A DNA stretch of 56,274 nt from Firmicutes bacterium HGW-Firmicutes-14 (lineage in GTDB: Bacteria; Bacillota; Thermincolia; Thermincolales; UBA2595). Position 1 is the first letter of the stretch, and every line of letters starts with the position of its first letter. The stretch covers positions 1 through 56,274 of the forward strand of contig PHAB01000021.1 of assembly GCA_002840275.1 (NCBI GenBank), written 5' to 3'. The notes under the pieces were generated by a model, which was not told the DNA's origin, made no database searches, and saw only the letters and a list, made by a program, of their open reading frames with translations. Below are positions 1-56,274 of the stretch, piece by piece. A program made the position numbers and the translations under genes.

Positions 1-9
1 TGATAGGTT

Positions 10-56
10 GGCCTTCACGCTCGTAACGATTGTCGAATTTGGGCGTGAAGGTGGCC
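10..56. repeat. Imperfect inverted repeat at the window edge
   Basis: GGCCTTCACGC at 10-20 is mirrored by GCGTGAAGG-TGGCC at 43-56, with a small bulge. No gene reads through it. It could be the terminator or end of an element lying left of the window; the sequence does not decide. Bases 57-180 show nothing else recognisable. Confidence 0.35.
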
Positions 57-180
57 TAAAATGACCGGTTTTGTGGTCGTTTTGAAACGAAATATACAAT
101 AATGAAGACAGGTTTTATGGATGCACTAACTATTCATCAAACGGCAAGGGATGCAATTATATGATGCCGTTGAAGTAAAC

Positions 181-213
181 TGACAAACATCTGTCACTTT
201 ACCGTGCGATAAT
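181..213 (+). promoter_or_regulatory. Promoter/operator module, copy 1
   Basis: TGACA-N6-TGTCA (181-196) is an inverted repeat, followed by CTTTACCGTGC and an extended -10 box TGCGATAAT ending at 213. Nearly the same 33 bases occur at 1968-2000 and 3551-3583. Here the module lies about 100 bp before the XRE/ImmA gene. Operator plus extended -10 promoter is inferred from the arrangement. Confidence 0.55.
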
Positions 214-251
214 TTCGCCCAAGGCAATCCGAAATCTTTTGTTTTGCCGGT

Positions 252-291
252 GGATTACTTTGCCGTAATCCAGTACAATATAAATGTACTG
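252..291. promoter_or_regulatory. Two adjoining perfect inverted repeats before the XRE gene
   Basis: GGATTAC-TTTGCC-GTAATCC (252-271) is followed directly by CAGTACA-ATATAAA-TGTACTG (271-291). Both have perfect 7-bp arms. They end 24 bp before the start of an XRE-type regulator, the usual place for an autoregulatory operator. A hairpin in the leader RNA is the alternative. Confidence 0.5.
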
Positions 292-314
292 TACTCTTGA
301 TTGGAGGTGATTGA

Positions 315-644
315 GTGGCTAAAATAGCTGTAAACCATGATGTTTTAAAGTGGGCCAGGGAGTCGAGCAATTTATCTTTAGAAGATGTCGCCCACCGAAT
401 GAAAAAGAGTATTGATATTATTCAGGCCTGGGAAGAGGGACATGACACGCCTACTTATGCTCAGCTTGAGAAGTTAGCTTACGATATCTATAAAAGGCCG
501 CTTGCAGTATTTTTCTTTCCTAATCCTCCAAAAGAAGAAAGTCTAAAAAGTCATTCCGGACGTTGCCTGAATTTGAATACAATAAATTCCCGGCTTCGGT
601 TATTAGGTTATTCAGGCGGGCTCAATCAATGCAAATCAAACTGA
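315..644 (+). pseudogene. XRE helix-turn-helix half of a frameshifted ImmA/IrrE-type protein
   Basis: GTG start behind a strong GGAGGTG site (303-309). Residues 8-60 form an XRE helix-turn-helix followed by the RPLAVFFFPNPPKEE stretch typical of XRE-ImmA/IrrE fusion antitoxins. After an A5 tract (545-549) the frame runs into 30 unrelated residues and stops at 644. Reading one base back at the A tract gives KKSFRTLPEFEYNKFP, which continues smoothly into the metallopeptidase half in the other frame. One lost A therefore splits the gene. This may be true decay, a slippery tract used for phase variation or -1 frameshifting, or a sequencing error. Confidence 0.75.
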
Positions 645-1366
645 ATGAGTTGTGTGAAGGTAAAAATCCCGCTGTAAGAAATATTATTGACGAACTGGTG
701 ATAGCGCCTAATCAGGGTATTAACCAAATCGTTAATAAAATCAGAGACTATTTAGGGATAACGTTAAGGGAGCAGATATCTTGGAAAAATCCCGATGAGG
801 CCCTGAACAACTGGAGAGATGTCTTAGAAAAATGCGGTATTTTCATTTTCAAGGATGCTTTTAAAGAGCGGGGCATTTCGGGATTTTGTTTATATGACGT
901 GGAATTTCCGATAATTTATTTAAATAATTCCATGCCCAAAACCAGGCAGATTTTCACATTGTTTCATGAATTAGTCCACTTGCTTTTCAAAACCGGTGGG
1001 GTTGATAAGATTTTCGATGATTATATTGATACTTTGACTAAAGAAGATAGAAAGATTGAAGTTTTCTGCAACCAGGTAGCCGGGGAGTTCCTGGTGCCGG
1101 AAAACGATTTTTATAAACAGCTGTCCGGACTTTGTATGGATGAAAAGTCTATATCAGCTTTGGCAAACAGGTATACAGTCAGCCGGGAAGTTATTTTGAG
1201 GAAATTGCTGGATAAAGGGATGGTTTCCCAAAAGTATTATTTAGAAAAGACAGCCGAATGGATTGAGGAAGCAAAAACAAAACCCAAGGGCGGCGGTGGT
1301 GACTATTATACGACCAAGGTGGTCTATCTTGGGCATAATTACTTGGATATTGTTTTCAGCAATTAA
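550..1366 (+). pseudogene. ImmA/IrrE-type zinc metallopeptidase half, frameshifted and C-terminally altered
   Basis: This is the second half of the gene that begins at 315, read in the -1 frame. It carries the zinc-peptidase signature HELVHLL (HExxH), then an acidic helix (EVFCNQVAGEFLVP) in which E supplies the third zinc ligand, as in the ImmA/IrrE family. No ribosome site precedes it; the only nearby start is a TTG at 563, so it depends on frameshifting. The C-terminal YLGHNYLDIVFS is a normal family ending, but it then stops abruptly, apparently at a deletion joining it to the DUF4411 remnant. Relatives act as antitoxins or as proteases that cleave repressors. Confidence 0.7.
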
Positions 1367-1544
1367 AGGCGGACCTGTCGCTGACCCTTTTCTTGTGGCA
1401 AAAGCCAAGGCATTAGATGGTACTGTTGTTACTCAGGAAGAGTATAAGCCAAATGGGGTTAAAATCCCTAATATGTGTGAATATATGAATGTAAGATGCA
1501 CTAATTTGGAAGGCCTGATGGAACTGGAAAAATGGGTATTTTAA
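1358..1544 (+). pseudogene. C-terminal remnant of a DUF4411 (PIN-like) toxin
   Basis: From about 1358 another frame reads IKGGPVADPFLVAKAKALDG, then TVVTQEEY, KIPNMCEYMNVRC and a stop at 1544. ADPFLVAKA followed by VVTQE and KIPN is the ending of DUF4411 PIN-like proteins, which commonly sit just downstream of XRE-ImmA/IrrE antitoxins. The first 100 or so residues, with the acidic catalytic ones, are missing. A deletion seems to have removed the end of the antitoxin and the start of the toxin together. It has no start codon of its own. Confidence 0.65.
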
Positions 1545-1620
1545 ACTGATTACTGCCTGTCAATTTTTTTTGCACAATGTTTCTGGGCAATACAGGCCTG
1601 TCTCTGATAATTATTAAGGG

Positions 1621-1888
1621 TTGCTCTGGAGTTTGGAGAGCCTGGGATATATTAAGGTTAACCCGACTGATGCGGTTGATTATACCGGTTATTTGATTCA
1701 GCCTCTGGCAGAGTTTGAACCCGGTGTTTTTACCGGGGAGGAAGTTTCTACTTGATGAAATAAAATCTAAGTATGGCGGTTATAGTTCTGCCGAAATATC
1801 GCAAAAATCGCATGAAGAAAATGGCTGGCTGGACACCCCCTTTTCGGAAGTGAATTCATATAAATATGCTATGGAGCTTAATGAATAG
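1621..1888 (+). pseudogene. Frameshifted C-terminal remnant of a Panacea-domain (DUF4065) protein
   Basis: One frame reads LGYIKVNPTDAVDYTGYLI then QPLAEFEPGVFTGEEVST and stops near 1752. The neighbouring frame continues LDEIKSKYGGYSSAEISQKS then HEENGWLDTPFSEVNSYKYA to a stop at 1886-1888. The second part resembles the end of Panacea/SocA-like antitoxins (SAxExSxxSHxExxW). There is no start, there is a frameshift, and the N-terminus is absent. An intact Panacea gene lies at 35229. The rest of 1545-1967 holds nothing I recognise. Confidence 0.5.
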
Positions 1889-1967
1889 ATAAGGAAAGTG
1901 GGTTCTACCGGCTTGATACGGCTTCAGGTGACGGCTCCCAGATGATGCTGCCGGTCTGGCTTATAAC

Positions 1968-2000
1968 TGACAAACTATTGTCACTTTACCGTGCGATAAT
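1968..2000 (+). promoter_or_regulatory. Promoter/operator module, copy 2
   Basis: The inverted repeat TGACAA-ACTA-TTGTCA (1968-1983) is followed by CTTTACCG and the extended -10 TGCGATAAT (1992-2000). It is nearly identical to copies 1 and 3. The start of the HIRAN-ARPP1 gene is 33 bp after the -10 box, so the whole leader is a short hairpin plus ribosome site. Confidence 0.6.
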
Positions 2001-2025
2001 CTCCCTAAGACACAACTTAGGGAGG
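2001..2025 (+). promoter_or_regulatory. Leader hairpin that masks the ribosome-binding site
   Basis: CTCCCTAAG-ACACAA-CTTAGGGAG has a perfect 9-bp stem. Its 3' arm contains the Shine-Dalgarno sequence GGGAGG (2020-2025), 7 bases before the ATG at 2033. The folded form should hide the ribosome site. The same layout occurs at 3584-3608. Confidence 0.5.
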
Positions 2026-2032
2026 TTTTCTT

Positions 2033-3538
2033 ATGGAGGGCAAACTTCAGTTTATCGGTAAACTGGATACCCGGGTTGCTGGCAGCCAGTATTATGAAGC
2101 CAAAATCAGGCCCGGGGAAGCACTGAACTTTGACCGCAACCCCGGAAATGAATTTGATGAAAATGCCATCGAAGCTCGGAATGCAAGGGGTCAGGTAACC
2201 GGCCACCTGCCCAGGCATCACTCGGTTTTTCTGGCCCCGCTGCTGGATGAAGGCTGGGTTTTTCTGAAGGGAACTGCCGGACAAGTCAACAAGCGCAATG
2301 AGATTACAGTCAGCCTGGATATTTTTGTGACCGGCAAGGGGCAGGCTTTGCTGACCCCGGGCGTAAATGACAATGACAAAGACCTGGTCCATGCTATTAT
2401 AGCCGCCTTTTTCAGGGATTGTGACCGGTATTCGTCAGGTACTGTCCAAAATATGGCCGGGCGGTTCAAGGATTTGACCAGGGAAAACGTTTTGCCCCAG
2501 TCTGTCCTGTTGTCCCGGCTGCTGCACTGGAAGGTTAAAGAAATTGCCGCCAAAGAGCTGGACAGGTTCCATGAAATTATTAAATCCCGTTTAAAAAACT
2601 TTAGGTGTGGAGAGTTCTTTTCCTACAGCAACCTGGGGTTTATGCCCCTGTTTTTGGATGACGGGGACCCCGGTGAATATATATTGCTGAAAGAAGCCCT
2701 GGCTGCCGAGACCTTCGATGTGACGGAAGTCAGTGAAGCCGGGCAGGTCCCGCGGCTTAAGGTCCGCAACCGGGGCAGCAAACCTGTATTGGTTCTGGCC
2801 GGGGAAGAACTGGTGGGGGCCAAACAGAACCGTATTGTGAATATTACAGTTATCATCCCTGCCCTGACCCAGGTAATCATTCCGGTCAGCTGTGTTGAAC
2901 AGAGCCGCTGGGATTACAAATCAAAGAAGTTCTCGGCAGGGCGCCGGGCTGCTGCCGGTTTACGAAGCCAGCTGTCCCGGGATGTAAGGGCATCAGTCCG
3001 CCGGGGTGGTAATTATGACGGTGACCAGGGGGTTGTCTGGGAAGCGGTGGCCTGCATGCACTCATGTCTTGGCACCCACAGCCCGACAGATGCTATGAAT
3101 GATGCTTATGCCGGGGTGGAAGACCGGCTTGCTAAATTTATCGAAAACCTGGCTTACCCCAAGGGCGCAGTTGGAGTGGCAGTATATATCAATGGTAGCA
3201 TGACTGCTATTGAGGCTTTTGACAGCCCTGAGGTTTTGAAAAAGTTGTGGTCTTCCCTGGCCGAAAGTTATGCTGTGGATGCCCTGATGGCCAAAGAGGC
3301 CGAGCCGTCTGAATTTATAGCTTGCGATGAACAATATAAAGAATTCCTAAAAAAAATAGAGAAAAACCTCGAACCACCGGTGAAGGCACCCGGTTCAGGG
3401 TTTGATGTCGGAATTGACGGAGAGGATATTTCCGGGTCCGCATCCTTTGACAGCGGCCGCCTGGTCCACCTGACGGCAATGATTGAACGTTCAGGCGGAG
3501 AGAAAAAAAGGCGCCATTATGAAGAATCCGAAGAATGA
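2033..3538 (+). CDS. HIRAN domain - ARPP-1 domain fusion protein
   Basis: 501 residues, ATG behind GGGAGG. The N-terminus (about 5-75) is a HIRAN domain: VAGSQYYEAKIRPGEALNFD then NPGNEFDENAIEA and GHLPR; this fold binds DNA 3' ends in the eukaryotic HLTF/Rad5 helicases. From about residue 190 the protein matches the ARPP-1 family ('ARG and rhodanese-phosphatase-superfamily associated'), with VLAGEELVGAKQNRIVNITV and CVEQSRWDY as the clearest stretches. The middle (80-185) is unassigned. The tail is charged and low in complexity. No catalytic motif of a helicase or nuclease is present. Its short leader carries promoter module copy 2. Function is unknown; a role in DNA damage or foreign-DNA sensing would be inference from HIRAN alone. 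Confidence 0.75.
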   Translation: MEGKLQFIGKLDTRVAGSQYYEAKIRPGEALNFDRNPGNEFDENAIEARNARGQVTGHLPRHHSVFLAPLLDEGWVFLKGTAGQVNKRNEITVSLDIFVTGKGQALLTPGVNDNDKDLVHAIIAAFFRDCDRYSSGTVQNMAGRFKDLTRENVLPQSVLLSRLLHWKVKEIAAKELDRFHEIIKSRLKNFRCGEFFSYSNLGFMPLFLDDGDPGEYILLKEALAAETFDVTEVSEAGQVPRLKVRNRGSKPVLVLAGEELVGAKQNRIVNITVIIPALTQVIIPVSCVEQSRWDYKSKKFSAGRRAAAGLRSQLSRDVRASVRRGGNYDGDQGVVWEAVACMHSCLGTHSPTDAMNDAYAGVEDRLAKFIENLAYPKGAVGVAVYINGSMTAIEAFDSPEVLKKLWSSLAESYAVDALMAKEAEPSEFIACDEQYKEFLKKIEKNLEPPVKAPGSGFDVGIDGEDISGSASFDSGRLVHLTAMIERSGGEKKRRHYEESEE

Positions 3539-3550
3539 TTATTGAATAGG

Positions 3551-3583
3551 TGACAAACTACTGTCAGTTTTCCATGCGATAAT
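3551..3583 (+). promoter_or_regulatory. Promoter/operator module, copy 3
   Basis: TGACA-AACTAC-TGTCA (3551-3566), then GTTTTCCA and the extended -10 TGCGATAAT (3575-3583). It differs from copy 2 at only a few bases and stands in the same place relative to the next gene. Confidence 0.6.
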
Positions 3584-3608
3584 CTCCCTGGAGACAACTT
3601 CGGGGAGG
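3584..3608 (+). promoter_or_regulatory. Second leader hairpin that masks a ribosome-binding site
   Basis: CTCCCTG (3584-3590) pairs with CGGGGAG (3601-3607) around a 10-base loop, with one T-G pair. GGGGAGG is the ribosome site of the ATG at 3616 and is followed by seven T. Hairpin plus T-run could also act as a weak terminator. Confidence 0.45.
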
Positions 3609-3615
3609 TTTTTTT

Positions 3616-4018
3616 ATGGCCCCAAAATATATTTCTGACTTTCAGGTTGGGGATAGCATTGATGAAATATTATATGTAAGTTCAAAGAGGGTGCAAAACT
3701 ACAAAAACAAACCGGGCTGTTTCCTGAATCTGGTCCTTAGCGACCGGACAGGGACAATCGGGTGCAAGTTTTGGGATTTCAATCCGGAACAGTCAGATGT
3801 TCCGGAAAAATCCGTTATCAGGTGTATAGGAGATGTAGTGGAATTCGCCGATTCACCGGAAATCCATCTCCAGTCCTTTGAACCCGTTGACAAGATGACA
3901 GTTGACCCCGCGGACTTCTTACCGGTAACCCCTCTTGACATCAGGCATATGTGGGCGGGCTGATGGAACACAGTCTGAAAACAGCTAAGATTGTGGAACA
4001 GGTGTTTGTCCGGATATA
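3616..4018 (+). pseudogene. Truncated YhaM-like 3'-5' exoribonuclease (OB-fold part)
   Basis: The open frame from 3616 to 3963 encodes an OB-fold nucleic-acid binding domain (YISDFQVGDSIDEILYVSSK, then FLNLVLSDRTGTIGCKFWD), like the N-terminus of YhaM/CBF1-type exoribonucleases. The frame stops after HMWAG. One base over, the sequence goes on as GLMEHSLKTAKIVEQVFVRI and stops at 4018. GLxEHSL is the beginning of the HD nuclease domain in these proteins. The spacing is too short, so an internal deletion and a frameshift are both likely, and the HD active site is lost. It follows promoter module copy 3. Bases 4019-4120 contain short scraps only. Confidence 0.6.
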
Positions 4019-4120
4019 AGCAGACCAACAATTTACAGGGTATTGAAATAACTTACTATACGCAGGATAGGCATTGAAGCTTTAGCCGAAAAACTTAGTC
4101 CCGAATACAAAACGAAAATA

Positions 4121-4168
4121 AAAAAACCTTGCCTCTTTAATCTCACTTTAAGCAGGGTTTTTTATTTA
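4121..4168 (+). terminator. Rho-independent terminator
   Basis: AAAACCTTGC pairs with GCAGGGTTTT (with one irregular position) across a 19-base loop, and the 3' arm runs into TTTTTTATTTATT. It closes the decayed block before the sigma-54 activator gene. Confidence 0.55.
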
Positions 4169-4252
4169 TTAGGATACATAGACAGGACAAAAGCCAATTG
4201 ACATTTATATGATAAGAGTTTAAAGTTTTTGTAAAAGCGGGGTGAGCAGCAA

Positions 4253-5977
4253 ATGGGTCAGAAAGACTTGTTAGATTATGTGATGGACGGTGTCCAAGAG
4301 GGGATTGCAATCGTTAACAGTGATGATAAAATTATAAAATTTAATCATCAGTTTGGAGAAATAGTCCAGTTACCGGCGGAAAAAATCAATGGAGGTTCAA
4401 TCCAAAAAATTCTCCCCGGGCTTACATCTATCGAAGGAATGACCGGTAAGAGCATGCAGTTTTCCGGCCTGGAACTGGTGGTCAGGCAGGAATCAATGCC
4501 TTTAGATAACGGTGATTACATAAAAATATTTTTTTTATCTAAAACGAAGTCTGATCCCGAACTATTGGAAAAATACGCAGAAGTTAAAATGTTAAAGGAA
4601 ACCTATGAGAATATCCTTAACTCCATAGATGAAGGGGTTCAGTTTTGTGATCTTAATGGCAACATTCGTTTTTACAATCCAAGTCAGGCGAGATTGGATG
4701 GATATAAGGTTGAGGATGTATTGGGAAAACATATCATCGATATTTATAATGTCAATCTGAATGCCAGCCTGTCTCTAACGGTTATCAGAACCGGGAAGCC
4801 TGTTATCGATTGCCTGCGGAAATACACTACCCGTAAAGGTACATCTGTTAATGCGGTTTGTAGTGTTATTCCCTTGTATTCGGGAGGAAAACTTATAGGT
4901 TCGGCATCTATTGAAAAGGATTTTTCCAAATTCGTAGAAATTGCAGAAAAAATTTCTAATTTGCAGGCTGAAGATTTTGGGATCAGGCAAGCCAATGACG
5001 CAACACATTACAATTTTAGCAATATCATTAGTAAGGACCGGAACCTATTGGAGAGCATACACTTAGGTAAAATGGCTGCCAAAACCGAATCTCCCGTTTT
5101 AATTTATGGAGAGACCGGCACTGGAAAAGAAATGTTTGCGCAAAGTATTCACTCAGAGAGCAGCAGGTCGGGAGAACCTTTTTTAGCCATTAATTGCGCC
5201 GCTATTCCGGAAAATCTTCTGGAAGGGATTTTGTTTGGTACAGTTAAAGGGGCGTTTACCGGATCTATTGATCGAAATGGTTTATTGGAACAGGCTAGCG
5301 GTGGAACGGTCTTTTTTGATGAAATAAATTCGATGCCTGTAACTTTGCAGAGCAAATTGCTCAGGGTACTGGAAGAGAAAAAAGTAAGACGTTTGGGTGA
5401 CAAAAAGGAAATACCGATAGATATAAGAATTATTAGCAGCTGCAATGTTGAACCTACCGAAGCCATTGCCAAAAAACATTTACGAAGTGACCTGTTTTAT
5501 CGTCTGGCGGTTATTTACTTATTTATCCCTCCTTTACGGGAACGGTTAGACGATTTAGAGTTTTTAGTAGAACATTTTATCATGAGCTACAATAAGCAAT
5601 TGCGAAAAAACATCAAGGGGATTAGTCCTGATGTTTTGCAGCTTTTCCGTGAATGCCAGTGGTCTGGGAATGTCAGACAGCTCAAACATTCGATTGAATG
5701 TGCGATGACTATAATCCCGAATTCTGAGGACCAGATTAACCTGATTCACATCCCGAAATACTTGAATATCTTTACTCCGCCGACGGATTTAAAAAAGCCG
5801 GAGGTTTTGGATAATAACGATAAAAGTATCAAAGATGTCTTTACACAAATTAAGAAACAGGAACAAGAGGCGATCATCGAGTCACTGACACGGAACGGAG
5901 GTAATATTTCCAAAGCAGCGGAAGACCTGGGAATCAGCAGGCAGCGTCTGCAATACCGGATAAAAAAACTGTGGTGA
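4253..5977 (+). CDS. Sigma-54-dependent transcriptional activator with PAS sensor domains
   Basis: 574 residues. Two PAS-like sensory regions (about 1-100 and 115-230; NSIDEGVQFCDLNGNIRFYN) precede an AAA+ domain with Walker A GETGTGKE, the sigma-54 contact loop GAFTGS, Walker B GGTVFFDE and the arginine region HLRSDLFYRLAVI. The last 40 residues are a Fis-type helix-turn-helix (NGGNISKAAEDLGISRQRLQ). No phosphoacceptor receiver domain is present, so the signal is probably a small molecule or redox state sensed by the PAS domains. It lies directly upstream of a -24/-12 promoter and an amino acid uptake/aspartase operon in the same orientation, which it very likely activates. Length and domain order are normal for the family. 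Confidence 0.9.
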   Translation: MGQKDLLDYVMDGVQEGIAIVNSDDKIIKFNHQFGEIVQLPAEKINGGSIQKILPGLTSIEGMTGKSMQFSGLELVVRQESMPLDNGDYIKIFFLSKTKSDPELLEKYAEVKMLKETYENILNSIDEGVQFCDLNGNIRFYNPSQARLDGYKVEDVLGKHIIDIYNVNLNASLSLTVIRTGKPVIDCLRKYTTRKGTSVNAVCSVIPLYSGGKLIGSASIEKDFSKFVEIAEKISNLQAEDFGIRQANDATHYNFSNIISKDRNLLESIHLGKMAAKTESPVLIYGETGTGKEMFAQSIHSESSRSGEPFLAINCAAIPENLLEGILFGTVKGAFTGSIDRNGLLEQASGGTVFFDEINSMPVTLQSKLLRVLEEKKVRRLGDKKEIPIDIRIISSCNVEPTEAIAKKHLRSDLFYRLAVIYLFIPPLRERLDDLEFLVEHFIMSYNKQLRKNIKGISPDVLQLFRECQWSGNVRQLKHSIECAMTIIPNSEDQINLIHIPKYLNIFTPPTDLKKPEVLDNNDKSIKDVFTQIKKQEQEAIIESLTRNGGNISKAAEDLGISRQRLQYRIKKLW

Positions 5978-5991
5978 TTCCAAAGAAGGTC

Positions 5992-6054
5992 AAATAGCTT
6001 GCTCACCTGCAATTACTGAGTTATCAGAAAAAAGGTGTTCAGCTATTTTTTTTT
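5992..6054 (+). terminator. Terminator after the sigma-54 activator gene
   Basis: AAATAGCT...CACCT pairs with AGGTG...AGCTATTT, followed by about ten T (6045-6054). The loop is long, about 27 bases. It separates the activator from its presumed target operon. Confidence 0.6.
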
Positions 6055-6072
6055 AACTATTCAGATTAGAAA

Positions 6073-6120
6073 GCGCAAAAAACAGCCAAAATCTTTGCGG
6101 ATTTTTGCGATAATTTGCAT
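6073..6120 (+). promoter_or_regulatory. Phased repeats, candidate activator-binding site (UAS)
   Basis: TTTGCG/TTTGCA starts at 6094, 6104 and 6114, exactly 10 bp apart, and GCGCAAAA (6073-6080) is the inverted form. The cluster lies about 140-185 bp upstream of the -24 element, the normal distance for an enhancer of a sigma-54 activator. Binding by the protein encoded at 4253 is inference. Confidence 0.55.
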
Positions 6121-6257
6121 TTGTGCCTCGGCGGAATGCCCGCGGCTGCTATAGACCTGCGTAAAGGAGGATTATCAAAAAATTTTATGTTTTCCTGTTA
6201 AATCAGTAATTCAGAGCAGTTTGACCAGGTAATATAACTGCATAAGAGAGCATTGTT

Positions 6258-6274
6258 TGGCATGGTATTTGCAT
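6258..6274 (+). promoter_or_regulatory. Sigma-54 (-24/-12) promoter of the amino acid transport operon
   Basis: TGGCATGGTATTTGCAT matches the RpoN consensus TGGCAC-N5-TTGCA with the invariant GG and GC at the right spacing. About 170 bp of leader separate it from the first gene. The upstream neighbour encodes a sigma-54 activator. Confidence 0.85.
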
Positions 6275-6447
6275 TTTAAAGTTTAACTAAAAGGATTGTA
6301 TTGTCCAGGGTAAGGACAGGCTAATCTGAATTGGGTTGCAGGAGGTGAGAATAATATAAAGTCGTTGAATTTTCACAGAGACGGGAAAGGTTCACAAAAT
6401 AAGATAAGGGGAGATTTTGACTATAACTAAGAAGGAGGAACGTTTTG

Positions 6448-7293
6448 ATGGCTAGGATGAAGAGTTGGGTCTTATTGGTGTTAGTCAGTATCCTTATAAC
6501 CGGTTTATTTGTTGGGTGTGGGAAGAAAGAAGCAGCTGATCAGACGACTGCCAGTGCCCTTGAGGCGATTAAAGCGAAGGGAAAATTGGTAATCGGGGTT
6601 AAGGGTGATTTCCCGCCATACGGTTTTGTTGATGAAAAAGGTAATAATGTTGGTTTTGAAATTGATATGGCCCGCAGACTTGCCGAGGACCTTTTTGGCG
6701 ACCCTGAAAAAATAGAACTTGTGGTTGTTACCGGAACTAACAGAATTCCTAACCTGCAGTCAGGAAAAATTGATGTGATTCTGGCAACTTTAGGAATAAC
6801 AGAAGAAAGGGCAACACAGGTTGATTATTCAAAGCCGTATTTTAAAAGCGGCGTACAGTTATTGGTTCCCAAGGACAGCACAATTGACAGTCTTGAAGAT
6901 TTAAAAGGTCAGCAGGTAATCACAATTACCGGCACCACAGGCGACGCAGGGCTGCAAAAGCTTGTCCCGGAAGCGAAGTTACTAAAACTGGCAACTACTT
7001 CGGAGGCCCTGCAAGCACTCAGAGATAATAGAGGTGTGGCTTTTGCCCAGGATAATACGCTGATCTATGTTTTAGCAAAACAGTATCCTGAATTTAAAGT
7101 GGTAGGAGAGCCCTTTGCTGAATCCGAGTGGGCATTAGCAGCCAGAAAAGGCGAAACAGATGTAGTTGACTGGATCAATAAGAACCTGGATACATGGCTG
7201 CAGGAGGACTATTATTATCAGCTGTATGAAAAGTGGATTGCTAAAGATACACCGGACAACTTTGACCCCAGTGTGTGGATAAAACGGCCATAA
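6448..7293 (+). CDS. Polar amino acid ABC transporter substrate-binding lipoprotein
   Basis: 281 residues from ATG 6448, nine bases after GGAGG; a TTG three bases earlier is less likely. The N-terminus is a lipoprotein signal with lipobox LFVGC, so the mature protein is anchored outside the membrane. The rest is a solute-binding protein family 3 domain: KGKLVIGVKGDFPPYGFVDE at the start, GFEIDMARRLAEDL, and IDVILATLGITEERA. The downstream permeases, ATPase and aspartase suggest aspartate, or a related acidic or amide amino acid, as the ligand; the sequence alone does not fix it. It is the first gene of the sigma-54 operon. Confidence 0.9.
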   Translation: MARMKSWVLLVLVSILITGLFVGCGKKEAADQTTASALEAIKAKGKLVIGVKGDFPPYGFVDEKGNNVGFEIDMARRLAEDLFGDPEKIELVVVTGTNRIPNLQSGKIDVILATLGITEERATQVDYSKPYFKSGVQLLVPKDSTIDSLEDLKGQQVITITGTTGDAGLQKLVPEAKLLKLATTSEALQALRDNRGVAFAQDNTLIYVLAKQYPEFKVVGEPFAESEWALAARKGETDVVDWINKNLDTWLQEDYYYQLYEKWIAKDTPDNFDPSVWIKRP

Positions 7294-7309
7294 CTTAAGA
7301 ACCACCTTT

Positions 7310-7362
7310 GGCCCTGGCAGCCTCAAGACGGGTAGTACAGATCGCTAAGAGTTGTCAGGGCC
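7310..7362 (+). promoter_or_regulatory. Intercistronic stem-loop between binding protein and permease
   Basis: GGCCCTGGCA (7310-7319) pairs with TGTCAGGGCC (7353-7362), ten pairs with one G-U. No T-run follows, so it is more like an mRNA stabilising or processing hairpin. Such hairpins commonly raise expression of the binding protein relative to the membrane subunits. Confidence 0.5.
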
Positions 7363-7397
7363 TTACCCTTAAGGGACGATATTAAGGGAGGATTGAT

Positions 7398-8054
7398 ATG
7401 GGTTTTGATTTTAACTTTATCATGGAACAGATACCGTATCTTATGCTGGGAGCAAGAAACACCCTTATTATTTCGGTTATTGTATTGCTCTTAGCCGTCA
7501 TTGTCGGAATAGTGGGAGCACTGGCCAAAACTTCAGGCGGCAGGTTCTTGCGTTTGATTACCGGCATGTATGTTGAAATAGCGCGCAATACCCCTGAATT
7601 AGTGCAAATCTATTTCGTGTTCTTTGTTTTCCCTTCCCTGGGGTTAAAGTTTAATTCTTTTGTTTCCGGGGTCATAGCGATGACTTTTTTCGGGGGCGGC
7701 TACCTGGTTGAAGTTTTTCGGGCCGGAATTGAAGCAGTACCAAAGACCCAGGTAGAAGCTGCCAAGTCCCTTGCTCTGAAGAACAGACAAATAATAGTTA
7801 ATATTGTCTTCCCCCAGGCGTTAAAAATATGCCTGCCGTCGTTAATCGGATACCTGATATTTATCTTAAAGATGTCTTCCCTGCTGGCCACTATCGGCAT
7901 AGTTGAATTAACGTTTGTGGCCAATGATGTTATTGCCAATAATTTTCATGCTTTTGAAATGTTTAGCGCCGTTGCTTTGTTGTATTTGATTATGGTATGG
8001 ACCATCTCCTGGTTGTTAGGCATCGTAGAAAAAAGGTTTAAGTACGAACTTTAA
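7398..8054 (+). CDS. Amino acid ABC transporter permease (HisM/GlnP family)
   Basis: 218 residues, ATG after GGGAGG. It is an integral membrane protein of the HisMQ type, with about five hydrophobic segments. The EAA loop that docks on the ATPase is visible: VEVFRAGIEAVPKTQVEAAK, then SLALKNRQIIVNIVFPQAL. The signature GARNTLIISV at the N-terminus is typical. It pairs with the next gene as a heterodimeric channel. Confidence 0.9.
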   Translation: MGFDFNFIMEQIPYLMLGARNTLIISVIVLLLAVIVGIVGALAKTSGGRFLRLITGMYVEIARNTPELVQIYFVFFVFPSLGLKFNSFVSGVIAMTFFGGGYLVEVFRAGIEAVPKTQVEAAKSLALKNRQIIVNIVFPQALKICLPSLIGYLIFILKMSSLLATIGIVELTFVANDVIANNFHAFEMFSAVALLYLIMVWTISWLLGIVEKRFKYEL

Positions 8055-8087
8055 TTAAGTGCGAACTTTAATATAGGAGGAATACTT

Positions 8088-8732
8088 TTGCCTTGGGATA
8101 TTGTAGTAAAAAACTGGTCTTTTTTGGCTGCCGGTCTTTGGGCCACCATAGAAATATTTGTTGTATCAATGATTGCCGGTACTGTGCTGGGGGTCCTAAT
8201 GGGGGTTTTGCGCACCTCCAGAGTATTCCTGATACAGATTACTACACGGGCATTTATCGAAGTCTTTCGCGGTCTTCCGACGCTTATTACAATGTTTTTT
8301 GTGTATTTTGCGGTGCCAATGCTATTTCAAATAGAAATACCCAGCTTTTTGGCGGCCGTGATAGGGCTTACTTTATGGGAGTTATCTGAAATTGCCGAGA
8401 TTATGAGAGGGGCGATTCAGTCAATACCCAAAGGTCAGGTCGAAGCGGGAAGAGCAATGGCCTTAAACAAAGCACAGGTATTAATATATATTTTGATGCC
8501 CCAGGCAGTAAGGAGAATGCTGCCGCCTTTAATCGGTGTTTACACCCGTCTGGTGAAGGGTACGGCCTTGGCCTCCCTGGTTGGTGTGAATGACCTGGTC
8601 ATGGCAGGTAAAATAGTGGTAGAAAGGACACTGGAGCCATTGGAAGTTTATGTATTTATCATGGCTGTTTTCTTTATTATCAATTACCCACTGTCCGTCC
8701 TGTCCCGTAAACTTGAACGGAAATTAATTTAA
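8088..8732 (+). CDS. Amino acid ABC transporter permease, second subunit
   Basis: 214 residues from a TTG start 7 bases after AGGAGG (8075-8080). The GLWATIEIFVVSMIAGTVLG beginning and the EAA loop (AEIMRGAIQSIPKGQVEAGR, AMALNKAQVLIYILMPQAV) mark it as HisMQ type. The duplicated sequence around 8041-8066 (AAGTACGAACTTTAATT, then AAGTGCGAACTTTAAT) just ahead of the ribosome site is a small tandem repeat. Confidence 0.9.
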   Translation: MPWDIVVKNWSFLAAGLWATIEIFVVSMIAGTVLGVLMGVLRTSRVFLIQITTRAFIEVFRGLPTLITMFFVYFAVPMLFQIEIPSFLAAVIGLTLWELSEIAEIMRGAIQSIPKGQVEAGRAMALNKAQVLIYILMPQAVRRMLPPLIGVYTRLVKGTALASLVGVNDLVMAGKIVVERTLEPLEVYVFIMAVFFIINYPLSVLSRKLERKLI

Positions 8733-8750
8733 ATTAAGCAGGTGAATTGG

Positions 8751-9485
8751 ATGGAGACAATGATTAGATTGGAAAATGTTCATAAAACTTTCGGCAGTCT
8801 TCAGGTTTTGAACGGTATCAACATGGAGGTGAAAAAAGGGGAAGTTGTGGTGGTTATAGGACCCAGCGGGTGTGGCAAGAGCACACAGCTCAGATGTATT
8901 AACGGCCTGGAAAACATTGATGCCGGAAGAATTATGGTCAAAGATATTGATATAACCTCCGGAAAAGTCGACTGGCAGGTGGTCCGGCAAAAGGTGGGGA
9001 TGGTTTTTCAAAGCTATAACTTGTATCCCCATTTAAATGTCATGCGAAATTTAATTTTGTCTCCCATGAAGGTGCAAAAGAAGACCAAGAAAGAAGCAAC
9101 AGAGTATGCGGAGATTTTACTTGACCGGGTAGGTCTGCTGGATAAAAGGGACGCTTATCCCGGGCAGCTTTCCGGGGGTCAGCAGCAGAGAATTGCGATT
9201 GTCAGGGCGTTAATGATGCAGCCTGAGGTGATGCTCTTTGATGAAGTGACATCTGCCTTGGACCCGGAGCTGATTAATGAAGTCTTAAATGTAATGATTG
9301 ATTTGGCTAAAAGCGGGATGACCATGATGGTTGTTACCCATGAAATGGGCTTTGCCAAGGCTGTGGCGAACAAGATCGTCTTCATGAGCAATGGAGTGGT
9401 GGCGGAAGAAGGCCCTCCGGAGGAGTTTTTTGCCAACCCTAAGGATGAAAGGCTGAAAAGCTTTTTAAGCAAAGTTCTTCATTAA
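8751..9485 (+). CDS. Amino acid ABC transporter ATP-binding protein (GlnQ family)
   Basis: 244 residues when started at ATG 8751 (AGGTG six bases before); a GTG at 8742 would add three residues. Walker [11 protein letters not shown]-loop [10 protein letters not shown], signature LSGGQQQR, Walker [13 protein letters not shown] and switch H (VVTHEMGFA) are all intact. It powers import through the two preceding permeases. Confidence 0.93.
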
Positions 9486-9505
9486 AATTCGGAGAGTGAT
9501 TAAAG

Positions 9506-10939
9506 TTGAGAACTGAACATGATGACTTGGGCGAAAGATCTGTTCCTGATGACGTTTATTACGGTATTCATACTCTTAGAGCACTTGATAATTTTCAGGT
9601 TTCGGGAACTAAGATTTCGGATATTCCCTTTTATATTAAAGCCATAGGTATGATAAAAAAGGCCGCTGCCAGGGCAAATACAGATCTGGGGTTGCTGGAA
9701 CCTCACATCGGAGCAGCAATTATTGATGCCTGTGATGATGTGATAAGCGGTAAACTGAATGACCAGTTTCCTTCAGATGTTTTTCAAGGCGGCGGAGGTA
9801 CTTCAACCAACATGAATGCCAATGAAGTCATTGCGAATAAGGCTTTAGAAACCCTTGGATTTGCAAAGGGTTCATATGAAATAATCCATCCTATTAATCA
9901 TATAAATATGTGCCAGTCAACGAATGACGTTATTCCTACTGCAGTGGCATTTACAACATATTGGAATCTCCTGGACTTAGAAAACGCCATGGAAAATCTT
10001 AGAAATGTGCTGGTGAAGAAATCTGCTGAGTTTGCCGGCATATTAAAATTGGGCCGGACTTGTTTGCAGGATGCAGTCCCATTGACCCTTGGTCAGGAAT
10101 TTGGCGGTTATAGAGAATTAATTACCAGATGTTTATATGGGATTCGTGATGTACAGAAACATTGTCTCGAAGTAAGCTTAGGAGCAACTGCTGTCGGTAC
10201 AGAACTAAATACTGTCCCCGGCTACCGGCAAAAGGTTTTATTGTATTTATCTGAATATACCGGCCTCCGGCTTATAGGTGCGAAAGACCTGTTTGACGCC
10301 CTGCAGAATTTAGACCGGTGTATAATTATTTCTGCCCAGGTTAAAACATGCGCCATCGCTATGTCCAAGATAGCTAATGATTTAAGGCTCTTATCCTCCG
10401 GCCCCAGGGCGGGATTTTCCGAGCTGGAATTACCGCCCGTTCAGGCCGGTTCTTCAATCATGCCCGGTAAATTTAATCCGGTCATGCCTGAATTGGTAAA
10501 CCAGATTTGTTACCAGGTCTGTGGTAATGATGCCGCCATAACCATGGCTGTTGATGCCGGGGAATTAGATCTTAACACCATGGGACCTGTAATAATAAAA
10601 AACCTCATCGAGGCCATCACCCTGACCTCCAGGACGGCAAATGCTTTTAGTGAACTATGTTTGAAGGGAGTAAAGGCCAATCCTGAAAAATGCCGGTTTT
10701 ATGCGGAAAGCTCTATGGCGGTATCCTCTGTGTTAACACCGATTTTTGGGCACGATGTTGCCAGCGAAGTTGCCCACGAGGCCATGATGACAGGAGATAC
10801 AATTGCCTGGATAGCCGTAAAACGGGGATTATTGTCACAGGAAGAGGCTGAACTGCTTTTAGATCCTGCCAATTTGGTGGATCCGGCAAAGAATATCCAA
10901 ATATGCAAATCCTATATGGAGGCAAAAGCAAAAGGATAA
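9506..10939 (+). CDS. aspA: Aspartate ammonia-lyase (aspartase)
   Basis: 477 residues, TTG start after GGAGAG. It catalyses L-aspartate to fumarate plus ammonia. The N-terminus RTEHDDLGERSVPDDVYYGI is typical of aspartases, and the catalytic loop signature GSSIMPGKFNPVMPE of the fumarase/aspartase superfamily is complete. The HPINHINMCQSTNDVIP region, also conserved, binds substrate. It is the last gene of the sigma-54 operon and follows the ABC transporter by 20 bp, so imported aspartate would feed directly into fumarate for respiration or fermentation. Class II fumarase is the alternative, less likely from the start motif. Confidence 0.9.
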   Translation: MRTEHDDLGERSVPDDVYYGIHTLRALDNFQVSGTKISDIPFYIKAIGMIKKAAARANTDLGLLEPHIGAAIIDACDDVISGKLNDQFPSDVFQGGGGTSTNMNANEVIANKALETLGFAKGSYEIIHPINHINMCQSTNDVIPTAVAFTTYWNLLDLENAMENLRNVLVKKSAEFAGILKLGRTCLQDAVPLTLGQEFGGYRELITRCLYGIRDVQKHCLEVSLGATAVGTELNTVPGYRQKVLLYLSEYTGLRLIGAKDLFDALQNLDRCIIISAQVKTCAIAMSKIANDLRLLSSGPRAGFSELELPPVQAGSSIMPGKFNPVMPELVNQICYQVCGNDAAITMAVDAGELDLNTMGPVIIKNLIEAITLTSRTANAFSELCLKGVKANPEKCRFYAESSMAVSSVLTPIFGHDVASEVAHEAMMTGDTIAWIAVKRGLLSQEEAELLLDPANLVDPAKNIQICKSYMEAKAKG

Positions 10940-10985
10940 TCTGCAATTTGATTAGAAATGAAGGAGTTTTCCGCCCTTACGAGGG

Positions 10986-11011
10986 GGCGGGAGATGAATT
11001 GCCGCCTTTTT
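10986..11011 (+). terminator. Terminator after aspA
   Basis: GGCGG pairs with CCGCC around an 11-base loop and is followed by five T. A second possible pairing, CCGCCC with GGGCGG just upstream (10970-10990), could compete with it. Confidence 0.5.
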
Positions 11012-11024
11012 CCGAAATAACCAT

Positions 11025-11387
11025 TTATCTCAAAATAAACATTGATAAATAGCTCAAATCATGGTAAAATGGGAACGTAAGTTCGTATTCCACGTTGAAA
11101 GCCAGGGTGAAAAGCCGTGAATAAAGCATATCACCTGACGCCAAGAACTCTGTTGATGAGCAGTATAAAGACGATAAAGAACCAACCCCCCTTTGTTCAG
11201 ACTCCGCTATGTGTTCCCGTAGTTTTGACAGCGCCCGGTTCAGACGGGATTTTACAGTTCCAACAGGGATATTCAGCCATTCAGCGATTTCCTGTAAAGA
11301 CATATCCCCCAAAAACCGAAGGGTAACAACCTTCCGGTAATAAGCTGAGATAGACATACCCCGCTTCCAACAACAAAAGAATTTCAT
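11025..11387 (-). pseudogene. ECF sigma-factor relic (region 4 only)
   Basis: Residues 16-60 of the minus-strand frame read YRKVVTLRFLGDMSLQEIAE then WLNIPVGTVKSRLNRALSKL, a clean sigma region 4 helix-turn-helix. Regions 2 and 1 are missing, the first 14 residues do not fit, and the sequence after the domain is unrelated. A working sigma factor needs region 2 for the core enzyme and -10 binding, so this is probably a fragment left by deletion. Confidence 0.6.
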
Positions 11388-11531
11388 ACCCCCAAAACTG
11401 TATTTGAAGCCCTGAAAACCGCAGGATAGGACAACTTTATTTAAGAATTAGAAACAACGTGGTAAACTGAAATAGTCGGAGGGTCCGTATCATATGTGCT
11501 TGTGTTTATTTGCACAAAGGGGGAGTGTAAT

Positions 11532-11858
11532 ATGGCTCACGTCCTGGTCATTGAGGATGACGATGTTGTCAGGGAACTGCTCCGGGAGGTATTGGGACGG
11601 ACAGGGTACAGGGTGACAGAGGCACGGAACGGATTGGAAGGGGTGCAACTGTTTTTCAGAGACCCTGCAGAGGTAGTGTTAATTGACGTAAGGCACGAAC
11701 ACGAATGTTTTCAGAGTGCCAGGGAGATAACCGAACGTCATCCCAACACAAAAATAATCAATATGACCTGCAGCCGCGGGAAAAAGTTTAATTCCCTGGA
11801 TATATCAATGTTTCTCAATAATATCCATAACCTGCCGGCGGTTTGCCGGCCGGCATGA
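11532..11858 (+). CDS. Stand-alone, partly degenerate response-regulator receiver protein
   Basis: 108 residues from ATG 11532, preceded by GGGGGAG; an in-frame ATG at 11496 lacks a good site. HVLVIEDDDVVRELLREVLG carries the acidic pair and VVLIDV the phosphoacceptor aspartate. The MP that normally follows the aspartate is replaced (DVRHEHECF), and the conserved lysine near the end is not visible. There is no output domain. It could be a single-domain signalling protein or a decaying one. No kinase is adjacent. Confidence 0.7.
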   Translation: MAHVLVIEDDDVVRELLREVLGRTGYRVTEARNGLEGVQLFFRDPAEVVLIDVRHEHECFQSAREITERHPNTKIINMTCSRGKKFNSLDISMFLNNIHNLPAVCRPA

Positions 11859-11884
11859 CAGTATTCCGCATATATGGCACACGT

Positions 11885-11924
11885 ACTCCCTGGGGGTTCT
11901 CCCTTAAGGGAGTTTATTTTTTTT
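11885..11924 (+). terminator. Terminator after the receiver gene
   Basis: ACTCCC (11885-11890) pairs with GGGAGT (11908-11913), followed by TTATTTTTTTT. Confidence 0.6.
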
Positions 11925-12028
11925 CCCGTAAAACGAAACAGTAAAAAAGTTCAGAAAATTAGAATTATTTAGCAGGAAATTAGGCGTAAATTGTAGAATG
12001 AATCTGATTACAACTATGAATAACAGTT

Positions 12029-12053
12029 ACCGGTCCTCTGGAGCGGTTTTTTT
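12029..12053 (+). terminator. Hairpin plus T-run in the leader of the diguanylate cyclase gene
   Basis: ACCG-G-TCC pairs with GGA-G-CGGT (one internal mismatch) and seven T follow. It lies only 26 bp before the ATG at 12079, so it would terminate transcription in the leader (attenuation). I find no known riboswitch aptamer upstream (11925-12028). Confidence 0.4.
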
Positions 12054-12078
12054 GGCATAGAAAAAGGAGGAAAAGGCC

Positions 12079-13266
12079 ATGAGCCAGTTACCCTACAAGT
12101 ATAAATTCATATTTTTTGTCCAGCTGGCGGTCCTGATGGCCCTCATAATCCTTGGCACGGTATCTTACCGGAAAATTACCGGTGTAATCGAACAGGAAAT
12201 GGGCATGCGCGCCCAGGGGGTAGCCCTGGCAGCATCCCATCTTATTAATTCAAAGATGGACGAATACCTGGAGCTGAAAACCGCTGAAGATGAACAAACA
12301 CCGTTTTATCTTGAGATGAAGCGTATTTTTCAGGACTTTAAGAAGTCAAATAATCTCAGGTATATGTATACCGAAAAAAGAATAAGTGAGGATAAAATAA
12401 TATATATCCTTGATGCAGAACCCAAAGACAGTGAGTATGCCTCTCACATAGGGGATGAAGATGATATGAATGTGCTGCGGCAAAGGGCCTACGGCTCAGG
12501 CCGGCCTGATTACGGTCCCCTGACTGATGACCCCGTTTGGGGAATGTTCATCACCGGTTATGCCCCCCTGGTCAATTCTGAAAACAGTGAGCTTGTGGGA
12601 CTTATCGGAGTGGATATTGAAGCCACAGAGGCCTTTGCTTTGTTTGACGAGATCCGTCTGGTGATAATTCTGACCAGCATGATTGTTTTTGCCATTAGTT
12701 ATGGTGTAACATATAAACTGGCAGATATGATGACCAGGCCGATGTTCATAGATGGCCTGACAAATACATATAACCACAAATTTTTTCAGGAATCCCTGGC
12801 CGGTGAAATCCACAGGGCATCAAGGATGGGTGGACCGTTATGCATGCTCATGATGGACCTGGATTATTTCAAACAGGTAAATGACACATATGGCCATGTG
12901 TTTGGAGACCTTATACTCCGTTCGACAGCAGAAATCATGAAGAAAAATCTCCGGAAGGGTGACATTCTGGCCCGGTACGGGGGGGAGGAATTTGCCCTGG
13001 TTATGCCCCATACTGAAATCGGAGATGCTTTTGTTATCGCATCCCGGATAAGGGATGAGGTGGAAAAGAGAACAACCTGTTGTGACAGGACCGGGAAAGG
13101 GGTGGTTGTCACCATCAGCATCGGTGTTGCAGAATGGAGACCCGGTATGACGAGAAATGAACTTATTGAAAGGGCCGACAGGGCTATGTATGAATCAAAA
13201 CACAGGAACAGGAACCTGGTCACTGTCTTCACTGAGGACCTGCTGCATAGCCGGGGTCCGGCTTAA
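12079..13266 (+). CDS. Membrane diguanylate cyclase with extracytoplasmic sensor domain
   Basis: 395 residues, AGGAGG start site. Transmembrane helix at about 12-30, an extracytoplasmic Cache/PAS-like domain (about 35-190; YMYTEKRISEDKIIYILDAE and GYAPLVNSENSELVGLIGVD), a second helix (about 193-212), then a GGDEF domain. The active site is GGEEF (ARYGGEEFALVMPH), DGLTNTYNHKFF is the usual domain start, and RKGD five residues before GGEEF is an RxxD product-inhibition site. It should make c-di-GMP from two GTP in response to an outside signal. No HAMP linker is seen. It is one of three GGDEF proteins in the window. Confidence 0.92.
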   Translation: MSQLPYKYKFIFFVQLAVLMALIILGTVSYRKITGVIEQEMGMRAQGVALAASHLINSKMDEYLELKTAEDEQTPFYLEMKRIFQDFKKSNNLRYMYTEKRISEDKIIYILDAEPKDSEYASHIGDEDDMNVLRQRAYGSGRPDYGPLTDDPVWGMFITGYAPLVNSENSELVGLIGVDIEATEAFALFDEIRLVIILTSMIVFAISYGVTYKLADMMTRPMFIDGLTNTYNHKFFQESLAGEIHRASRMGGPLCMLMMDLDYFKQVNDTYGHVFGDLILRSTAEIMKKNLRKGDILARYGGEEFALVMPHTEIGDAFVIASRIRDEVEKRTTCCDRTGKGVVVTISIGVAEWRPGMTRNELIERADRAMYESKHRNRNLVTVFTEDLLHSRGPA

Positions 13267-13281
13267 TTAACTGACAATCGG

Positions 13282-13322
13282 GAGTATAATGGAGGCGTTA
13301 TACTCTGCCATGCTGCGATAAT
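13282..13322 (+). promoter_or_regulatory. Inverted repeat with extended -10 box (diverged module copy)
   Basis: GAGTATAA-TGGAGGCG-TTATACTC (13282-13305), perfect 8-bp arms, is followed by CCATGC and TGCGATAAT (13314-13322). It begins with CTGACA like the modules at 181, 1968 and 3551 but has another operator. It probably drives the gene at 13535. Confidence 0.5.
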
Positions 13323-13534
13323 CGCCAGGGAAATCAAAATTCGCGAATAAAATTTTATGCATAAAAATTTGGAAAAAGTAGCAATGTAATAAAAATATAT
13401 TATGGGGAAATTTAGTTGGAAATTTAACAGGGAAATTAATGTTTTCGTCGAAAGAAATAGATTACAAAATCATATTGTATAATAAAGCGGGTTGGGAAGA
13501 ACAGGTCGTGAAAATTTTAAAGGAGGGGTTTGCC

Positions 13535-13843
13535 ATGTGCAACTATTACTTTGATGAGGACCACGGGATAGCATACAAGGTTAAGCCTGTAACGGTATCA
13601 ATGGTGAACGCAGATGAACAGAGTTCCCTGATGTCTATCCTGGTGCACACAGATGTTAAGGTAACCAATCTAAAGAAAGAAAAAATTCGCAGGACCTTAT
13701 CCCAGGTTTACCCGACAAACGAATATGACCTTGATGCGGCAAGACAGGTTTTTTCTGATACGCTGCTGGCCAGGTTTATAAGCGGGGCCAGGAGGATTTC
13801 GGAACAGGAATATGAGCGGATTAATGCAAGATTTGAGGGCTGA
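13535..13843 (+). CDS. Conserved-looking small protein, function not recognised
   Basis: 102 residues from ATG 13535, with a very strong AAGGAGGGG site eight bases ahead; an in-frame ATG at 13439 has none. Soluble, no signal peptide. The first half is beta-rich (GIAYKVKPVTVSMVNADEQS) and the second helical, ending RRISEQEYERINARFEG. One cysteine near the start. It is transcribed alone between its own promoter and terminator. I do not recognise the family. Confidence 0.65.
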   Translation: MCNYYFDEDHGIAYKVKPVTVSMVNADEQSSLMSILVHTDVKVTNLKKEKIRRTLSQVYPTNEYDLDAARQVFSDTLLARFISGARRISEQEYERINARFEG

Positions 13844-13903
13844 TTACATAGTTAACCGGCATTTTACAGGGATTTCACCGGATATTGGAGAACCTGATAA
13901 AGA

Positions 13904-13927
13904 AAGCGGTAATAGCCGCTTTTTTTT
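13904..13927 (+). terminator. Rho-independent terminator
   Basis: AAGCGG-TAATAG-CCGCTT followed by TTTTTT. A clean short terminator for the gene at 13535. Confidence 0.75.
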
Positions 13928-13994
13928 GTGCAAAAAATTAGATTTTTAATTGACTTAAAGAATTAAAAGGGCTAAAATATGACTTGGGACAAAA

Positions 13995-14008
13995 ATGACC
14001 TCAGTCAT
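13995..14008. promoter_or_regulatory. Putative operator of the TetR gene
   Basis: ATGAC-CTCA-GTCAT is a perfect 5-bp inverted repeat 42 bp before the TetR start. TetR proteins usually repress their own promoter through such a palindrome. Assignment is by position only. Confidence 0.45.
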
Positions 14009-14050
14009 AATCGTTATTCTTTTTAAGAGTGCTGAAAGGTGTGGTGGATA

Positions 14051-14659
14051 GTGGAACAACAGACCAGAAGGGAAAGGAAAAAAGGAGAAACCAGGCGCAG
14101 GATCCTTGAAGCCGCATTTGAATTATTTGTCAGCAACGGTTTTGAAAACACTACCATTGACCAGATAACTGATAAAGCCGATGTTGGGAAAGGGACCTTC
14201 TACAATTACTTTCCTACCAAAGAGGCTGTCCTTTTTGATTTTATGGATAATATTGGCGCTCAGAGAGGAGAAAAGCTGTGGGCTGTTATTTTAACCCTTC
14301 AGGACACCAGGCAGAGGCTGGCAAAGGCTTTCCACAGTCTTGCCTCCTGGGCTGAGGAGTATCCCGAATTAATCAGGGTTTATCTGACAGACATGCAAAA
14401 CAAGCGTTTGCGGGAATCCCTGGATTATGAATATAATCATATGGAGCGATACCTTCATGACATAATTATAAAGGGCCAGGAAGAAGGAGACATTAGGGAT
14501 GATATGCAACCGGTACAGCTGGTTGATTTTCTTATGGGTATTATGGTGGTTCAGGCTTTCAAGTGGTTCAGACAGGGCAGCGGCCCCGGTCTGTATAATC
14601 TGCTGATTCAGGGGGTGGACTTCTTCCTCATAGGTGCTTTAAGCACAGAACAGGAATAA
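14051..14659 (+). CDS. TetR/AcrR-family transcriptional regulator
   Basis: 202 residues from GTG 14051 (AAGGTG nine bases upstream); a GTG at 14039 would add four residues. The N-terminal helix-turn-helix is typical: RRRILEAAFELFVSNGFENT then TIDQITDKADVGKGTFYNYF. The C-terminal half is the ligand-binding and dimer domain. It precedes the PEP-synthase-like gene by 25 bp in the same direction and probably controls it and itself. Confidence 0.88.
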   Translation: MEQQTRRERKKGETRRRILEAAFELFVSNGFENTTIDQITDKADVGKGTFYNYFPTKEAVLFDFMDNIGAQRGEKLWAVILTLQDTRQRLAKAFHSLASWAEEYPELIRVYLTDMQNKRLRESLDYEYNHMERYLHDIIIKGQEEGDIRDDMQPVQLVDFLMGIMVVQAFKWFRQGSGPGLYNLLIQGVDFFLIGALSTEQE

Positions 14660-14684
14660 AGAACCTTTTGCAGGAGGAGAATCT

Positions 14685-17198
14685 ATGTCTAAGCTGATCT
14701 ATTGGTTAAAGGAAATTCAACAGTCTGACAGTGCAGTTGTCGGCGGCAAGGCCGCCAACCTGGGAGACCTGGCAAGAGGATTGAACGTGCCTGCAGGTTT
14801 CTGCCTGTCGTGTGCAGCATATTCCGCAAATTTGCAGCATTTCGGGATAGAAGATAAGATAAGGGAACAGATTAAAGGCCTTAGCTTAAATAATCTGGAG
14901 TCAGTTGACAAAGTGAGTGCCGGGATATCCCGTTTAATAATGGAAACCGGGCTGCTGCCGGAGATAGAAAATGCTGTGTCTGAGGCGCTGGAAGTGCTAT
15001 ATAAGGGGAGGGAAGGCATTAAAGTAGCTGTCAGGTCTTCTGCAACAGCTGAGGACCTGGTTGGCGCATCTTTTGCCGGCCTGCAGGAAACATTTCTTAA
15101 TGTCGAGGGGAAGGAGCAGGTTTTTGAAGCTGTACGAAAGTGCTGGACATCCCTGTGGACTCCCAGGGCGATCCATTACCGCACCCAGAAGGGATTTCCC
15201 CATGAACAGGTGCGAATGGCGGTAATAATACAGGAGATGGTTCCGGCAGTCGTTTCAGGAGTCATGTTTACTGCAAACCCGGTCAATAACTCCAGGGAAG
15301 AGATAAGGATTGAGGCTGTCAGGGGACTTGGGGAAAGTCTTGTTTCCGGGCAGGCCTCCGGGGATGTTTATATATATAAGAAGAATGACGTCAATGTTGA
15401 CCTGGTGTCCAAAAGCATCTCAGAACCTGACCGGGGTCAGATGGTAAATGATTATGACCTGCGGGAGCTTGCCCATACAGGGTTGAAGGTTGAACTGTTT
15501 TATGGGGATTACCAGGATATCGAATGGGCCTATTACCAGGGGAAGTTTTATTTTCTGCAGACCAGGCCGATAACAACTCTTTGTGATGAGGCTCTCCCTG
15601 ACATTGATTTTGACAGGATGAATGTATGTCAGAAGGAAGTTATGGACTGGATTGCTGAGCGATTCCCTGACCCAATATACCCTATAGACGGGATAATTGT
15701 CAAAGTATTGTTTCTTGCGCAATTTGAAGCTATGAGATCTTATGGTTTCAAGATATCCGAGATGGACTGGACAAGGGTTGAACGGGGAATATTCCCGGAG
15801 TTTTTTAAACCCCCGGTGATTAAACCCGGGATCAAACGTTTCTGGAAGTTCATCCGGACAGGTAAAATTTTGGGCTCGGACCCGGCCGGGGAATGGGCCG
15901 CTGAACAGGTTTACTTCGACGATATGCTCAGGAAACTCAGGGGCAGAGATATTTCCGGCCTTCCCTTTGAACTTGTCCTGGATTACATCACCGAAGCCTT
16001 GCACCACCTGCATTATTTTACCGTTATGAGGTATAAATACTTTGCTGAAAACAAGATATCGGGAACCATCCTTTTCAGGTTCCTCCGGATGAATTTTAAG
16101 GAAAAAGCGGTTTCAGTATATGAAGACCTTCTGGCCGGTTCGGAAAACATGACCATGGAAATTAACAGAGCTCTTAAAAGTCTTGTAGATAAGGTTGCAG
16201 GGTGGCAGGAAGTAAAGGAAGTTCTTATCAATGCACCCCTGGACAAGGTTTGGGTGACCCTTGAGGAAACCCGGGGAGGGGATGAATTCCTGGATGAACT
16301 CCGCAAATTCCTTGACCGGTATGGGGAGCGGGAAACGACTATGGGCCTGGGCGGGGTTGCTTCTCCCACGTGGCAGGATTCACCTGAAGTAGTTTTCGGG
16401 ATTATCAGGGGAATGCTGTGTGAGGGACATGGCGCCGGAGAGGCAGTGGAATCATCAAGAAGGAAAAGGGTAAAAGAGGCAGAGGAACTGCTGGAATCGT
16501 GTTTTGAGAAGGGAATTTGGCGGTTCTCAGGACTGAAGCCTTTTATCATGAAGACGGTGAGGCATGCCCGCAGTTTCGTGGCCTTCAGGGAAAACAGCCA
16601 TTATGATATGACCAGGGCGCTGCATGTGTTCAGAATCCTGTTTACCGAACTGGGCCGGCGGTTTGTCAGACAGGGTATCCTGGATAACCCGCGGGATATT
16701 TTTTACCTGTCCTATTTCGAAACCAGGGAAATAATAAATACTATCTTCTGGGGACTTGAAGATGTTAATGTCAGAGAACTGGCGGCCAGGATTCAGTCCC
16801 GCAAGGATGAACAGGAGAGAAGAATGGTCCGGTGGGCAAACCGGAAAGTGGTATATGATGGAAAAGGGGCCTTGAAGGGTATCCCTTCCGGGCATGGAGT
16901 TGCCTCCGGCCCGGTACGGGTTATCAGGGACCCGGGGGACTTTCACCGGATCAGAAAAGGGGACATTATTGTTGCCCCCTATACCAATCCGGCCTGGACG
17001 CCGCTTTTTACCACTGCGGCTGGCCTGGTGGTGGAAACGGGAGGAGCGGCTTCCCATGCCGCCATCATCGCGAGGGAATATGGAATTCCCGCGGTTATGG
17101 GGGTTGTTAAGGCCACCAAGCTGGTGAATGAAGGAGAAATAATCACGGTAAACGGGTCCACCGGTATAGTTTACCGCCAGGAAAGCGCCCCGGGTTGA
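14685..17198 (+). CDS. PEP synthase/rifampicin phosphotransferase-like dikinase
   Basis: 837 residues, AGGAGG start site. N-terminal ATP-grasp domain (1-310) of the PPDK/PpsA type, beginning VVGGKAANLGDLA and containing AVRSSATAEDLVGASFAGLQ and EWAYYQGKFYFLQTRPITT. C-terminal swivelling phosphohistidine domain (750-835) with TGGAASHAAIIARE, where H carries the phosphate. The middle (320-740) is not the PEP-binding TIM barrel of true PEP synthase, and length and order match rifampicin phosphotransferase-like proteins. Those move the beta-phosphate of ATP to a small molecule through the histidine. Its true substrate is unknown; a TetR gene in front suggests induction by a ligand, possibly an antibiotic. 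Confidence 0.75.
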   Translation: MSKLIYWLKEIQQSDSAVVGGKAANLGDLARGLNVPAGFCLSCAAYSANLQHFGIEDKIREQIKGLSLNNLESVDKVSAGISRLIMETGLLPEIENAVSEALEVLYKGREGIKVAVRSSATAEDLVGASFAGLQETFLNVEGKEQVFEAVRKCWTSLWTPRAIHYRTQKGFPHEQVRMAVIIQEMVPAVVSGVMFTANPVNNSREEIRIEAVRGLGESLVSGQASGDVYIYKKNDVNVDLVSKSISEPDRGQMVNDYDLRELAHTGLKVELFYGDYQDIEWAYYQGKFYFLQTRPITTLCDEALPDIDFDRMNVCQKEVMDWIAERFPDPIYPIDGIIVKVLFLAQFEAMRSYGFKISEMDWTRVERGIFPEFFKPPVIKPGIKRFWKFIRTGKILGSDPAGEWAAEQVYFDDMLRKLRGRDISGLPFELVLDYITEALHHLHYFTVMRYKYFAENKISGTILFRFLRMNFKEKAVSVYEDLLAGSENMTMEINRALKSLVDKVAGWQEVKEVLINAPLDKVWVTLEETRGGDEFLDELRKFLDRYGERETTMGLGGVASPTWQDSPEVVFGIIRGMLCEGHGAGEAVESSRRKRVKEAEELLESCFEKGIWRFSGLKPFIMKTVRHARSFVAFRENSHYDMTRALHVFRILFTELGRRFVRQGILDNPRDIFYLSYFETREIINTIFWGLEDVNVRELAARIQSRKDEQERRMVRWANRKVVYDGKGALKGIPSGHGVASGPVRVIRDPGDFHRIRKGDIIVAPYTNPAWTPLFTTAAGLVVETGGAASHAAIIAREYGIPAVMGVVKATKLVNEGEIITVNGSTGIVYRQESAPG

Positions 17199-17238
17199 TC
17201 TGGACCTCAGTTCACACCCCCGGGGCGCTCTCTTTATT
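17184..17238. terminator. Terminator overlapping the stop codon, between convergent genes
   Basis: AGCGCCCCGGG (17184-17194) pairs with CCCGGGGCGCT (17219-17229), 11 perfect pairs, then TCTTTATTT. The stem starts inside the last codons of the dikinase gene. Confidence 0.7.
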
Positions 17239-17251
17239 TCTCATGTGTCTT

Positions 17252-17917
17252 TTATACTGATACACCGGCAGCTTTGGCCGCAGGCGGCTTAATCCGGTAA
17301 ACAGAAATCCGGTAGTCAAAACGGCCCTGTTTAACCGGGATGTGTTCTTCCATTACCCCCCACCCCTCCAGCAGGAGTTCCCTGATGAAGGCAAGGCTGT
17401 CCATACGTCCTGCATCAGCCATGATTATCGTTCCTCCCGGGCGGAGGTTGTTAACAAAAATCTTCTTCAGGAAGGGGTTCAGGTTCGGGTGATAAAGGAT
17501 ATCGGAGCCAATAATATAGTCGAAGGTTTCCGTTAAGTTGAAGTCCCGCCAGTCGGCAACGGCTGTCCTGATTCCGGGTACATTGTTGAGGACAGCGGTC
17601 TGCCTGGCGACCTCCAGGGCTTCTTCCATGTAATCGGTCTGAAGCACAGAAGCCCCTTTAATACCGGCTACAATGCCTGGCAGACCAAGGCCTGCCCCTA
17701 GTTCGAGGACCGATACCCCGTTTAGGTCCGGGCCGGTCGAAATCCACTGGGCCAAGGCCAGTGAGGAAGGCCAAAGTTCAACCCAGACCGGGGTTTCCTC
17801 TTCGATAAGGGCCCCGGTCAATATTTCCTCACTGTTTTGGACCACTTTTATCCTGATTGTCCGGTCACTCAGTTCAATTTCGGTTTCTTTTGTCAGAACA
17901 GGGTTCATTTTATTCAC
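17252..17917 (-). CDS. Protein lysine methyltransferase-like SAM methyltransferase (Methyltransf_16)
   Basis: 221 residues. SAM motif I is VLELGAGLGLPGIVAG, motif II QTDYMEEAL, and SDILYHPN carries the D-x-x-Y motif of the METTL21/EEF1A-lysine methyltransferase group. VWVELWPSSLALAQWI just ahead of motif I is characteristic of this group. Bacterial members are annotated as nicotinamide N-methyltransferase-like or protein methyltransferases; the target here is unknown. The final residues (PPAAKAAGVSV) look like a flexible tail. It lies 30 bp downstream of the MFS gene on the same strand, so the two may share a transcript. Confidence 0.8.
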   Translation of the reverse strand: MNKMNPVLTKETEIELSDRTIRIKVVQNSEEILTGALIEEETPVWVELWPSSLALAQWISTGPDLNGVSVLELGAGLGLPGIVAGIKGASVLQTDYMEEALEVARQTAVLNNVPGIRTAVADWRDFNLTETFDYIIGSDILYHPNLNPFLKKIFVNNLRPGGTIIMADAGRMDSLAFIRELLLEGWGVMEEHIPVKQGRFDYRISVYRIKPPAAKAAGVSV

Positions 17918-17947
17918 CCCTGACTACATTACTTGCTTTTTATATCC

Positions 17948-19249
17948 TTACTTGCTCTTTGTATCCTTTTCGTCGATGAGCGGGTTGACCATCTGCGGGA
18001 TTCGGGACAAAACCGGCTTATCGACTGTAATGGTTCTGGGAGCCTTGGTGATGAAGGTTATGGCTGAGGCGACCACACAGAGCACTGCAGCCACGACAAA
18101 TGCTGTATCATACGAGCCGGTAGCATCAACTATTTTACCGGCCACCATTGACCCGAACACACCGCCAACGCCCCAGGCGGTAAATACCAGACCATAGTTA
18201 ACACCAAGGTTCTTGGTCCCGAAATAATCAGCAGTTGTTGACGGGAACAGGGACAGGTTTGCTCCATAGTTGAAACCGACTGCCAGGGCGCCGATGATAA
18301 GCAGGGGAACCGAAGTTGCCTTAGCCAGGAGTATCATGACAATAGCCTGGAAGGTGAACACCAGGAGCATTGTCCTGGTTCTGCCCAGCTTGTCAGATAC
18401 AACACCGGCGATAATCCGGCCGCCGGCATTACCTACGGCAAGAATAGCAACAAGGATGAACCCGAGTTCTACACCTGGAAGCTGTTTGCCTGCAATTTTG
18501 GCCAGGTGCCCGATAATCATCAGGCCGGCAAAGGATGCAAAGGCATACATCAGCCACAGGAGGTAAAACTGCGGGGTTTTCAGCATTTCATGCCAGTCAT
18601 AGTCATGCTTTTTGTTGGCTGATACGGAACTCTTGCTTTGGGCCGGCATTCCCTTCGGGACAAAACCGGCAGGCGGGTTAACCAGGAACTGGGACAGGAT
18701 AATAGTTACTATAAAGAAGGCTATACCAAGAACCATAAAGGTTTTGCTTATTCCCATTGATGTCAGCAGGCTGTTGGTCACCGGAGAAATATAAACTGAG
18801 GCGAGGCCGAAGCCGCTGACAACGATTCCGGTGATCAAACCCTTCTTGGCCGGGGGGAACCACTTAACAGCCGGCGGAGTAGCCGAAGCATATCCGAGGC
18901 CGATTCCCGTTCCTGCCAGGACACCGAAACCGATTATCATCAAAGTGTTATCACCCTGAGAAGCAAAACTGGAGATAATCATACCGATACCGGTAAGGGC
19001 GCCGCCAAGGGCTGCCACAACCCGGGGGCCATACTTGTCCTGGGCCCTGCCGGCAAAAACCATCATAACTGCAAAAACACCACAGGCAACTGCATATGGC
19101 TTGGAAGCCATTGTTGCACTCCAGCCCCAGTCTTTAGTCAGGGACTTGGCAATAACACTCCAGGCATATAAAACACCGAGAGCCAGGTTGATTCCCGTAC
19201 CGGATAAGGTTACAAGCCAACCCTTGTTGGCAGAAGGACTAGAACTCAT
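17948..19249 (-). CDS. MFS transporter of the oxalate/formate antiporter (OFA) family
   Basis: 433 residues from the ATG at 19249, with GAGGGG about 12 bases upstream; a GTG at 19258 would crowd the ribosome site. Twelve hydrophobic segments. GLVFTAWGVGGVFGSMVAGK, NLALGVLYAWSVIAKSL near the start and the DKYGPR loop between helices 2 and 3 are typical of OFA carriers. The central cytoplasmic loop (KSSVSANKKHDYDWHEMLKT) separates the two bundles. It probably exchanges or takes up a small carboxylate such as oxalate, formate or pyruvate; the substrate is not decided by sequence. Confidence 0.85.
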   Translation of the reverse strand: MSSSPSANKGWLVTLSGTGINLALGVLYAWSVIAKSLTKDWGWSATMASKPYAVACGVFAVMMVFAGRAQDKYGPRVVAALGGALTGIGMIISSFASQGDNTLMIIGFGVLAGTGIGLGYASATPPAVKWFPPAKKGLITGIVVSGFGLASVYISPVTNSLLTSMGISKTFMVLGIAFFIVTIILSQFLVNPPAGFVPKGMPAQSKSSVSANKKHDYDWHEMLKTPQFYLLWLMYAFASFAGLMIIGHLAKIAGKQLPGVELGFILVAILAVGNAGGRIIAGVVSDKLGRTRTMLLVFTFQAIVMILLAKATSVPLLIIGALAVGFNYGANLSLFPSTTADYFGTKNLGVNYGLVFTAWGVGGVFGSMVAGKIVDATGSYDTAFVVAAVLCVVASAITFITKAPRTITVDKPVLSRIPQMVNPLIDEKDTKSK

Positions 19250-19294
19250 TATACACACACACCCCTCAGTAAAATAATAAATTACACAACAAAA

Positions 19295-19323
19295 AATTTG
19301 CTCAAGACATGCTGAAGCAAATT
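19295..19323. promoter_or_regulatory. Inverted repeat in the MFS gene leader
   Basis: AATTTGCT (19295-19302) and AGCAAATT (19316-19323) are perfect 8-bp arms with a 13-base spacer, 46-74 bp upstream of the MFS start. On the minus strand a TATAAT-like box lies at 19332-19337. The rest of the 500-bp divergent gap up to 19700 shows no gene. Confidence 0.4.
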
Positions 19324-19704
19324 GGCCCGAATATTATACCGTTTCTCTCCCCCCAAGGATTACCGGTTTAATATTTAGGTCTCGCGCTTCTCGGTTAAGA
19401 ACTTGTGTCTAAATATGTACTGTATTGTTGGAACCCGGCTAATGAACCCCCCCTTCAGTAGTGTCCTGTACCGGTCAGCGGACCGGTTTTAGCCCGTTTA
19501 GGGTTTAAAATATGCTCGCTGGAAACACTTTACACCCTGTAAATGATTCTACCACTACTTGTGTAATATTGCACCGGTTTATCCTTTAACGGGTGCTCTT
19601 TAAGGGGGAACGGTCGTTTTGGCGAGGTAAGCGGGTAAGAGGTGTGCATTTCACCGGGCCAAATCCTGGTAATCCTCAGGTAAACGGAAAACTAAAAAAC
19701 GTGG

Positions 19705-19749
19705 TTGACAATAAGGCCAAGTTTGATTATTATTTAACTAGGTTAAATA
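19705..19749 (+). promoter_or_regulatory. Sigma-A promoter with perfect MarR-type operator
   Basis: TTGACA (19705-19710), 17-bp spacer, TATTAT (19728-19733). The palindrome TATTTAAC-TAG-GTTAAATA (19731-19749, 8-bp perfect arms) overlaps the -10 and start region. A MarR dimer there would block its own promoter and, by read-through, the diaphorase genes. Confidence 0.75.
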
Positions 19750-19764
19750 TAGGGGATGTTAAAG

Positions 19765-20310
19765 ATGGATTCCGAAACGTTACAAACTGTTGACAGAGAC
19801 ATCAGCCTTTTTGTGGCCATTGTCAGGGAACTGCTTTCACAAGGTATTGTGGAAGAGGTATGCAGTGAGCAGATTACCCTGGGTCAGGTAAGGTGTCTCT
19901 GTTTTATTTTGGCCCATGAAAGGGTTACCATCGGAGACATTTCCAGGGGCATGGGGATAAGTTATCCCGCTGCTACCAAGGCTATTTCAAGGCTGGTAGA
20001 AAAAGGGCTGGCAGCAAGAAAACACGACCCCAGCGACCGGAGAAACATATTTGTCAGCATTACTCCTGCCGGGAAGGAAATGACAGACAGAATCAAGCCG
20101 GAAAAGCTTAAGAGACTGGGCGCCCTATTGGACAAGCTTGACCCTGAGGAGTTGAACTTCCTGCGCCGGGGCATCGAATCATTTCTGGCCGTTGCTGTGA
20201 CAGACGGGGAACTGTTTAACCAGGTCTGCCTGCACTGTGGTAAAGAACATGTAGAAAACTGTATTCTCTCAAGTCTCAGGTGCAGGAGACCAAAGAGATG
20301 TTCAGTATGA
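19765..20310 (+). CDS. MarR-family regulator with cysteine-rich C-terminal tail
   Basis: 181 residues from ATG 19765 (AGGGG nine bases before); an ATG at 19756 sits inside that site. Winged helix at about 55-120: TIGDISRGMGISYPAATKAI, SRLVEKGLAARKHDPSDRRN, a classic MarR recognition helix and wing. The last 30 residues carry five cysteines (VCLHCGKEHVENCILSSLRC, then CRRPKRC), which is unusual for MarR proteins and could bind a metal or Fe-S cluster or act as a thiol switch. It precedes the NADH-linked flavoprotein genes by 31 bp and probably regulates them in response to redox state; that link is inference. Confidence 0.85.
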   Translation: MDSETLQTVDRDISLFVAIVRELLSQGIVEEVCSEQITLGQVRCLCFILAHERVTIGDISRGMGISYPAATKAISRLVEKGLAARKHDPSDRRNIFVSITPAGKEMTDRIKPEKLKRLGALLDKLDPEELNFLRRGIESFLAVAVTDGELFNQVCLHCGKEHVENCILSSLRCRRPKRCSV

Positions 20311-20341
20311 CTGAATAGGATAAGAAGGGAGAGGAGCAAAA

Positions 20342-20875
20342 GTGGAACTTCTAGAAGGTGAATTGGAACAAATCCAGACCGAAGTCGGGTTTATTCTCAG
20401 GAAGTATGAACCCGGCCGTGAACAACTTCTGCCTATCCTCCAGGAGGTGCAGGGCAAGATTGGTTATCTGCCCAAAGAGGCGATGAAGATGGTTGCAGAG
20501 GCCATCAATATTCCGGAAGTGGATGTCTATTCAGTAGGAACTTTTTATAACCAGTTCCGCCTGAACCCGCCCGGCAAGAACCAGATAAAAGTATGTATGG
20601 GTACTGCCTGCCACCTTACCGGGGGCCATATCATCATGGATTCTTTTGAAAGACGCCTGGAAATCGATGAAGGAGAGACCACCGGGGACAGGGAGTTCAG
20701 CCTGGAACGCGTGGCGTGTGTAGGCTGCTGTGCCCTTGCGCCGGTAGTCCTGGTAAATGAAGAAGTAGAGGCCAGGGTAAGGCCAACCAGGGTGGATGGA
20801 ATCCTGCTGGGTCTGGGGAAGGCAATGCCTGTGACTTCGAAACACCAGAAGGAAGAAGGCGATACCATTGAGTAA
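20342..20875 (+). CDS. NuoE/HoxE/HydC-like [2Fe-2S] thioredoxin-fold subunit
   Basis: 177 residues, GTG start behind GGAGAGGAG. The 24-kDa subunit fold: LLPILQEVQGKIGYLPKEAM at the front, then the cluster ligands CMGTAC (C-x4-C) and CVGCC/CVGCCALAP (C-x3-C). It passes electrons between the flavoprotein and its partners. It overlaps the next gene by 8 bp, so translation is coupled. The C-terminus has a short lysine/glutamate tail absent from the shortest relatives. Confidence 0.9.
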   Translation: MELLEGELEQIQTEVGFILRKYEPGREQLLPILQEVQGKIGYLPKEAMKMVAEAINIPEVDVYSVGTFYNQFRLNPPGKNQIKVCMGTACHLTGGHIIMDSFERRLEIDEGETTGDREFSLERVACVGCCALAPVVLVNEEVEARVRPTRVDGILLGLGKAMPVTSKHQKEEGDTIE

Positions 20876-22772
20876 TCCTGCAGTGGAAAAAATGTACCGG
20901 GAGCTGAGAGACAAAGCGGTCAGCAAAGCCGAAGGTATGAATGAGAAACCGTATGTGATGGTGGGAACAGCCACATGCGGGAGGGCTGCAGGAGCTATGA
21001 AGATACTGGAGACCTTCCGTGACGAACTGGCCGGTCATCAGGTGGATGCAGAGCTGCTGGAAGTGGGATGCCTGGGACACTGTTACGCCGAGCCGATGGT
21101 TGCTGTCTATAAGCCGGGACATCCTTTCCTGTGTTATGGCAATGTGGATGAGGGGATAGCTTCCCGGCTGGTTTCTGATTTCCTGGTGGGTGATGACCCT
21201 TGCTTTGAATTTGCCATGGCCGCCTTTGAACCAAACGATGTTTTTCCTACTTTTGCCGATTATCCCCGGGGAGTTTATGAACAGAAAATTATCCTTGCGG
21301 ATTGTGGTTTGATAAACCCGGAAGACATCGACCATTATATCGCCCGGGACGGGTACCTGGCGTTGGCGAAGGTCCTGGACATGGACCCCGGGGCTGTGGT
21401 AGAGGAAATAAAGGAATCCCGCCTCAGGGGAAGGGGGGGCGCAGGTTTCCCGGCAGGTAAGAAGTGGGAGATATGTCTCAAGGCTGAGGAACCTGTGAAA
21501 TACGTTATCTGCAATGCCGATGAAGGAGACCCTGGGGCATTTATGGACCGGGCGCTTCTGGAGTCAAACCCCCATCAGCTGATCGAGGGGCTGGCCATCG
21601 CCGCATATGCAGTGGGCGCCTCCCAGGGTTATATATATGTGAGAGCTGAATACCCGCTGGCTATTAAGAGGCTGCATACAGCCCTGGACCAGGCCCGGGA
21701 CAAAGGGCTGATAGGAGAGTCGGTCCTGGGCAGTGATTTTAAATTTGATATCCAAATCTTCCAGGGATCGGGAGCCTTTGTCTGTGGAGAGGAAACCGCA
21801 CTGATATCTTCAATCGAAGGCAACCCCGGAATTCCCGGCCACCGGCCGCCTTTTCCCGCCGTTTCCGGTCTGCGGGGCAAACCTACCATTATCAATAATG
21901 TTAAGACACTGTCATATGTCCCCCACGTAATCCGAAATGGGGCCGCATGGTTCAGGGGTATCGGCACTCCCAACAGCCCCGGTACCGCAGTCTTTGCCCT
22001 GGCTGGGAAGGTGGTTAATACCGGTCTTGTGGAGGTCCCCATGGGTACCTCACTGAGGACCCTGGTTTATGACGTGGGGAATGGGATAAAGGAAGAAAAG
22101 GCGTTTAAGGCGGTGCAGATAGGGGGCCCCTCGGGAGGCTGCCTGCCGGAATCCGCCCTGGACCTGGAAATAGATTTTGATTCTCTCCAGCATGCGGGAG
22201 CCATGATGGGGTCAGGCGGCCTGGTGGTGCTTGATGAGGAAGACTGTATGGTGGAGATTGCCCGGTTCTTCCTGGAATTTACCCAGAAAGAATCATGTGG
22301 TAAATGTACCTTCTGCCGGCTGGGCACTAAGCAGATGCTGGAAATTCTCACCGATATCACTAAGGGCAGGGGTAAACCGGAGGCCCTTGAGTTGTTGTGG
22401 GATTTGGCGGAAGACATAAAAACCGGTTCATTATGCGCCCTTGGTAAGACGGCACCTAACCCGGTGCTGTCAACCCTGAGGTTTTTCCGCGGCGAATACG
22501 AAGCCCATATAAATGAGGGGTGCTGTCCCTCCCTGATGTGTAATGAGCTGATATCTTACAGGATTGTACCGGAAAAATGCAGCAAACTCTGTGATGCTTG
22601 TATTGCCAGCTGCCCGGTGGAAGCTGTTTACACCAGACCTGACATGCTCAAGGCCGTTGACCTGGAAAAGTGTGTCAAGTGCAACAACTGCCTGGTAACC
22701 TGTAAACCCCTTTATGATGCGGTTATGAAGGTAACTCCGCCGGAGACCGGGGAAGGGGGCGATGAAAATTAG
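20868..22772 (+). CDS. NuoF/HoxF/HydB-like NAD(H)-binding flavoprotein subunit
   Basis: 634 residues, TTG start overlapping the previous gene. In order: an N-terminal thioredoxin-like [2Fe-2S] domain (about 20-110), the FMN/NADH core with GRGGAGFPAGKKWE, CNADEGDPGAFMDR and CGEETALISSIEGNPG, the N3 [4Fe-4S] site SCGKCTFCRLGT...LCALG, and a C-terminal double [4Fe-4S] ferredoxin (CSKLCDACIASCP and CVKCNNCLVTCK). This is the subunit that oxidises or reduces NAD(H) in electron-bifurcating hydrogenases, NADH-linked formate dehydrogenases and related complexes. The second ferredoxin motif ends CLVTCK and lacks the following P, a mild deviation. Confidence 0.93.
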   Translation: MSNPAVEKMYRELRDKAVSKAEGMNEKPYVMVGTATCGRAAGAMKILETFRDELAGHQVDAELLEVGCLGHCYAEPMVAVYKPGHPFLCYGNVDEGIASRLVSDFLVGDDPCFEFAMAAFEPNDVFPTFADYPRGVYEQKIILADCGLINPEDIDHYIARDGYLALAKVLDMDPGAVVEEIKESRLRGRGGAGFPAGKKWEICLKAEEPVKYVICNADEGDPGAFMDRALLESNPHQLIEGLAIAAYAVGASQGYIYVRAEYPLAIKRLHTALDQARDKGLIGESVLGSDFKFDIQIFQGSGAFVCGEETALISSIEGNPGIPGHRPPFPAVSGLRGKPTIINNVKTLSYVPHVIRNGAAWFRGIGTPNSPGTAVFALAGKVVNTGLVEVPMGTSLRTLVYDVGNGIKEEKAFKAVQIGGPSGGCLPESALDLEIDFDSLQHAGAMMGSGGLVVLDEEDCMVEIARFFLEFTQKESCGKCTFCRLGTKQMLEILTDITKGRGKPEALELLWDLAEDIKTGSLCALGKTAPNPVLSTLRFFRGEYEAHINEGCCPSLMCNELISYRIVPEKCSKLCDACIASCPVEAVYTRPDMLKAVDLEKCVKCNNCLVTCKPLYDAVMKVTPPETGEGGDEN

Positions 22773-23415
22773 CAGGACAGTGACGATTACGATAGACGGA
22801 AAAGAATATATTGCCAAAGAGGGGCAGAAACTGCTCTGGACAGCGCTGGAAAACGGGGTGTATATTCCCCACCTGTGTGGAATCGAGGAAGAGGAAAAAC
22901 CGGCTGCCGGCTGCCGGCTGTGCTTTGTTGAGATAGACGGTTTCCTTAACCCGGTTACCGCATGCACCCAGAAGGTCAAAGAAGGCATGGTTGTCCGGAC
23001 CCGCAGCAAGCGGGTAGACAAACTGGTGGGAACGGCATTTGAGCTTCTCATGTCCAACCACCGGCTGGGCTGTGCCAGATGCGGGGCCAACGGCAGGTGT
23101 GAACTTCAGAAAATCGCAAAAGAAAGGGGCCTGAAACTGAAGACTTCCCGTCTCAGGTCCCTGGTCCCGGAAGTACCTGTTGATGAAAGCCCCGACAAAT
23201 TCACTTATGACCAAACCAGGTGTGTTCTTTGCGGGCGATGTGTTTGGGTGGATCACCATAAGGCAAAGATAGGGGCAATCGGTCTTGTTCGCCGGGGCAT
23301 GTCCCGGAAAATGGCCACTTTTGGCGAGACAGCCATGGCGGATTCCAGCTGCACCCAGTGCGGGATGTGTGTTGAAGCCTGCCCGGTCGGAGCCCTGACT
23401 TTTAAAGAAAAATAA
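22762..23415 (+). CDS. HoxU-like (NuoG N-terminal) iron-sulfur subunit
   Basis: 217 residues, overlapping the flavoprotein gene by 11 bp. [2Fe-2S] domain with HLCGIEEEEKPAAGCRLCFV and a later C, the His-Cys3 cluster HRLGCARCGANGRC, then two ferredoxin motifs. The first is CVLCGRCVWVDHH: the expected fourth cysteine is D/H instead, so one [4Fe-4S] site may be altered. The second, CTQCGMCVEACPVGA, is complete. The protein ends where HydA or FdhA would continue into a catalytic domain, so it is a pure electron-wiring subunit. No hydrogenase or formate dehydrogenase gene is next to it. Confidence 0.88.
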   Translation: MKISRTVTITIDGKEYIAKEGQKLLWTALENGVYIPHLCGIEEEEKPAAGCRLCFVEIDGFLNPVTACTQKVKEGMVVRTRSKRVDKLVGTAFELLMSNHRLGCARCGANGRCELQKIAKERGLKLKTSRLRSLVPEVPVDESPDKFTYDQTRCVLCGRCVWVDHHKAKIGAIGLVRRGMSRKMATFGETAMADSSCTQCGMCVEACPVGALTFKEK

Positions 23416-23416
23416 T

Positions 23417-23635
23417 TTACCCCTTTTCCTTGTCTGACAGGCCTTTGGAAGTAAGGTTACTGGGAGCGGTCTTATAAGGATTGTTTCTCATGAACTCTTC
23501 TGAAGGCTCCAGGTCATGTTTGCCTTCCCGAACCTGTTCGCCTTTGGATTGCAGCTGGACCGGTTTGGGTTCGCCGATGCCGTACATTTGAGGACCTTCA
23601 TCCCCCGGCTGGCGGGAATGCTTTTTCTCAGGCAT
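23417..23635 (-). CDS. Small hydrophilic protein, function unknown
   Basis: 72 residues, ATG preceded by GGGAG nine bases away. Very polar, no hydrophobic core, rich in K, E, P, G and Q (MPEKKHSRQPGDEGPQMYGI, ending NLTSKGLSDKEKG). It lies tail to tail with the iron-sulfur subunit gene, two bases apart. It looks like an intrinsically disordered small protein, such as some spore proteins of Firmicutes, but no family is recognised. Confidence 0.55.
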   Translation of the reverse strand: MPEKKHSRQPGDEGPQMYGIGEPKPVQLQSKGEQVREGKHDLEPSEEFMRNNPYKTAPSNLTSKGLSDKEKG

Positions 23636-23753
23636 TTAATCATCTCCCTGTTTTTAATGGTGGTGGTCACGTTAACTATACTGATATATTTACAATGATA
23701 GTATTGCTGGATTATAAAATTAATATGATAATTTTTTGGGGTGAAGGAGTTTT

Positions 23754-24272
23754 ATGTGTATATCAATTGTTTTTGCGGCGAATATACCTGATACAGAGGC
23801 CGGTAATTTTAAGAAAAGGATTGAAAAACTGGGGAATTTATATCAATACGGTATAGGCATGGGAGAGGAAATGCTCCTTCCCGGGGCCGGGCCGGAGGTC
23901 AAAAGGGTGCTGTCAGCCCCGGACATTATATTTGAGGTGCATGACCTGCCGGAACCTCATTGTGCCTGTGATATTGACCACGATATCAGGACAGGGAGCA
24001 AACTTGGCAAAATGAGCCGGTTCTTTGATTTTATCAGGGAGGTTCTGGAATATAAAGGTCTGAAGCGCCTGTCACTGCTCTTTTTTCAGGATGAATTCCC
24101 CGGGGCTGATCATATCAGGGAAGAATTTGGGACTTTCGATGACCTGGCTGACCTTTTAAACAGGTGGAACACATGGCAGGTTGCGGGTTATGAACCTACC
24201 AGGCGCGCCTATTATATAGCTGACGAATCTCCGCTTCTGTTTACGGTCACCGGCAAAAAAATTTCCCAGTAA
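23754..24272 (+). CDS. Uncharacterised 172-residue soluble protein
   Basis: ATG after GAAGGAG. No signal peptide or membrane segment. A central HCACDIDHD stretch (H, two C and D/H residues) could bind a metal; FFDFIREVLEYKGLKRLSLL then FFQDEF follows. The C-terminal part (LADLLNRWNTWQVAGYEPTR) is helical. Single gene with its own terminator. I do not recognise the family. Confidence 0.65.
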   Translation: MCISIVFAANIPDTEAGNFKKRIEKLGNLYQYGIGMGEEMLLPGAGPEVKRVLSAPDIIFEVHDLPEPHCACDIDHDIRTGSKLGKMSRFFDFIREVLEYKGLKRLSLLFFQDEFPGADHIREEFGTFDDLADLLNRWNTWQVAGYEPTRRAYYIADESPLLFTVTGKKISQ

Positions 24273-24283
24273 AGGAAACTTGC

Positions 24284-24320
24284 TTCAGATGGAGTTTTAT
24301 ATTCCATCTGAATTTTTTTT
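24284..24320 (+). terminator. Rho-independent terminator
   Basis: TTCAGATGGA (24284-24293) pairs with TCCATCTGAA around a short A/T loop and is followed by eight T. Confidence 0.8.
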
Positions 24321-24388
24321 GCAGGATTTTTAACCCTGTATACGAACAGAATATATTGAAGATTCTTTCTTGGGGGGAGAGTCGTCCA

Positions 24389-25978
24389 ATGTTATTCCAG
24401 AGCCTCTTTAAGGCCGGGTATCCTTTTGACCGCGGGCCTCACGGTATCTTAATGAAATATCTCCAGCACTTCAGGTACTTCACCTTTGTGGTGACCGGCC
24501 TGTGGTTTATTTTGGTGCTGTGTTATGATTTTCATAACAGCGCTTTTTCTGTTTACAAGATTGTGATACTATTCACTATTGTGGCTGTTTATGTTGTTAT
24601 GGCAGACCTGACAACACGGTTTACCTATAAGAAATGTCCTGACAATATCCTGACCCTGATAAAACTCCTGGGGATCGCCGATATACTGGTGATTTCAGCG
24701 GGTGTGTTCGTATCTGGGGGCACTCTGAGTCCATTTGTCCTGGTATACCTTTTCCCCTTGACCAATTTCCGGATAGTGTATGGCAATAAGGGCAGCTTTA
24801 TAGTCGCGGGAATCTGTCTCATGTCCTATTTCCTTGCCCTTGGGGTCTCACCGGTGTTCACCCTCCTGCGGGTCATAAACTTCCTGGTAATTGTTGTGCC
24901 GACATTTTTTGCCTATACGTATTACATGGGGTTGATACTCACAGCGGAAAGGGATTCAAGGATAGAAAGGGAAAAAACCGCTGCAGTATGTGTAAAGACC
25001 GGACTCCTCTACCGGCTCAGCAAAGACATTAACCAGGCCGGGGATTACCGGGCTATATGTGACCGGGTCTTTGACGCAATCAACCCGGTGGTTCCGGTCA
25101 AAGGGATGAAGGTTTTTTTTGATGAGGCCGGGGCAGGAAACTGCCGGGAAGTATATTCATATGAAACCGAACAGGTAAAGTGGAGTGTGAATATACTCAA
25201 CTGCCATGGCAGTTCCGGGCCGGAAGTTTTGCGGAGCATAAACAGCTGCTGCGGGTTTTTTGTACTTCCCCTGGCTGAGGAAAACAGTTCAGGCTTTATC
25301 GTTCTCAGGGGTGATAAGGGAGACTTTGAGCCGGCTTATTACTGGGAATACCTCATGACAGTTGCGGAAATAGCTGCGGCTGGGTTCAAGAATTTATCCA
25401 CCCTGAAAAGGCTTCATGAACAGTCCATATCTGACAGGCTGACCGGACTCTTAAATAACCACTGTTTTCACACCAGGCTTGATGAACTGGTGAACAGGGC
25501 CAAAAGATACAAATTTGACTTTGTCCTGGCGATGCTGGATATTGACCACTTTAAGGCAGTAAACGACAGGTACGGCCATGTTTTCGGTGACGAAGTCCTC
25601 AAAAAATGCGCCCGGATTATAAACCAGACGGCACGAACTTCCGACCTGGCGGCCAGGTACGGGGGGGAGGAATTTGCAGTTATTATGCCCCATACAGACC
25701 TGGCCGGGGCACAAAAACTGATGGAGAGGGTCAGGCAGTTGGTGGAGGAAGAGGTGTTTAAAAACGAGGGTATAGACTGCCGGGTTACTATTAGTATAGG
25801 CCTATGTGCATGGAAATCCCATATGAGTGCAACCGACCTGGTGAAAGCGGCTGACCATGCTCTTTATACGGCCAAAAACCGCGGCCGGAACAGGGTTGTC
25901 TGCGGGGTCCTCAGTGTACATGAAAGAACCGGTACCCCGGAGGTTGACTGGGGGAAGGCGCAGAAAATGTATATTTAA
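24389..25978 (+). CDS. Polytopic membrane diguanylate cyclase with GAF-like linker
   Basis: 529 residues from ATG 24389, nine bases after GGGGGGAG; a TTG at 24356 lacks such a site. About six transmembrane helices (residues 25-190), a GAF-like region (about 215-340), then GGDEF. The active site ARYGGEEFAVIMPH and the start SDRLTGLLNNHCFHTRLDEL are intact, and RTSD before it is an RxxD inhibitory site. It should synthesise c-di-GMP at the membrane. It carries a 20-residue tail after the cyclase domain. Confidence 0.9.
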   Translation: MLFQSLFKAGYPFDRGPHGILMKYLQHFRYFTFVVTGLWFILVLCYDFHNSAFSVYKIVILFTIVAVYVVMADLTTRFTYKKCPDNILTLIKLLGIADILVISAGVFVSGGTLSPFVLVYLFPLTNFRIVYGNKGSFIVAGICLMSYFLALGVSPVFTLLRVINFLVIVVPTFFAYTYYMGLILTAERDSRIEREKTAAVCVKTGLLYRLSKDINQAGDYRAICDRVFDAINPVVPVKGMKVFFDEAGAGNCREVYSYETEQVKWSVNILNCHGSSGPEVLRSINSCCGFFVLPLAEENSSGFIVLRGDKGDFEPAYYWEYLMTVAEIAAAGFKNLSTLKRLHEQSISDRLTGLLNNHCFHTRLDELVNRAKRYKFDFVLAMLDIDHFKAVNDRYGHVFGDEVLKKCARIINQTARTSDLAARYGGEEFAVIMPHTDLAGAQKLMERVRQLVEEEVFKNEGIDCRVTISIGLCAWKSHMSATDLVKAADHALYTAKNRGRNRVVCGVLSVHERTGTPEVDWGKAQKMYI

Positions 25979-25983
25979 ATAAG

Positions 25984-26017
25984 ACACCTCCCACACTATT
26001 GGTGGAGGTGTTTTTTA
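25984..26017 (+). terminator. Terminator-like hairpin whose 3' arm is the next ribosome site
   Basis: ACACCTCC-CAC...GTG-GAGGTGT has about ten pairs and six T follow. It ends the cyclase gene. The 3' arm contains GGTGGAGGTG, the only ribosome site for the ATG at 26020, so the same hairpin could terminate transcription or mask translation. Confidence 0.65.
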
Positions 26018-26019
26018 TT

Positions 26020-26319
26020 ATGGAAACATATGTGGTGGGGACTATTGCCAGGAACACGGCTGAGAGCGGCCGGATAAGGGGTGTCATAGACAGGCTGACA
26101 CCGGTGGGCTATGAATTCACTGCCGGGCCGGACCATTATAGGTTTACGAAGCCGGGCCGGATAGAATCCGTCATTACCGAGATGGTGCCGGTATGTGAGG
26201 ACCATGGGCTGGATGTGGAGGCCTTCCGGCTGGTAGAATACAGGAAAAACAACGATACCGAACGGAGCCGGTATGAGGGCGGAAAAGTGGTAAGGGAGGA
26301 CGATGGACCGTTAAATTAA
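26020..26319 (+). CDS. Small soluble protein, function unknown
   Basis: 99 residues from ATG 26020. A compact alpha/beta sequence: TYVVGTIARNTAESGRIRGV, IDRLTPVGYEFTAGPDHYRF, then RIESVITEMVPVCEDHGLDV and a polar tail. No cofactor motif. Expression depends on read-through of, or escape from, the hairpin at 25984-26017. The family is not recognised. The following gap (26320-26487) contains one inverted repeat, GGCAAAA-N9-TTTTGCC at 26402-26424, and no gene. Confidence 0.6.
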   Translation: METYVVGTIARNTAESGRIRGVIDRLTPVGYEFTAGPDHYRFTKPGRIESVITEMVPVCEDHGLDVEAFRLVEYRKNNDTERSRYEGGKVVREDDGPLN

Positions 26320-26487
26320 TTTAAATAAAATAAATGGCATAGCAGGAAAATGGCGAAATACAAAGAAAACTGATTAAATAACGCGAATCATCCAAAAACG
26401 TGGCAAAAATGAGCAAATTTTGCCTAAATATGGAAACACTAAAACCTGGCAGCAAGCTTTAGCCTATTTTCCTGAGAGGCATTAAGT

Positions 26488-27918
26488 ATGAAATTCAGTA
26501 TCAGGACAAAACTGATAATTTCCTTTTTTATGGTTACCGTTTTAATTGCTGCCGCCGGCCTGCTCAGCGTTTTATTGGGAGCCGCCAAATTCCGCGTTGC
26601 CGGTAAACTTGTTAAAACCAGGGAAATCAAGGATGACGGGCTGCATAAAATTGAAACAATGCTGGTTTCACTGCACTGCTATGAGACCCAAATGATATTA
26701 TCTGAATATTTAAATAAATCAGGAGAGGCCTGGGAATATAAAGAAAAATATAATAAAAAGGCATCAGAACTGGAACAGGCTTTTAAAGATATGTTCCCGT
26801 TGTTTATATCGGATCTCAGCCGGAAAGAGATAGCTGGGTTTTACTCTGGCTGGAACAGTCACACCCAGAGCCATGAAAAGATAATTAACCACCTTAATAA
26901 GGGTGAAATTGCAGCAGCTGTTGATATTCAGCAGGCAGAATCCAGGAGGTCTTTTGAACGGTCCCTGGCATCAATTCATCAGCTAATCCAATATAATAAC
27001 GAAAAAACGGTTGAGCTGTACAGGAAAATTATTTCCGGTTACAGGGATGACCGGATCAAAATGTATGCAGCCCTTATTTTTCTGACAATCCTGGGACTGG
27101 GTATAGGGGTGCATGTTTCCTTAAGGATATCAAGGCATATTACAGAGCGCAGGCGGGCTGAGGATAAACTGAATGACATCAACAAAAAATTAGCCAGGGT
27201 CAGCCAGTATAAATCAGAATTTCTTGCTAATATAAGCCACGAGTTACGGACACCCCTGACAGCCATCCTGGCTTTTACCGGTGAACTTCTGAAGAAAAGT
27301 GTGGGCAATATCAGTCCGGAACAGGAGGAATACCTCAGGGACATCCGTGAAAGTGCCGGGCAGCTGCTTAATATGATCAATGACCTCCTCGACCTGTCCA
27401 AAATTGAATCAGGGAAAATGGAACTGAATTTGACTGAAGTCAGCATCGGGGACATTGCCCGTGAAGTGGAAAAAATGCTTTATCCCCTGGCGGATGAAAA
27501 GAATATTAAAATAAATTCTGAGATAAATGAATCCCAGGCCGTTATTGCCGACAGGGAAAAGGTCAGGCAGGTAATCCAGAATCTGTTGGCTAATGCCATA
27601 AAATACAGCCCGCCGGGAAGTGAGATACATTTATCAGTGGCTGATTCGGATTCGATTGTTGAAGGGGTGGTCATAAAAATAAAGGATTCAGGGCCCGGAA
27701 TTCCTGATGAACATAAGGAACGTATATTTGACGCCTTTTACCAGGTTGACCGGAAGTTGAACAGGGAGTACCGGGGCTCAGGATTGGGTCTGGCCCTGGT
27801 CAAAAAGATAGTTGACCTGCATCTGGGGGAAATCAGACTGGAATCAGTACAGGGCAAAGGGACTGTATTTTATGTTTTCTGGCCGGCTTATCCTGCTTTT
27901 GAGGATGACCTGGAATAG
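26488..27918 (+). CDS. Membrane sensor histidine kinase
   Basis: 476 residues, GAGAGG site. Transmembrane helix at about 8-30, an extracytoplasmic helical sensor (four-helix-bundle type, 35-190), second helix (about 193-210), coiled linker, HisKA with H-box [19 protein letters not shown], and a full HATPase domain: N-box [14 protein letters not shown]1 [11 protein letters not shown]-box and G2 [11 protein letters not shown]. It signals to the regulator encoded next, 55 bp downstream. The helical sensor resembles that of methyl-accepting proteins; the ligand is unknown. Confidence 0.92.
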
Positions 27919-27972
27919 GGCGCCGGACGGTATGTTGTGAGAGGATATAACTCTGTTGAGGGGAATGGGTTG

Positions 27973-28677
27973 ATGAACAGAAAGAAAATACTGGTGGCGG
28001 ATGATGAGCCAAAACTCCTGAAATTTCTGTCCGGGTTTCTTGAAAGGGAGGGGTTCGAAGTCGCTGCGGCTATGGATGGCTGGGACGTTATCGATAAATA
28101 TATTTCCTATAAACCGGACTTGATTGTGCTTGATGTGATGATGCCCAAAATGGATGGATTTGAGGTATGCCGGAGAATACGCCAGGAGAGCAATGTGCCG
28201 GTTATTTTCCTGTCAGCCAGGGGTGAGACAATGGACAGGGTAATGGGGCTTACGTTCGGCAGTGATGACTACCTGACCAAGCCCTTTGACAGCGCTGAAT
28301 TGCTCCTGAGGATAAGGGCGGTCCTCCGGCGGGCAGAAACAAAACCTTTGGGGATAAACCAGGGCTATACCATAAGCTTTCCGGGATTGATAATAAACCG
28401 CAATTCAAGGGTGGTTGAAGTAGATGGAAGGGAAACAGAACTCACTGCCAGGGAATTTGATCTTCTGTGGCTGCTGGCCGGACATCCCAACCAGGTATTT
28501 ACCAGGAACCAGATTCTTTACCAGGTATGGGGTGAAGATTATGGTGAAGATACAACCGGGGTCATTACAACTTTGGTCAAGAGACTACGGGAGAAAATTG
28601 AGGACGACCCCGCCAAACCGGTTATTATCAAAACAATTCGTGGAGTGGGCTACAAATTCGGATTAAAACCCTGCTGA
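27973..28677 (+). CDS. OmpR/PhoB-family response regulator
   Basis: 234 residues from ATG 27973 (GAGGGG nine bases before). Receiver domain with acidic pair DDE, phosphoacceptor D in LIVLDVMMPKMDG and lysine in LTKPF; winged-helix output domain with LTAREFDLLWLLAGHPNQVF and KTIRGVGYKF. Cognate of the kinase upstream. Its binding site may be the AATGTCA repeats just downstream, since OmpR-type regulators bind direct repeats spaced by a helical turn. Confidence 0.93.
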   Translation: MNRKKILVADDEPKLLKFLSGFLEREGFEVAAAMDGWDVIDKYISYKPDLIVLDVMMPKMDGFEVCRRIRQESNVPVIFLSARGETMDRVMGLTFGSDDYLTKPFDSAELLLRIRAVLRRAETKPLGINQGYTISFPGLIINRNSRVVEVDGRETELTAREFDLLWLLAGHPNQVFTRNQILYQVWGEDYGEDTTGVITTLVKRLREKIEDDPAKPVIIKTIRGVGYKFGLKPC

Positions 28678-28691
28678 AAAGCAGGTTTTTT
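28665..28691 (+). terminator. Terminator overlapping the response-regulator stop codon
   Basis: AAACC(C)TGCT-GAAA-AGCAGGTTT, nine pairs around one bulge, then TTTTT. Confidence 0.65.
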
Positions 28692-28753
28692 AATGTCATC
28701 AAAATGTCAGCTGATTATAACCGAAATGTCATAAGTTTAGCATTAAAATGTAA
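28692..28753. promoter_or_regulatory. Direct repeats AATGTCA phased at 11-bp steps
   Basis: AATGTCA occurs at 28692, 28703 and 28725, and AATGTAA at 28747: spacings 11, 22 and 22 bp. The last copy is inside the small palindrome ATTAAAA-TGTAA-TTTTAAT. The site lies between the OmpR-type regulator gene and the riboswitch-controlled chemoreceptor gene. Helical phasing is the hallmark of PhoP/OmpR-type binding sites. Confidence 0.6.
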
Positions 28754-28825
28754 TTTTAATGATGTACAGTGAATATTGGTAAAAAGCCTGTCTTGTAAAT
28801 TTATGTGGGATAATTCACAAATAAT

Positions 28826-28917
28826 AACACCTGATAAGGGCAAACCCGTCGAAAGGCGGGGGCGCAAAGCCTTGGGTCTAAAGTGGTTTAACTGCTATGA
28901 TTGCCAGGTTGCCGGGT
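28826..28917 (+). promoter_or_regulatory. Cyclic di-GMP-I (GEMM) riboswitch aptamer
   Basis: The conserved core is visible: GGGCAAACC, then CGTCGAAAGGCGGG (P2 with GAAA tetraloop), GGCGCAAAGCC, GGGTCTAAAG and CTATGATTGCCAGGTTGCCG (P3 with its tetraloop-receptor side). This matches class I c-di-GMP riboswitches. It is followed directly by a terminator and, about 100 bp later, a chemoreceptor gene, a common target of these switches. Confidence 0.92.
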
Positions 28918-28920
28918 CTT

Positions 28921-28953
28921 AACCGTTCCGGGTTTATCTGGGACGGTTTTTTT
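28921..28953 (+). terminator. Riboswitch expression-platform terminator
   Basis: AACCGTTCC pairs with GGGACGGTT, nine pairs with one G-U, then TTTTT. It follows the aptamer by three bases and lies upstream of the coding region, so c-di-GMP binding probably decides whether it forms. Confidence 0.8.
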
Positions 28954-29016
28954 GTTAAGGAGGTGGGGATCTGTTCTGACTTGCTCTAATAAGATGTTTG
29001 GGGGGATGATATTTTA

Positions 29017-30879
29017 ATGAAGATTAAGCTGAAACTTATGGCAAAAATTTTGTTGGGATTTATTGTTGTATTGGTACTTCTTTTAGGTGTTGCTGTCGCC
29101 GGTATTTACGGACTCAACCGGCAGGCGGAAGAGTATGGCTACGTGCTGGACAAGAGAATTCCGGTAACCACGGCCATAATGGAGTTAAACGCTAATATCA
29201 AGGAAGAAATCATCGCAGTCAGGGGTTTTATGATTTACCGTAATGAAAGCAGTGCAGAGGATTTAAAAAAGGCCAAGGAAATCATAGAACAGATTAAGGT
29301 TAAAACTGAATCAGTACTTACAACAGATAAGGGAAAGGAACTGTTTAAAGAGATATCGGATGCTGAGGAAGTCTATTACACTAACGGTTTGAAGATAATT
29401 GACCTCTACAGGGTGCATAATGATGCTGCGGCAGAGCCTTATATTGCAGATGCCAAGAAAGGAATAGCCGATTTTAATGCTGCATCTCAAGAACTGATCC
29501 AGCTGAATGACAGCCTGATTGTGGAAAATGTCAACAGCTCCAAAGCGGCCTCAGAAAATGCCAAAAGAATTACTTATGGGGTGTCAGGCCTGGCCCTGGT
29601 CCTGGGACTTGCCATTGCCGTGTTCTTTGGCTTGAGTGTTTCCCGCCCTGTCCTGTCCCTGGCCAATGTTGCCGGTCATGTGGCTGAAGGCGACTTGACT
29701 GTTGAAGTCCCGGATGTCAAAACCGGTGATGAGATACAGGTCCTGGGACAAGCCTTTAAAACAATGGTTGGCAACCTCAAGGGATTGATTGCCAATGTGG
29801 TTGATACCTCCAACCAGGTTGCAGCCACCAGTGAGGAACTGTCTCAAAACGCGGAGGAGGCTTCAAAGGCAACCACCCAGGCTGTGGCGGCCATTGACAG
29901 TGTTGCCAGGGGGTCATCCGAACAGACCCAGTCAATAGGCCAGTCTGTTGAAGTAACCGGCCAGCTGGTCCAGGCAATCTCCCAGATTGCCTCAGGCGCC
30001 CAGGAACAGTCCCAGAATGTTATGAGGACTGCAGATACCATAAACCAGATGGCTGCCGCCATAGAGGAAGTTGCAGCCAGCGCCCAGAACGTGTCCCAGT
30101 CGGCTTCGGTAACCTCTGAAAAAGCAGCAAAGGGTGGAGAAGCTGTAGATAATACAATAAGAGGTATGGAACAGATAAAAGATTCGGTATTTGAAGCTGC
30201 CCAGAAGATCCAGGAACTTGGTGAACAGTCAACCCAAATAGGCGAAATTATCGAAGTTATCGATGAAATAGCAGAACAGACGAACCTTTTAGCCCTTAAT
30301 GCGGCTATTGAAGCGGCACGGGCCGGAGAGCACGGAAAGGGTTTTGCTGTTGTCGCCGATGAAGTCAGGAAACTTGCTGAGCGGAGCAGTAAAGCTACCA
30401 AGGAAATAGCCGAGCTCATAAAAAACATTCAGAAGGGAACTGAAAAGGCCGTTGAGGCCATGAATGCCGGGACGGAAGAAGTCGAGAAAGGCTCCGAACT
30501 GGCAACTGCGGCCGGGACGGCGCTGCAGGAAATCTTAACTATGGTGGAACAGTCTGTACAGCAAATCGAAGGAATTTCCGCGGCGACGGAACAGATGGCA
30601 GCAAGCAGCTCCGAGGTAATCAAGGCCATAGATAACGTTTCTGCCATTACGGAACAGAATACAGCGGCAACAGAGCAGATGTCGGCAGGCAGTGACCAGG
30701 TTATGTCATCCCTGACAGAAATTGCGGCGGCATCGGAGGAAACCGCGGCTGCAGCTGAGGAAGTTTCCGCCTCTTGTGAAGAATTCAGCGCCTCTGTTGA
30801 AGAAATCGCCGGTTCCTCCCGGAACCTGGAGAAAATGGCCCTTGACCTCCAGGAACTGGTTCAGAAGTTCAGGGTTTAA
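29017..30879 (+). CDS. Methyl-accepting chemotaxis protein
   Basis: 620 residues, ATG after GGGGGG. Transmembrane helix 1 (about 8-30), four-helix-bundle ligand domain (35-185; [20 protein letters not shown]), helix 2 (about 188-208), HAMP (210-260) and a long coiled signalling domain with the conserved tip [20 protein letters not shown]. Gln/Glu pairs for methylation are abundant. It senses an outside ligand and controls CheA through CheW, whose gene follows after 22 bp. Expression is set by the c-di-GMP riboswitch and possibly by the phased repeats upstream. Confidence 0.95.
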
Positions 30880-30901
30880 TGCCCGGAAGGGAGGGGTTAA
30901 A

Positions 30902-31375
30902 ATGGAACAATGTGACACCGAACGGCAGATTGTTGTGTTCAAGCTGGATCTGGAAGCATATGGGGTGAGCATTGACAATATCAAAGAGATAATTACCATG
31001 AGGGATATTACCGGTGTCCCAAGGAGTGCGGATTTTATTGAAGGGATAATAAACCTGCGGGGAAATGTAATTCCGATATTTAACCTGCGGATGAAATTCG
31101 GACTGGCGGAAAAGGTGATTGACAAATCCACCCGGATTATGGTGGTGGAAGTGGCAGGTAATGTTATGGGACTGATAGTGGATTCAGTTAATGAGGTTAT
31201 CAGATTGAAGGAGGAATCGATAGAGCCCCCTTCCGGTACAATCACTGCCGGGGTGGAACGCCAGTTTATTGAAGGCATTGCCAAGGTTGGCGACAGGCTG
31301 ATTATCATCCTTGAACTGGCCAATGTCCTGCCGGAAACCGCCCGCGGACAGGTCGATCTGAAGTGTGCCCTCTAA
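30902..31375 (+). CDS. cheW: Chemotaxis coupling protein CheW
   Basis: 157 residues from ATG 30902 after GGAGGGG. Typical CheW: QIVVFKLDLEAYGVSIDNIK, EIITMRDITGVPRSADFIEG, IINLRGNVIPIFNLR and GLIVDSVNEVI. It links receptors to the CheA kinase. Together with the preceding receptor it forms a two-gene accessory signalling unit; no cheA is in the window. Confidence 0.93.
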   Translation: MEQCDTERQIVVFKLDLEAYGVSIDNIKEIITMRDITGVPRSADFIEGIINLRGNVIPIFNLRMKFGLAEKVIDKSTRIMVVEVAGNVMGLIVDSVNEVIRLKEESIEPPSGTITAGVERQFIEGIAKVGDRLIIILELANVLPETARGQVDLKCAL

Positions 31376-31383
31376 GGGCTTTC

Positions 31384-31540
31384 TGACAAAATTACCAGTC
31401 TAAGAAGGGGATGGGCATGTTCCAAAAGGGCGAGTCTGTCATCCGTCCGGCCTGAGATCCGCGAAGCGGGAGCAGTTGCCGGCGGAGACGTTGCCGCCCG
31501 TTGGAACGTGCCCATCCCCTATTACCCTAGTAATTTGTCA
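31384..31540. repeat. 157-bp long imperfect palindrome (rod-like RNA or MITE-like element)
   Basis: The ends TGACAAAATTACCAG and CTAGTAATTTGTCA pair with a one-base bulge and one mismatch. Further in, AGGGGATGGGCATGTTCCAA pairs with TTGGAACGTGCCCATCCCCT (one G-U), then GGGCG with CGCCC, GTCT with AGAC, CCGGC with GCCGG, and a small TCCGC-GAA-GCGGG cap. The result is one continuous rod. There is no open reading frame. It lies between cheW and the cytochrome gene. It may be a structured RNA or a small inverted-repeat transposon derivative. Confidence 0.6.
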
Positions 31541-31652
31541 ATAAGCCTTATGTACTTTTGCACATACCTTTTGGGACGTGACAGCCAACCGGAGCGGTGT
31601 TAAAATGAAGTCAGCAATTTGTGCCCATTTTAACAAAGCCGGGTGATATTGA

Positions 31653-32669
31653 GTGAAAATAATTAAGGCACAAAAGACATCACAGAAAACCCCGAAAAAA
31701 GATAAGACCAAAAAGTACCTTGCTGCCGCGGTAATCTGTACCGTGGTGTTTGTTTTATTTCTGGTATTATGGTATACAGTGCCAGTCCTGGGAAGTGACA
31801 GTTCTGAATACTGTGCCCGTTGCCATGTTATGGCCCCTGAGTACCTAACCTGGCAGAACTCCTATCACTCCCAGTTTGCTTGCAAGGATTGCCACAGGGA
31901 CTATGGCATGTCGACATTTTTTAAATACCAGGGCAAGCTGTTTAAGGAAATATTTTCTTCGCGTTCTGGCAGCGGAGATGCCGTAACTTCTGCCATGCAA
32001 GAAAAGATGCCTGATTCGGTATGCCTGGGCTGCCATTCCGAGAACCGGCAATACAGCCCCTCATCAGATACTGTTATCCCTCACAGCAAGCATCGCCAAG
32101 CAGGGGTAAAATGTGTCACATGCCATGCCGGGGTTGCTCACGGTCGTATAGTAGAACGCGGTGTTACGAAGGAAATTCCGCCCGAAGAATGGCATAAGGG
32201 TACTGGCAGGGAGCAGATGGATTTCAAATATACGACTCCCAGGATGGCAGTCTGTCTTGATTGTCACGGGAAGCGCCGGGTTAGTGAGAAATGTTCTGTC
32301 TGCCACTCCAGGCAGATTGTCCCGGCAAACCATAAATCCGGGGACTTTGAGCGCAGCCATGGTATTGAGGCCAGGAAGGACTTCAAGCCCTGCAACCTGT
32401 GTCATGTCTATTCCCTTAAAGAACCTGTGGAGCTAAGGGAGATTTCTGTTTCAGAATACATCAAAGGCAATACCTTCTGTTTCAACTGCCACCTTAAGCC
32501 GCCGTCAACCCATAAGAAAGGGAATTTCGGAGAATATCACAGTGAACTGGCCCGGACCCGGGGGACAGAAAACTGTATGGGCTGTCATGATGTGGATAAA
32601 CCTAAGCCCAGGCAGGACAGCGGTCCCATAAACAGTGTGTACTGCAATAAGTGTCACTGGTTTGAATAG
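31653..32669 (+). CDS. Membrane-anchored decaheme c-type cytochrome (NapC/NirT-related)
   Basis: 338 residues, GTG start. One N-terminal transmembrane anchor (about 23-45) after a lysine-rich cytoplasmic head, then ten CxxCH haem sites: CARCH, CKDCH, CLGCH, CVTCH, CLDCH, CSVCH, CNLCH, CFNCH, CMGCH and CNKCH. The first two with the SDSSEYCARCHVM region resemble NapC/NrfH-type quinol-oxidising cytochromes. In a Gram-positive cell the haem domain faces the outside, so it probably takes electrons from the quinone pool to a reductase or to external acceptors. No reductase gene adjoins it. Confidence 0.9.
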   Translation: MKIIKAQKTSQKTPKKDKTKKYLAAAVICTVVFVLFLVLWYTVPVLGSDSSEYCARCHVMAPEYLTWQNSYHSQFACKDCHRDYGMSTFFKYQGKLFKEIFSSRSGSGDAVTSAMQEKMPDSVCLGCHSENRQYSPSSDTVIPHSKHRQAGVKCVTCHAGVAHGRIVERGVTKEIPPEEWHKGTGREQMDFKYTTPRMAVCLDCHGKRRVSEKCSVCHSRQIVPANHKSGDFERSHGIEARKDFKPCNLCHVYSLKEPVELREISVSEYIKGNTFCFNCHLKPPSTHKKGNFGEYHSELARTRGTENCMGCHDVDKPKPRQDSGPINSVYCNKCHWFE

Positions 32670-32779
32670 TTGCACCTGGCACAAAGGAAAAAACATCTTG
32701 TTATATCTTCAGACATCTCAGGAAACTCCTATAGATAGGCTGGATATTTGCTGAAGATTTAATGAAAGAAGGTGCTGGG

Positions 32780-33181
32780 ATGGATGAGAGAGAAGAATAT
32801 AAATTGAAGACACCCAATAACACTGCTGAGAACACCGGGCAGCCCGGGACCGGTACAGGCCCGGGCATGGGGGTGCCAATTCCCATGCCATTTCCTGCCC
32901 CGCCTGCGGCTTTTCCGGTTCCACCGGTAATGGTTCCCCCTTTTATGGCGCCTCCGGGATTTCTGCCGGTACCTCCTGTGATGATTGTACCTGCTGTAAT
33001 GTTCCCCATGGCGCCCGGCACACAACAAGGTCAGGCCAATCAAGAGCAAAGGGTGCATGGGGCAGGCAGCGGACAGCAGCAGGCAGGGCAGCAGCAGGCT
33101 AAGTCAGAGGACTATCGGGGCTCAGAATATGAACCATCTGAACAGTCACTGAACGTAACCGGCAGCAGCCCGAACTTCTAA
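32780..33181 (+). CDS. Low-complexity proline/methionine-rich small protein
   Basis: 133 residues from ATG 32780 (AGAAGGTG upstream); an ATG at 32762 is possible. A polar head, a central stretch of P, M, V, A and F (PIPMPFPAPPAAFPVPPVMV), then a Gln/Gly tail with QQQ repeats. No signal peptide is evident. The antisense strand is also open and repetitive, so coding direction rests on the ribosome site, tail composition and following terminator. Function unknown. Confidence 0.5.
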   Translation: MDEREEYKLKTPNNTAENTGQPGTGTGPGMGVPIPMPFPAPPAAFPVPPVMVPPFMAPPGFLPVPPVMIVPAVMFPMAPGTQQGQANQEQRVHGAGSGQQQAGQQQAKSEDYRGSEYEPSEQSLNVTGSSPNF

Positions 33182-33192
33182 ATAAGCAAATA

Positions 33193-33256
33193 AAAATCTG
33201 GTGCAGTTATCTTTAGCCGGTCACAAAGGCATGGATAATGCACCGGATTTTTTTTA
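33193..33256 (+). terminator. Terminator after the proline/methionine-rich gene
   Basis: AAAATC-GGTGCA-TTATC arms pair with GATAA-TGCACC-GGATTTT across a 20-base loop and run into eight T. Confidence 0.6.
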
Positions 33257-33358
33257 CAATTTGTTTACATATTTTTCATGTGGGTGTCACAAATAATGCT
33301 TAAGATAAAACTATCAGGTTTCGATACATAAAATATAAATTTAAAAGGGGGAGATTGA

Positions 33359-34867
33359 ATGAGGAAGAGAAGAGTGACTGCACTGCTGGTTGCAGTGGTT
33401 TTTATTCTGAGCATTGGCTTATCAGGGACGGCCCTGGCCAAGCCGGGCAAGAGTCAGGGTCAGGGTCAGGGTAAAGAAATGAAAATGTCCGAATTTCAGT
33501 TCAAGGACCAGGCAAGCGCCCAGTGGGCACTGAAACACATGTTTAAGCTGAGGGCCCAAAACATTATTATGGGCTACCCTGACGGCAATTTCCAGCCCAA
33601 CAAACCGGTAACCCATGCAGAAGCTGTCATGATGACCCTGAAGGCGACCGGCTATGAAGATGAGATTGAAGAAGTTTCTGATTCCGTCTATCTGCCATTC
33701 AATGATGCAGACGCCATTGCCGATTGGGCGTTTAAAGCAGTGGCCCTGGCCTTTGATGAAGGATTCCTTGAAGAAGGGGAAGGTGACAACTTCCAGCCCA
33801 ACAAAGCAGCTTCCCGCCTGTGGGTAACCAAACTCCTGGTCAAAGCTGCAGGGCTTGAAGACGAGGCCGATGCCCTCATGGATTCCGTGCTGCCCTTCAA
33901 GGATGCGGCCAATATTTCCGGAGAGGATATCGGATATGTGGCTGCTGCTCTGGAAGATGGCATTGTGTCCGGTTTCCCTGACGGCACATTTAAGGCTAAC
34001 AAGCCCGTTACCCGTGCGGAAATGGCCGCACTGCTGAGCAAGGCCGATGAAGAAATTGAACTGCCAATTTTACTTAAGAGGGCAGTAAAGGGTGTTGTCC
34101 TGGGCATTAATGATGGGGAAGACGTTATTGGAGACGTATACGGAGAAGACGGGCCTTCCATAACTATATCTGTTAAGAAAGGCCAGGCATGGTCCGGCAA
34201 GGGGCGTAAGGTATCCAGGGTCACACTGCCGGTTGCAGAACAGGCGCTGATATTCTGTGGCGACAAGCAGATAGAACTGTCGGAAGTACCGATAGGAAGT
34301 ATGATTAAAGCTGTTGTCACTACCGATGGCGAGGTAGTCTTCATGGAAGTTCAGCCTCTCACCTTCAAAGGGACAATTACTGACGTTGACCCTGACGAAG
34401 AGACTATAACCATTACTAAAAAAGGTATAACCGTTGAATTTGATGTGGATGATGATGCTGAAATCACACTGAATTTTGAGGATGCTGACCTTGAGGACCT
34501 GCAGGCCGGAGATTGTGCAAGAATTGTTCTCTCCGGGGATACTGTTATCGAGATCAAGGCCCTGAGACTGGCTGACTTAGATTTAGATGAAGATGAAGAT
34601 GAAGACGAAGATGAAGATGAAGATGAAGATGAAGTAACAGAAGTGTCCGGTACAATCCTGGCAATAACCGATGATACCATCCAGATTGAGACAGACGGCG
34701 GACAGACAGTTACTTACGATGTAGACGAAGACGCTGAAATCGAATTAGACGGTGAAGACGCTGAATTAAGCGACCTGGATCCTGGAGATTCCGTTGACCT
34801 TGAGATAGAGGATGGGGTTGTGACTGAAATTGACGCTGAATCCCCTGAAGACGACGAAGACGATTAG
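33359..34867 (+). CDS. S-layer homology (SLH) domain surface protein with acidic repeat
   Basis: 502 residues, GGGGGAG site. Signal peptide 1-28 (LLVAVVFILSIGLSGTALA). Three SLH domains follow (about 45-95, 105-165, 170-225), with motifs such as IIMGYPDGNFQPNKPVTHAE and IVSGFPDGTFKANKPVTRAE, which anchor proteins to cell-wall secondary polymers. The C-terminal half has two similar beta-rich modules (GTITDVDPDEETITITKKGI and GTILAITDDTIQIETDGGQT) joined by a pure Asp/Glu linker. The protein is secreted and very acidic, possibly binding calcium or other cations. Confidence 0.88.
   Translation: MRKRRVTALLVAVVFILSIGLSGTALAKPGKSQGQGQGKEMKMSEFQFKDQASAQWALKHMFKLRAQNIIMGYPDGNFQPNKPVTHAEAVMMTLKATGYEDEIEEVSDSVYLPFNDADAIADWAFKAVALAFDEGFLEEGEGDNFQPNKAASRLWVTKLLVKAAGLEDEADALMDSVLPFKDAANISGEDIGYVAAALEDGIVSGFPDGTFKANKPVTRAEMAALLSKADEEIELPILLKRAVKGVVLGINDGEDVIGDVYGEDGPSITISVKKGQAWSGKGRKVSRVTLPVAEQALIFCGDKQIELSEVPIGSMIKAVVTTDGEVVFMEVQPLTFKGTITDVDPDEETITITKKGITVEFDVDDDAEITLNFEDADLEDLQAGDCARIVLSGDTVIEIKALRLADLDLDEDEDEDEDEDEDEDEVTEVSGTILAITDDTIQIETDGGQTVTYDVDEDAEIELDGEDAELSDLDPGDSVDLEIEDGVVTEIDAESPEDDEDD
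34586..34633 (+). repeat. Hexanucleotide tandem repeat (GATGAA)8 in the SLH gene
   Basis: Eight tandem GATGAA units, one of them GACGAA, encode an Asp-Glu run. Being 6 bp, unit gain or loss keeps the frame and only changes linker length. Confidence 0.85.
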
Positions 34868-34885
34868 AAAAGTTAAATATTCCTA

Positions 34886-34920
34886 TAAAGAGGGCCCAAT
34901 TGCAAAATGGGCCCTCTTTA
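34886..34920. terminator. Strong terminator after the SLH gene
   Basis: TAAAGAGGGCCCA-N9-TGGGCCCTCTTTA, 13 perfect pairs. Confidence 0.8.
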
Positions 34921-34940
34921 CATAAAAATTTAGGAGGGGC

Positions 34941-35039
34941 AGATATATTCCTTCACGACGGCTAAATGAATTCTGCTTCCGCTACAACAACCGGAAGAAT
35001 GACATGTTTAAGATGGTTATAGCACGGGCAATATTATAG
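34941..35039 (+). pseudogene. C-terminal relic of an IS1595/ISXO2-type transposase
   Basis: One frame reads RYIPSRRLNEFCFRYNNRKN then DMFKMVIARAIL and stops at 35037-35039. RRLNEFCFRYNNR is the usual end of IS1595-like transposases. Nothing upstream continues it. It marks an old insertion. The rest of the gap to 35228 is AT-rich, with short direct repeats GTGACA/ATGACG around 35109-35131 near a TATAAT box (35136-35141) that probably serves the next gene. Confidence 0.5.
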
Positions 35040-35228
35040 ATACAATTCAAGAAATTTATGGAAAAAATAAAGGTAAATCAACTACCGTGTTGAAATACAA
35101 ATATATAGTGACAAATGACGAAAAATGTGACATATTATAATTACAAAAAAGAAATTTGTCAAAGTGCGTTGTAAATGAGATTGCAGCGCTGTTTTTTATT
35201 GGCAAAATAAGGAAGGGAGTGAAATAAT

Positions 35229-35888
35229 ATGACTGCTAGTGCCTTGGAAGTAGCAAAATGGTTTATTAAAAATGATTTAGACAATCCTCGAAATAAATAT
35301 GATGGAAACATGAAAATTCAGAAACTACTATATTTTGCTCAACTAATCCATTTGGCTTTATATGGAGATGTATTATTTGACGACCCTATTCTCGCGTATG
35401 AAAATGGTTCAGTAGTAGAGCATGTACGACAAAGATATAAGAATGATAATAGTGAATTTGTTGCAGAAGCAAAAAATGCTAATATAGTGTTAACAGATGA
35501 AGAACAAAATACCTTGATATTAACAGCTGAAATATTTGGCAAGTTAAGTGCCTCTGAACTTTCCGATTTGAACCATTTACATCGGGGTTGGAGAGAGGCG
35601 TTGGAGAGATCAAAGCGAAACGGGTTCCATTATAGAGAAAATGGTGTAATATCAATGACTAGCGTTAAAAACCATGATTTAGAAAAAGTAAAACAAATGT
35701 TAAAGGCGCATCAATCAACTAAGCAAATAAACGACAACTGTGAAGTTATCAACGGAACCACTTTTTATTATGACCCAAGAGAATTAACAATTACCGATGA
35801 AATAATATCAATATTAGAATCCTTCCGCGGGACAGAATCAGCATATTCAATCTCTTTAGATGAAAACAGGGAGATTGTAATCTATTAG
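35229..35888 (+). CDS. Panacea-domain (DUF4065/SocA-like) antitoxin candidate
   Basis: 219 residues, GGAAGGGAG site. Residues 1-130 are a Panacea domain: ALEVAKWFIKNDLDNPRNKY, DGNMKIQKLLYFAQLIHLAL, YGDVLFDDPILAYENGSVVE. This domain is known as a versatile antitoxin module that pairs with many toxin types. A short C-terminal extension (150-219) is unassigned. The next gene starts one base after its stop (stop ends at 35888, ATG at 35890), as in toxin-antitoxin operons. Base composition is AT-richer than the flanking genes, suggesting transfer. Confidence 0.85.
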   Translation: MTASALEVAKWFIKNDLDNPRNKYDGNMKIQKLLYFAQLIHLALYGDVLFDDPILAYENGSVVEHVRQRYKNDNSEFVAEAKNANIVLTDEEQNTLILTAEIFGKLSASELSDLNHLHRGWREALERSKRNGFHYRENGVISMTSVKNHDLEKVKQMLKAHQSTKQINDNCEVINGTTFYYDPRELTITDEIISILESFRGTESAYSISLDENREIVIY

Positions 35889-35889
35889 A

Positions 35890-36243
35890 ATGAATATAGT
35901 TACCGGACAAGCGTTAATTTTATCATTACCTTTTGCTGATGGCGGAGAGAGTGTTTACCGTAGACCCTTTTTGGTAATCGAGACCGACCCAAATAACAAT
36001 AAAGTAAAAGTATTAAATAACCCACCATTCACAAGACCAACATTTGTTAAATTGGACGTAATTTATGAGCTTGAGTATTCTTCTGAATTGGATAGTAGCA
36101 TTGGTTTTGGTGGCACAGTATTAGATGCAATTGAATTAAGAAATATTATAGCAAAACTGGATGCTTTTTGCGGTTCACATCAGTTTATAAATGCATGTTA
36201 TGACTGTTCCCAGATAAAACATCATAACCCAAGATTAAGATGA
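35890..36243 (+). CDS. MazF/PemK-like toxin candidate paired with the Panacea gene
   Basis: 117 residues. The N-terminus GQALILSLPFADGGESVYRR then PFLVIETD resembles the GDIVxVxFPFxD...RRPxLVI opening of the MazF/PemK fold, whose members are mRNA interferases. The later part diverges, ending with FINACYDCSQIKHHNPRLR. It has almost no gap to the Panacea antitoxin gene. Toxin identity is inferred from this motif and the pairing; catalytic R/S/T residues of MazF cannot be confirmed by eye. Confidence 0.6.
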   Translation: MNIVTGQALILSLPFADGGESVYRRPFLVIETDPNNNKVKVLNNPPFTRPTFVKLDVIYELEYSSELDSSIGFGGTVLDAIELRNIIAKLDAFCGSHQFINACYDCSQIKHHNPRLR

Positions 36244-36270
36244 AAGACACTCTTTTGAGTGTCTTTATTT
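36243..36270 (+). terminator. Terminator after the Panacea/MazF-like pair
   Basis: AAAGACACTC-TTTT-GAGTGTCTTT, ten perfect pairs, then TATTTTATTT. Confidence 0.75.
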
Positions 36271-36325
36271 TATTTCAGCGAAAGGGATGGAAATAAATGA
36301 AATGTATAACGTCAGGGATCAAATT

Positions 36326-36673
36326 TCATTGTTCCCGGGGCTTGTCGTCACCCTGCGGGTGGGGTGTTTCGAAACCCGGCAGCATAGTGCCTGCCGAATT
36401 TTCCATGGTGTTTATCAGAAGGTCCATAGACATACCTATGGATGTACCCAGGGCTTCTCCATATTCGCGGCCCATTTCCTTCCATGTCTGTTGGCGTATA
36501 TTCTGCTGAGATGAAACCTGTTTGACCGGTTCAATGAATAACCGGTTATAAGATGACAGGCCGGACTGGGCTGAATAACCTATCAGCCGTCCGATAAAGC
36601 CGCCTGTTGAATTACCCATCTGCTCCCACAGGCTGATCATATTAGGTCCCTGCCCGGAATTTTGATCTTCCAT
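36326..36673 (-). CDS. Small uncharacterised protein
   Basis: 115 residues, preceded by AGGAGGTG. Mostly helical, glycine- and serine-containing, with GNSTGGFIGRLIGYSAQSGL near the start and QQNIRQQTWKEMGREYGEAL in the middle. No transmembrane segment or cofactor motif. It resembles small structural or granule-associated proteins in composition only. It is divergent from the FIST/GGDEF gene, with a palindrome in the shared gap. Confidence 0.6.
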   Translation of the reverse strand: MEDQNSGQGPNMISLWEQMGNSTGGFIGRLIGYSAQSGLSSYNRLFIEPVKQVSSQQNIRQQTWKEMGREYGEALGTSIGMSMDLLINTMENSAGTMLPGFETPHPQGDDKPREQ

Positions 36674-36725
36674 TTTTACACCTCCTCAAATATTGGCAGC
36701 CGTTGTAATACTGTTGGCCTTGTTT

Positions 36726-36752
36726 CACAATATATCGGTTGTATATATTGTG
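36726..36752. promoter_or_regulatory. Perfect 10-bp inverted repeat in a divergent promoter region
   Basis: CACAATATAT-CGGTTGT-ATATATTGTG. It lies between the small gene on the minus strand (start 36673) and the FIST-GAF-GGDEF-HD-GYP gene (36868), a natural operator position for both. Confidence 0.55.
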
Positions 36753-36867
36753 TACCGGGGACAGGCAAAAGAAACTGCCGATTTTTTACTGCATTCTTTT
36801 TTCCAAAGCAGGAATTTTCCCCTTCTAAGTAGAAAATATAGGAAATTTTAGTATTACAGGTGGTAGC

Positions 36868-39828
36868 ATGGGAGTTTACCTGGAATTTGGGACGGGCTGC
36901 TCTGTTGAAGAGAACTCTCTTATGGCCGGAAGGTCAGCAGCTGAGACAGCCTGTAAGTGTTTAAAAAAATATGAACCGGCCCTGGTCATGGTTTATTCTT
37001 CTGTGAAATATAACCTTGAACAGGTTCTTAAAGGGGTCCGGGAGATAACGGGAAATACACCTTTGGTCGGAGGGACGACGGCAGGGGAATATTGCCATGA
37101 TTTCCGCAGGGGCAGTGTGATGGTTTCCGTTATAGCTTCCCGGTATCTTTCGGTACGAACCGGTGTGGGGCAGAATGTCAGCTCCGATTACCGGCAGGCG
37201 GTCCAGGATGCTATCGATACATCCGGCGCCCAGGAATATTTTGATGAGTTCCGGTTCAATATTGGAGACCTGAAACCGGATCTGGATTATACCAAAAAAA
37301 TTTTCGCCCTGGTTTTTCTTCCGGGAGTTACCGGGGGTCACAGGGCCCCGAACTATGATGTGATTGAAATAATTCGGAAAAGGTCTCTGAATGATTTTCC
37401 ACTGGTGGGAGCATGTACCGGAGATTCTTTGGACCGGCAGAAAAGTTTCCAGTTTCATGACGAAAAGGTTCTGACTGACAGCCTGGTAATGGTGGTGTTT
37501 GAATCCCACCTGAAGTTTGGGGTGGCGGCTGCCTTTAACCATGTTCCATCAGGTTTGCCGGCTTTAATCACCAGGGTCGATGGTTACGAAATAAAGGAAT
37601 TCTATCATCAACCCGCAGCAGAGTTCTATGCCAAGCTGCTGGATGTGGATATGGAAGAATTGAAGAGGGACCCCCGGCGGTATTTCGTCCAAAACCCGAT
37701 GGGGATCTGTGATGACCTCGGAAATTACTCGGTTATTATGGCTTCAGATATTACCCCGGATAATGGCATCATGTGCTTAAGGAGACCGTATACTAATGCA
37801 ACAATAACCCTAATGAACCTTGACCCGGATAAGCTGGCCGGGGCTTCTGAAGAAGCTGTATCAAAGGCCATACACAGGGGGAGGATTACCAAGCCGGGGG
37901 CTGTCATGTTATTTTCATCAGTCTATAGGACGGAATACTTTGGTGACAGGTATAAGGCAATGGTCCGGGACGCCCTTGCAAGTTTTCATAAAAAATACCC
38001 ATCCACAGATTATTCGGGTTTTATAAGCTATGGTGAGGTTGGCACAAACGACGAAGGAATTTCGACCTATATGGATTATGCCATTACCAGCCTGATAATA
38101 GCTGATGAGATGAATTCGGCTTCGATGGTTGTCTTCAACAATAAACTCCTTTATGAGGAGCTTTCGGCCACAGCAATCAGAAACCAGGTCCTCTATGAAG
38201 AGCTTTCTACTGTCCATCAACTGGGTAACCTGCTTAATTCATCCCTGGATCTGAAGTTCGTCATGAACAAGACGGTTGAAATGGTGGGCCAGATATACCA
38301 GGCTGACGGGTGTGCCCTTTTCATTTATGATGCCAGGGATGATTCTTTTCAGTTGTCCGGACTTTATGATGAGAATATACCGCCAAAAGACATTGACTGG
38401 AAAGAGACCCTTCCATATGTTGCCCTCAGGGAAGAAAAACCTCTTATTGTGAACAACGTTAAAGGGAACCCGGCGGTTTCGGAAAACGTGAACAGGATAA
38501 CCGGGGCCAGATCCATTATTGCTGCTCCCATAATCGTCAGAGGAGAAAAGGTGGGAGCCATCTCTGCCTACAGCCGGGAAAATGATTTCTTCAACAGCAA
38601 TGACCTGGAGTTCCTTCAGACCCTGGCCAACCAGGTGGGAACAGCTATCGCAAATGCCCGGCTGTTCCAGCAGACCCAAATGCTGGCCTGCACGGACGGC
38701 CTGACAGGTCTCTATGACCACAACTATTTCCTGAAAAGCCTGTCCCGGATGATTGATGCAGCCTCAAAGAAGAAGCAGAACCTGTCCCTCATAATGGTGG
38801 ACCTGGATGACTTCAAATACTGTAATGACAGGTATGGTCATACGGTGGGAGATGCCATCCTTAGGGAGACCGCGGAAATTATGAAAAAGAGTGTCCGGAA
38901 TGATGACGTGATCGCCAGGTATGGGGGGGATGAGTTTGCCGTCATCCTGAACAATGCACCCAAAGAGCGGGCATATAAGATTGCTGAACGGATCAGAAAG
39001 GGTATCTGCATGGCGTCCTTTGAAGACCCCGAAAGTGAAGCCACATTTGGAATCACTGCCTCTATCGGAATAGCCACTTTTCCGGAAGATGCCTCGACAG
39101 CCAAACACTTGATTAACAGGGCTGACAAGGCAATGTACAGGATAAAGAGACATGTCAAGAACAAGACCCAGACTTACTTATCCGATTTTACTGAATTGGA
39201 AAAGGAATTTACCGCATCAGAAAAGGCATTTTTCGATACATTAAAGATCCTGGTCCAAATCCTGGATTCAAAAGACAGGTATACATGGGAACACTCACGT
39301 CAGGTTGCCTGGTACTCGGTCAGGCTGGCAGAAGAAATGGGCCTGTCCGAACAGGAGAAATACCTGCTCAGGCTTACGGGATACCTGCATGATATTGGCA
39401 AGATCCATGTGAGTTCAGAGATTCTCAACAAAAAAGGCATTCTGTCCACCGCAGAATTTGCTGCGATAAAGCTTCATCCGGTGGTGGGTGCAAACCTGCT
39501 GGCTCCTATAAAAGGGTTTAAGAAAATCCTTCCTATAGTATACCATCACCATGAGTGGTTTAACGGGTCAGGTTACCCTGACGGGCTGAAAGGCCATAAC
39601 ATTCCCAAGGGCGCCCGCATCCTTACGGTAGCAGACGGATTTGACGCCATGACTTCCAACCGGCCTTACCGGAAGGCCAAAACGGCCGAATGGGCGGTGG
39701 AGGAGCTGATCAGCAGGAAAGGGATCCAATATGACCCTGAGATAGTAGATATCTTTACCGCAATGATCCTGAGGGACCTGGAGGAAACGGCAAAAAAAGA
39801 CCGGCGGGCATCTGACCGCGGCCGGTAA
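36868..39828 (+). CDS. FIST-GAF-GGDEF-HD-GYP bifunctional c-di-GMP protein
   Basis: 986 residues. FIST N domain (about 25-215; TPLVGGTTAGEYCHD), FIST C domain (about 225-400; GAVMLFSSVYR and YGEVG), coiled linker, GAF (about 455-600; RSIIAAPIIVRGEKVGAISA), GGDEF (610-770; ARYGGDEFAVIL, with RNDD as RxxD site) and HD-GYP (790-970; HDIGKIH...HHHEWFNGSGYPDG). FIST is a small-ligand sensor thought to bind amino acids. Both the cyclase motif and the phosphodiesterase motifs (HD, HHE, GYP) are intact, so it could make and break c-di-GMP depending on signal. It is probably soluble; no transmembrane segments seen. Confidence 0.92.
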   Translation: MGVYLEFGTGCSVEENSLMAGRSAAETACKCLKKYEPALVMVYSSVKYNLEQVLKGVREITGNTPLVGGTTAGEYCHDFRRGSVMVSVIASRYLSVRTGVGQNVSSDYRQAVQDAIDTSGAQEYFDEFRFNIGDLKPDLDYTKKIFALVFLPGVTGGHRAPNYDVIEIIRKRSLNDFPLVGACTGDSLDRQKSFQFHDEKVLTDSLVMVVFESHLKFGVAAAFNHVPSGLPALITRVDGYEIKEFYHQPAAEFYAKLLDVDMEELKRDPRRYFVQNPMGICDDLGNYSVIMASDITPDNGIMCLRRPYTNATITLMNLDPDKLAGASEEAVSKAIHRGRITKPGAVMLFSSVYRTEYFGDRYKAMVRDALASFHKKYPSTDYSGFISYGEVGTNDEGISTYMDYAITSLIIADEMNSASMVVFNNKLLYEELSATAIRNQVLYEELSTVHQLGNLLNSSLDLKFVMNKTVEMVGQIYQADGCALFIYDARDDSFQLSGLYDENIPPKDIDWKETLPYVALREEKPLIVNNVKGNPAVSENVNRITGARSIIAAPIIVRGEKVGAISAYSRENDFFNSNDLEFLQTLANQVGTAIANARLFQQTQMLACTDGLTGLYDHNYFLKSLSRMIDAASKKKQNLSLIMVDLDDFKYCNDRYGHTVGDAILRETAEIMKKSVRNDDVIARYGGDEFAVILNNAPKERAYKIAERIRKGICMASFEDPESEATFGITASIGIATFPEDASTAKHLINRADKAMYRIKRHVKNKTQTYLSDFTELEKEFTASEKAFFDTLKILVQILDSKDRYTWEHSRQVAWYSVRLAEEMGLSEQEKYLLRLTGYLHDIGKIHVSSEILNKKGILSTAEFAAIKLHPVVGANLLAPIKGFKKILPIVYHHHEWFNGSGYPDGLKGHNIPKGARILTVADGFDAMTSNRPYRKAKTAEWAVEELISRKGIQYDPEIVDIFTAMILRDLEETAKKDRRASDRGR

Positions 39829-39865
39829 AGGGAAATGTTTACAGAGCTTAAGAGCTGCAGGGTTA

Positions 39866-41107
39866 TTAACGGCACGAACCCGGTGTGATTACCCATGCCG
39901 GGTTTTTTAGTGCTTTAAGGGACCCTGGCCGGCTAAGGCCGGTATCTTGCGGGTTTGTTTCAATCCCTACCAGGTAAGGCTGTTTTCCGGGAGTTATGCT
40001 GCCAATGCGGTCCCCCAGACCGGCGATCTTAGCGGAAACAGAGGTTGCCAGGGAGACAACGGTTTTGGTGTCCAGTCCTGCTTCCAGGTAATATCCCAGT
40101 TCATCATGATAGGATGAACCGTGAAAGACATGATTGGCCCCGGCATCAGTGCCTATTCCCAGGGCAACTCCAATCTCACAGGCCTCTTTGACCCTTAAGA
40201 GCTGTGTCTCAAAACTCCGGCGAATAACATCCATGACAGCTCCTTCATAGGGGAGAGAGCCTGTTTTAACCAGGTTGCCCAGGGGTGACAGGGTCGGTAC
40301 CCAGGAAGTGCCTTTGCGGGCCATAAGCTCCAACTGCCGGGTTTCCAGGAAATACCCGTGTTCCACTGAATCGACACCGGCAAGTACACATGTCTCAACT
40401 GCTGCGGCCGAACTGGCATGGGCCATCACACTGATCCCCAGGCCATGGGCCGTTTCTGCAATTTTACGCAGCTCCGGCACCGTAAACTGGACAGGTCCGA
40501 CATTTCCGTATTCCCTAAAACTTACCAGCCCTGATACGACGACTTTCAACTGGTCTATATCTTCGGCTTTAAGCCGGGATACCTGGTCCAGAGCCTCATC
40601 TATGTCTGTTATCCCCGGACCAAGAAAGTCTCCGTAACTGCCTTTGCGGAATATGGCCCTGCCTGTTGCGGCAACAAGAGGGCCGGGGAAACAGCCAGCA
40701 TTTATGTTGTCCCTTGTCCTGAGGCCGATGCCATTCCTGTCGCTTCCGTCCCTGACGGCCACCACACCGGCGGACAAGTAATCTGCCGCTGCCCTCAGGA
40801 CGCGCTGTTCCACCAGCTGGGGCCTGTTTTCCCAGTCATCAATGGCCTGAAACAGGTTTTCACAATCCATAGAAAAATGGACATGACAATCGACAAGCCC
40901 GGGCATCAGGGTTATTTCCGGCATATTTATAACTTCCATGTTTTCCCCGGACCCCTCATAGGCGGAGGATGCAGGGATGACCCGGGAAATGGCGCCCCGG
41001 CTGATATATACGGCCAATCCCCCGGCCGGTTCGCCGGGGATGCAGCTCCAGACCAGGCCGGGTATAAGCAGGTAGTCTTTTTGGGGGTCTATAATAAGGT
41101 GATTCAT
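39866..41107 (-). CDS. Metal-dependent amidohydrolase (imidazolonepropionase-like)
   Basis: 413 residues from ATG 41107, with AAAGGAG eight bases upstream; the open frame reaches back to 41236 but without a site. Amidohydrolase superfamily: DCHVHFSMD (HxH metal pair), QLKVVVSG (candidate bridging lysine), SVMAHASS and VEHGYFL (metal histidines) and GTDAGANHVFHG (catalytic aspartate). Related enzymes hydrolyse imidazolones, dipeptides or cyclic amides; the substrate is unknown. The final codons are inside a bidirectional terminator. Confidence 0.85.
   Translation of the reverse strand: MNHLIIDPQKDYLLIPGLVWSCIPGEPAGGLAVYISRGAISRVIPASSAYEGSGENMEVINMPEITLMPGLVDCHVHFSMDCENLFQAIDDWENRPQLVEQRVLRAAADYLSAGVVAVRDGSDRNGIGLRTRDNINAGCFPGPLVAATGRAIFRKGSYGDFLGPGITDIDEALDQVSRLKAEDIDQLKVVVSGLVSFREYGNVGPVQFTVPELRKIAETAHGLGISVMAHASSAAAVETCVLAGVDSVEHGYFLETRQLELMARKGTSWVPTLSPLGNLVKTGSLPYEGAVMDVIRRSFETQLLRVKEACEIGVALGIGTDAGANHVFHGSSYHDELGYYLEAGLDTKTVVSLATSVSAKIAGLGDRIGSITPGKQPYLVGIETNPQDTGLSRPGSLKALKNPAWVITPGSCR
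39877..39908. terminator. Terminator between convergent genes
   Basis: AACCCGG-N14-CCGGGTT followed by TTTT. It terminates the FIST/HD-GYP transcript and overlaps the end of the amidohydrolase gene on the other strand. Confidence 0.65.
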
Positions 41108-41291
41108 ATAAATTCTGCTCCTTTTGCATCTGTTCACGGTTGTAATGATACCTTTAAAAGTATTCTCTGCAGGCATGAAGTTTCCTCTCCCAATCTGATT
41201 TGAAATTATCTGGTATTTATGTATTTGAGGTTGCAAAAAACGGGTCTGCGATATATAATGTTATATTGTTAGGATAATATGATACGGTAAT

Positions 41292-41368
41292 CGGGATGTG
41301 GCTCAGTTTGGTAGAGCGCACGGTTCGGGACCGTGAGGTCGCAGGTTCAAATCCTGTCATCCCGACCA
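41292..41368 (+). tRNA. tRNA-Pro (anticodon CGG)
   Basis: A complete cloverleaf can be drawn: acceptor CGGGATG/CATCCCG, D arm GCTC...GAGC, anticodon stem CACGG/CCGTG with loop TTCGGGA (anticodon CGG, reads CCG), T arm GCAGG-TTCAAAT-CCTGT, and an encoded CCA end. Confidence 0.95.
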
Positions 41369-41380
41369 TTGAGAATGTCT

Positions 41381-41413
41381 AAGCCCGTTTTGCTGAAATG
41401 CAAAACGGGCTTT
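41381..41413 (+). terminator. Terminator after tRNA-Pro
   Basis: AAGCCCGTTTTG-CTGAAATG-CAAAACGGGCTT, 12 perfect pairs. It begins 12 bases after the tRNA. Confidence 0.8.
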
Positions 41414-41489
41414 AAATATTCTCAGATTATAACGATTGCAGCTAAAAGAGGCAATAGTATGACCTGTGCCTGCCTATGCATATGATTTA

Positions 41490-41753
41490 TTAAATAGTAT
41501 CTAAGTAAAATAATCGGTCAATAGTAAGTTTTTCAATATGCTTTCCGGTACGTTCAAAATACAAATGCAGAATTGCTTGGTGAATCATTAAGCATATTTT
41601 AATATTTGGGACAAATTCTCCCCTTTCCAATCTACTATAATAAGATTTTTGAACTCCTATTTGATTTGCTAATGCTTCCTGAGTAATTCCCAGGGTTTTA
41701 CGTATGTTTTTCAAATTGTTTTTAAGCAAATATTTATCTTCTTTACTTTTCAT
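41490..41753 (-). CDS. XRE-family helix-turn-helix protein, third gene of a TA operon
   Basis: 87 residues. NLKNIRKTLGITQEALANQI then GVQKSYYSRLERGEFVPN is a textbook XRE/Cro helix-turn-helix (about 12-65). It starts 9 bp after the zinc-finger gene. In classical MqsA antitoxins the zinc finger and the helix-turn-helix form one protein; here they are separate. It likely represses the operon promoter at 42563-42618. The ribosome site is weak, suggesting coupled translation. Confidence 0.85.
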   Translation of the reverse strand: MKSKEDKYLLKNNLKNIRKTLGITQEALANQIGVQKSYYSRLERGEFVPNIKICLMIHQAILHLYFERTGKHIEKLTIDRLFYLDTI

Positions 41754-41762
41754 ATCGGTAGC

Positions 41763-42050
41763 CTACGTTGTAACTAAATTATAATGATTTTGTCGGGAAA
41801 CATCGTTGAAGTTTGCGGCACTTTGTTCTCTAAAAGTTTTAAAATCGACTGTTATTGTATTTGATATTTGTTTTTGTTTTTGTAAGATTTGATTCATCTC
41901 AGATACTATGTTGTCATCTACGTAAACCTCACCACAAAAATTACATAAGTCGACTGGAACATTTTTAATATAAATCAAGTGGTTATTGATTCTTCTTTCA
42001 ATTGTTTGCGTATCTTTTGTCAATTGGTTGCCACAAAAGACGCATTTCAT
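41763..42050 (-). CDS. MqsA/YgiT-type zinc-finger antitoxin
   Basis: 95 residues from ATG 42050, seven bases after GGGAGG. Two CxxC pairs, MKCVFCGNQL and DLCNFCGEVYVDD, form the YgiT/MqsA zinc finger, with the intervening IERRINNHLIYIKNVP. The C-terminal half (QKQKQISNTITVDFKTFREQ) is helical, with no helix-turn-helix. It sits 87 bp after the DUF4258 gene and should neutralise that toxin. Confidence 0.82.
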   Translation of the reverse strand: MKCVFCGNQLTKDTQTIERRINNHLIYIKNVPVDLCNFCGEVYVDDNIVSEMNQILQKQKQISNTITVDFKTFREQSAANFNDVSRQNHYNLVTT

Positions 42051-42136
42051 GATAAATCCTCCCTTACAAACAATTATATTTGTTAATCTATTTTGAAAGG
42101 ATTCTAGGAAGGGGAGAAGTTCCACTACCTAAAACC

Positions 42137-42496
42137 TTATTTTTCAAAATCCTTTACTCTGGTTTTCCCGTCAGATTTGAACTTCTTTGCATCTGATACA
42201 ATGTAACCGGTCTTAACATATACGTGAGTGTCACTTAATATTGTAACAATATGAGTATGCGGTTTTCCAGGTATGCTTATGTATAATAAACATTTTGGTG
42301 AATAGTATCCGTGGGTCCAATATAACTCAATCAGTTCTATGCTGTCGATTGCAGCTTTTACTTCTTCGGTGGTGATATCATCATTATCTAATTCAGCCAG
42401 GGCGTGCGGGTCCCATTTAACTGATCCTTCTTTGAAGAGCTTCTTAACATTTTCTTCAATCCTTTTTCTAAATGCTTTGATGACTTTGGCCGACAA
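42137..42496 (-). CDS. DUF4258 toxin candidate
   Basis: 119 residues from the TTG at 42496, seven to eight bases after GGAGGTG; a GTG at 42505 lies inside that site. WDPHALAELDNDDITTEEVK then AAIDSIELIELYWTHGYYSP is the DUF4258 pattern (HALxRxxxRxIxxxEVxxAI), a RelE/BrnT-like fold, followed by PHTHIVTILSDTHVYVKTGY. A basic tail ends the protein. Adjacent MqsA-type zinc finger and XRE genes make a type II toxin-antitoxin operon likely. Activity is inferred. Confidence 0.78.
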   Translation of the reverse strand: MSAKVIKAFRKRIEENVKKLFKEGSVKWDPHALAELDNDDITTEEVKAAIDSIELIELYWTHGYYSPKCLLYISIPGKPHTHIVTILSDTHVYVKTGYIVSDAKKFKSDGKTRVKDFEK

Positions 42497-42562
42497 GCCT
42501 GTCACCTCCTTTATCTTCGGCTAAGGACTATATTTTAATATGATCCCAGTGTTTTCAGATTC

Positions 42563-42618
42563 ATTATAGAGTAAGTATAATAATATGTCAATAAAAAAGA
42601 TACAAATATGTATACATA
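42563..42618 (-). promoter_or_regulatory. Promoter and palindromic operator of the DUF4258 TA operon
   Basis: On the minus strand TTGACA (42591-42586), a 17-bp spacer and TATAAT (42568-42563) form a full-consensus sigma-A promoter. Just upstream, TATGTATACATA (42607-42618) is a perfect palindrome fit for the XRE or MqsA-type repressor. The leader to the toxin gene is about 60 bp. Confidence 0.75.
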
Positions 42619-42763
42619 ATGGCGGGTATCAAAGACTTCACATTTCTGAGCAAAACATGTTTCCCCAAATGTTAGAAAAGGGTATAATAGATACAAGAGG
42701 TAAGACGAAAACTAAGTTTAGTCAGTACAAATTGAGTATTTTGAAAAAGAGAGGAAACTAAAA

Positions 42764-43039
42764 ATGCAGACAAAAAAAATGTGGTTTAAATTAGCAGGTG
42801 TGATAGCGGACAATCTTCCTACTGCCTCCCAGGAATGTCCGGAATGCGGGCAGGCTCAAATCGATTTTCAATATGTTGGGGAAAGGAATACCATGAGAGG
42901 ATTTTTATGTATTTGGTGTGTTTCATGTTTGCATGGTATTCACATTTCGGGGGTAAGAATTCCCGAACATGCGGATTGTTTACAAAAGAACCAGGTTGAA
43001 ACCGTTAAGAAAAGAATACCAAACTTCAAAGTGGGGTAA
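42764..43039 (+). CDS. Small zinc-ribbon protein
   Basis: 91 residues, GAGAGG site. One CxxC pair (QECPECGQA) and a second (CIWCVSC, giving CxxC twice) make a zinc ribbon at about 24-56. The rest, GIHISGVRIPEHADCLQKNQ then VETVKKRIPNFKVG, is unassigned. Function unknown. It is divergent from the toxin-antitoxin operon. A TATAAT at 42683-42688 is its likely -10 box. Confidence 0.7.
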   Translation: MQTKKMWFKLAGVIADNLPTASQECPECGQAQIDFQYVGERNTMRGFLCIWCVSCLHGIHISGVRIPEHADCLQKNQVETVKKRIPNFKVG

Positions 43040-43084
43040 CTTTTGCTGATTTAAATAGAATTTTATCCCCTCTGATTTTTTATT

Positions 43085-43121
43085 AATAAGCACGTTTATC
43101 CAAAAATATGACGTGCTTATT
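43085..43121. terminator. 11-bp perfect hairpin between the zinc-ribbon and rubrerythrin genes
   Basis: AATAAGCACGT-N15-ACGTGCTTATT. There is no long T-run, so it could be a terminator for the zinc-ribbon gene or an operator in the rubrerythrin promoter region 60 bp upstream of its start. Confidence 0.45.
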
Positions 43122-43178
43122 TGCAAATCCCTATATTAATTGATATTAGAACATCAAACCATAAAAGGGGGAAATGAA

Positions 43179-43670
43179 ATGTCTACTGAGAATAACCTTA
43201 AAGCTGCTTTTGCCGGGGAATCCCAGGCTAACAGTAAGTACCTGGCCTTTGCCCAAAAGGCTGATGAAGAGGGATACCCGGGGGTGGCCAAACTGTTCAG
43301 GGCGGCAGCCGAAGCTGAGACCGTACATGCAATCAGCGAGCTTAAAGCCCTGGGGGCGGTGAAATCAACAGCCGAGAACCTCAAGGCAGCAATCGAGGGT
43401 GAGACATATGAATTTACGGAAATGTATCCCGGTTTCATAAAAGAAGCAGAAAAGGAAGGGCAAAACAGGGCCAAGGCAGTCTTCGATCTTGCCAATGAAG
43501 CGGAAAAGGTCCACGCAAACCTTTACACAAAAGCGCTGGAAGCCCTGGAACAGAAGAAGGATATTGAATATTACGTATGTGAAATATGCGGAAATGTTGA
43601 AGAAGGCAGCGCCCCGGACAAGTGTTCCATCTGCGGCGCACCGAAAGAGAAATTTAAGAATGTAGGGTAG
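43179..43670 (+). CDS. Rubrerythrin
   Basis: 163 residues from ATG 43179 after AAAGGGGGAA. Ferritin-like di-iron domain with FAGESQANSKYLAFAQKADE, EAETVHAISELKA and ANEAEKVHANLY providing the glutamate and histidine ligands, then a rubredoxin-like FeS4 knuckle YVCEICGNVEEG...CSICGAP. It reduces hydrogen peroxide in the cytoplasm of anaerobes. Own terminator follows. Confidence 0.95.
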   Translation: MSTENNLKAAFAGESQANSKYLAFAQKADEEGYPGVAKLFRAAAEAETVHAISELKALGAVKSTAENLKAAIEGETYEFTEMYPGFIKEAEKEGQNRAKAVFDLANEAEKVHANLYTKALEALEQKKDIEYYVCEICGNVEEGSAPDKCSICGAPKEKFKNVG

Positions 43671-43720
43671 GTGACTCCCTTATAGCAGTTAAGCTTTAGG
43701 CAGATAAAGCCCTAAGCAGA

Positions 43721-43750
43721 AAAGCCATCCGAAAGGATGGCTTATTTGTT
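43721..43750 (+). terminator. Terminator after the rubrerythrin gene
   Basis: AAGCCATCC-GAAA-GGATGGCTT, then ATTTGTTTT. Confidence 0.8.
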
Positions 43751-43803
43751 TTGGAAATAAGCCTGAAAAAGTAAAAGAAAAATAAAAAAGGTAAAAATAT
43801 GAA

Positions 43804-43993
43804 CCTCCCCCGCCTACACTTTCAGTTTAGAGGCGGGAGCTTCAAGGAGAACGACTAATGATATGCCCGGGACGGTTATTTGTTAGAGGAACCTCATTCA
43901 CGAAGAATGCCCGGATATTTCATTGACTCTCCCGACAACAGGAAAGTTCTGCGCCTCTTCCTGGCCCGGAACAGGGCTTCTACTACTTTCCGC
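43804..43993 (-). ncRNA. Probable omega RNA (reRNA) region of the TnpB element
   Basis: The roughly 190 bases between the tnpB stop and the right-end hairpin contain several short stems (GCCCGCCAGTTAGGCGG, then GCCCTGTTCCGGGC) and no reading frame. In this family the guide RNA scaffold occupies just this place, with the guide taken from flanking DNA below 43804. RNA identity is inferred from position. Confidence 0.5.
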
Positions 43994-45196
43994 CTAACTG
44001 GCGGGCCGTAGATACGTGACCTTGGTTATTTTTATCCCCAGGTCTTTAATTTCTCCATATTTGTATTTTGCAAGGATGTTTTTAGCGCCATGAATATCCC
44101 GGTGTTCAGCATACCCGCAATAGCACCGGAATGTTCTGCCGGAAACTTTTTTCTTCCGGTTACAGACAGGACATGTCTGTGTTGTATATGATTCATCTGT
44201 TTTTATTAAGTCAATACCTGCTGCAGCCAGTTTATAGGTTAGATACCAAAGCAGAATACCAAACGGCCATTGACTTAGTTTTTGGTTTACTTTGCGACTT
44301 CTGTGTTTCTTTTTCGGATTTTTCCTATGGGCTTTAGTGTTGCGCTGGACACCTTCCACATTACCAACTACTGCCTGACCTATCCGGTTGGCTTCAGCCC
44401 ACCTGACAAACCGGCAGCTGGATTTATGAAGTATATCCCGTTGTTGTCTTTCTGTTTTTTGCAGGGTTTTAGCCAGTGCCCGGCGAAGCTTCTTCCAGCG
44501 CCTTGAGCCTTTTTGACACCTGCTTAGTTTTTTCTGGAGTTCAGCATATTTTTTGTTCCGCAGGCGCTTCTGGGAGCGAAGCTTCCTGGAGGTGATGACC
44601 AGTGCCCTGCCATTGTCGGCAATACAGGCTATTCCATGTATTTCACCCATATCAATTGCGGCAATACCCTGATGGTTATTTTCCTTTGGCTGCAGGCCAT
44701 CTTCATAGCTAATAGCCAGCATCAGCTTTCCGTCCCAGATCAGTTCAATTTCTTTGATCTGACCTTTGGGTATGTTAAAAACCCTGACCATGATTGGTGG
44801 TTGTCGTTTTCCATTGATCAGGCACATTTTCAATTCAATTAACCCGTTCGGGTGGACGACAAAGCCGTCTTTTTTCCACCGGGCTGGGTAGTGCTTTTTC
44901 TCTCTGTAGGGGTAACGAATATTTTTAAAGCCTTTTTGTTTAGCCTGCCATGCGTTTGTTCTTGCTTTTATATATCTTTCCTGGACTGACTGGACGCTTT
45001 GGCTGTGGAGGTGATATTTTTTCCGAGTAAGCTGTTGCAGTTCACTTAGGTTGATCCAGCGGCCTGTCTGCCGGTGATGGTTTTTATCGTGCCCCAGGCA
45101 ATTATTCCAAACCTGGGCTGAAACGCGGTTACAGGCAAAAAGTCGTTCCAGGTCTATCTTACTAGTTCGAAAGGTTGTTTTATGGGTTCGAATCAC
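43994..45196 (-). CDS. tnpB: RNA-guided nuclease TnpB (IS605 OrfB type)
   Basis: 400 residues from GTG 45196, seven bases after AAGGAGGTG; the frame is open to 45304 but VIRTHKTTFRTSKIDLERLF is the natural family start. RuvC-like catalytic residues are all visible: D in AAIDMGEIHGIACI, E in VVGNVEGVQ and D in HRDIHGAKNIL. The zinc finger CPVC...CYCG lies between the last two. The N-terminal recognition part and arginine-rich bridge region are complete. It should be an active nuclease guided by the adjacent omega RNA; in such elements it keeps the transposon in place by cutting the empty donor site. Confidence 0.9.
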   Translation of the reverse strand: MIRTHKTTFRTSKIDLERLFACNRVSAQVWNNCLGHDKNHHRQTGRWINLSELQQLTRKKYHLHSQSVQSVQERYIKARTNAWQAKQKGFKNIRYPYREKKHYPARWKKDGFVVHPNGLIELKMCLINGKRQPPIMVRVFNIPKGQIKEIELIWDGKLMLAISYEDGLQPKENNHQGIAAIDMGEIHGIACIADNGRALVITSRKLRSQKRLRNKKYAELQKKLSRCQKGSRRWKKLRRALAKTLQKTERQQRDILHKSSCRFVRWAEANRIGQAVVGNVEGVQRNTKAHRKNPKKKHRSRKVNQKLSQWPFGILLWYLTYKLAAAGIDLIKTDESYTTQTCPVCNRKKKVSGRTFRCYCGYAEHRDIHGAKNILAKYKYGEIKDLGIKITKVTYLRPAS

Positions 45197-45443
45197 TGAT
45201 TTGCACCTCCTTACCTGCTTATTTCTTGATATTTCCATTATATCACATTTAAGGAAGAAAGGGAACGTTTGTTCGGATAGTTTTTTTATTTTTTTGGCAT
45301 TCATCTCCTACCTATGAGGATGGGAGTCTTCTGCTGATGGAGGAGATAAAAATATAAAAGGTATAACAAAATTATACTGTGTTGACAAGTTTCGACAGAA
45401 ATTATCGCTAGTATCTTATAATTAATGTGTTATCTTATCCGAC

Positions 45444-45656
45444 ATGTTTTTACAAAAGCAGCCCGGAGGTGATTGGTTATACAGGATGAAACTGTTTTTG
45501 GCCGATTATGACAGTAGGTATATGGACAAGGTGGCAGAATATGTCAATTATTTATTTCAATCCCTGATAAAAGTAGTATCTTTTATCAGGACTGACCTGA
45601 TAACAATACCTTGCTTCTTCCCCCGCAAAGACCGACATTCTGCTGGCTCACCCTGA
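45444..45656 (+). pseudogene. Short fragment, possibly the N-terminus of a lost gene
   Basis: From ATG 45486 the frame reads MKLFLADYDSRYMDKVAEYV then NYLFQ, which looks like the start of a receiver-like or ParA/CpaE-type protein, and then becomes unrelated. A perfect 11-bp hairpin (CCTGATAAAAG at 45563 with CTTTTATCAGG ending 45590) sits where similarity ends. It has a GGAGGTG further upstream. I treat it as a remnant, with low certainty. Confidence 0.25.
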
Positions 45657-45988
45657 ATTTTTAAGAAACAGGCATCGCTGGTGTGAAATGGTATTTCTTT
45701 TTTAAATGAAATACTTTTCACATACAAATCAAAGGGTATAATGTTTCTTTTTGCTCACATACAACATAATATACATTTTGTTGTATTGATTACAATACCC
45801 ACCTAAGAAAACTATATGTTCATATTCGATCCATCAAATTTTGTAACTAGAGTGTTTATACGTATATAAATTATCAATTTATATATACCTTAAACTGTTT
45901 TTTGTCAAACTATATATTTTTTACAAGGAAATTTATGTAACTTGTAGAACTATTGAAGTAAAAAGCTAGGCTCGGGAGGATTTGGGCA
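45657..45988. other. AT-rich gap before the NACHT gene
   Basis: About 330 bases, strongly AT-rich, with no open frame of note. It probably contains the promoter of the NACHT gene; TATATA-rich stretches around 45860-45920 make single assignments unreliable. No inverted repeat stands out. Confidence 0.5.
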
Positions 45989-48379
45989 ATGAGTTTAAAT
46001 CAAAAAGCCAAGTTAGATATTATTCATGATATTCCATCAGAAGACATACTAAGAGATGATCTTCTTGTTCCTATCTTTTATGAGATGGAAGAATTTGTGG
46101 ATATTCGAGTAACTCACGGAAATACAGAGCTAGGAAAAGATGTTGTGCTAGTATCAAAAGATTCTTTTGGAGATTACGTGTACACTGCTATAATTATTAA
46201 AAACAAAAAAATAACTAATGCAGTTAAGCCAGATAAAAACAGGGAGGCCACATCGGAAATAATAAACCAAATAGTTTTGACTAACAATTCAGGTTATGAT
46301 TGTAAGATTCAACAAAAACATGTTGATTTCAATAAAATAATTGTTATTACTAGTCAAGATGTATCTCATACAGCCATAGCACAAATTAATGATTGCGCTA
46401 AAAAACATGGCAACATAAATATTATCACTAAAGAAGATAAGGACATTGTCGAATTGGTGGACAAGTATCTGCCCTACTACTTTGAAACAACAAACGGAAG
46501 GCTTTCTCACTATTTATACGCATTAAAGAAAAAATGCGAAAAGCTAAATGAATTAGTAAATATTAGTATTTATAAGGGGGATGTTAAAGACTTATTAGAT
46601 GTGTTTGTTGCTCCGAAATTATATAGAGTTGAGGAAACCAATACACCTAAGGGAGTTCAACCAAAACCTATTTTTGGGGTGTTGGACAGAATCATTTTTG
46701 AAAAAAGAAATATTCTTTTAGTTGCCGGACCGGGTGCTGGAAAGTCTACAACCATTCGAGCTCAAGTGCAAAAATTAATTTCAACTAATAGTAGGGGAAA
46801 AGTAATTAATGTCCCTATTATAGTGAAAGCTAAAAATTTTCTAAATTATTTAAGAGAAAACATGACAGGTTCTATTAATAGATTTATTAATGATGAATAC
46901 GGTATTTCAGACTTTAATTTTGAAAGTTATTTGAAAAATACAAATTATAGGGTGTTTTTCTTCATTGATGGGCTTGATGAGATACGATTAATCGAAGACA
47001 GAGAATTAATAAGAAATAAGATTGGCAATTTTGCTAAAGAAAATAGTGAAGTAAAGATAGTACTTGCCTCAAGGGAAATAGACGATTTAGAAATGTTTGA
47101 TACTAAAACATTTAATAGATGGGAGTTACTTCCTTTTGAATATAAGCAAGTTGAGCGTTTTATTAGTAGGTGGTTTTATAATAGGTCAGAAGAAATCCTA
47201 GCTGTTTTGAAAGATCACGAATTGCTAGAAAAGCTACCAAAAACACCATTAGTTTTAACTTTGTTGGCAATACTGTATGATGATGATCGAACAGTTGAAG
47301 TACCTGCTAACTTATCCGAATTGTATCAAATGTTTATAGATTTACTGGTTGGAAGATGGAGTTTAGATAGAAGAGATAATTTCGAAAAGCCCAATATAGT
47401 TGAAGATGTACTTATGGAAATAGCCAAAGTTTTACATGAATCCGACAGAACTTCTTTAAGTCAAGACGAATTAGAGAATTTAATAGTGACATACTCTGAA
47501 AATCTGGATTTTAAATTAAATTATACGGAATTCTTCCGAAATTTAGTAGAGCAAACTAGCCTTCTAATAATTAACGATAAAAAAGAGGTCGAATTTCGGC
47601 ACCTGTCTTTTCAAGAATACTTGGTTGCAAAAAGATACTCTGACGAAGTTGATCCGATAATTTTAGATCAATTAAAAATAAAATTTCTTGATGATTGGTG
47701 GAGTCAAATAGTTTATTTTTACTGTGGAATTAAACATAGAAATGATAAACTGCTTATCGATTTAATCGAGATTACTAAACACACTCCACTAATTCCCAGT
47801 ATTAAATCCATTTGGAATTATGGATACCTAGTCCAAGCATCGTACCTCACTCCTATTAAAATAAGAGAGAATTGTATTGCTCAAGAGTTAGAGATATATT
47901 CAAATAAATCGATAGATTACATTGATGGAGTAGTGGAAAACGTTGAAGTCCCACCAGCATTTGCGGTTTTGTCTTTAGTTCATTTTTTTAAGCTTCATTA
48001 TAGCACAAAGTTTATGATCGATTGCTATAAAAGAATTTTTGAAGAAGCTGAAAAGAATGTAGACGACAATTTTAAAGATAGCCTCAAAATTTTACTTATA
48101 GCAAGTATTTTAGCTCACCTCGGTTATCATGATTATTTACTTAAAATTTATGATTTAATAAAGAAATTTCCGCTATTACTCATAGCCCTAGACTTTGAAA
48201 TTTCTTTGTATACTTCTAGTCATGCCGAAAAAGGTAAAAGTATATCTGAACTAAAAAGAGTCTCTAAAAAAATTAAAAATCATATTATGGTAAACTCCGG
48301 CTTATATAGAAGTTATTTTGAGTTAAAGAAAAAAGCTATTGAGGAAACCGCAATAACAACAGAAAATAACGAGAACTAA
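45989..48379 (+). CDS. NACHT-domain NTPase with nuclease-like N-terminus (bacterial NLR-like defence protein)
   Basis: 796 residues, GGGAGG site. Residues 25-165 resemble a restriction-endonuclease (PD-(D/E)XK/Mrr-like) fold: GNTELGKDVVLVSKDSFGDY then AIIIKNKK, with D51 and K70 in place but isoleucine where Q/E is usual. NACHT follows: Walker A VAGPGAGKSTT (about 245), Walker B RVFFFIDGLDEI (about 325), sensor ASREIDDLEMF, and winged-helix FRHLSFQEYLVAKRY (about 540). The C-terminal 230 residues are helical, without obvious leucine-rich repeats. NACHT proteins of bacteria are STAND-type antiphage sensors that oligomerise and set off an effector. It is AT-rich and sits 91 bp before hsdM. Confidence 0.85.
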   Translation: MSLNQKAKLDIIHDIPSEDILRDDLLVPIFYEMEEFVDIRVTHGNTELGKDVVLVSKDSFGDYVYTAIIIKNKKITNAVKPDKNREATSEIINQIVLTNNSGYDCKIQQKHVDFNKIIVITSQDVSHTAIAQINDCAKKHGNINIITKEDKDIVELVDKYLPYYFETTNGRLSHYLYALKKKCEKLNELVNISIYKGDVKDLLDVFVAPKLYRVEETNTPKGVQPKPIFGVLDRIIFEKRNILLVAGPGAGKSTTIRAQVQKLISTNSRGKVINVPIIVKAKNFLNYLRENMTGSINRFINDEYGISDFNFESYLKNTNYRVFFFIDGLDEIRLIEDRELIRNKIGNFAKENSEVKIVLASREIDDLEMFDTKTFNRWELLPFEYKQVERFISRWFYNRSEEILAVLKDHELLEKLPKTPLVLTLLAILYDDDRTVEVPANLSELYQMFIDLLVGRWSLDRRDNFEKPNIVEDVLMEIAKVLHESDRTSLSQDELENLIVTYSENLDFKLNYTEFFRNLVEQTSLLIINDKKEVEFRHLSFQEYLVAKRYSDEVDPIILDQLKIKFLDDWWSQIVYFYCGIKHRNDKLLIDLIEITKHTPLIPSIKSIWNYGYLVQASYLTPIKIRENCIAQELEIYSNKSIDYIDGVVENVEVPPAFAVLSLVHFFKLHYSTKFMIDCYKRIFEEAEKNVDDNFKDSLKILLIASILAHLGYHDYLLKIYDLIKKFPLLLIALDFEISLYTSSHAEKGKSISELKRVSKKIKNHIMVNSGLYRSYFELKKKAIEETAITTENNEN

Positions 48380-48470
48380 AGGTATTAATTGGTTGCAAAA
48401 TCGCAATTGCAGGTTGGGCATATATTGAATATAAAAAGAGAATAAAACATAATCGATAAAGGAGAACAGC

Positions 48471-49931
48471 ATGGTTACAGGCGACATAAAAAACAAAGTT
48501 GATAACATATGGCTGACGTTTCATTCCGGCGGAATCACCAACCCCTTATCGGTCATTGAACAGATCACATATTTCTTATTCATCAGGGGACTCGACGAAG
48601 TCGAAGAGAAGAGAGAAAATGAAGCCACGGTCCTTGGTATAGAGTTCAAAAGAATATTCCCAGCGGACAAGCAGCATCTCCGGTGGAGCAAGTTCAAAAA
48701 TATGGAAGCCGCCAAGATGTACCAGGTAGTATCAGAAGAGGTATTTCCTTTCATAAAAAACCTCAATGGAAATAAGGATTCGGGTTACGCCAAATATATG
48801 TCTGACGCCATTTTCATCATTCCTACACCACAGCTTTTAGAAAAAGTGGTGACCAGCCTTTCAAACCTTCCGATGGATGACAGGGACACCAAGGGTGACT
48901 TGTATGAATACCTCTTATCAAAGCTGTCTCAGTCCGGCACTAACGGTCAATTCAGAACTCCCCGGCATATTATCAGGATGATTGTTGAACTTATGAAACC
49001 CCGGCCGGATGATATTATTTGCGACCCGGCTGCAGGTACCAGCGGGTTTTTGGTAGTAGCAGGGGAGTATTTAAGAGAAAAACACGAAGACCTGTTTCTG
49101 GATAAGAATTCAAGAAATCATTTCAACAACACCATGTTCTGGGGTTTTGACATGGACCGGACCATGCTGCGTATAGGCGCCATGAATATGATGCTGCATG
49201 GAATCGAAAACCCTAACATTATCTATAAAGATTCCCTTTCCGAATTCAATACTGATACCAACCAATATACATTGGTAATGACCAACCCGCCTTTTAAGGG
49301 TTCATTGGATTATGAATCAGTTTCTTCTGATTTATTGAAATTGACAAAGACCAAAAAGACCGAACTTCTATTCCTCGCCTTATTTTTAAGGATGCTTAAA
49401 GCAGGCGGCCGGTGTGCCTCAATCGTTCCGGATGGGGTATTGTTTGGGAGTTCGAAGGCCCATAAGGAAATAAGGAAGGAAATCATTGAAAACCATAAAC
49501 TTGAAGCTGTCATTTCAATGCCCAGTGGGATTTTCAAGCCATATGCCGGGGTATCTACTGCCATCATAATTTTCACCAAGACCGGGGCCGGCGGGACCGA
49601 TAAGGTCTGGTTTTATGATATGAAGGCGGACGGGTATTCATTGGATGATAAGAGGAGCCCGGTTGACGCAAATGATATTCCTGATATTGTGGCCAGGTAT
49701 AACAATCTGGTTGGGGAAGAGGGCAGGCAGCGGACGGAACAGTCATTTTTTGTGCCCAAGGAAGATATAGTGAGCAATGATTATGATTTGTCGGTGAATA
49801 AGTATAAGGAAGTTGAATATCAGGAAGTTGAGTATGCGGAGCCGGGGGAGATATTGAAGGGGATTAGGGAATTGGAAGAAGAGATAATTGAAGGGGTCAC
49901 TGAATTACAGAAGTGTATACAGGTGAAATAA
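48471..49931 (+). CDS. hsdM: Type I restriction-modification methyltransferase subunit HsdM
   Basis: 486 residues, AAAGGAG site. N-terminal helical HsdM domain (NKVDNIWLTFHSGGITNPLS), then a SAM-dependent adenine methyltransferase core: motif I CDPAAGTSGFLV and motif IV VMTNPPFKGSLD (N6-adenine type NPPF). Length is normal. It methylates host sites as part of an M2S1 complex and forms R2M2S1 with HsdR. The hsdS start is two bases after its stop. Confidence 0.93.
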   Translation: MVTGDIKNKVDNIWLTFHSGGITNPLSVIEQITYFLFIRGLDEVEEKRENEATVLGIEFKRIFPADKQHLRWSKFKNMEAAKMYQVVSEEVFPFIKNLNGNKDSGYAKYMSDAIFIIPTPQLLEKVVTSLSNLPMDDRDTKGDLYEYLLSKLSQSGTNGQFRTPRHIIRMIVELMKPRPDDIICDPAAGTSGFLVVAGEYLREKHEDLFLDKNSRNHFNNTMFWGFDMDRTMLRIGAMNMMLHGIENPNIIYKDSLSEFNTDTNQYTLVMTNPPFKGSLDYESVSSDLLKLTKTKKTELLFLALFLRMLKAGGRCASIVPDGVLFGSSKAHKEIRKEIIENHKLEAVISMPSGIFKPYAGVSTAIIIFTKTGAGGTDKVWFYDMKADGYSLDDKRSPVDANDIPDIVARYNNLVGEEGRQRTEQSFFVPKEDIVSNDYDLSVNKYKEVEYQEVEYAEPGEILKGIRELEEEIIEGVTELQKCIQVK

Positions 49932-49932
49932 A

Positions 49933-51144
49933 ATGGTTAAACTTGCTGACTTATTTGAAAAGCCGATAACTGGTGAATGGGGCACTGAAGCAAACAATAA
50001 TGAAGGGTTTAATGTAATAAGAACAACAAATTTTACGAACATTGGGAAACTAGATCTTAAAAAAGGAATTGCAAAAAGAGAGCTAGATTTTGGAGTCGTT
50101 GAACGGAAAAAGCTTAGACCCGGTGATATCATAATTGAAAAATCAGGTGGGAGTGATAATCAATTAGTTGGTAGAGTGGTCTATTTTGACTTAGATGATG
50201 ATATTTATTTGTGTAACAATTTTACGGCCATTTTAAGACCACGTAAGGAATATTTCCCGAAATTTATTCTTTATTACATGCTATATTTATACCATAGGGG
50301 CAAAGTATCAAAGTTTCAAAACAAAACTACTGGCATTATTAATCTTAAACTCAATGATTACTTGGATAAAGTACTAGTTGAAGTACCTAAATTTGAAATT
50401 CAAAGGCGAATAGCTGCGGTTTTAGACAAAGCTCAAGAGTTAATCGATAAAAGAAAACAGCAAATAGAGAAGTTGGATGAGTTTTTGCAAAGTGTGTTTT
50501 TGGATATGTTTGGGGATCCGGTGAAGAATCCGAAGGGGTGGGAGAAGAAGAAATTAGGATACGTCTCACATATTCAAGGTGGGTTGCAAGTCACAACCAA
50601 ACGTGCTGATAATCCAATAGAATTACCTTATTTGCGCGTTGCTAATGTTTACAGGGATTTAATTGATCTTAAAGAAATTAAGACAATAAAAGTAACAGAG
50701 GGAGAAGCAAAAAGGGTTGCCTTAATAAAAGGTGATATCCTTATTGTTGAAGGTCATGGAAATCCAATTGAAATTGGCCGTTCAGCTGTTTGGGAGGGCT
50801 CAATTCAGATTTGTCTGCATCAGAATCATCTTATCAGAGTTAGAGTTGATACTGATTATGCCGTGCCTGTTTTTATAAGCTATTATATTAATTCTGCAGG
50901 TGGAAGACAGCAGATGTTTAAAGCCGGTAAGACCACATCAGGATTAAATACGATTAGCTCAAAAAATGTAAAAGAAACATTGGTTTTGCTTCCCCCTTTA
51001 CCACTCCAAAAACAATTCGGCGCTATCGTCGAAAAAGTCAAATCTCTCAAAGCAAAATATACCGACAGCCTCACCGAAATGGAAAACCTGTTCAACAGTC
51101 TGATGGGACGCGCTTTTTCCGGCAAACTCGTTCCAGCGCGTTGA
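49933..51144 (+). CDS. hsdS: Type I restriction-modification specificity subunit HsdS
   Basis: 403 residues, ATG one base after the hsdM stop. Two target-recognition domains, about 1-150 and 205-365, each followed by a conserved coiled spacer: IQRRIAAVLDKAQELIDKRK and PLQKQFGAIVEKVKSLKAKY. The coil of the first ends LDEFLQSVFLDMFGDPVKNP, where the second begins (KGWEKKKLG). Each domain reads half of a bipartite site. The first domain has no KGWxxxxL lead-in, so it begins a little abruptly. The sequence recognised cannot be predicted by eye. Confidence 0.92.
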   Translation: MVKLADLFEKPITGEWGTEANNNEGFNVIRTTNFTNIGKLDLKKGIAKRELDFGVVERKKLRPGDIIIEKSGGSDNQLVGRVVYFDLDDDIYLCNNFTAILRPRKEYFPKFILYYMLYLYHRGKVSKFQNKTTGIINLKLNDYLDKVLVEVPKFEIQRRIAAVLDKAQELIDKRKQQIEKLDEFLQSVFLDMFGDPVKNPKGWEKKKLGYVSHIQGGLQVTTKRADNPIELPYLRVANVYRDLIDLKEIKTIKVTEGEAKRVALIKGDILIVEGHGNPIEIGRSAVWEGSIQICLHQNHLIRVRVDTDYAVPVFISYYINSAGGRQQMFKAGKTTSGLNTISSKNVKETLVLLPPLPLQKQFGAIVEKVKSLKAKYTDSLTEMENLFNSLMGRAFSGKLVPAR

Positions 51145-51188
51145 AATTCCTCTCCTAGCTGTGTCACTCGATATTTTCAAGGTCCTCG

Positions 51189-51297
51189 ACGTACCATTGT
51201 ACGACTGCGGCCTTAAAAAAATCGGTTTCGTGCTATCCGTGTTTTTACCCGCGAGGGGTAGACCGAATTTCTAAGTGCTGAAGCCCTAAGAAATTCG
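51189..51297. repeat. Two hairpins in the hsdS-hsdR spacer
   Basis: CGTAC-CATT-GTACG is inside a longer imperfect stem (TTTTCAAGG...CCTTAAAA, 51174-51220). Then CGAATTTCT-N16-AGAAATTCG (51264-51297) has perfect 9-bp arms. The 204-bp spacer has no reading frame. It may be a small interspersed repeat or a regulatory leader separating restriction from modification. Confidence 0.45.
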
Positions 51298-51348
51298 CAC
51301 TCAACACTCTGGTTAAGCGGAGTAGTTACCACCATAGGGAGAAATTTT

Positions 51349-54300
51349 ATGGAATCTAATTTTTCCTTTCTGAAGAACAATGAACAATTTAATAATTTTT
51401 CGGAGGCTTGTTTGGAGGCGGAGCAGAGTATTGCTGTGAGTCCGGCTACTACTGCGGTTATTGCGCGGCGGGCTTTGGAGCTGGCGGTCAAGTGGATGTA
51501 TGCCTCTGACAGTGCTTTAACTGTGCCTTACCAGGATAAGCTGTCAAGCCTTGTTCATGACCGGACATTTCAGGATGTACTGGAGCCCAGGCTTTTTCCG
51601 CTTATTAAGTATGTCATTAAACTGGGGAATATTGCAGCCCATAGTAATAATAAGATTACCAGGGAAGAAGCAGTGCTTTCTTTGCATAACCTGCACCAGT
51701 TTGTTTCCTGGATCGACTATTGTTATTCACCGGCATATGCTACCGGTGAGTTTGATGAAAACCTTCTTCCTTACGGAGAGGAAAAGAAGGTTGCCCGGGC
51801 TGAGTTGGAAAAGCTGCAGGATGAGCTGAGTTCTAGGGATAGGAAGTTAAAAGATATTGTTGATGAGAACGAAAAGCTCCGGAAGGAACTCAGTGAGGTC
51901 AGGAAGCAGAAGACCAGGAAACAGGAGTTCAAGGTTGATGAAATAAGTGAATTTGAAACCAGGAAGAAATACATCGATCTGGATTTAAAAGACTCAGGCT
52001 GGATTTTTGGAGAGGACTGCCTTGAAGAATATGAGGTCGCCGGCATGCCCTTTGGCAGCGGCCTGGGATATGTTGACTATGTTTTACTCGGCAACAACGG
52101 CAAACCGTTGGGAGTGGTTGAAGCAAAGAGGACCAGTAAGGATCCCAATGTTGGCCAGCAACAGGCGGTGCTGTATGCTGACTGCCTTGAGAAAGAATTC
52201 GGGCAGAAGCCGGTTATCTTTTATACCAATGGTTTTGAAACATACCTTTGGGATGACAATCTGTATCCGCCCAGGCGTGTTTCCGGGTACTATTCCAAAG
52301 AAGAACTACAGCTGATGGTTGACCGGCGCAGCGGCCGGATTCCACTAAAGAATGCCAGGATAAGCGACACGATTACAAACAGGTATTATCAGACAGAGGC
52401 AATTAAGGCTGTTTGCGAATCCTTTACTGTTGGTGCCAGGAAAGCCCTGCTGGTTATGGCCACAGGCAGCGGGAAAACCAGGGTGGTTATATCATTAGTT
52501 GATGTTTTATCAAGACACAGCTGGGTAAAGAATGCCCTGTTTTTGGCTGACCGGACTGCTTTGGTGAGGCAGGCCAAGAATAATTTTAACAACCTGATGC
52601 CCGACTTATCTTTGTGTAACCTCCTGGACAGCAAAGACAGCCCTGAAAGCAGGATGGTCTTTTCCACTTATCCGACCATGATGAATGCCATAGATGAAAC
52701 AAAATCCGCCGATGGGAAAAAACTGTTTACCATCGGTCACTTTGATTTGATCATTATCGACGAGTCACACCGCAGCATATATAAAAAATACCAGGCCATT
52801 TTTGATTACTTTGATGCCTTGTTGGTCGGCCTAACCGCGACACCGAAAGACGACATCGATAAAAACACATACCATGTCTTTGACCTGGAAAACAATGTCC
52901 CGACATATGCCTATGAATTAGACCAGGCAGTGAAGGACAAGTTTTTAGTACCTTATCATACTGTTGAAACCACCCTAAAGTTTATTCAGGAAGGGATCTA
53001 TTACGACGAACTTACCGAAGAAGAAAAGGAAGAGTATGAAGCACTGTTTGATGATGATATGCCTGACCATATATCCAGTGAGAAAATCAATTCCTGGCTG
53101 TTTAATGATGATACGATAGATAAAGTCATCAATGAACTGATGGAAAAAGGGATTAAGATAGAGGGCGGGGACAAGCTTGGCAAAACCATTATCTTTGCCA
53201 AGAACCATAAACATGCTGAAAAGATAGTTGAACGGTTTGATGTACTTTATCCCAAACACCAGGGGAAATTTACCAGGGTAATTGATAACCACATCAATTA
53301 TGCCCTTGATTTGATAGATAAGTTCTCTGTAAAAGAAAAAATGCCGCAGATTGCGGTATCAGTGGATATGTTAGACACAGGAATAGACATCCCGGAAATT
53401 GTAAACCTGGTTTTCTTTAAGCCTGTAAGGTCTAAAGCAAAGTTCTGGCAGATGATCGGCAGGGGGACAAGACTCTGTGAAGACCTCTTTGGACCAGGGA
53501 TGCATAAACAGAACTTCCGCATATTTGATTATTGCGGTAACTTCGAATTCTTCAGGGTAAACAAAAAAGGGATCGAAGTGAAAAACGTCTCCAGCCTTAC
53601 AGAGAAAATATTTAATGTGAAGGTTGACCTTGTTAAGGAACTCCAGCACTTGGACAGTCAAAGCGAACGGTTAATAGAATACCGGGAAAAGTTAGTCTCA
53701 GAACTAAGCCATGAAGTCAAGTCTTTAAACAGGAAAAGCTTCATAGTCAAACAGCATCTAAAATATGTTGATAAATACAGGTATGAGGAAGCATGGAATA
53801 ACCTTGGTACCATTAACGTGGTAGATATTAAAGAACACCTGGCCCCCATAATTGTTCCCGTAGAAGAGGATGAGCTGGCCAAGAGATTTGACTATTTGAT
53901 GTTTACTATAGAGCTCGCTCATGTACTAGGGAACAATTATGCCAAACCCCGGGAGAAGGTTTTAAGAACTGCAGAATCTCTGGAGGGGCTGGGAACAATA
54001 CCACAGGTTCGGGCCAAGAAAGATATTATCCAGAAAATACGTGAAGAACAGTTTTGGGTCCAAGCTGATATATTTGAGTTTGAAATGGTCCGAGAGGCCC
54101 TGAGGGACTTGATAAAATTTATTGAAAAAGAAAGAAAGTCAATTTTATACACTAACTTCACAGATGAAGTAATAGTAACTAAATATACTGAGGGAATCTA
54201 CAGCTTTAATGAACTCCAGGACTATAGAAAAAAGGTTAACACATATATAAGGGAACACCAGGACCACATCACCATACACAAACTAAAAAACAATAAACAG

Positions 54301-54681
54301 CTGACCAAAAGGGATATCATGGCCCTGGAACAGATATTATGGAAGGAAATTGGAACTAAGATGGATTACGAAAAGGAGTATGGGGATACCCCTGTCTCTA
54401 TCCTGGTCCGCACCATAGTAGGTCTCGACCAGGCTGCAGCCAATGAAGCCTTTTCAGAATTCCTCAATGACCAGAACCTCGACAGCAAACAGATCCGTTT
54501 TGTAAAACACATCGTTGACTGGGTGGTTAAAAACGGTATTATGATTGACAAAAGGGAACTCCAGGAGGAGCCCTTCAAATCAGTGGGAAGTATCACAGAC
54601 CTATTCCCGACAGACAAGGCTCTGAAGATCGTCAGCATAGTTGACAGTATTAATAAGAATGCGACCGAGATATTGGCGTAG
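51349..54681 (+). CDS. hsdR: Type I restriction enzyme subunit HsdR
   Basis: 1110 residues. N-terminal DUF4145-like helical domain (ACLEAEQSIAVSPATTAVIA), coiled coil (155-200), PD-(D/E)XK nuclease with YVDYVLLGNNGKPLGVVEAK, then superfamily 2 motor: Walker A MATGSGKTR (about 370), DEAD-like IIIDESHRS (about 470), motif III LTATP, motif VI QMIGRGTR. The C-terminal part (from 750) is the usual helical assembly domain with the EcoEI-like arrangement. It translocates DNA and cuts unmodified DNA away from the site. It is transcribed after hsdS, probably from the same or a separate promoter in the 204-bp spacer. Confidence 0.93.
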   Translation: MESNFSFLKNNEQFNNFSEACLEAEQSIAVSPATTAVIARRALELAVKWMYASDSALTVPYQDKLSSLVHDRTFQDVLEPRLFPLIKYVIKLGNIAAHSNNKITREEAVLSLHNLHQFVSWIDYCYSPAYATGEFDENLLPYGEEKKVARAELEKLQDELSSRDRKLKDIVDENEKLRKELSEVRKQKTRKQEFKVDEISEFETRKKYIDLDLKDSGWIFGEDCLEEYEVAGMPFGSGLGYVDYVLLGNNGKPLGVVEAKRTSKDPNVGQQQAVLYADCLEKEFGQKPVIFYTNGFETYLWDDNLYPPRRVSGYYSKEELQLMVDRRSGRIPLKNARISDTITNRYYQTEAIKAVCESFTVGARKALLVMATGSGKTRVVISLVDVLSRHSWVKNALFLADRTALVRQAKNNFNNLMPDLSLCNLLDSKDSPESRMVFSTYPTMMNAIDETKSADGKKLFTIGHFDLIIIDESHRSIYKKYQAIFDYFDALLVGLTATPKDDIDKNTYHVFDLENNVPTYAYELDQAVKDKFLVPYHTVETTLKFIQEGIYYDELTEEEKEEYEALFDDDMPDHISSEKINSWLFNDDTIDKVINELMEKGIKIEGGDKLGKTIIFAKNHKHAEKIVERFDVLYPKHQGKFTRVIDNHINYALDLIDKFSVKEKMPQIAVSVDMLDTGIDIPEIVNLVFFKPVRSKAKFWQMIGRGTRLCEDLFGPGMHKQNFRIFDYCGNFEFFRVNKKGIEVKNVSSLTEKIFNVKVDLVKELQHLDSQSERLIEYREKLVSELSHEVKSLNRKSFIVKQHLKYVDKYRYEEAWNNLGTINVVDIKEHLAPIIVPVEEDELAKRFDYLMFTIELAHVLGNNYAKPREKVLRTAESLEGLGTIPQVRAKKDIIQKIREEQFWVQADIFEFEMVREALRDLIKFIEKERKSILYTNFTDEVIVTKYTEGIYSFNELQDYRKKVNTYIREHQDHITIHKLKNNKQLTKRDIMALEQILWKEIGTKMDYEKEYGDTPVSILVRTIVGLDQAAANEAFSEFLNDQNLDSKQIRFVKHIVDWVVKNGIMIDKRELQEEPFKSVGSITDLFPTDKALKIVSIVDSINKNATEILA

Positions 54682-54726
54682 TAGGTACTGAACACGGTTA
54701 GTTTAAAATAGTGAGGATTAATAATT

Positions 54727-55362
54727 ATGCCTAAAAAAACTTTGTTATGGAATGACATATCTGATTTTGCCCGGGGTAAATTTGATGTATGGACAGGAGA
54801 AGGACAGCATGTATGGGCCGAACAAGCTTGGGAAGGCATTATACAGGCTGGGTTGGCAGATTACAAAGATGAAATAGAACGCCATATTGTCTTAATTCGA
54901 CTAATGGCATTAGTAACTATGTATAGGGAATTCTGTGATCTGGTTTGGCAAGAGGCTTTTTATAGAGAAGACATTGTTTCAGATGGTTGAATAGATGATA
55001 ACCAAATTTTTCAATTAATTCGTGTTTGGCAAATTATTGGCCAGGACTTTTATAGATCTGAAAAGATATCTGATTCTAAGGATTCACAGTTAATCGCTGA
55101 AGCACTAAACCAACTTATAGACATACACCGTTATGAGGTTTTTGAGGCAATAAAAAAGAGGTTTGATGATTACTGGGGAATATTTGTTTCAATGCTAGTT
55201 ACTGTTTATAAAGCAGAAAATGGAGAAGAACATGATATAAACAAAGTGACTGATGCGGAATTGAATGAATTTATTCATTATGATGAATTAACTTTCGATG
55301 AAGAACGAGGCTACTATTGGATCAGCATTGGAATGCCGCGTTCTCCTAAAGAAAATGTTTAA
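54727..55362 (+). pseudogene. Gene of unknown function broken by an in-frame TGA
   Basis: The frame opens at ATG 54727 (KKTLLWNDISDFARGKFDVW), meets a TGA at 54988-54990 after IVSDG, and then continues in the same frame for another 123 codons (IDDNQIFQLIRVWQIIGQDF ... ISIGMPRSPKENV) to TAA 55360-55362. Without the stop it would be 211 residues. A TGG-to-TGA change is the simplest explanation. The protein is acidic and helical, rich in W and Y. No family is recognised; position suggests an accessory part of the restriction-modification locus. Confidence 0.6.
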
Positions 55363-55383
55363 AGAATTGGTGGAGGTGAGAAT

Positions 55384-55464
55384 TTGGCCAAAACCAAAAG
55401 GGGCATAAAAGCAGAACAATTAATTAATGGTGTAATTTATTTTCTTATGGCAGAAATTCTTTGA
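55384..55464 (+). CDS. Tiny ORF, 26 residues
   Basis: TTG start behind a strong GGTGGAGGTGAG site. It reads AKTKRGIKAEQLINGVIYFL MAEIL and stops: a basic head and a hydrophobic tail. It lies 21 bp after the broken gene and 15 bp before the next small ORF. It could be a real microprotein or the leftover start of a longer gene. Confidence 0.35.
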   Translation: MAKTKRGIKAEQLINGVIYFLMAEIL

Positions 55465-55479
55465 GAAGGTAATTAGATT

Positions 55480-55614
55480 ATGCCTAAATACTTAATTGAA
55501 GGAAAGACCATCGACGGTTTCCCTATAAGAGAATACTTTGATGCGGTTTCTAAGGAACGGGCCTTAGGAAGAATTGCTGCTCAAATAAAATATTTCTTAA
55601 GAAATGACAATTAA
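55480..55614 (+). CDS. Small ORF, 44 residues
   Basis: ATG after GAGAAGG. It reads PKYLIEGKTIDGFPIREYFD then AVSKERALGRIAAQIKYFLR NDN, a compact beta-beta-alpha pattern with no frameshift. Its own terminator follows within ten bases. Coding is likely from the spacing, site and terminator; the function is unknown. Confidence 0.5.
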   Translation: MPKYLIEGKTIDGFPIREYFDAVSKERALGRIAAQIKYFLRNDN

Positions 55615-55623
55615 TTTCGTAAT

Positions 55624-55660
55624 AAAATTCCTGCTCACGGTTGAAGCAGGAATTTTTATA
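55624..55660 (+). terminator. Terminator of the restriction-modification locus
   Basis: AAAATTCCTGC...GCAGGAATTTTT, about ten pairs around a 13-base loop. Confidence 0.75.
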
Positions 55661-55758
55661 TATTGTGGTCCCAATAATGGTAGCACAATATATAGTTCAA
55701 AAATTCAGAAAAAACAGCCAGATATACAATATATTGATATGTAATGGTAAAAAATGTA

Positions 55759-55787
55759 TTGACATAGATGGAAAGGAATAGTAACAT
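55759..55787 (+). promoter_or_regulatory. Sigma-A promoter of the metallo-hydrolase gene
   Basis: TTGACA (55759-55764), 17-bp spacer, TAACAT (55782-55787). The CIRCE element begins 12 bp later, at the transcription start region. Confidence 0.7.
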
Positions 55788-55798
55788 ATTTATTAAGG

Positions 55799-55825
55799 TT
55801 AGCACTCGCCGAACGAGAGTGCTAA
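55799..55825 (+). promoter_or_regulatory. CIRCE element (HrcA operator)
   Basis: TTAGCACTC-N9-GAGTGCTAA with perfect 9-bp arms and the standard 9-base spacer is the full CIRCE consensus. HrcA binds it to repress groESL and dnaK operons until heat or protein stress. Here no chaperone gene follows; it controls the hydrolase gene at 55857. Confidence 0.92.
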
Positions 55826-55856
55826 TAAAAATATGTTGAGGTTTGGAGGAGTCCGA

Positions 55857-56258
55857 ATGCATAAAATAACCTTGTTTCCTATTGGAAATGCGGATTGTTG
55901 TAAAGTTGATCTTGCTTCAGGGGAAAAACTGCTTTTTGATTTTGCGCATTATGCTAAATCTGAAGAAGATAGTGATCAGCGCATTGATTTAGCGTCTGCG
56001 ATACGTGAAGACCTTGAAGCAGAAAACAGAACAGATTTTGATGTGGTTGCTTTTACTCATGCTGATGATGACCATATCCATGGTTTCTCTGAGTTCTTTT
56101 ATCTTAATCACGCTGATAAGTACCAGGATGAAAATCGCATTAAAATAAAAGAACTTTGGGTTCCAGCGGCTATGATTGCGTATTCCGGCACATCCGGACG
56201 GCGAATCCGGAGGCATCCGGACAGTAAACCGGAAGTATCCGGACACCTTGTCGGTTGA
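55857..56258 (+). pseudogene. Metallo-beta-lactamase-fold hydrolase, cut off by an insertion sequence
   Basis: ATG 55857 after GGAGGAG; an ATG at 55833 would place the start inside the leader. The N-terminus HKITLFPIGNADCCKVDLAS, GEKLLFDFAHY and VVAFTHADDDHIHGFSEFF shows the MBL fold of the ComEC-like group, with the zinc motif HxDDDH (HADDDH). From about 56181 the sequence changes to repeated CCGGA units and the frame ends after 26 foreign residues. Only the first third of a usual 300-400 residue protein remains in this frame. The gene may resume beyond the insertion, outside the window. Confidence 0.75.
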
Positions 56259-56274
56259 CCTGATTTGCTATTCA
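56181..56274. mobile_element. Terminal region of an insertion sequence (IS21-like repeats)
   Basis: TATTCCGG then ATCCGGAC (56192), ATCCGGAG (56205), ATCCGGAC (56215), ACCGGA (56228) and ATCCGGAC (56237) recur every 10-13 bp. Multiple short terminal repeats of this kind are transposase-binding sites of IS21-type elements. The element interrupts the hydrolase gene and runs off the window. The family is a guess without the transposase. Confidence 0.5.

Follow-up and report, generated by a model that had tools for sequence, protein, structure and literature searches.

A perfect CIRCE operator at a 6A-MBL anti-phage operon: probable HrcA control of an acquired ubiquitin-like system

The stretch of DNA analysed here (the window; 56,274 nucleotides, contig PHAB01000021.1 of Firmicutes bacterium HGW-Firmicutes-14) carries a perfect CIRCE operator, a predicted HrcA site, at the predicted transcription start of a 6A-MBL anti-phage operon, whose first gene encodes a metallo-beta-lactamase (MBL)-fold protein. 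We consider it probable, at about three chances in four, that this acquired operon has been placed under HrcA, being repressed normally and induced by folding stress. The 6A-MBL system and the CIRCE operator were both already known; their combination, observed here twice, was not encountered in the literature searched. Features of the window are listed in Table 1.

Table 1. Predicted regulatory elements, genes and insertion features of the window
Feature	Position	Strand	Remarks
NTPase, weak NACHT match	45989..48379	+	left part of defence island
Type I restriction-modification genes hsdM, hsdS, hsdR	48471..54681	+	
Predicted sigma-A promoter TTGACA-N17-TAACAT	55759..55787	+	10/12 match
CIRCE operator (predicted HrcA site), TTAGCACTC-N9-GAGTGCTAA	55799..55825	+	perfect inverted repeat
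Ribosome-binding site GGAGG	55845..55849	+	7 nt 5' of ATG
MBL-fold protein of 6A-MBL anti-phage operon, N-terminal 107 codons	55857..56177	+	ATG at 55857; NF058524, 129 bits, profile positions 2-104
CTATGATT, target-site duplication, 8 bp	56170..56177	+	second copy at G000:C1:100-107
End of multicopy mobile element with CCGGACA-type repeats; interrupts MBL gene	56178..56274	+	same sequence ends contig C60

The preliminary description of this DNA had claimed a complete HrcA operator after a good promoter. This was borne out by the promoter match (Table 1) and by the full CIRCE sequence, TTAGCACTCGCCGAACGAGAGTGCTAA, which has no mismatches in 18 positions. It is the only site in the window with three or fewer CIRCE mismatches, the expectation in shuffled sequence being 0.01. 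The operator begins 11 nt past the TTGACA-17-TAACAT promoter. Promoter-type matches of this kind, taken singly, are not above chance; the layout, with the operator shortly past the −10 box, is that of the htpG, groES, and hrcA sites of the same genome. The leader RNA is predicted to fold with an energy of −21.4 kcal/mol (z −3.8), the CIRCE repeat forming the stem, as would be expected if the repeat were mainly an RNA hairpin affecting mRNA stability and not an HrcA site. We regard this explanation as highly improbable, since both arms consist of exact HrcA consensus letters separated by a 9-nt spacer, the genome has HrcA and its other exact copies precede HrcA-type targets, and a copy found in Polaromonas (see below) has the same arms with a different spacer.

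CIRCE is usually viewed as an operator of chaperone genes. A scan of the full genome having been proposed in the preliminary description, pattern searches were run over all 67 contigs (3.65 Mb). They revealed exactly four perfect CIRCE cores, located upstream of htpG, groES-groEL, hrcA, and the window MBL gene. The CIRCE-bearing hrcA, with a thermosome-like chaperonin gene next downstream, is the one HrcA gene encoded in the genome. We also collected 75 perfect full-length CIRCE sites from 40 genomes of relatives, and typed their neighbours within 1.5 kb by tblastn. A gene for HrcA, GroES/EL, HtpG, Hsp20, or ClpB was present within this distance at 74 of the 75 sites, in agreement with the earlier statement that CIRCE nearly always accompanies chaperone operons. 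Thus, a perfect CIRCE reliably marks HrcA control in the phylum, and the target of the window CIRCE is exceptional.

Several other features of CIRCE sites were observed. The sole exception among the 75 (L085, G040:C131:3799) has neither a chaperone gene nor hrcA within 1.5 kb, and the nearest sizeable open reading frames lie ca. 300 bp away on either side. The htpG gene was the target at 10 of the 75 sites (L033, L041, L046, L053, L054, L059, L064, L065, L067, and L096), and CIRCE-linked htpG was divergent from clpB once and from hsp20 once. Among viral contigs (L108-L187), perfect CIRCE was present in 104 IMG/VR stretches. In one phage group, it is located 28 nt upstream of a gene resembling that of a small heat-shock protein, while in other phages it is repeated before small unknown open reading frames, with three copies 49 nt apart in L132 and two copies each in L137, L143, L157, L161, and L178.

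The gene downstream of the operator had been described as that of an MBL-fold hydrolase. The MBL fold stands, but the preliminary description had missed that the gene is the first of a ubiquitin-like 6A-MBL operon that continues on contig C1, the order being MBL, E2-E1-JAB fusion, and patatin, followed by trkH and trkA. The E2-E1-JAB protein is a 753-aa Prok-E2_A/ThiF/Prok-JAB fusion with an intact reading frame, and the frame of the patatin gene is likewise open. Residues that 23 homologues have in common, including E2 Cys118, E1 Cys551, and JAB Glu638, His702, His704, and Asp716, are intact in the fusion protein; from family knowledge, we take these to be catalytic. The protein scores 664 bits against NF058523 (6A-MBL_cap2_3; cut-off 320). 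Judged by these matches, the window MBL gene together with the genes of contig C1 is a 6A-MBL operon, a system that the NCBIfam models NF058523 and NF058524 name as anti-phage. It shares with other 6A-MBL systems the order of an MBL gene and an E2-E1-JAB triple-domain gene downstream of it, which the models match (the MBL gene as two fragments; see below), and differs from them in its CIRCE promoter, in having no dedicated regulator seen alongside, and in an MBL gene split by an insertion. The part of Iyer et al. 2006 (PMC1779556) covered here presents the MBL plus E2-E1-JAB operon as type 6a and names Polaromonas naphthalenivorans among the type 6a genomes; a mention of CIRCE or HrcA was not found in that part. 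The MBL-fold proteins Avs1a and LmuA, and those associated with DRT, are distant relatives; however, there are no Avs1, Lamassu, or reverse-transcriptase partners beside the window MBL gene, whose score is far under the Avs1a cut-off. Membership in Lamassu, AVAST type I, or DRT was rejected, as MBL scores were weak only, and E2-E1-JAB and patatin genes follow.

The open reading frame that reaches position 56258 is a fusion, a point overlooked in the preliminary description: MBL coding stops at 56177, and only the first half of the gene lies in the window, interrupted by the mobile element, which extends to the right edge of the window, i.e., to the contig end. The opposite end of the element is found at the start of contig C1, where CTATGATT and the remaining 268 MBL codons (G000:C1:102-905) come after it. 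When the two halves were searched separately against NF058524, each by itself, the interrupted gene scored as two complementary fragments of 129 and 265 bits, the second covering profile positions 107-346 (cut-off 220 bits). Another copy of the element, at the end of contig C60 (L011, G000:C60:8095-8193), adjoins repeats that look like a CRISPR array, and therefore appears to have hit a second defence locus. Because the MBL gene is split, the 6A-MBL system is probably non-functional in the genome as assembled, i.e., inactive or decaying. The operon may now be without regulatory meaning, killed by the mobile element, with CIRCE being merely undecayed DNA. The split at codon 107 and its 8-bp duplication favor this view, while the intact E2-E1-JAB frame, the invariant catalytic residues, and the open patatin frame speak against it. 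We consider it a serious possibility, though with somewhat less than even odds. It concerns the present state of the window copy and not the origin of its CIRCE, and is compatible with HrcA control.

The type I restriction genes and the NACHT-like NTPase located on the left define a defence island, as had been proposed earlier. Beside hsdR, on the side of the CIRCE promoter, a reading frame (54727-55370) appears to be broken by a TGA at ca. 54988 and is likely a decaying gene. A zinc-finger TnpB-like protein of an IS605-type element (43994-45304, minus strand), identified by eye, lies at the left border of the island. MBL or E2-E1-JAB genes of this kind were carried by one of the 398 genomes of the phylum sample, that of the window, and the 6A-MBL operon was probably acquired horizontally and is recent in the phylum. 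Across the eight remaining genomes of the family, trkH is preceded by rplT in four (with a small gene between in one), by a kinase gene in three, and by a different gene in one, and neither CIRCE nor a chaperone gene was found at the trkH locus of these eight. The synteny thus indicates an insertion of the island next to trkH, and that no chaperone operon was parted from its operator there.

These data bear on the possibility that CIRCE is a relic of a chaperone promoter or operon whose genes were removed by the island insertion, and drives the MBL gene by accident. Such an origin would fit both the almost exclusive association of CIRCE elsewhere with chaperone genes and the recent arrival of the 6A-MBL operon in the phylum. 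Yet we find it unlikely, since rplT or a kinase gene precedes trkH in relatives, with CIRCE and chaperone genes absent, the MBL ribosome-binding site and start codon are at a normal distance from CIRCE, and an independent CIRCE occupies the same position in Polaromonas. In addition, the flanks of the window CIRCE show no similarity to the flanks of the three other sites of the genome outside the operator. Both alternatives raised in the preliminary description, a chaperone operon displaced by the insertion and a CIRCE moved by recombination, are therefore not supported, the former being contradicted by the trkH synteny and the latter, as a transfer from another locus of the genome, by the flanks.

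The comparison was extended to the upstream DNA of 41 further 6A-type operons or MBL genes. These loci are from plasmids (of Proteobacteria, Bacteroidota, Deinococcus, Actinomycetota, Nostoc, and Abditibacteriota) and from Bacteroidota-side genomes. No CIRCE was present upstream of 40 of the 41, the best match having at least 5 mismatches, and none was present upstream of 6A-MBL in the Bacteroidota-side samples. The remaining locus, on plasmid pPNAP01 of Polaromonas naphthalenivorans CJ2, has a perfect CIRCE that ends 38 bp upstream of the GTG of the MBL gene and is located 5 nt past a TTGACT-17-TATAGT promoter; it has the arms of the window CIRCE and a different spacer. The chance of such a site within 150 bp is of the order of 1e-9 (by arithmetic with equal base frequencies). 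Thus, the search for the CIRCE-MBL pair in relatives, whose failure had earlier been named as a sign of an accidental link, met with a divided outcome: relatives are without the whole operon and nearly all homologues are without the operator, but an unrelated plasmid has a perfect one. No 6A-MBL relatives were found in viral contigs and phages.

In a tree of E2-E1-JAB proteins, the Polaromonas operon pairs with that of Sphaerotilus, where CIRCE is absent, and the window operon pairs with an Ignavibacteria operon, where CIRCE is absent although HrcA is encoded. A forced clade of both CIRCE carriers was rejected (AU p 7e-175). Since the two CIRCE-bearing operons are not sisters, two separate gains of the arrangement are the simplest reading, and one old gain followed by many losses is less likely. 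In homologous operons, a WYL-domain regulator in divergent orientation, or an XRE and ImmA/IrrE pair, is often present, while neither was seen beside either CIRCE-bearing copy, so HrcA control apparently stands in for a dedicated regulator. HrcA is presumably missing from many of the 41 hosts, e.g., enterobacteria, and the total of 2 CIRCE-bearing operons in 42 therefore understates the rate where CIRCE could work.

In type II CBASS, the conserved C-terminal residue of cGAS is glycine (or alanine), and cGAS is conjugated by Cap2 (E1-E2) and released by Cap3 (JAB) (PMC10097602). The 6A-MBL operon shares with Cap2/Cap3/CapV systems the E1-E2 and JAB functions, a patatin-type effector, which by its sequence would parallel CapV, and the conserved C-terminal glycine of the first protein. 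Among 35 MBL proteins, 23 end in glycine, and in the other 12 the glycine is succeeded by a tail of one to five residues; the glycine most often stands after PRA, and the linker before it is variable. Endings such as PRAG, SHG, EHG, and TQG were observed (L023, L026-L029, L212-L254, and G000:C1:102-905). In contrast to type II CBASS, an MBL-fold protein replaces the CD-NTase, and E2, E1, and JAB are in one polypeptide. Membership in type II CBASS was rejected, as the operon consists of MBL, E2-E1-JAB, and patatin genes only, with no CD-NTase. Because the three-gene operon is without a ubiquitin-like gene, the MBL protein is the likeliest candidate for conjugation by the E2-E1 protein, in the manner of cGAS in type II CBASS. 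Trimming of MBL tails such as VHNVR could be a role of the JAB part.

HrcA stays active only with GroEL, and its activity is lost once GroEL is occupied by unfolded protein. In the proposed mechanism, HrcA would bind CIRCE at the transcription start and keep the 6A-MBL operon off. When the chaperonin is filled by unfolded protein during heat, other proteotoxic stress, or possibly phage infection, HrcA activity would be lost and the operon would be induced along with groES-EL, htpG, and hrcA. The step from phage infection to induction, by way of GroEL load, is more speculative. The broader proposal that HrcA was recruited more than once as a gate of ubiquitin-like operons, with phage GroEL load turning on a defence in which MBL is conjugated via its C-terminal glycine, is tentative and rather doubtful. 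The window operon shares with the HrcA/CIRCE class I heat-shock regulon a perfect operator, its position at the transcription start, and an encoded HrcA; the target, however, is an anti-phage operon and not groE, dnaK/hrcA, htpG, or hsp20. The low frequency of CIRCE at these operons (2/42), the absence of the operon from relatives, and the disrupted MBL gene count against HrcA control, and conservation of the CIRCE-operon pair over time cannot be shown, because no relative carries the operon. Thus, of the original idea of a defence hydrolase under protein-stress control, the first part is strengthened, as the MBL protein belongs to a named anti-phage system, while stress control is a prediction.

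Literature searches revealed no paper joining CIRCE/HrcA with ubiquitin-like systems, and none naming 6A-MBL. If HrcA control is true, two independent cases of an anti-phage conjugation operon under CIRCE would connect proteotoxic stress with the induction of bacterial immunity, and would offer a simple candidate for the trigger of systems in which induction is poorly understood.
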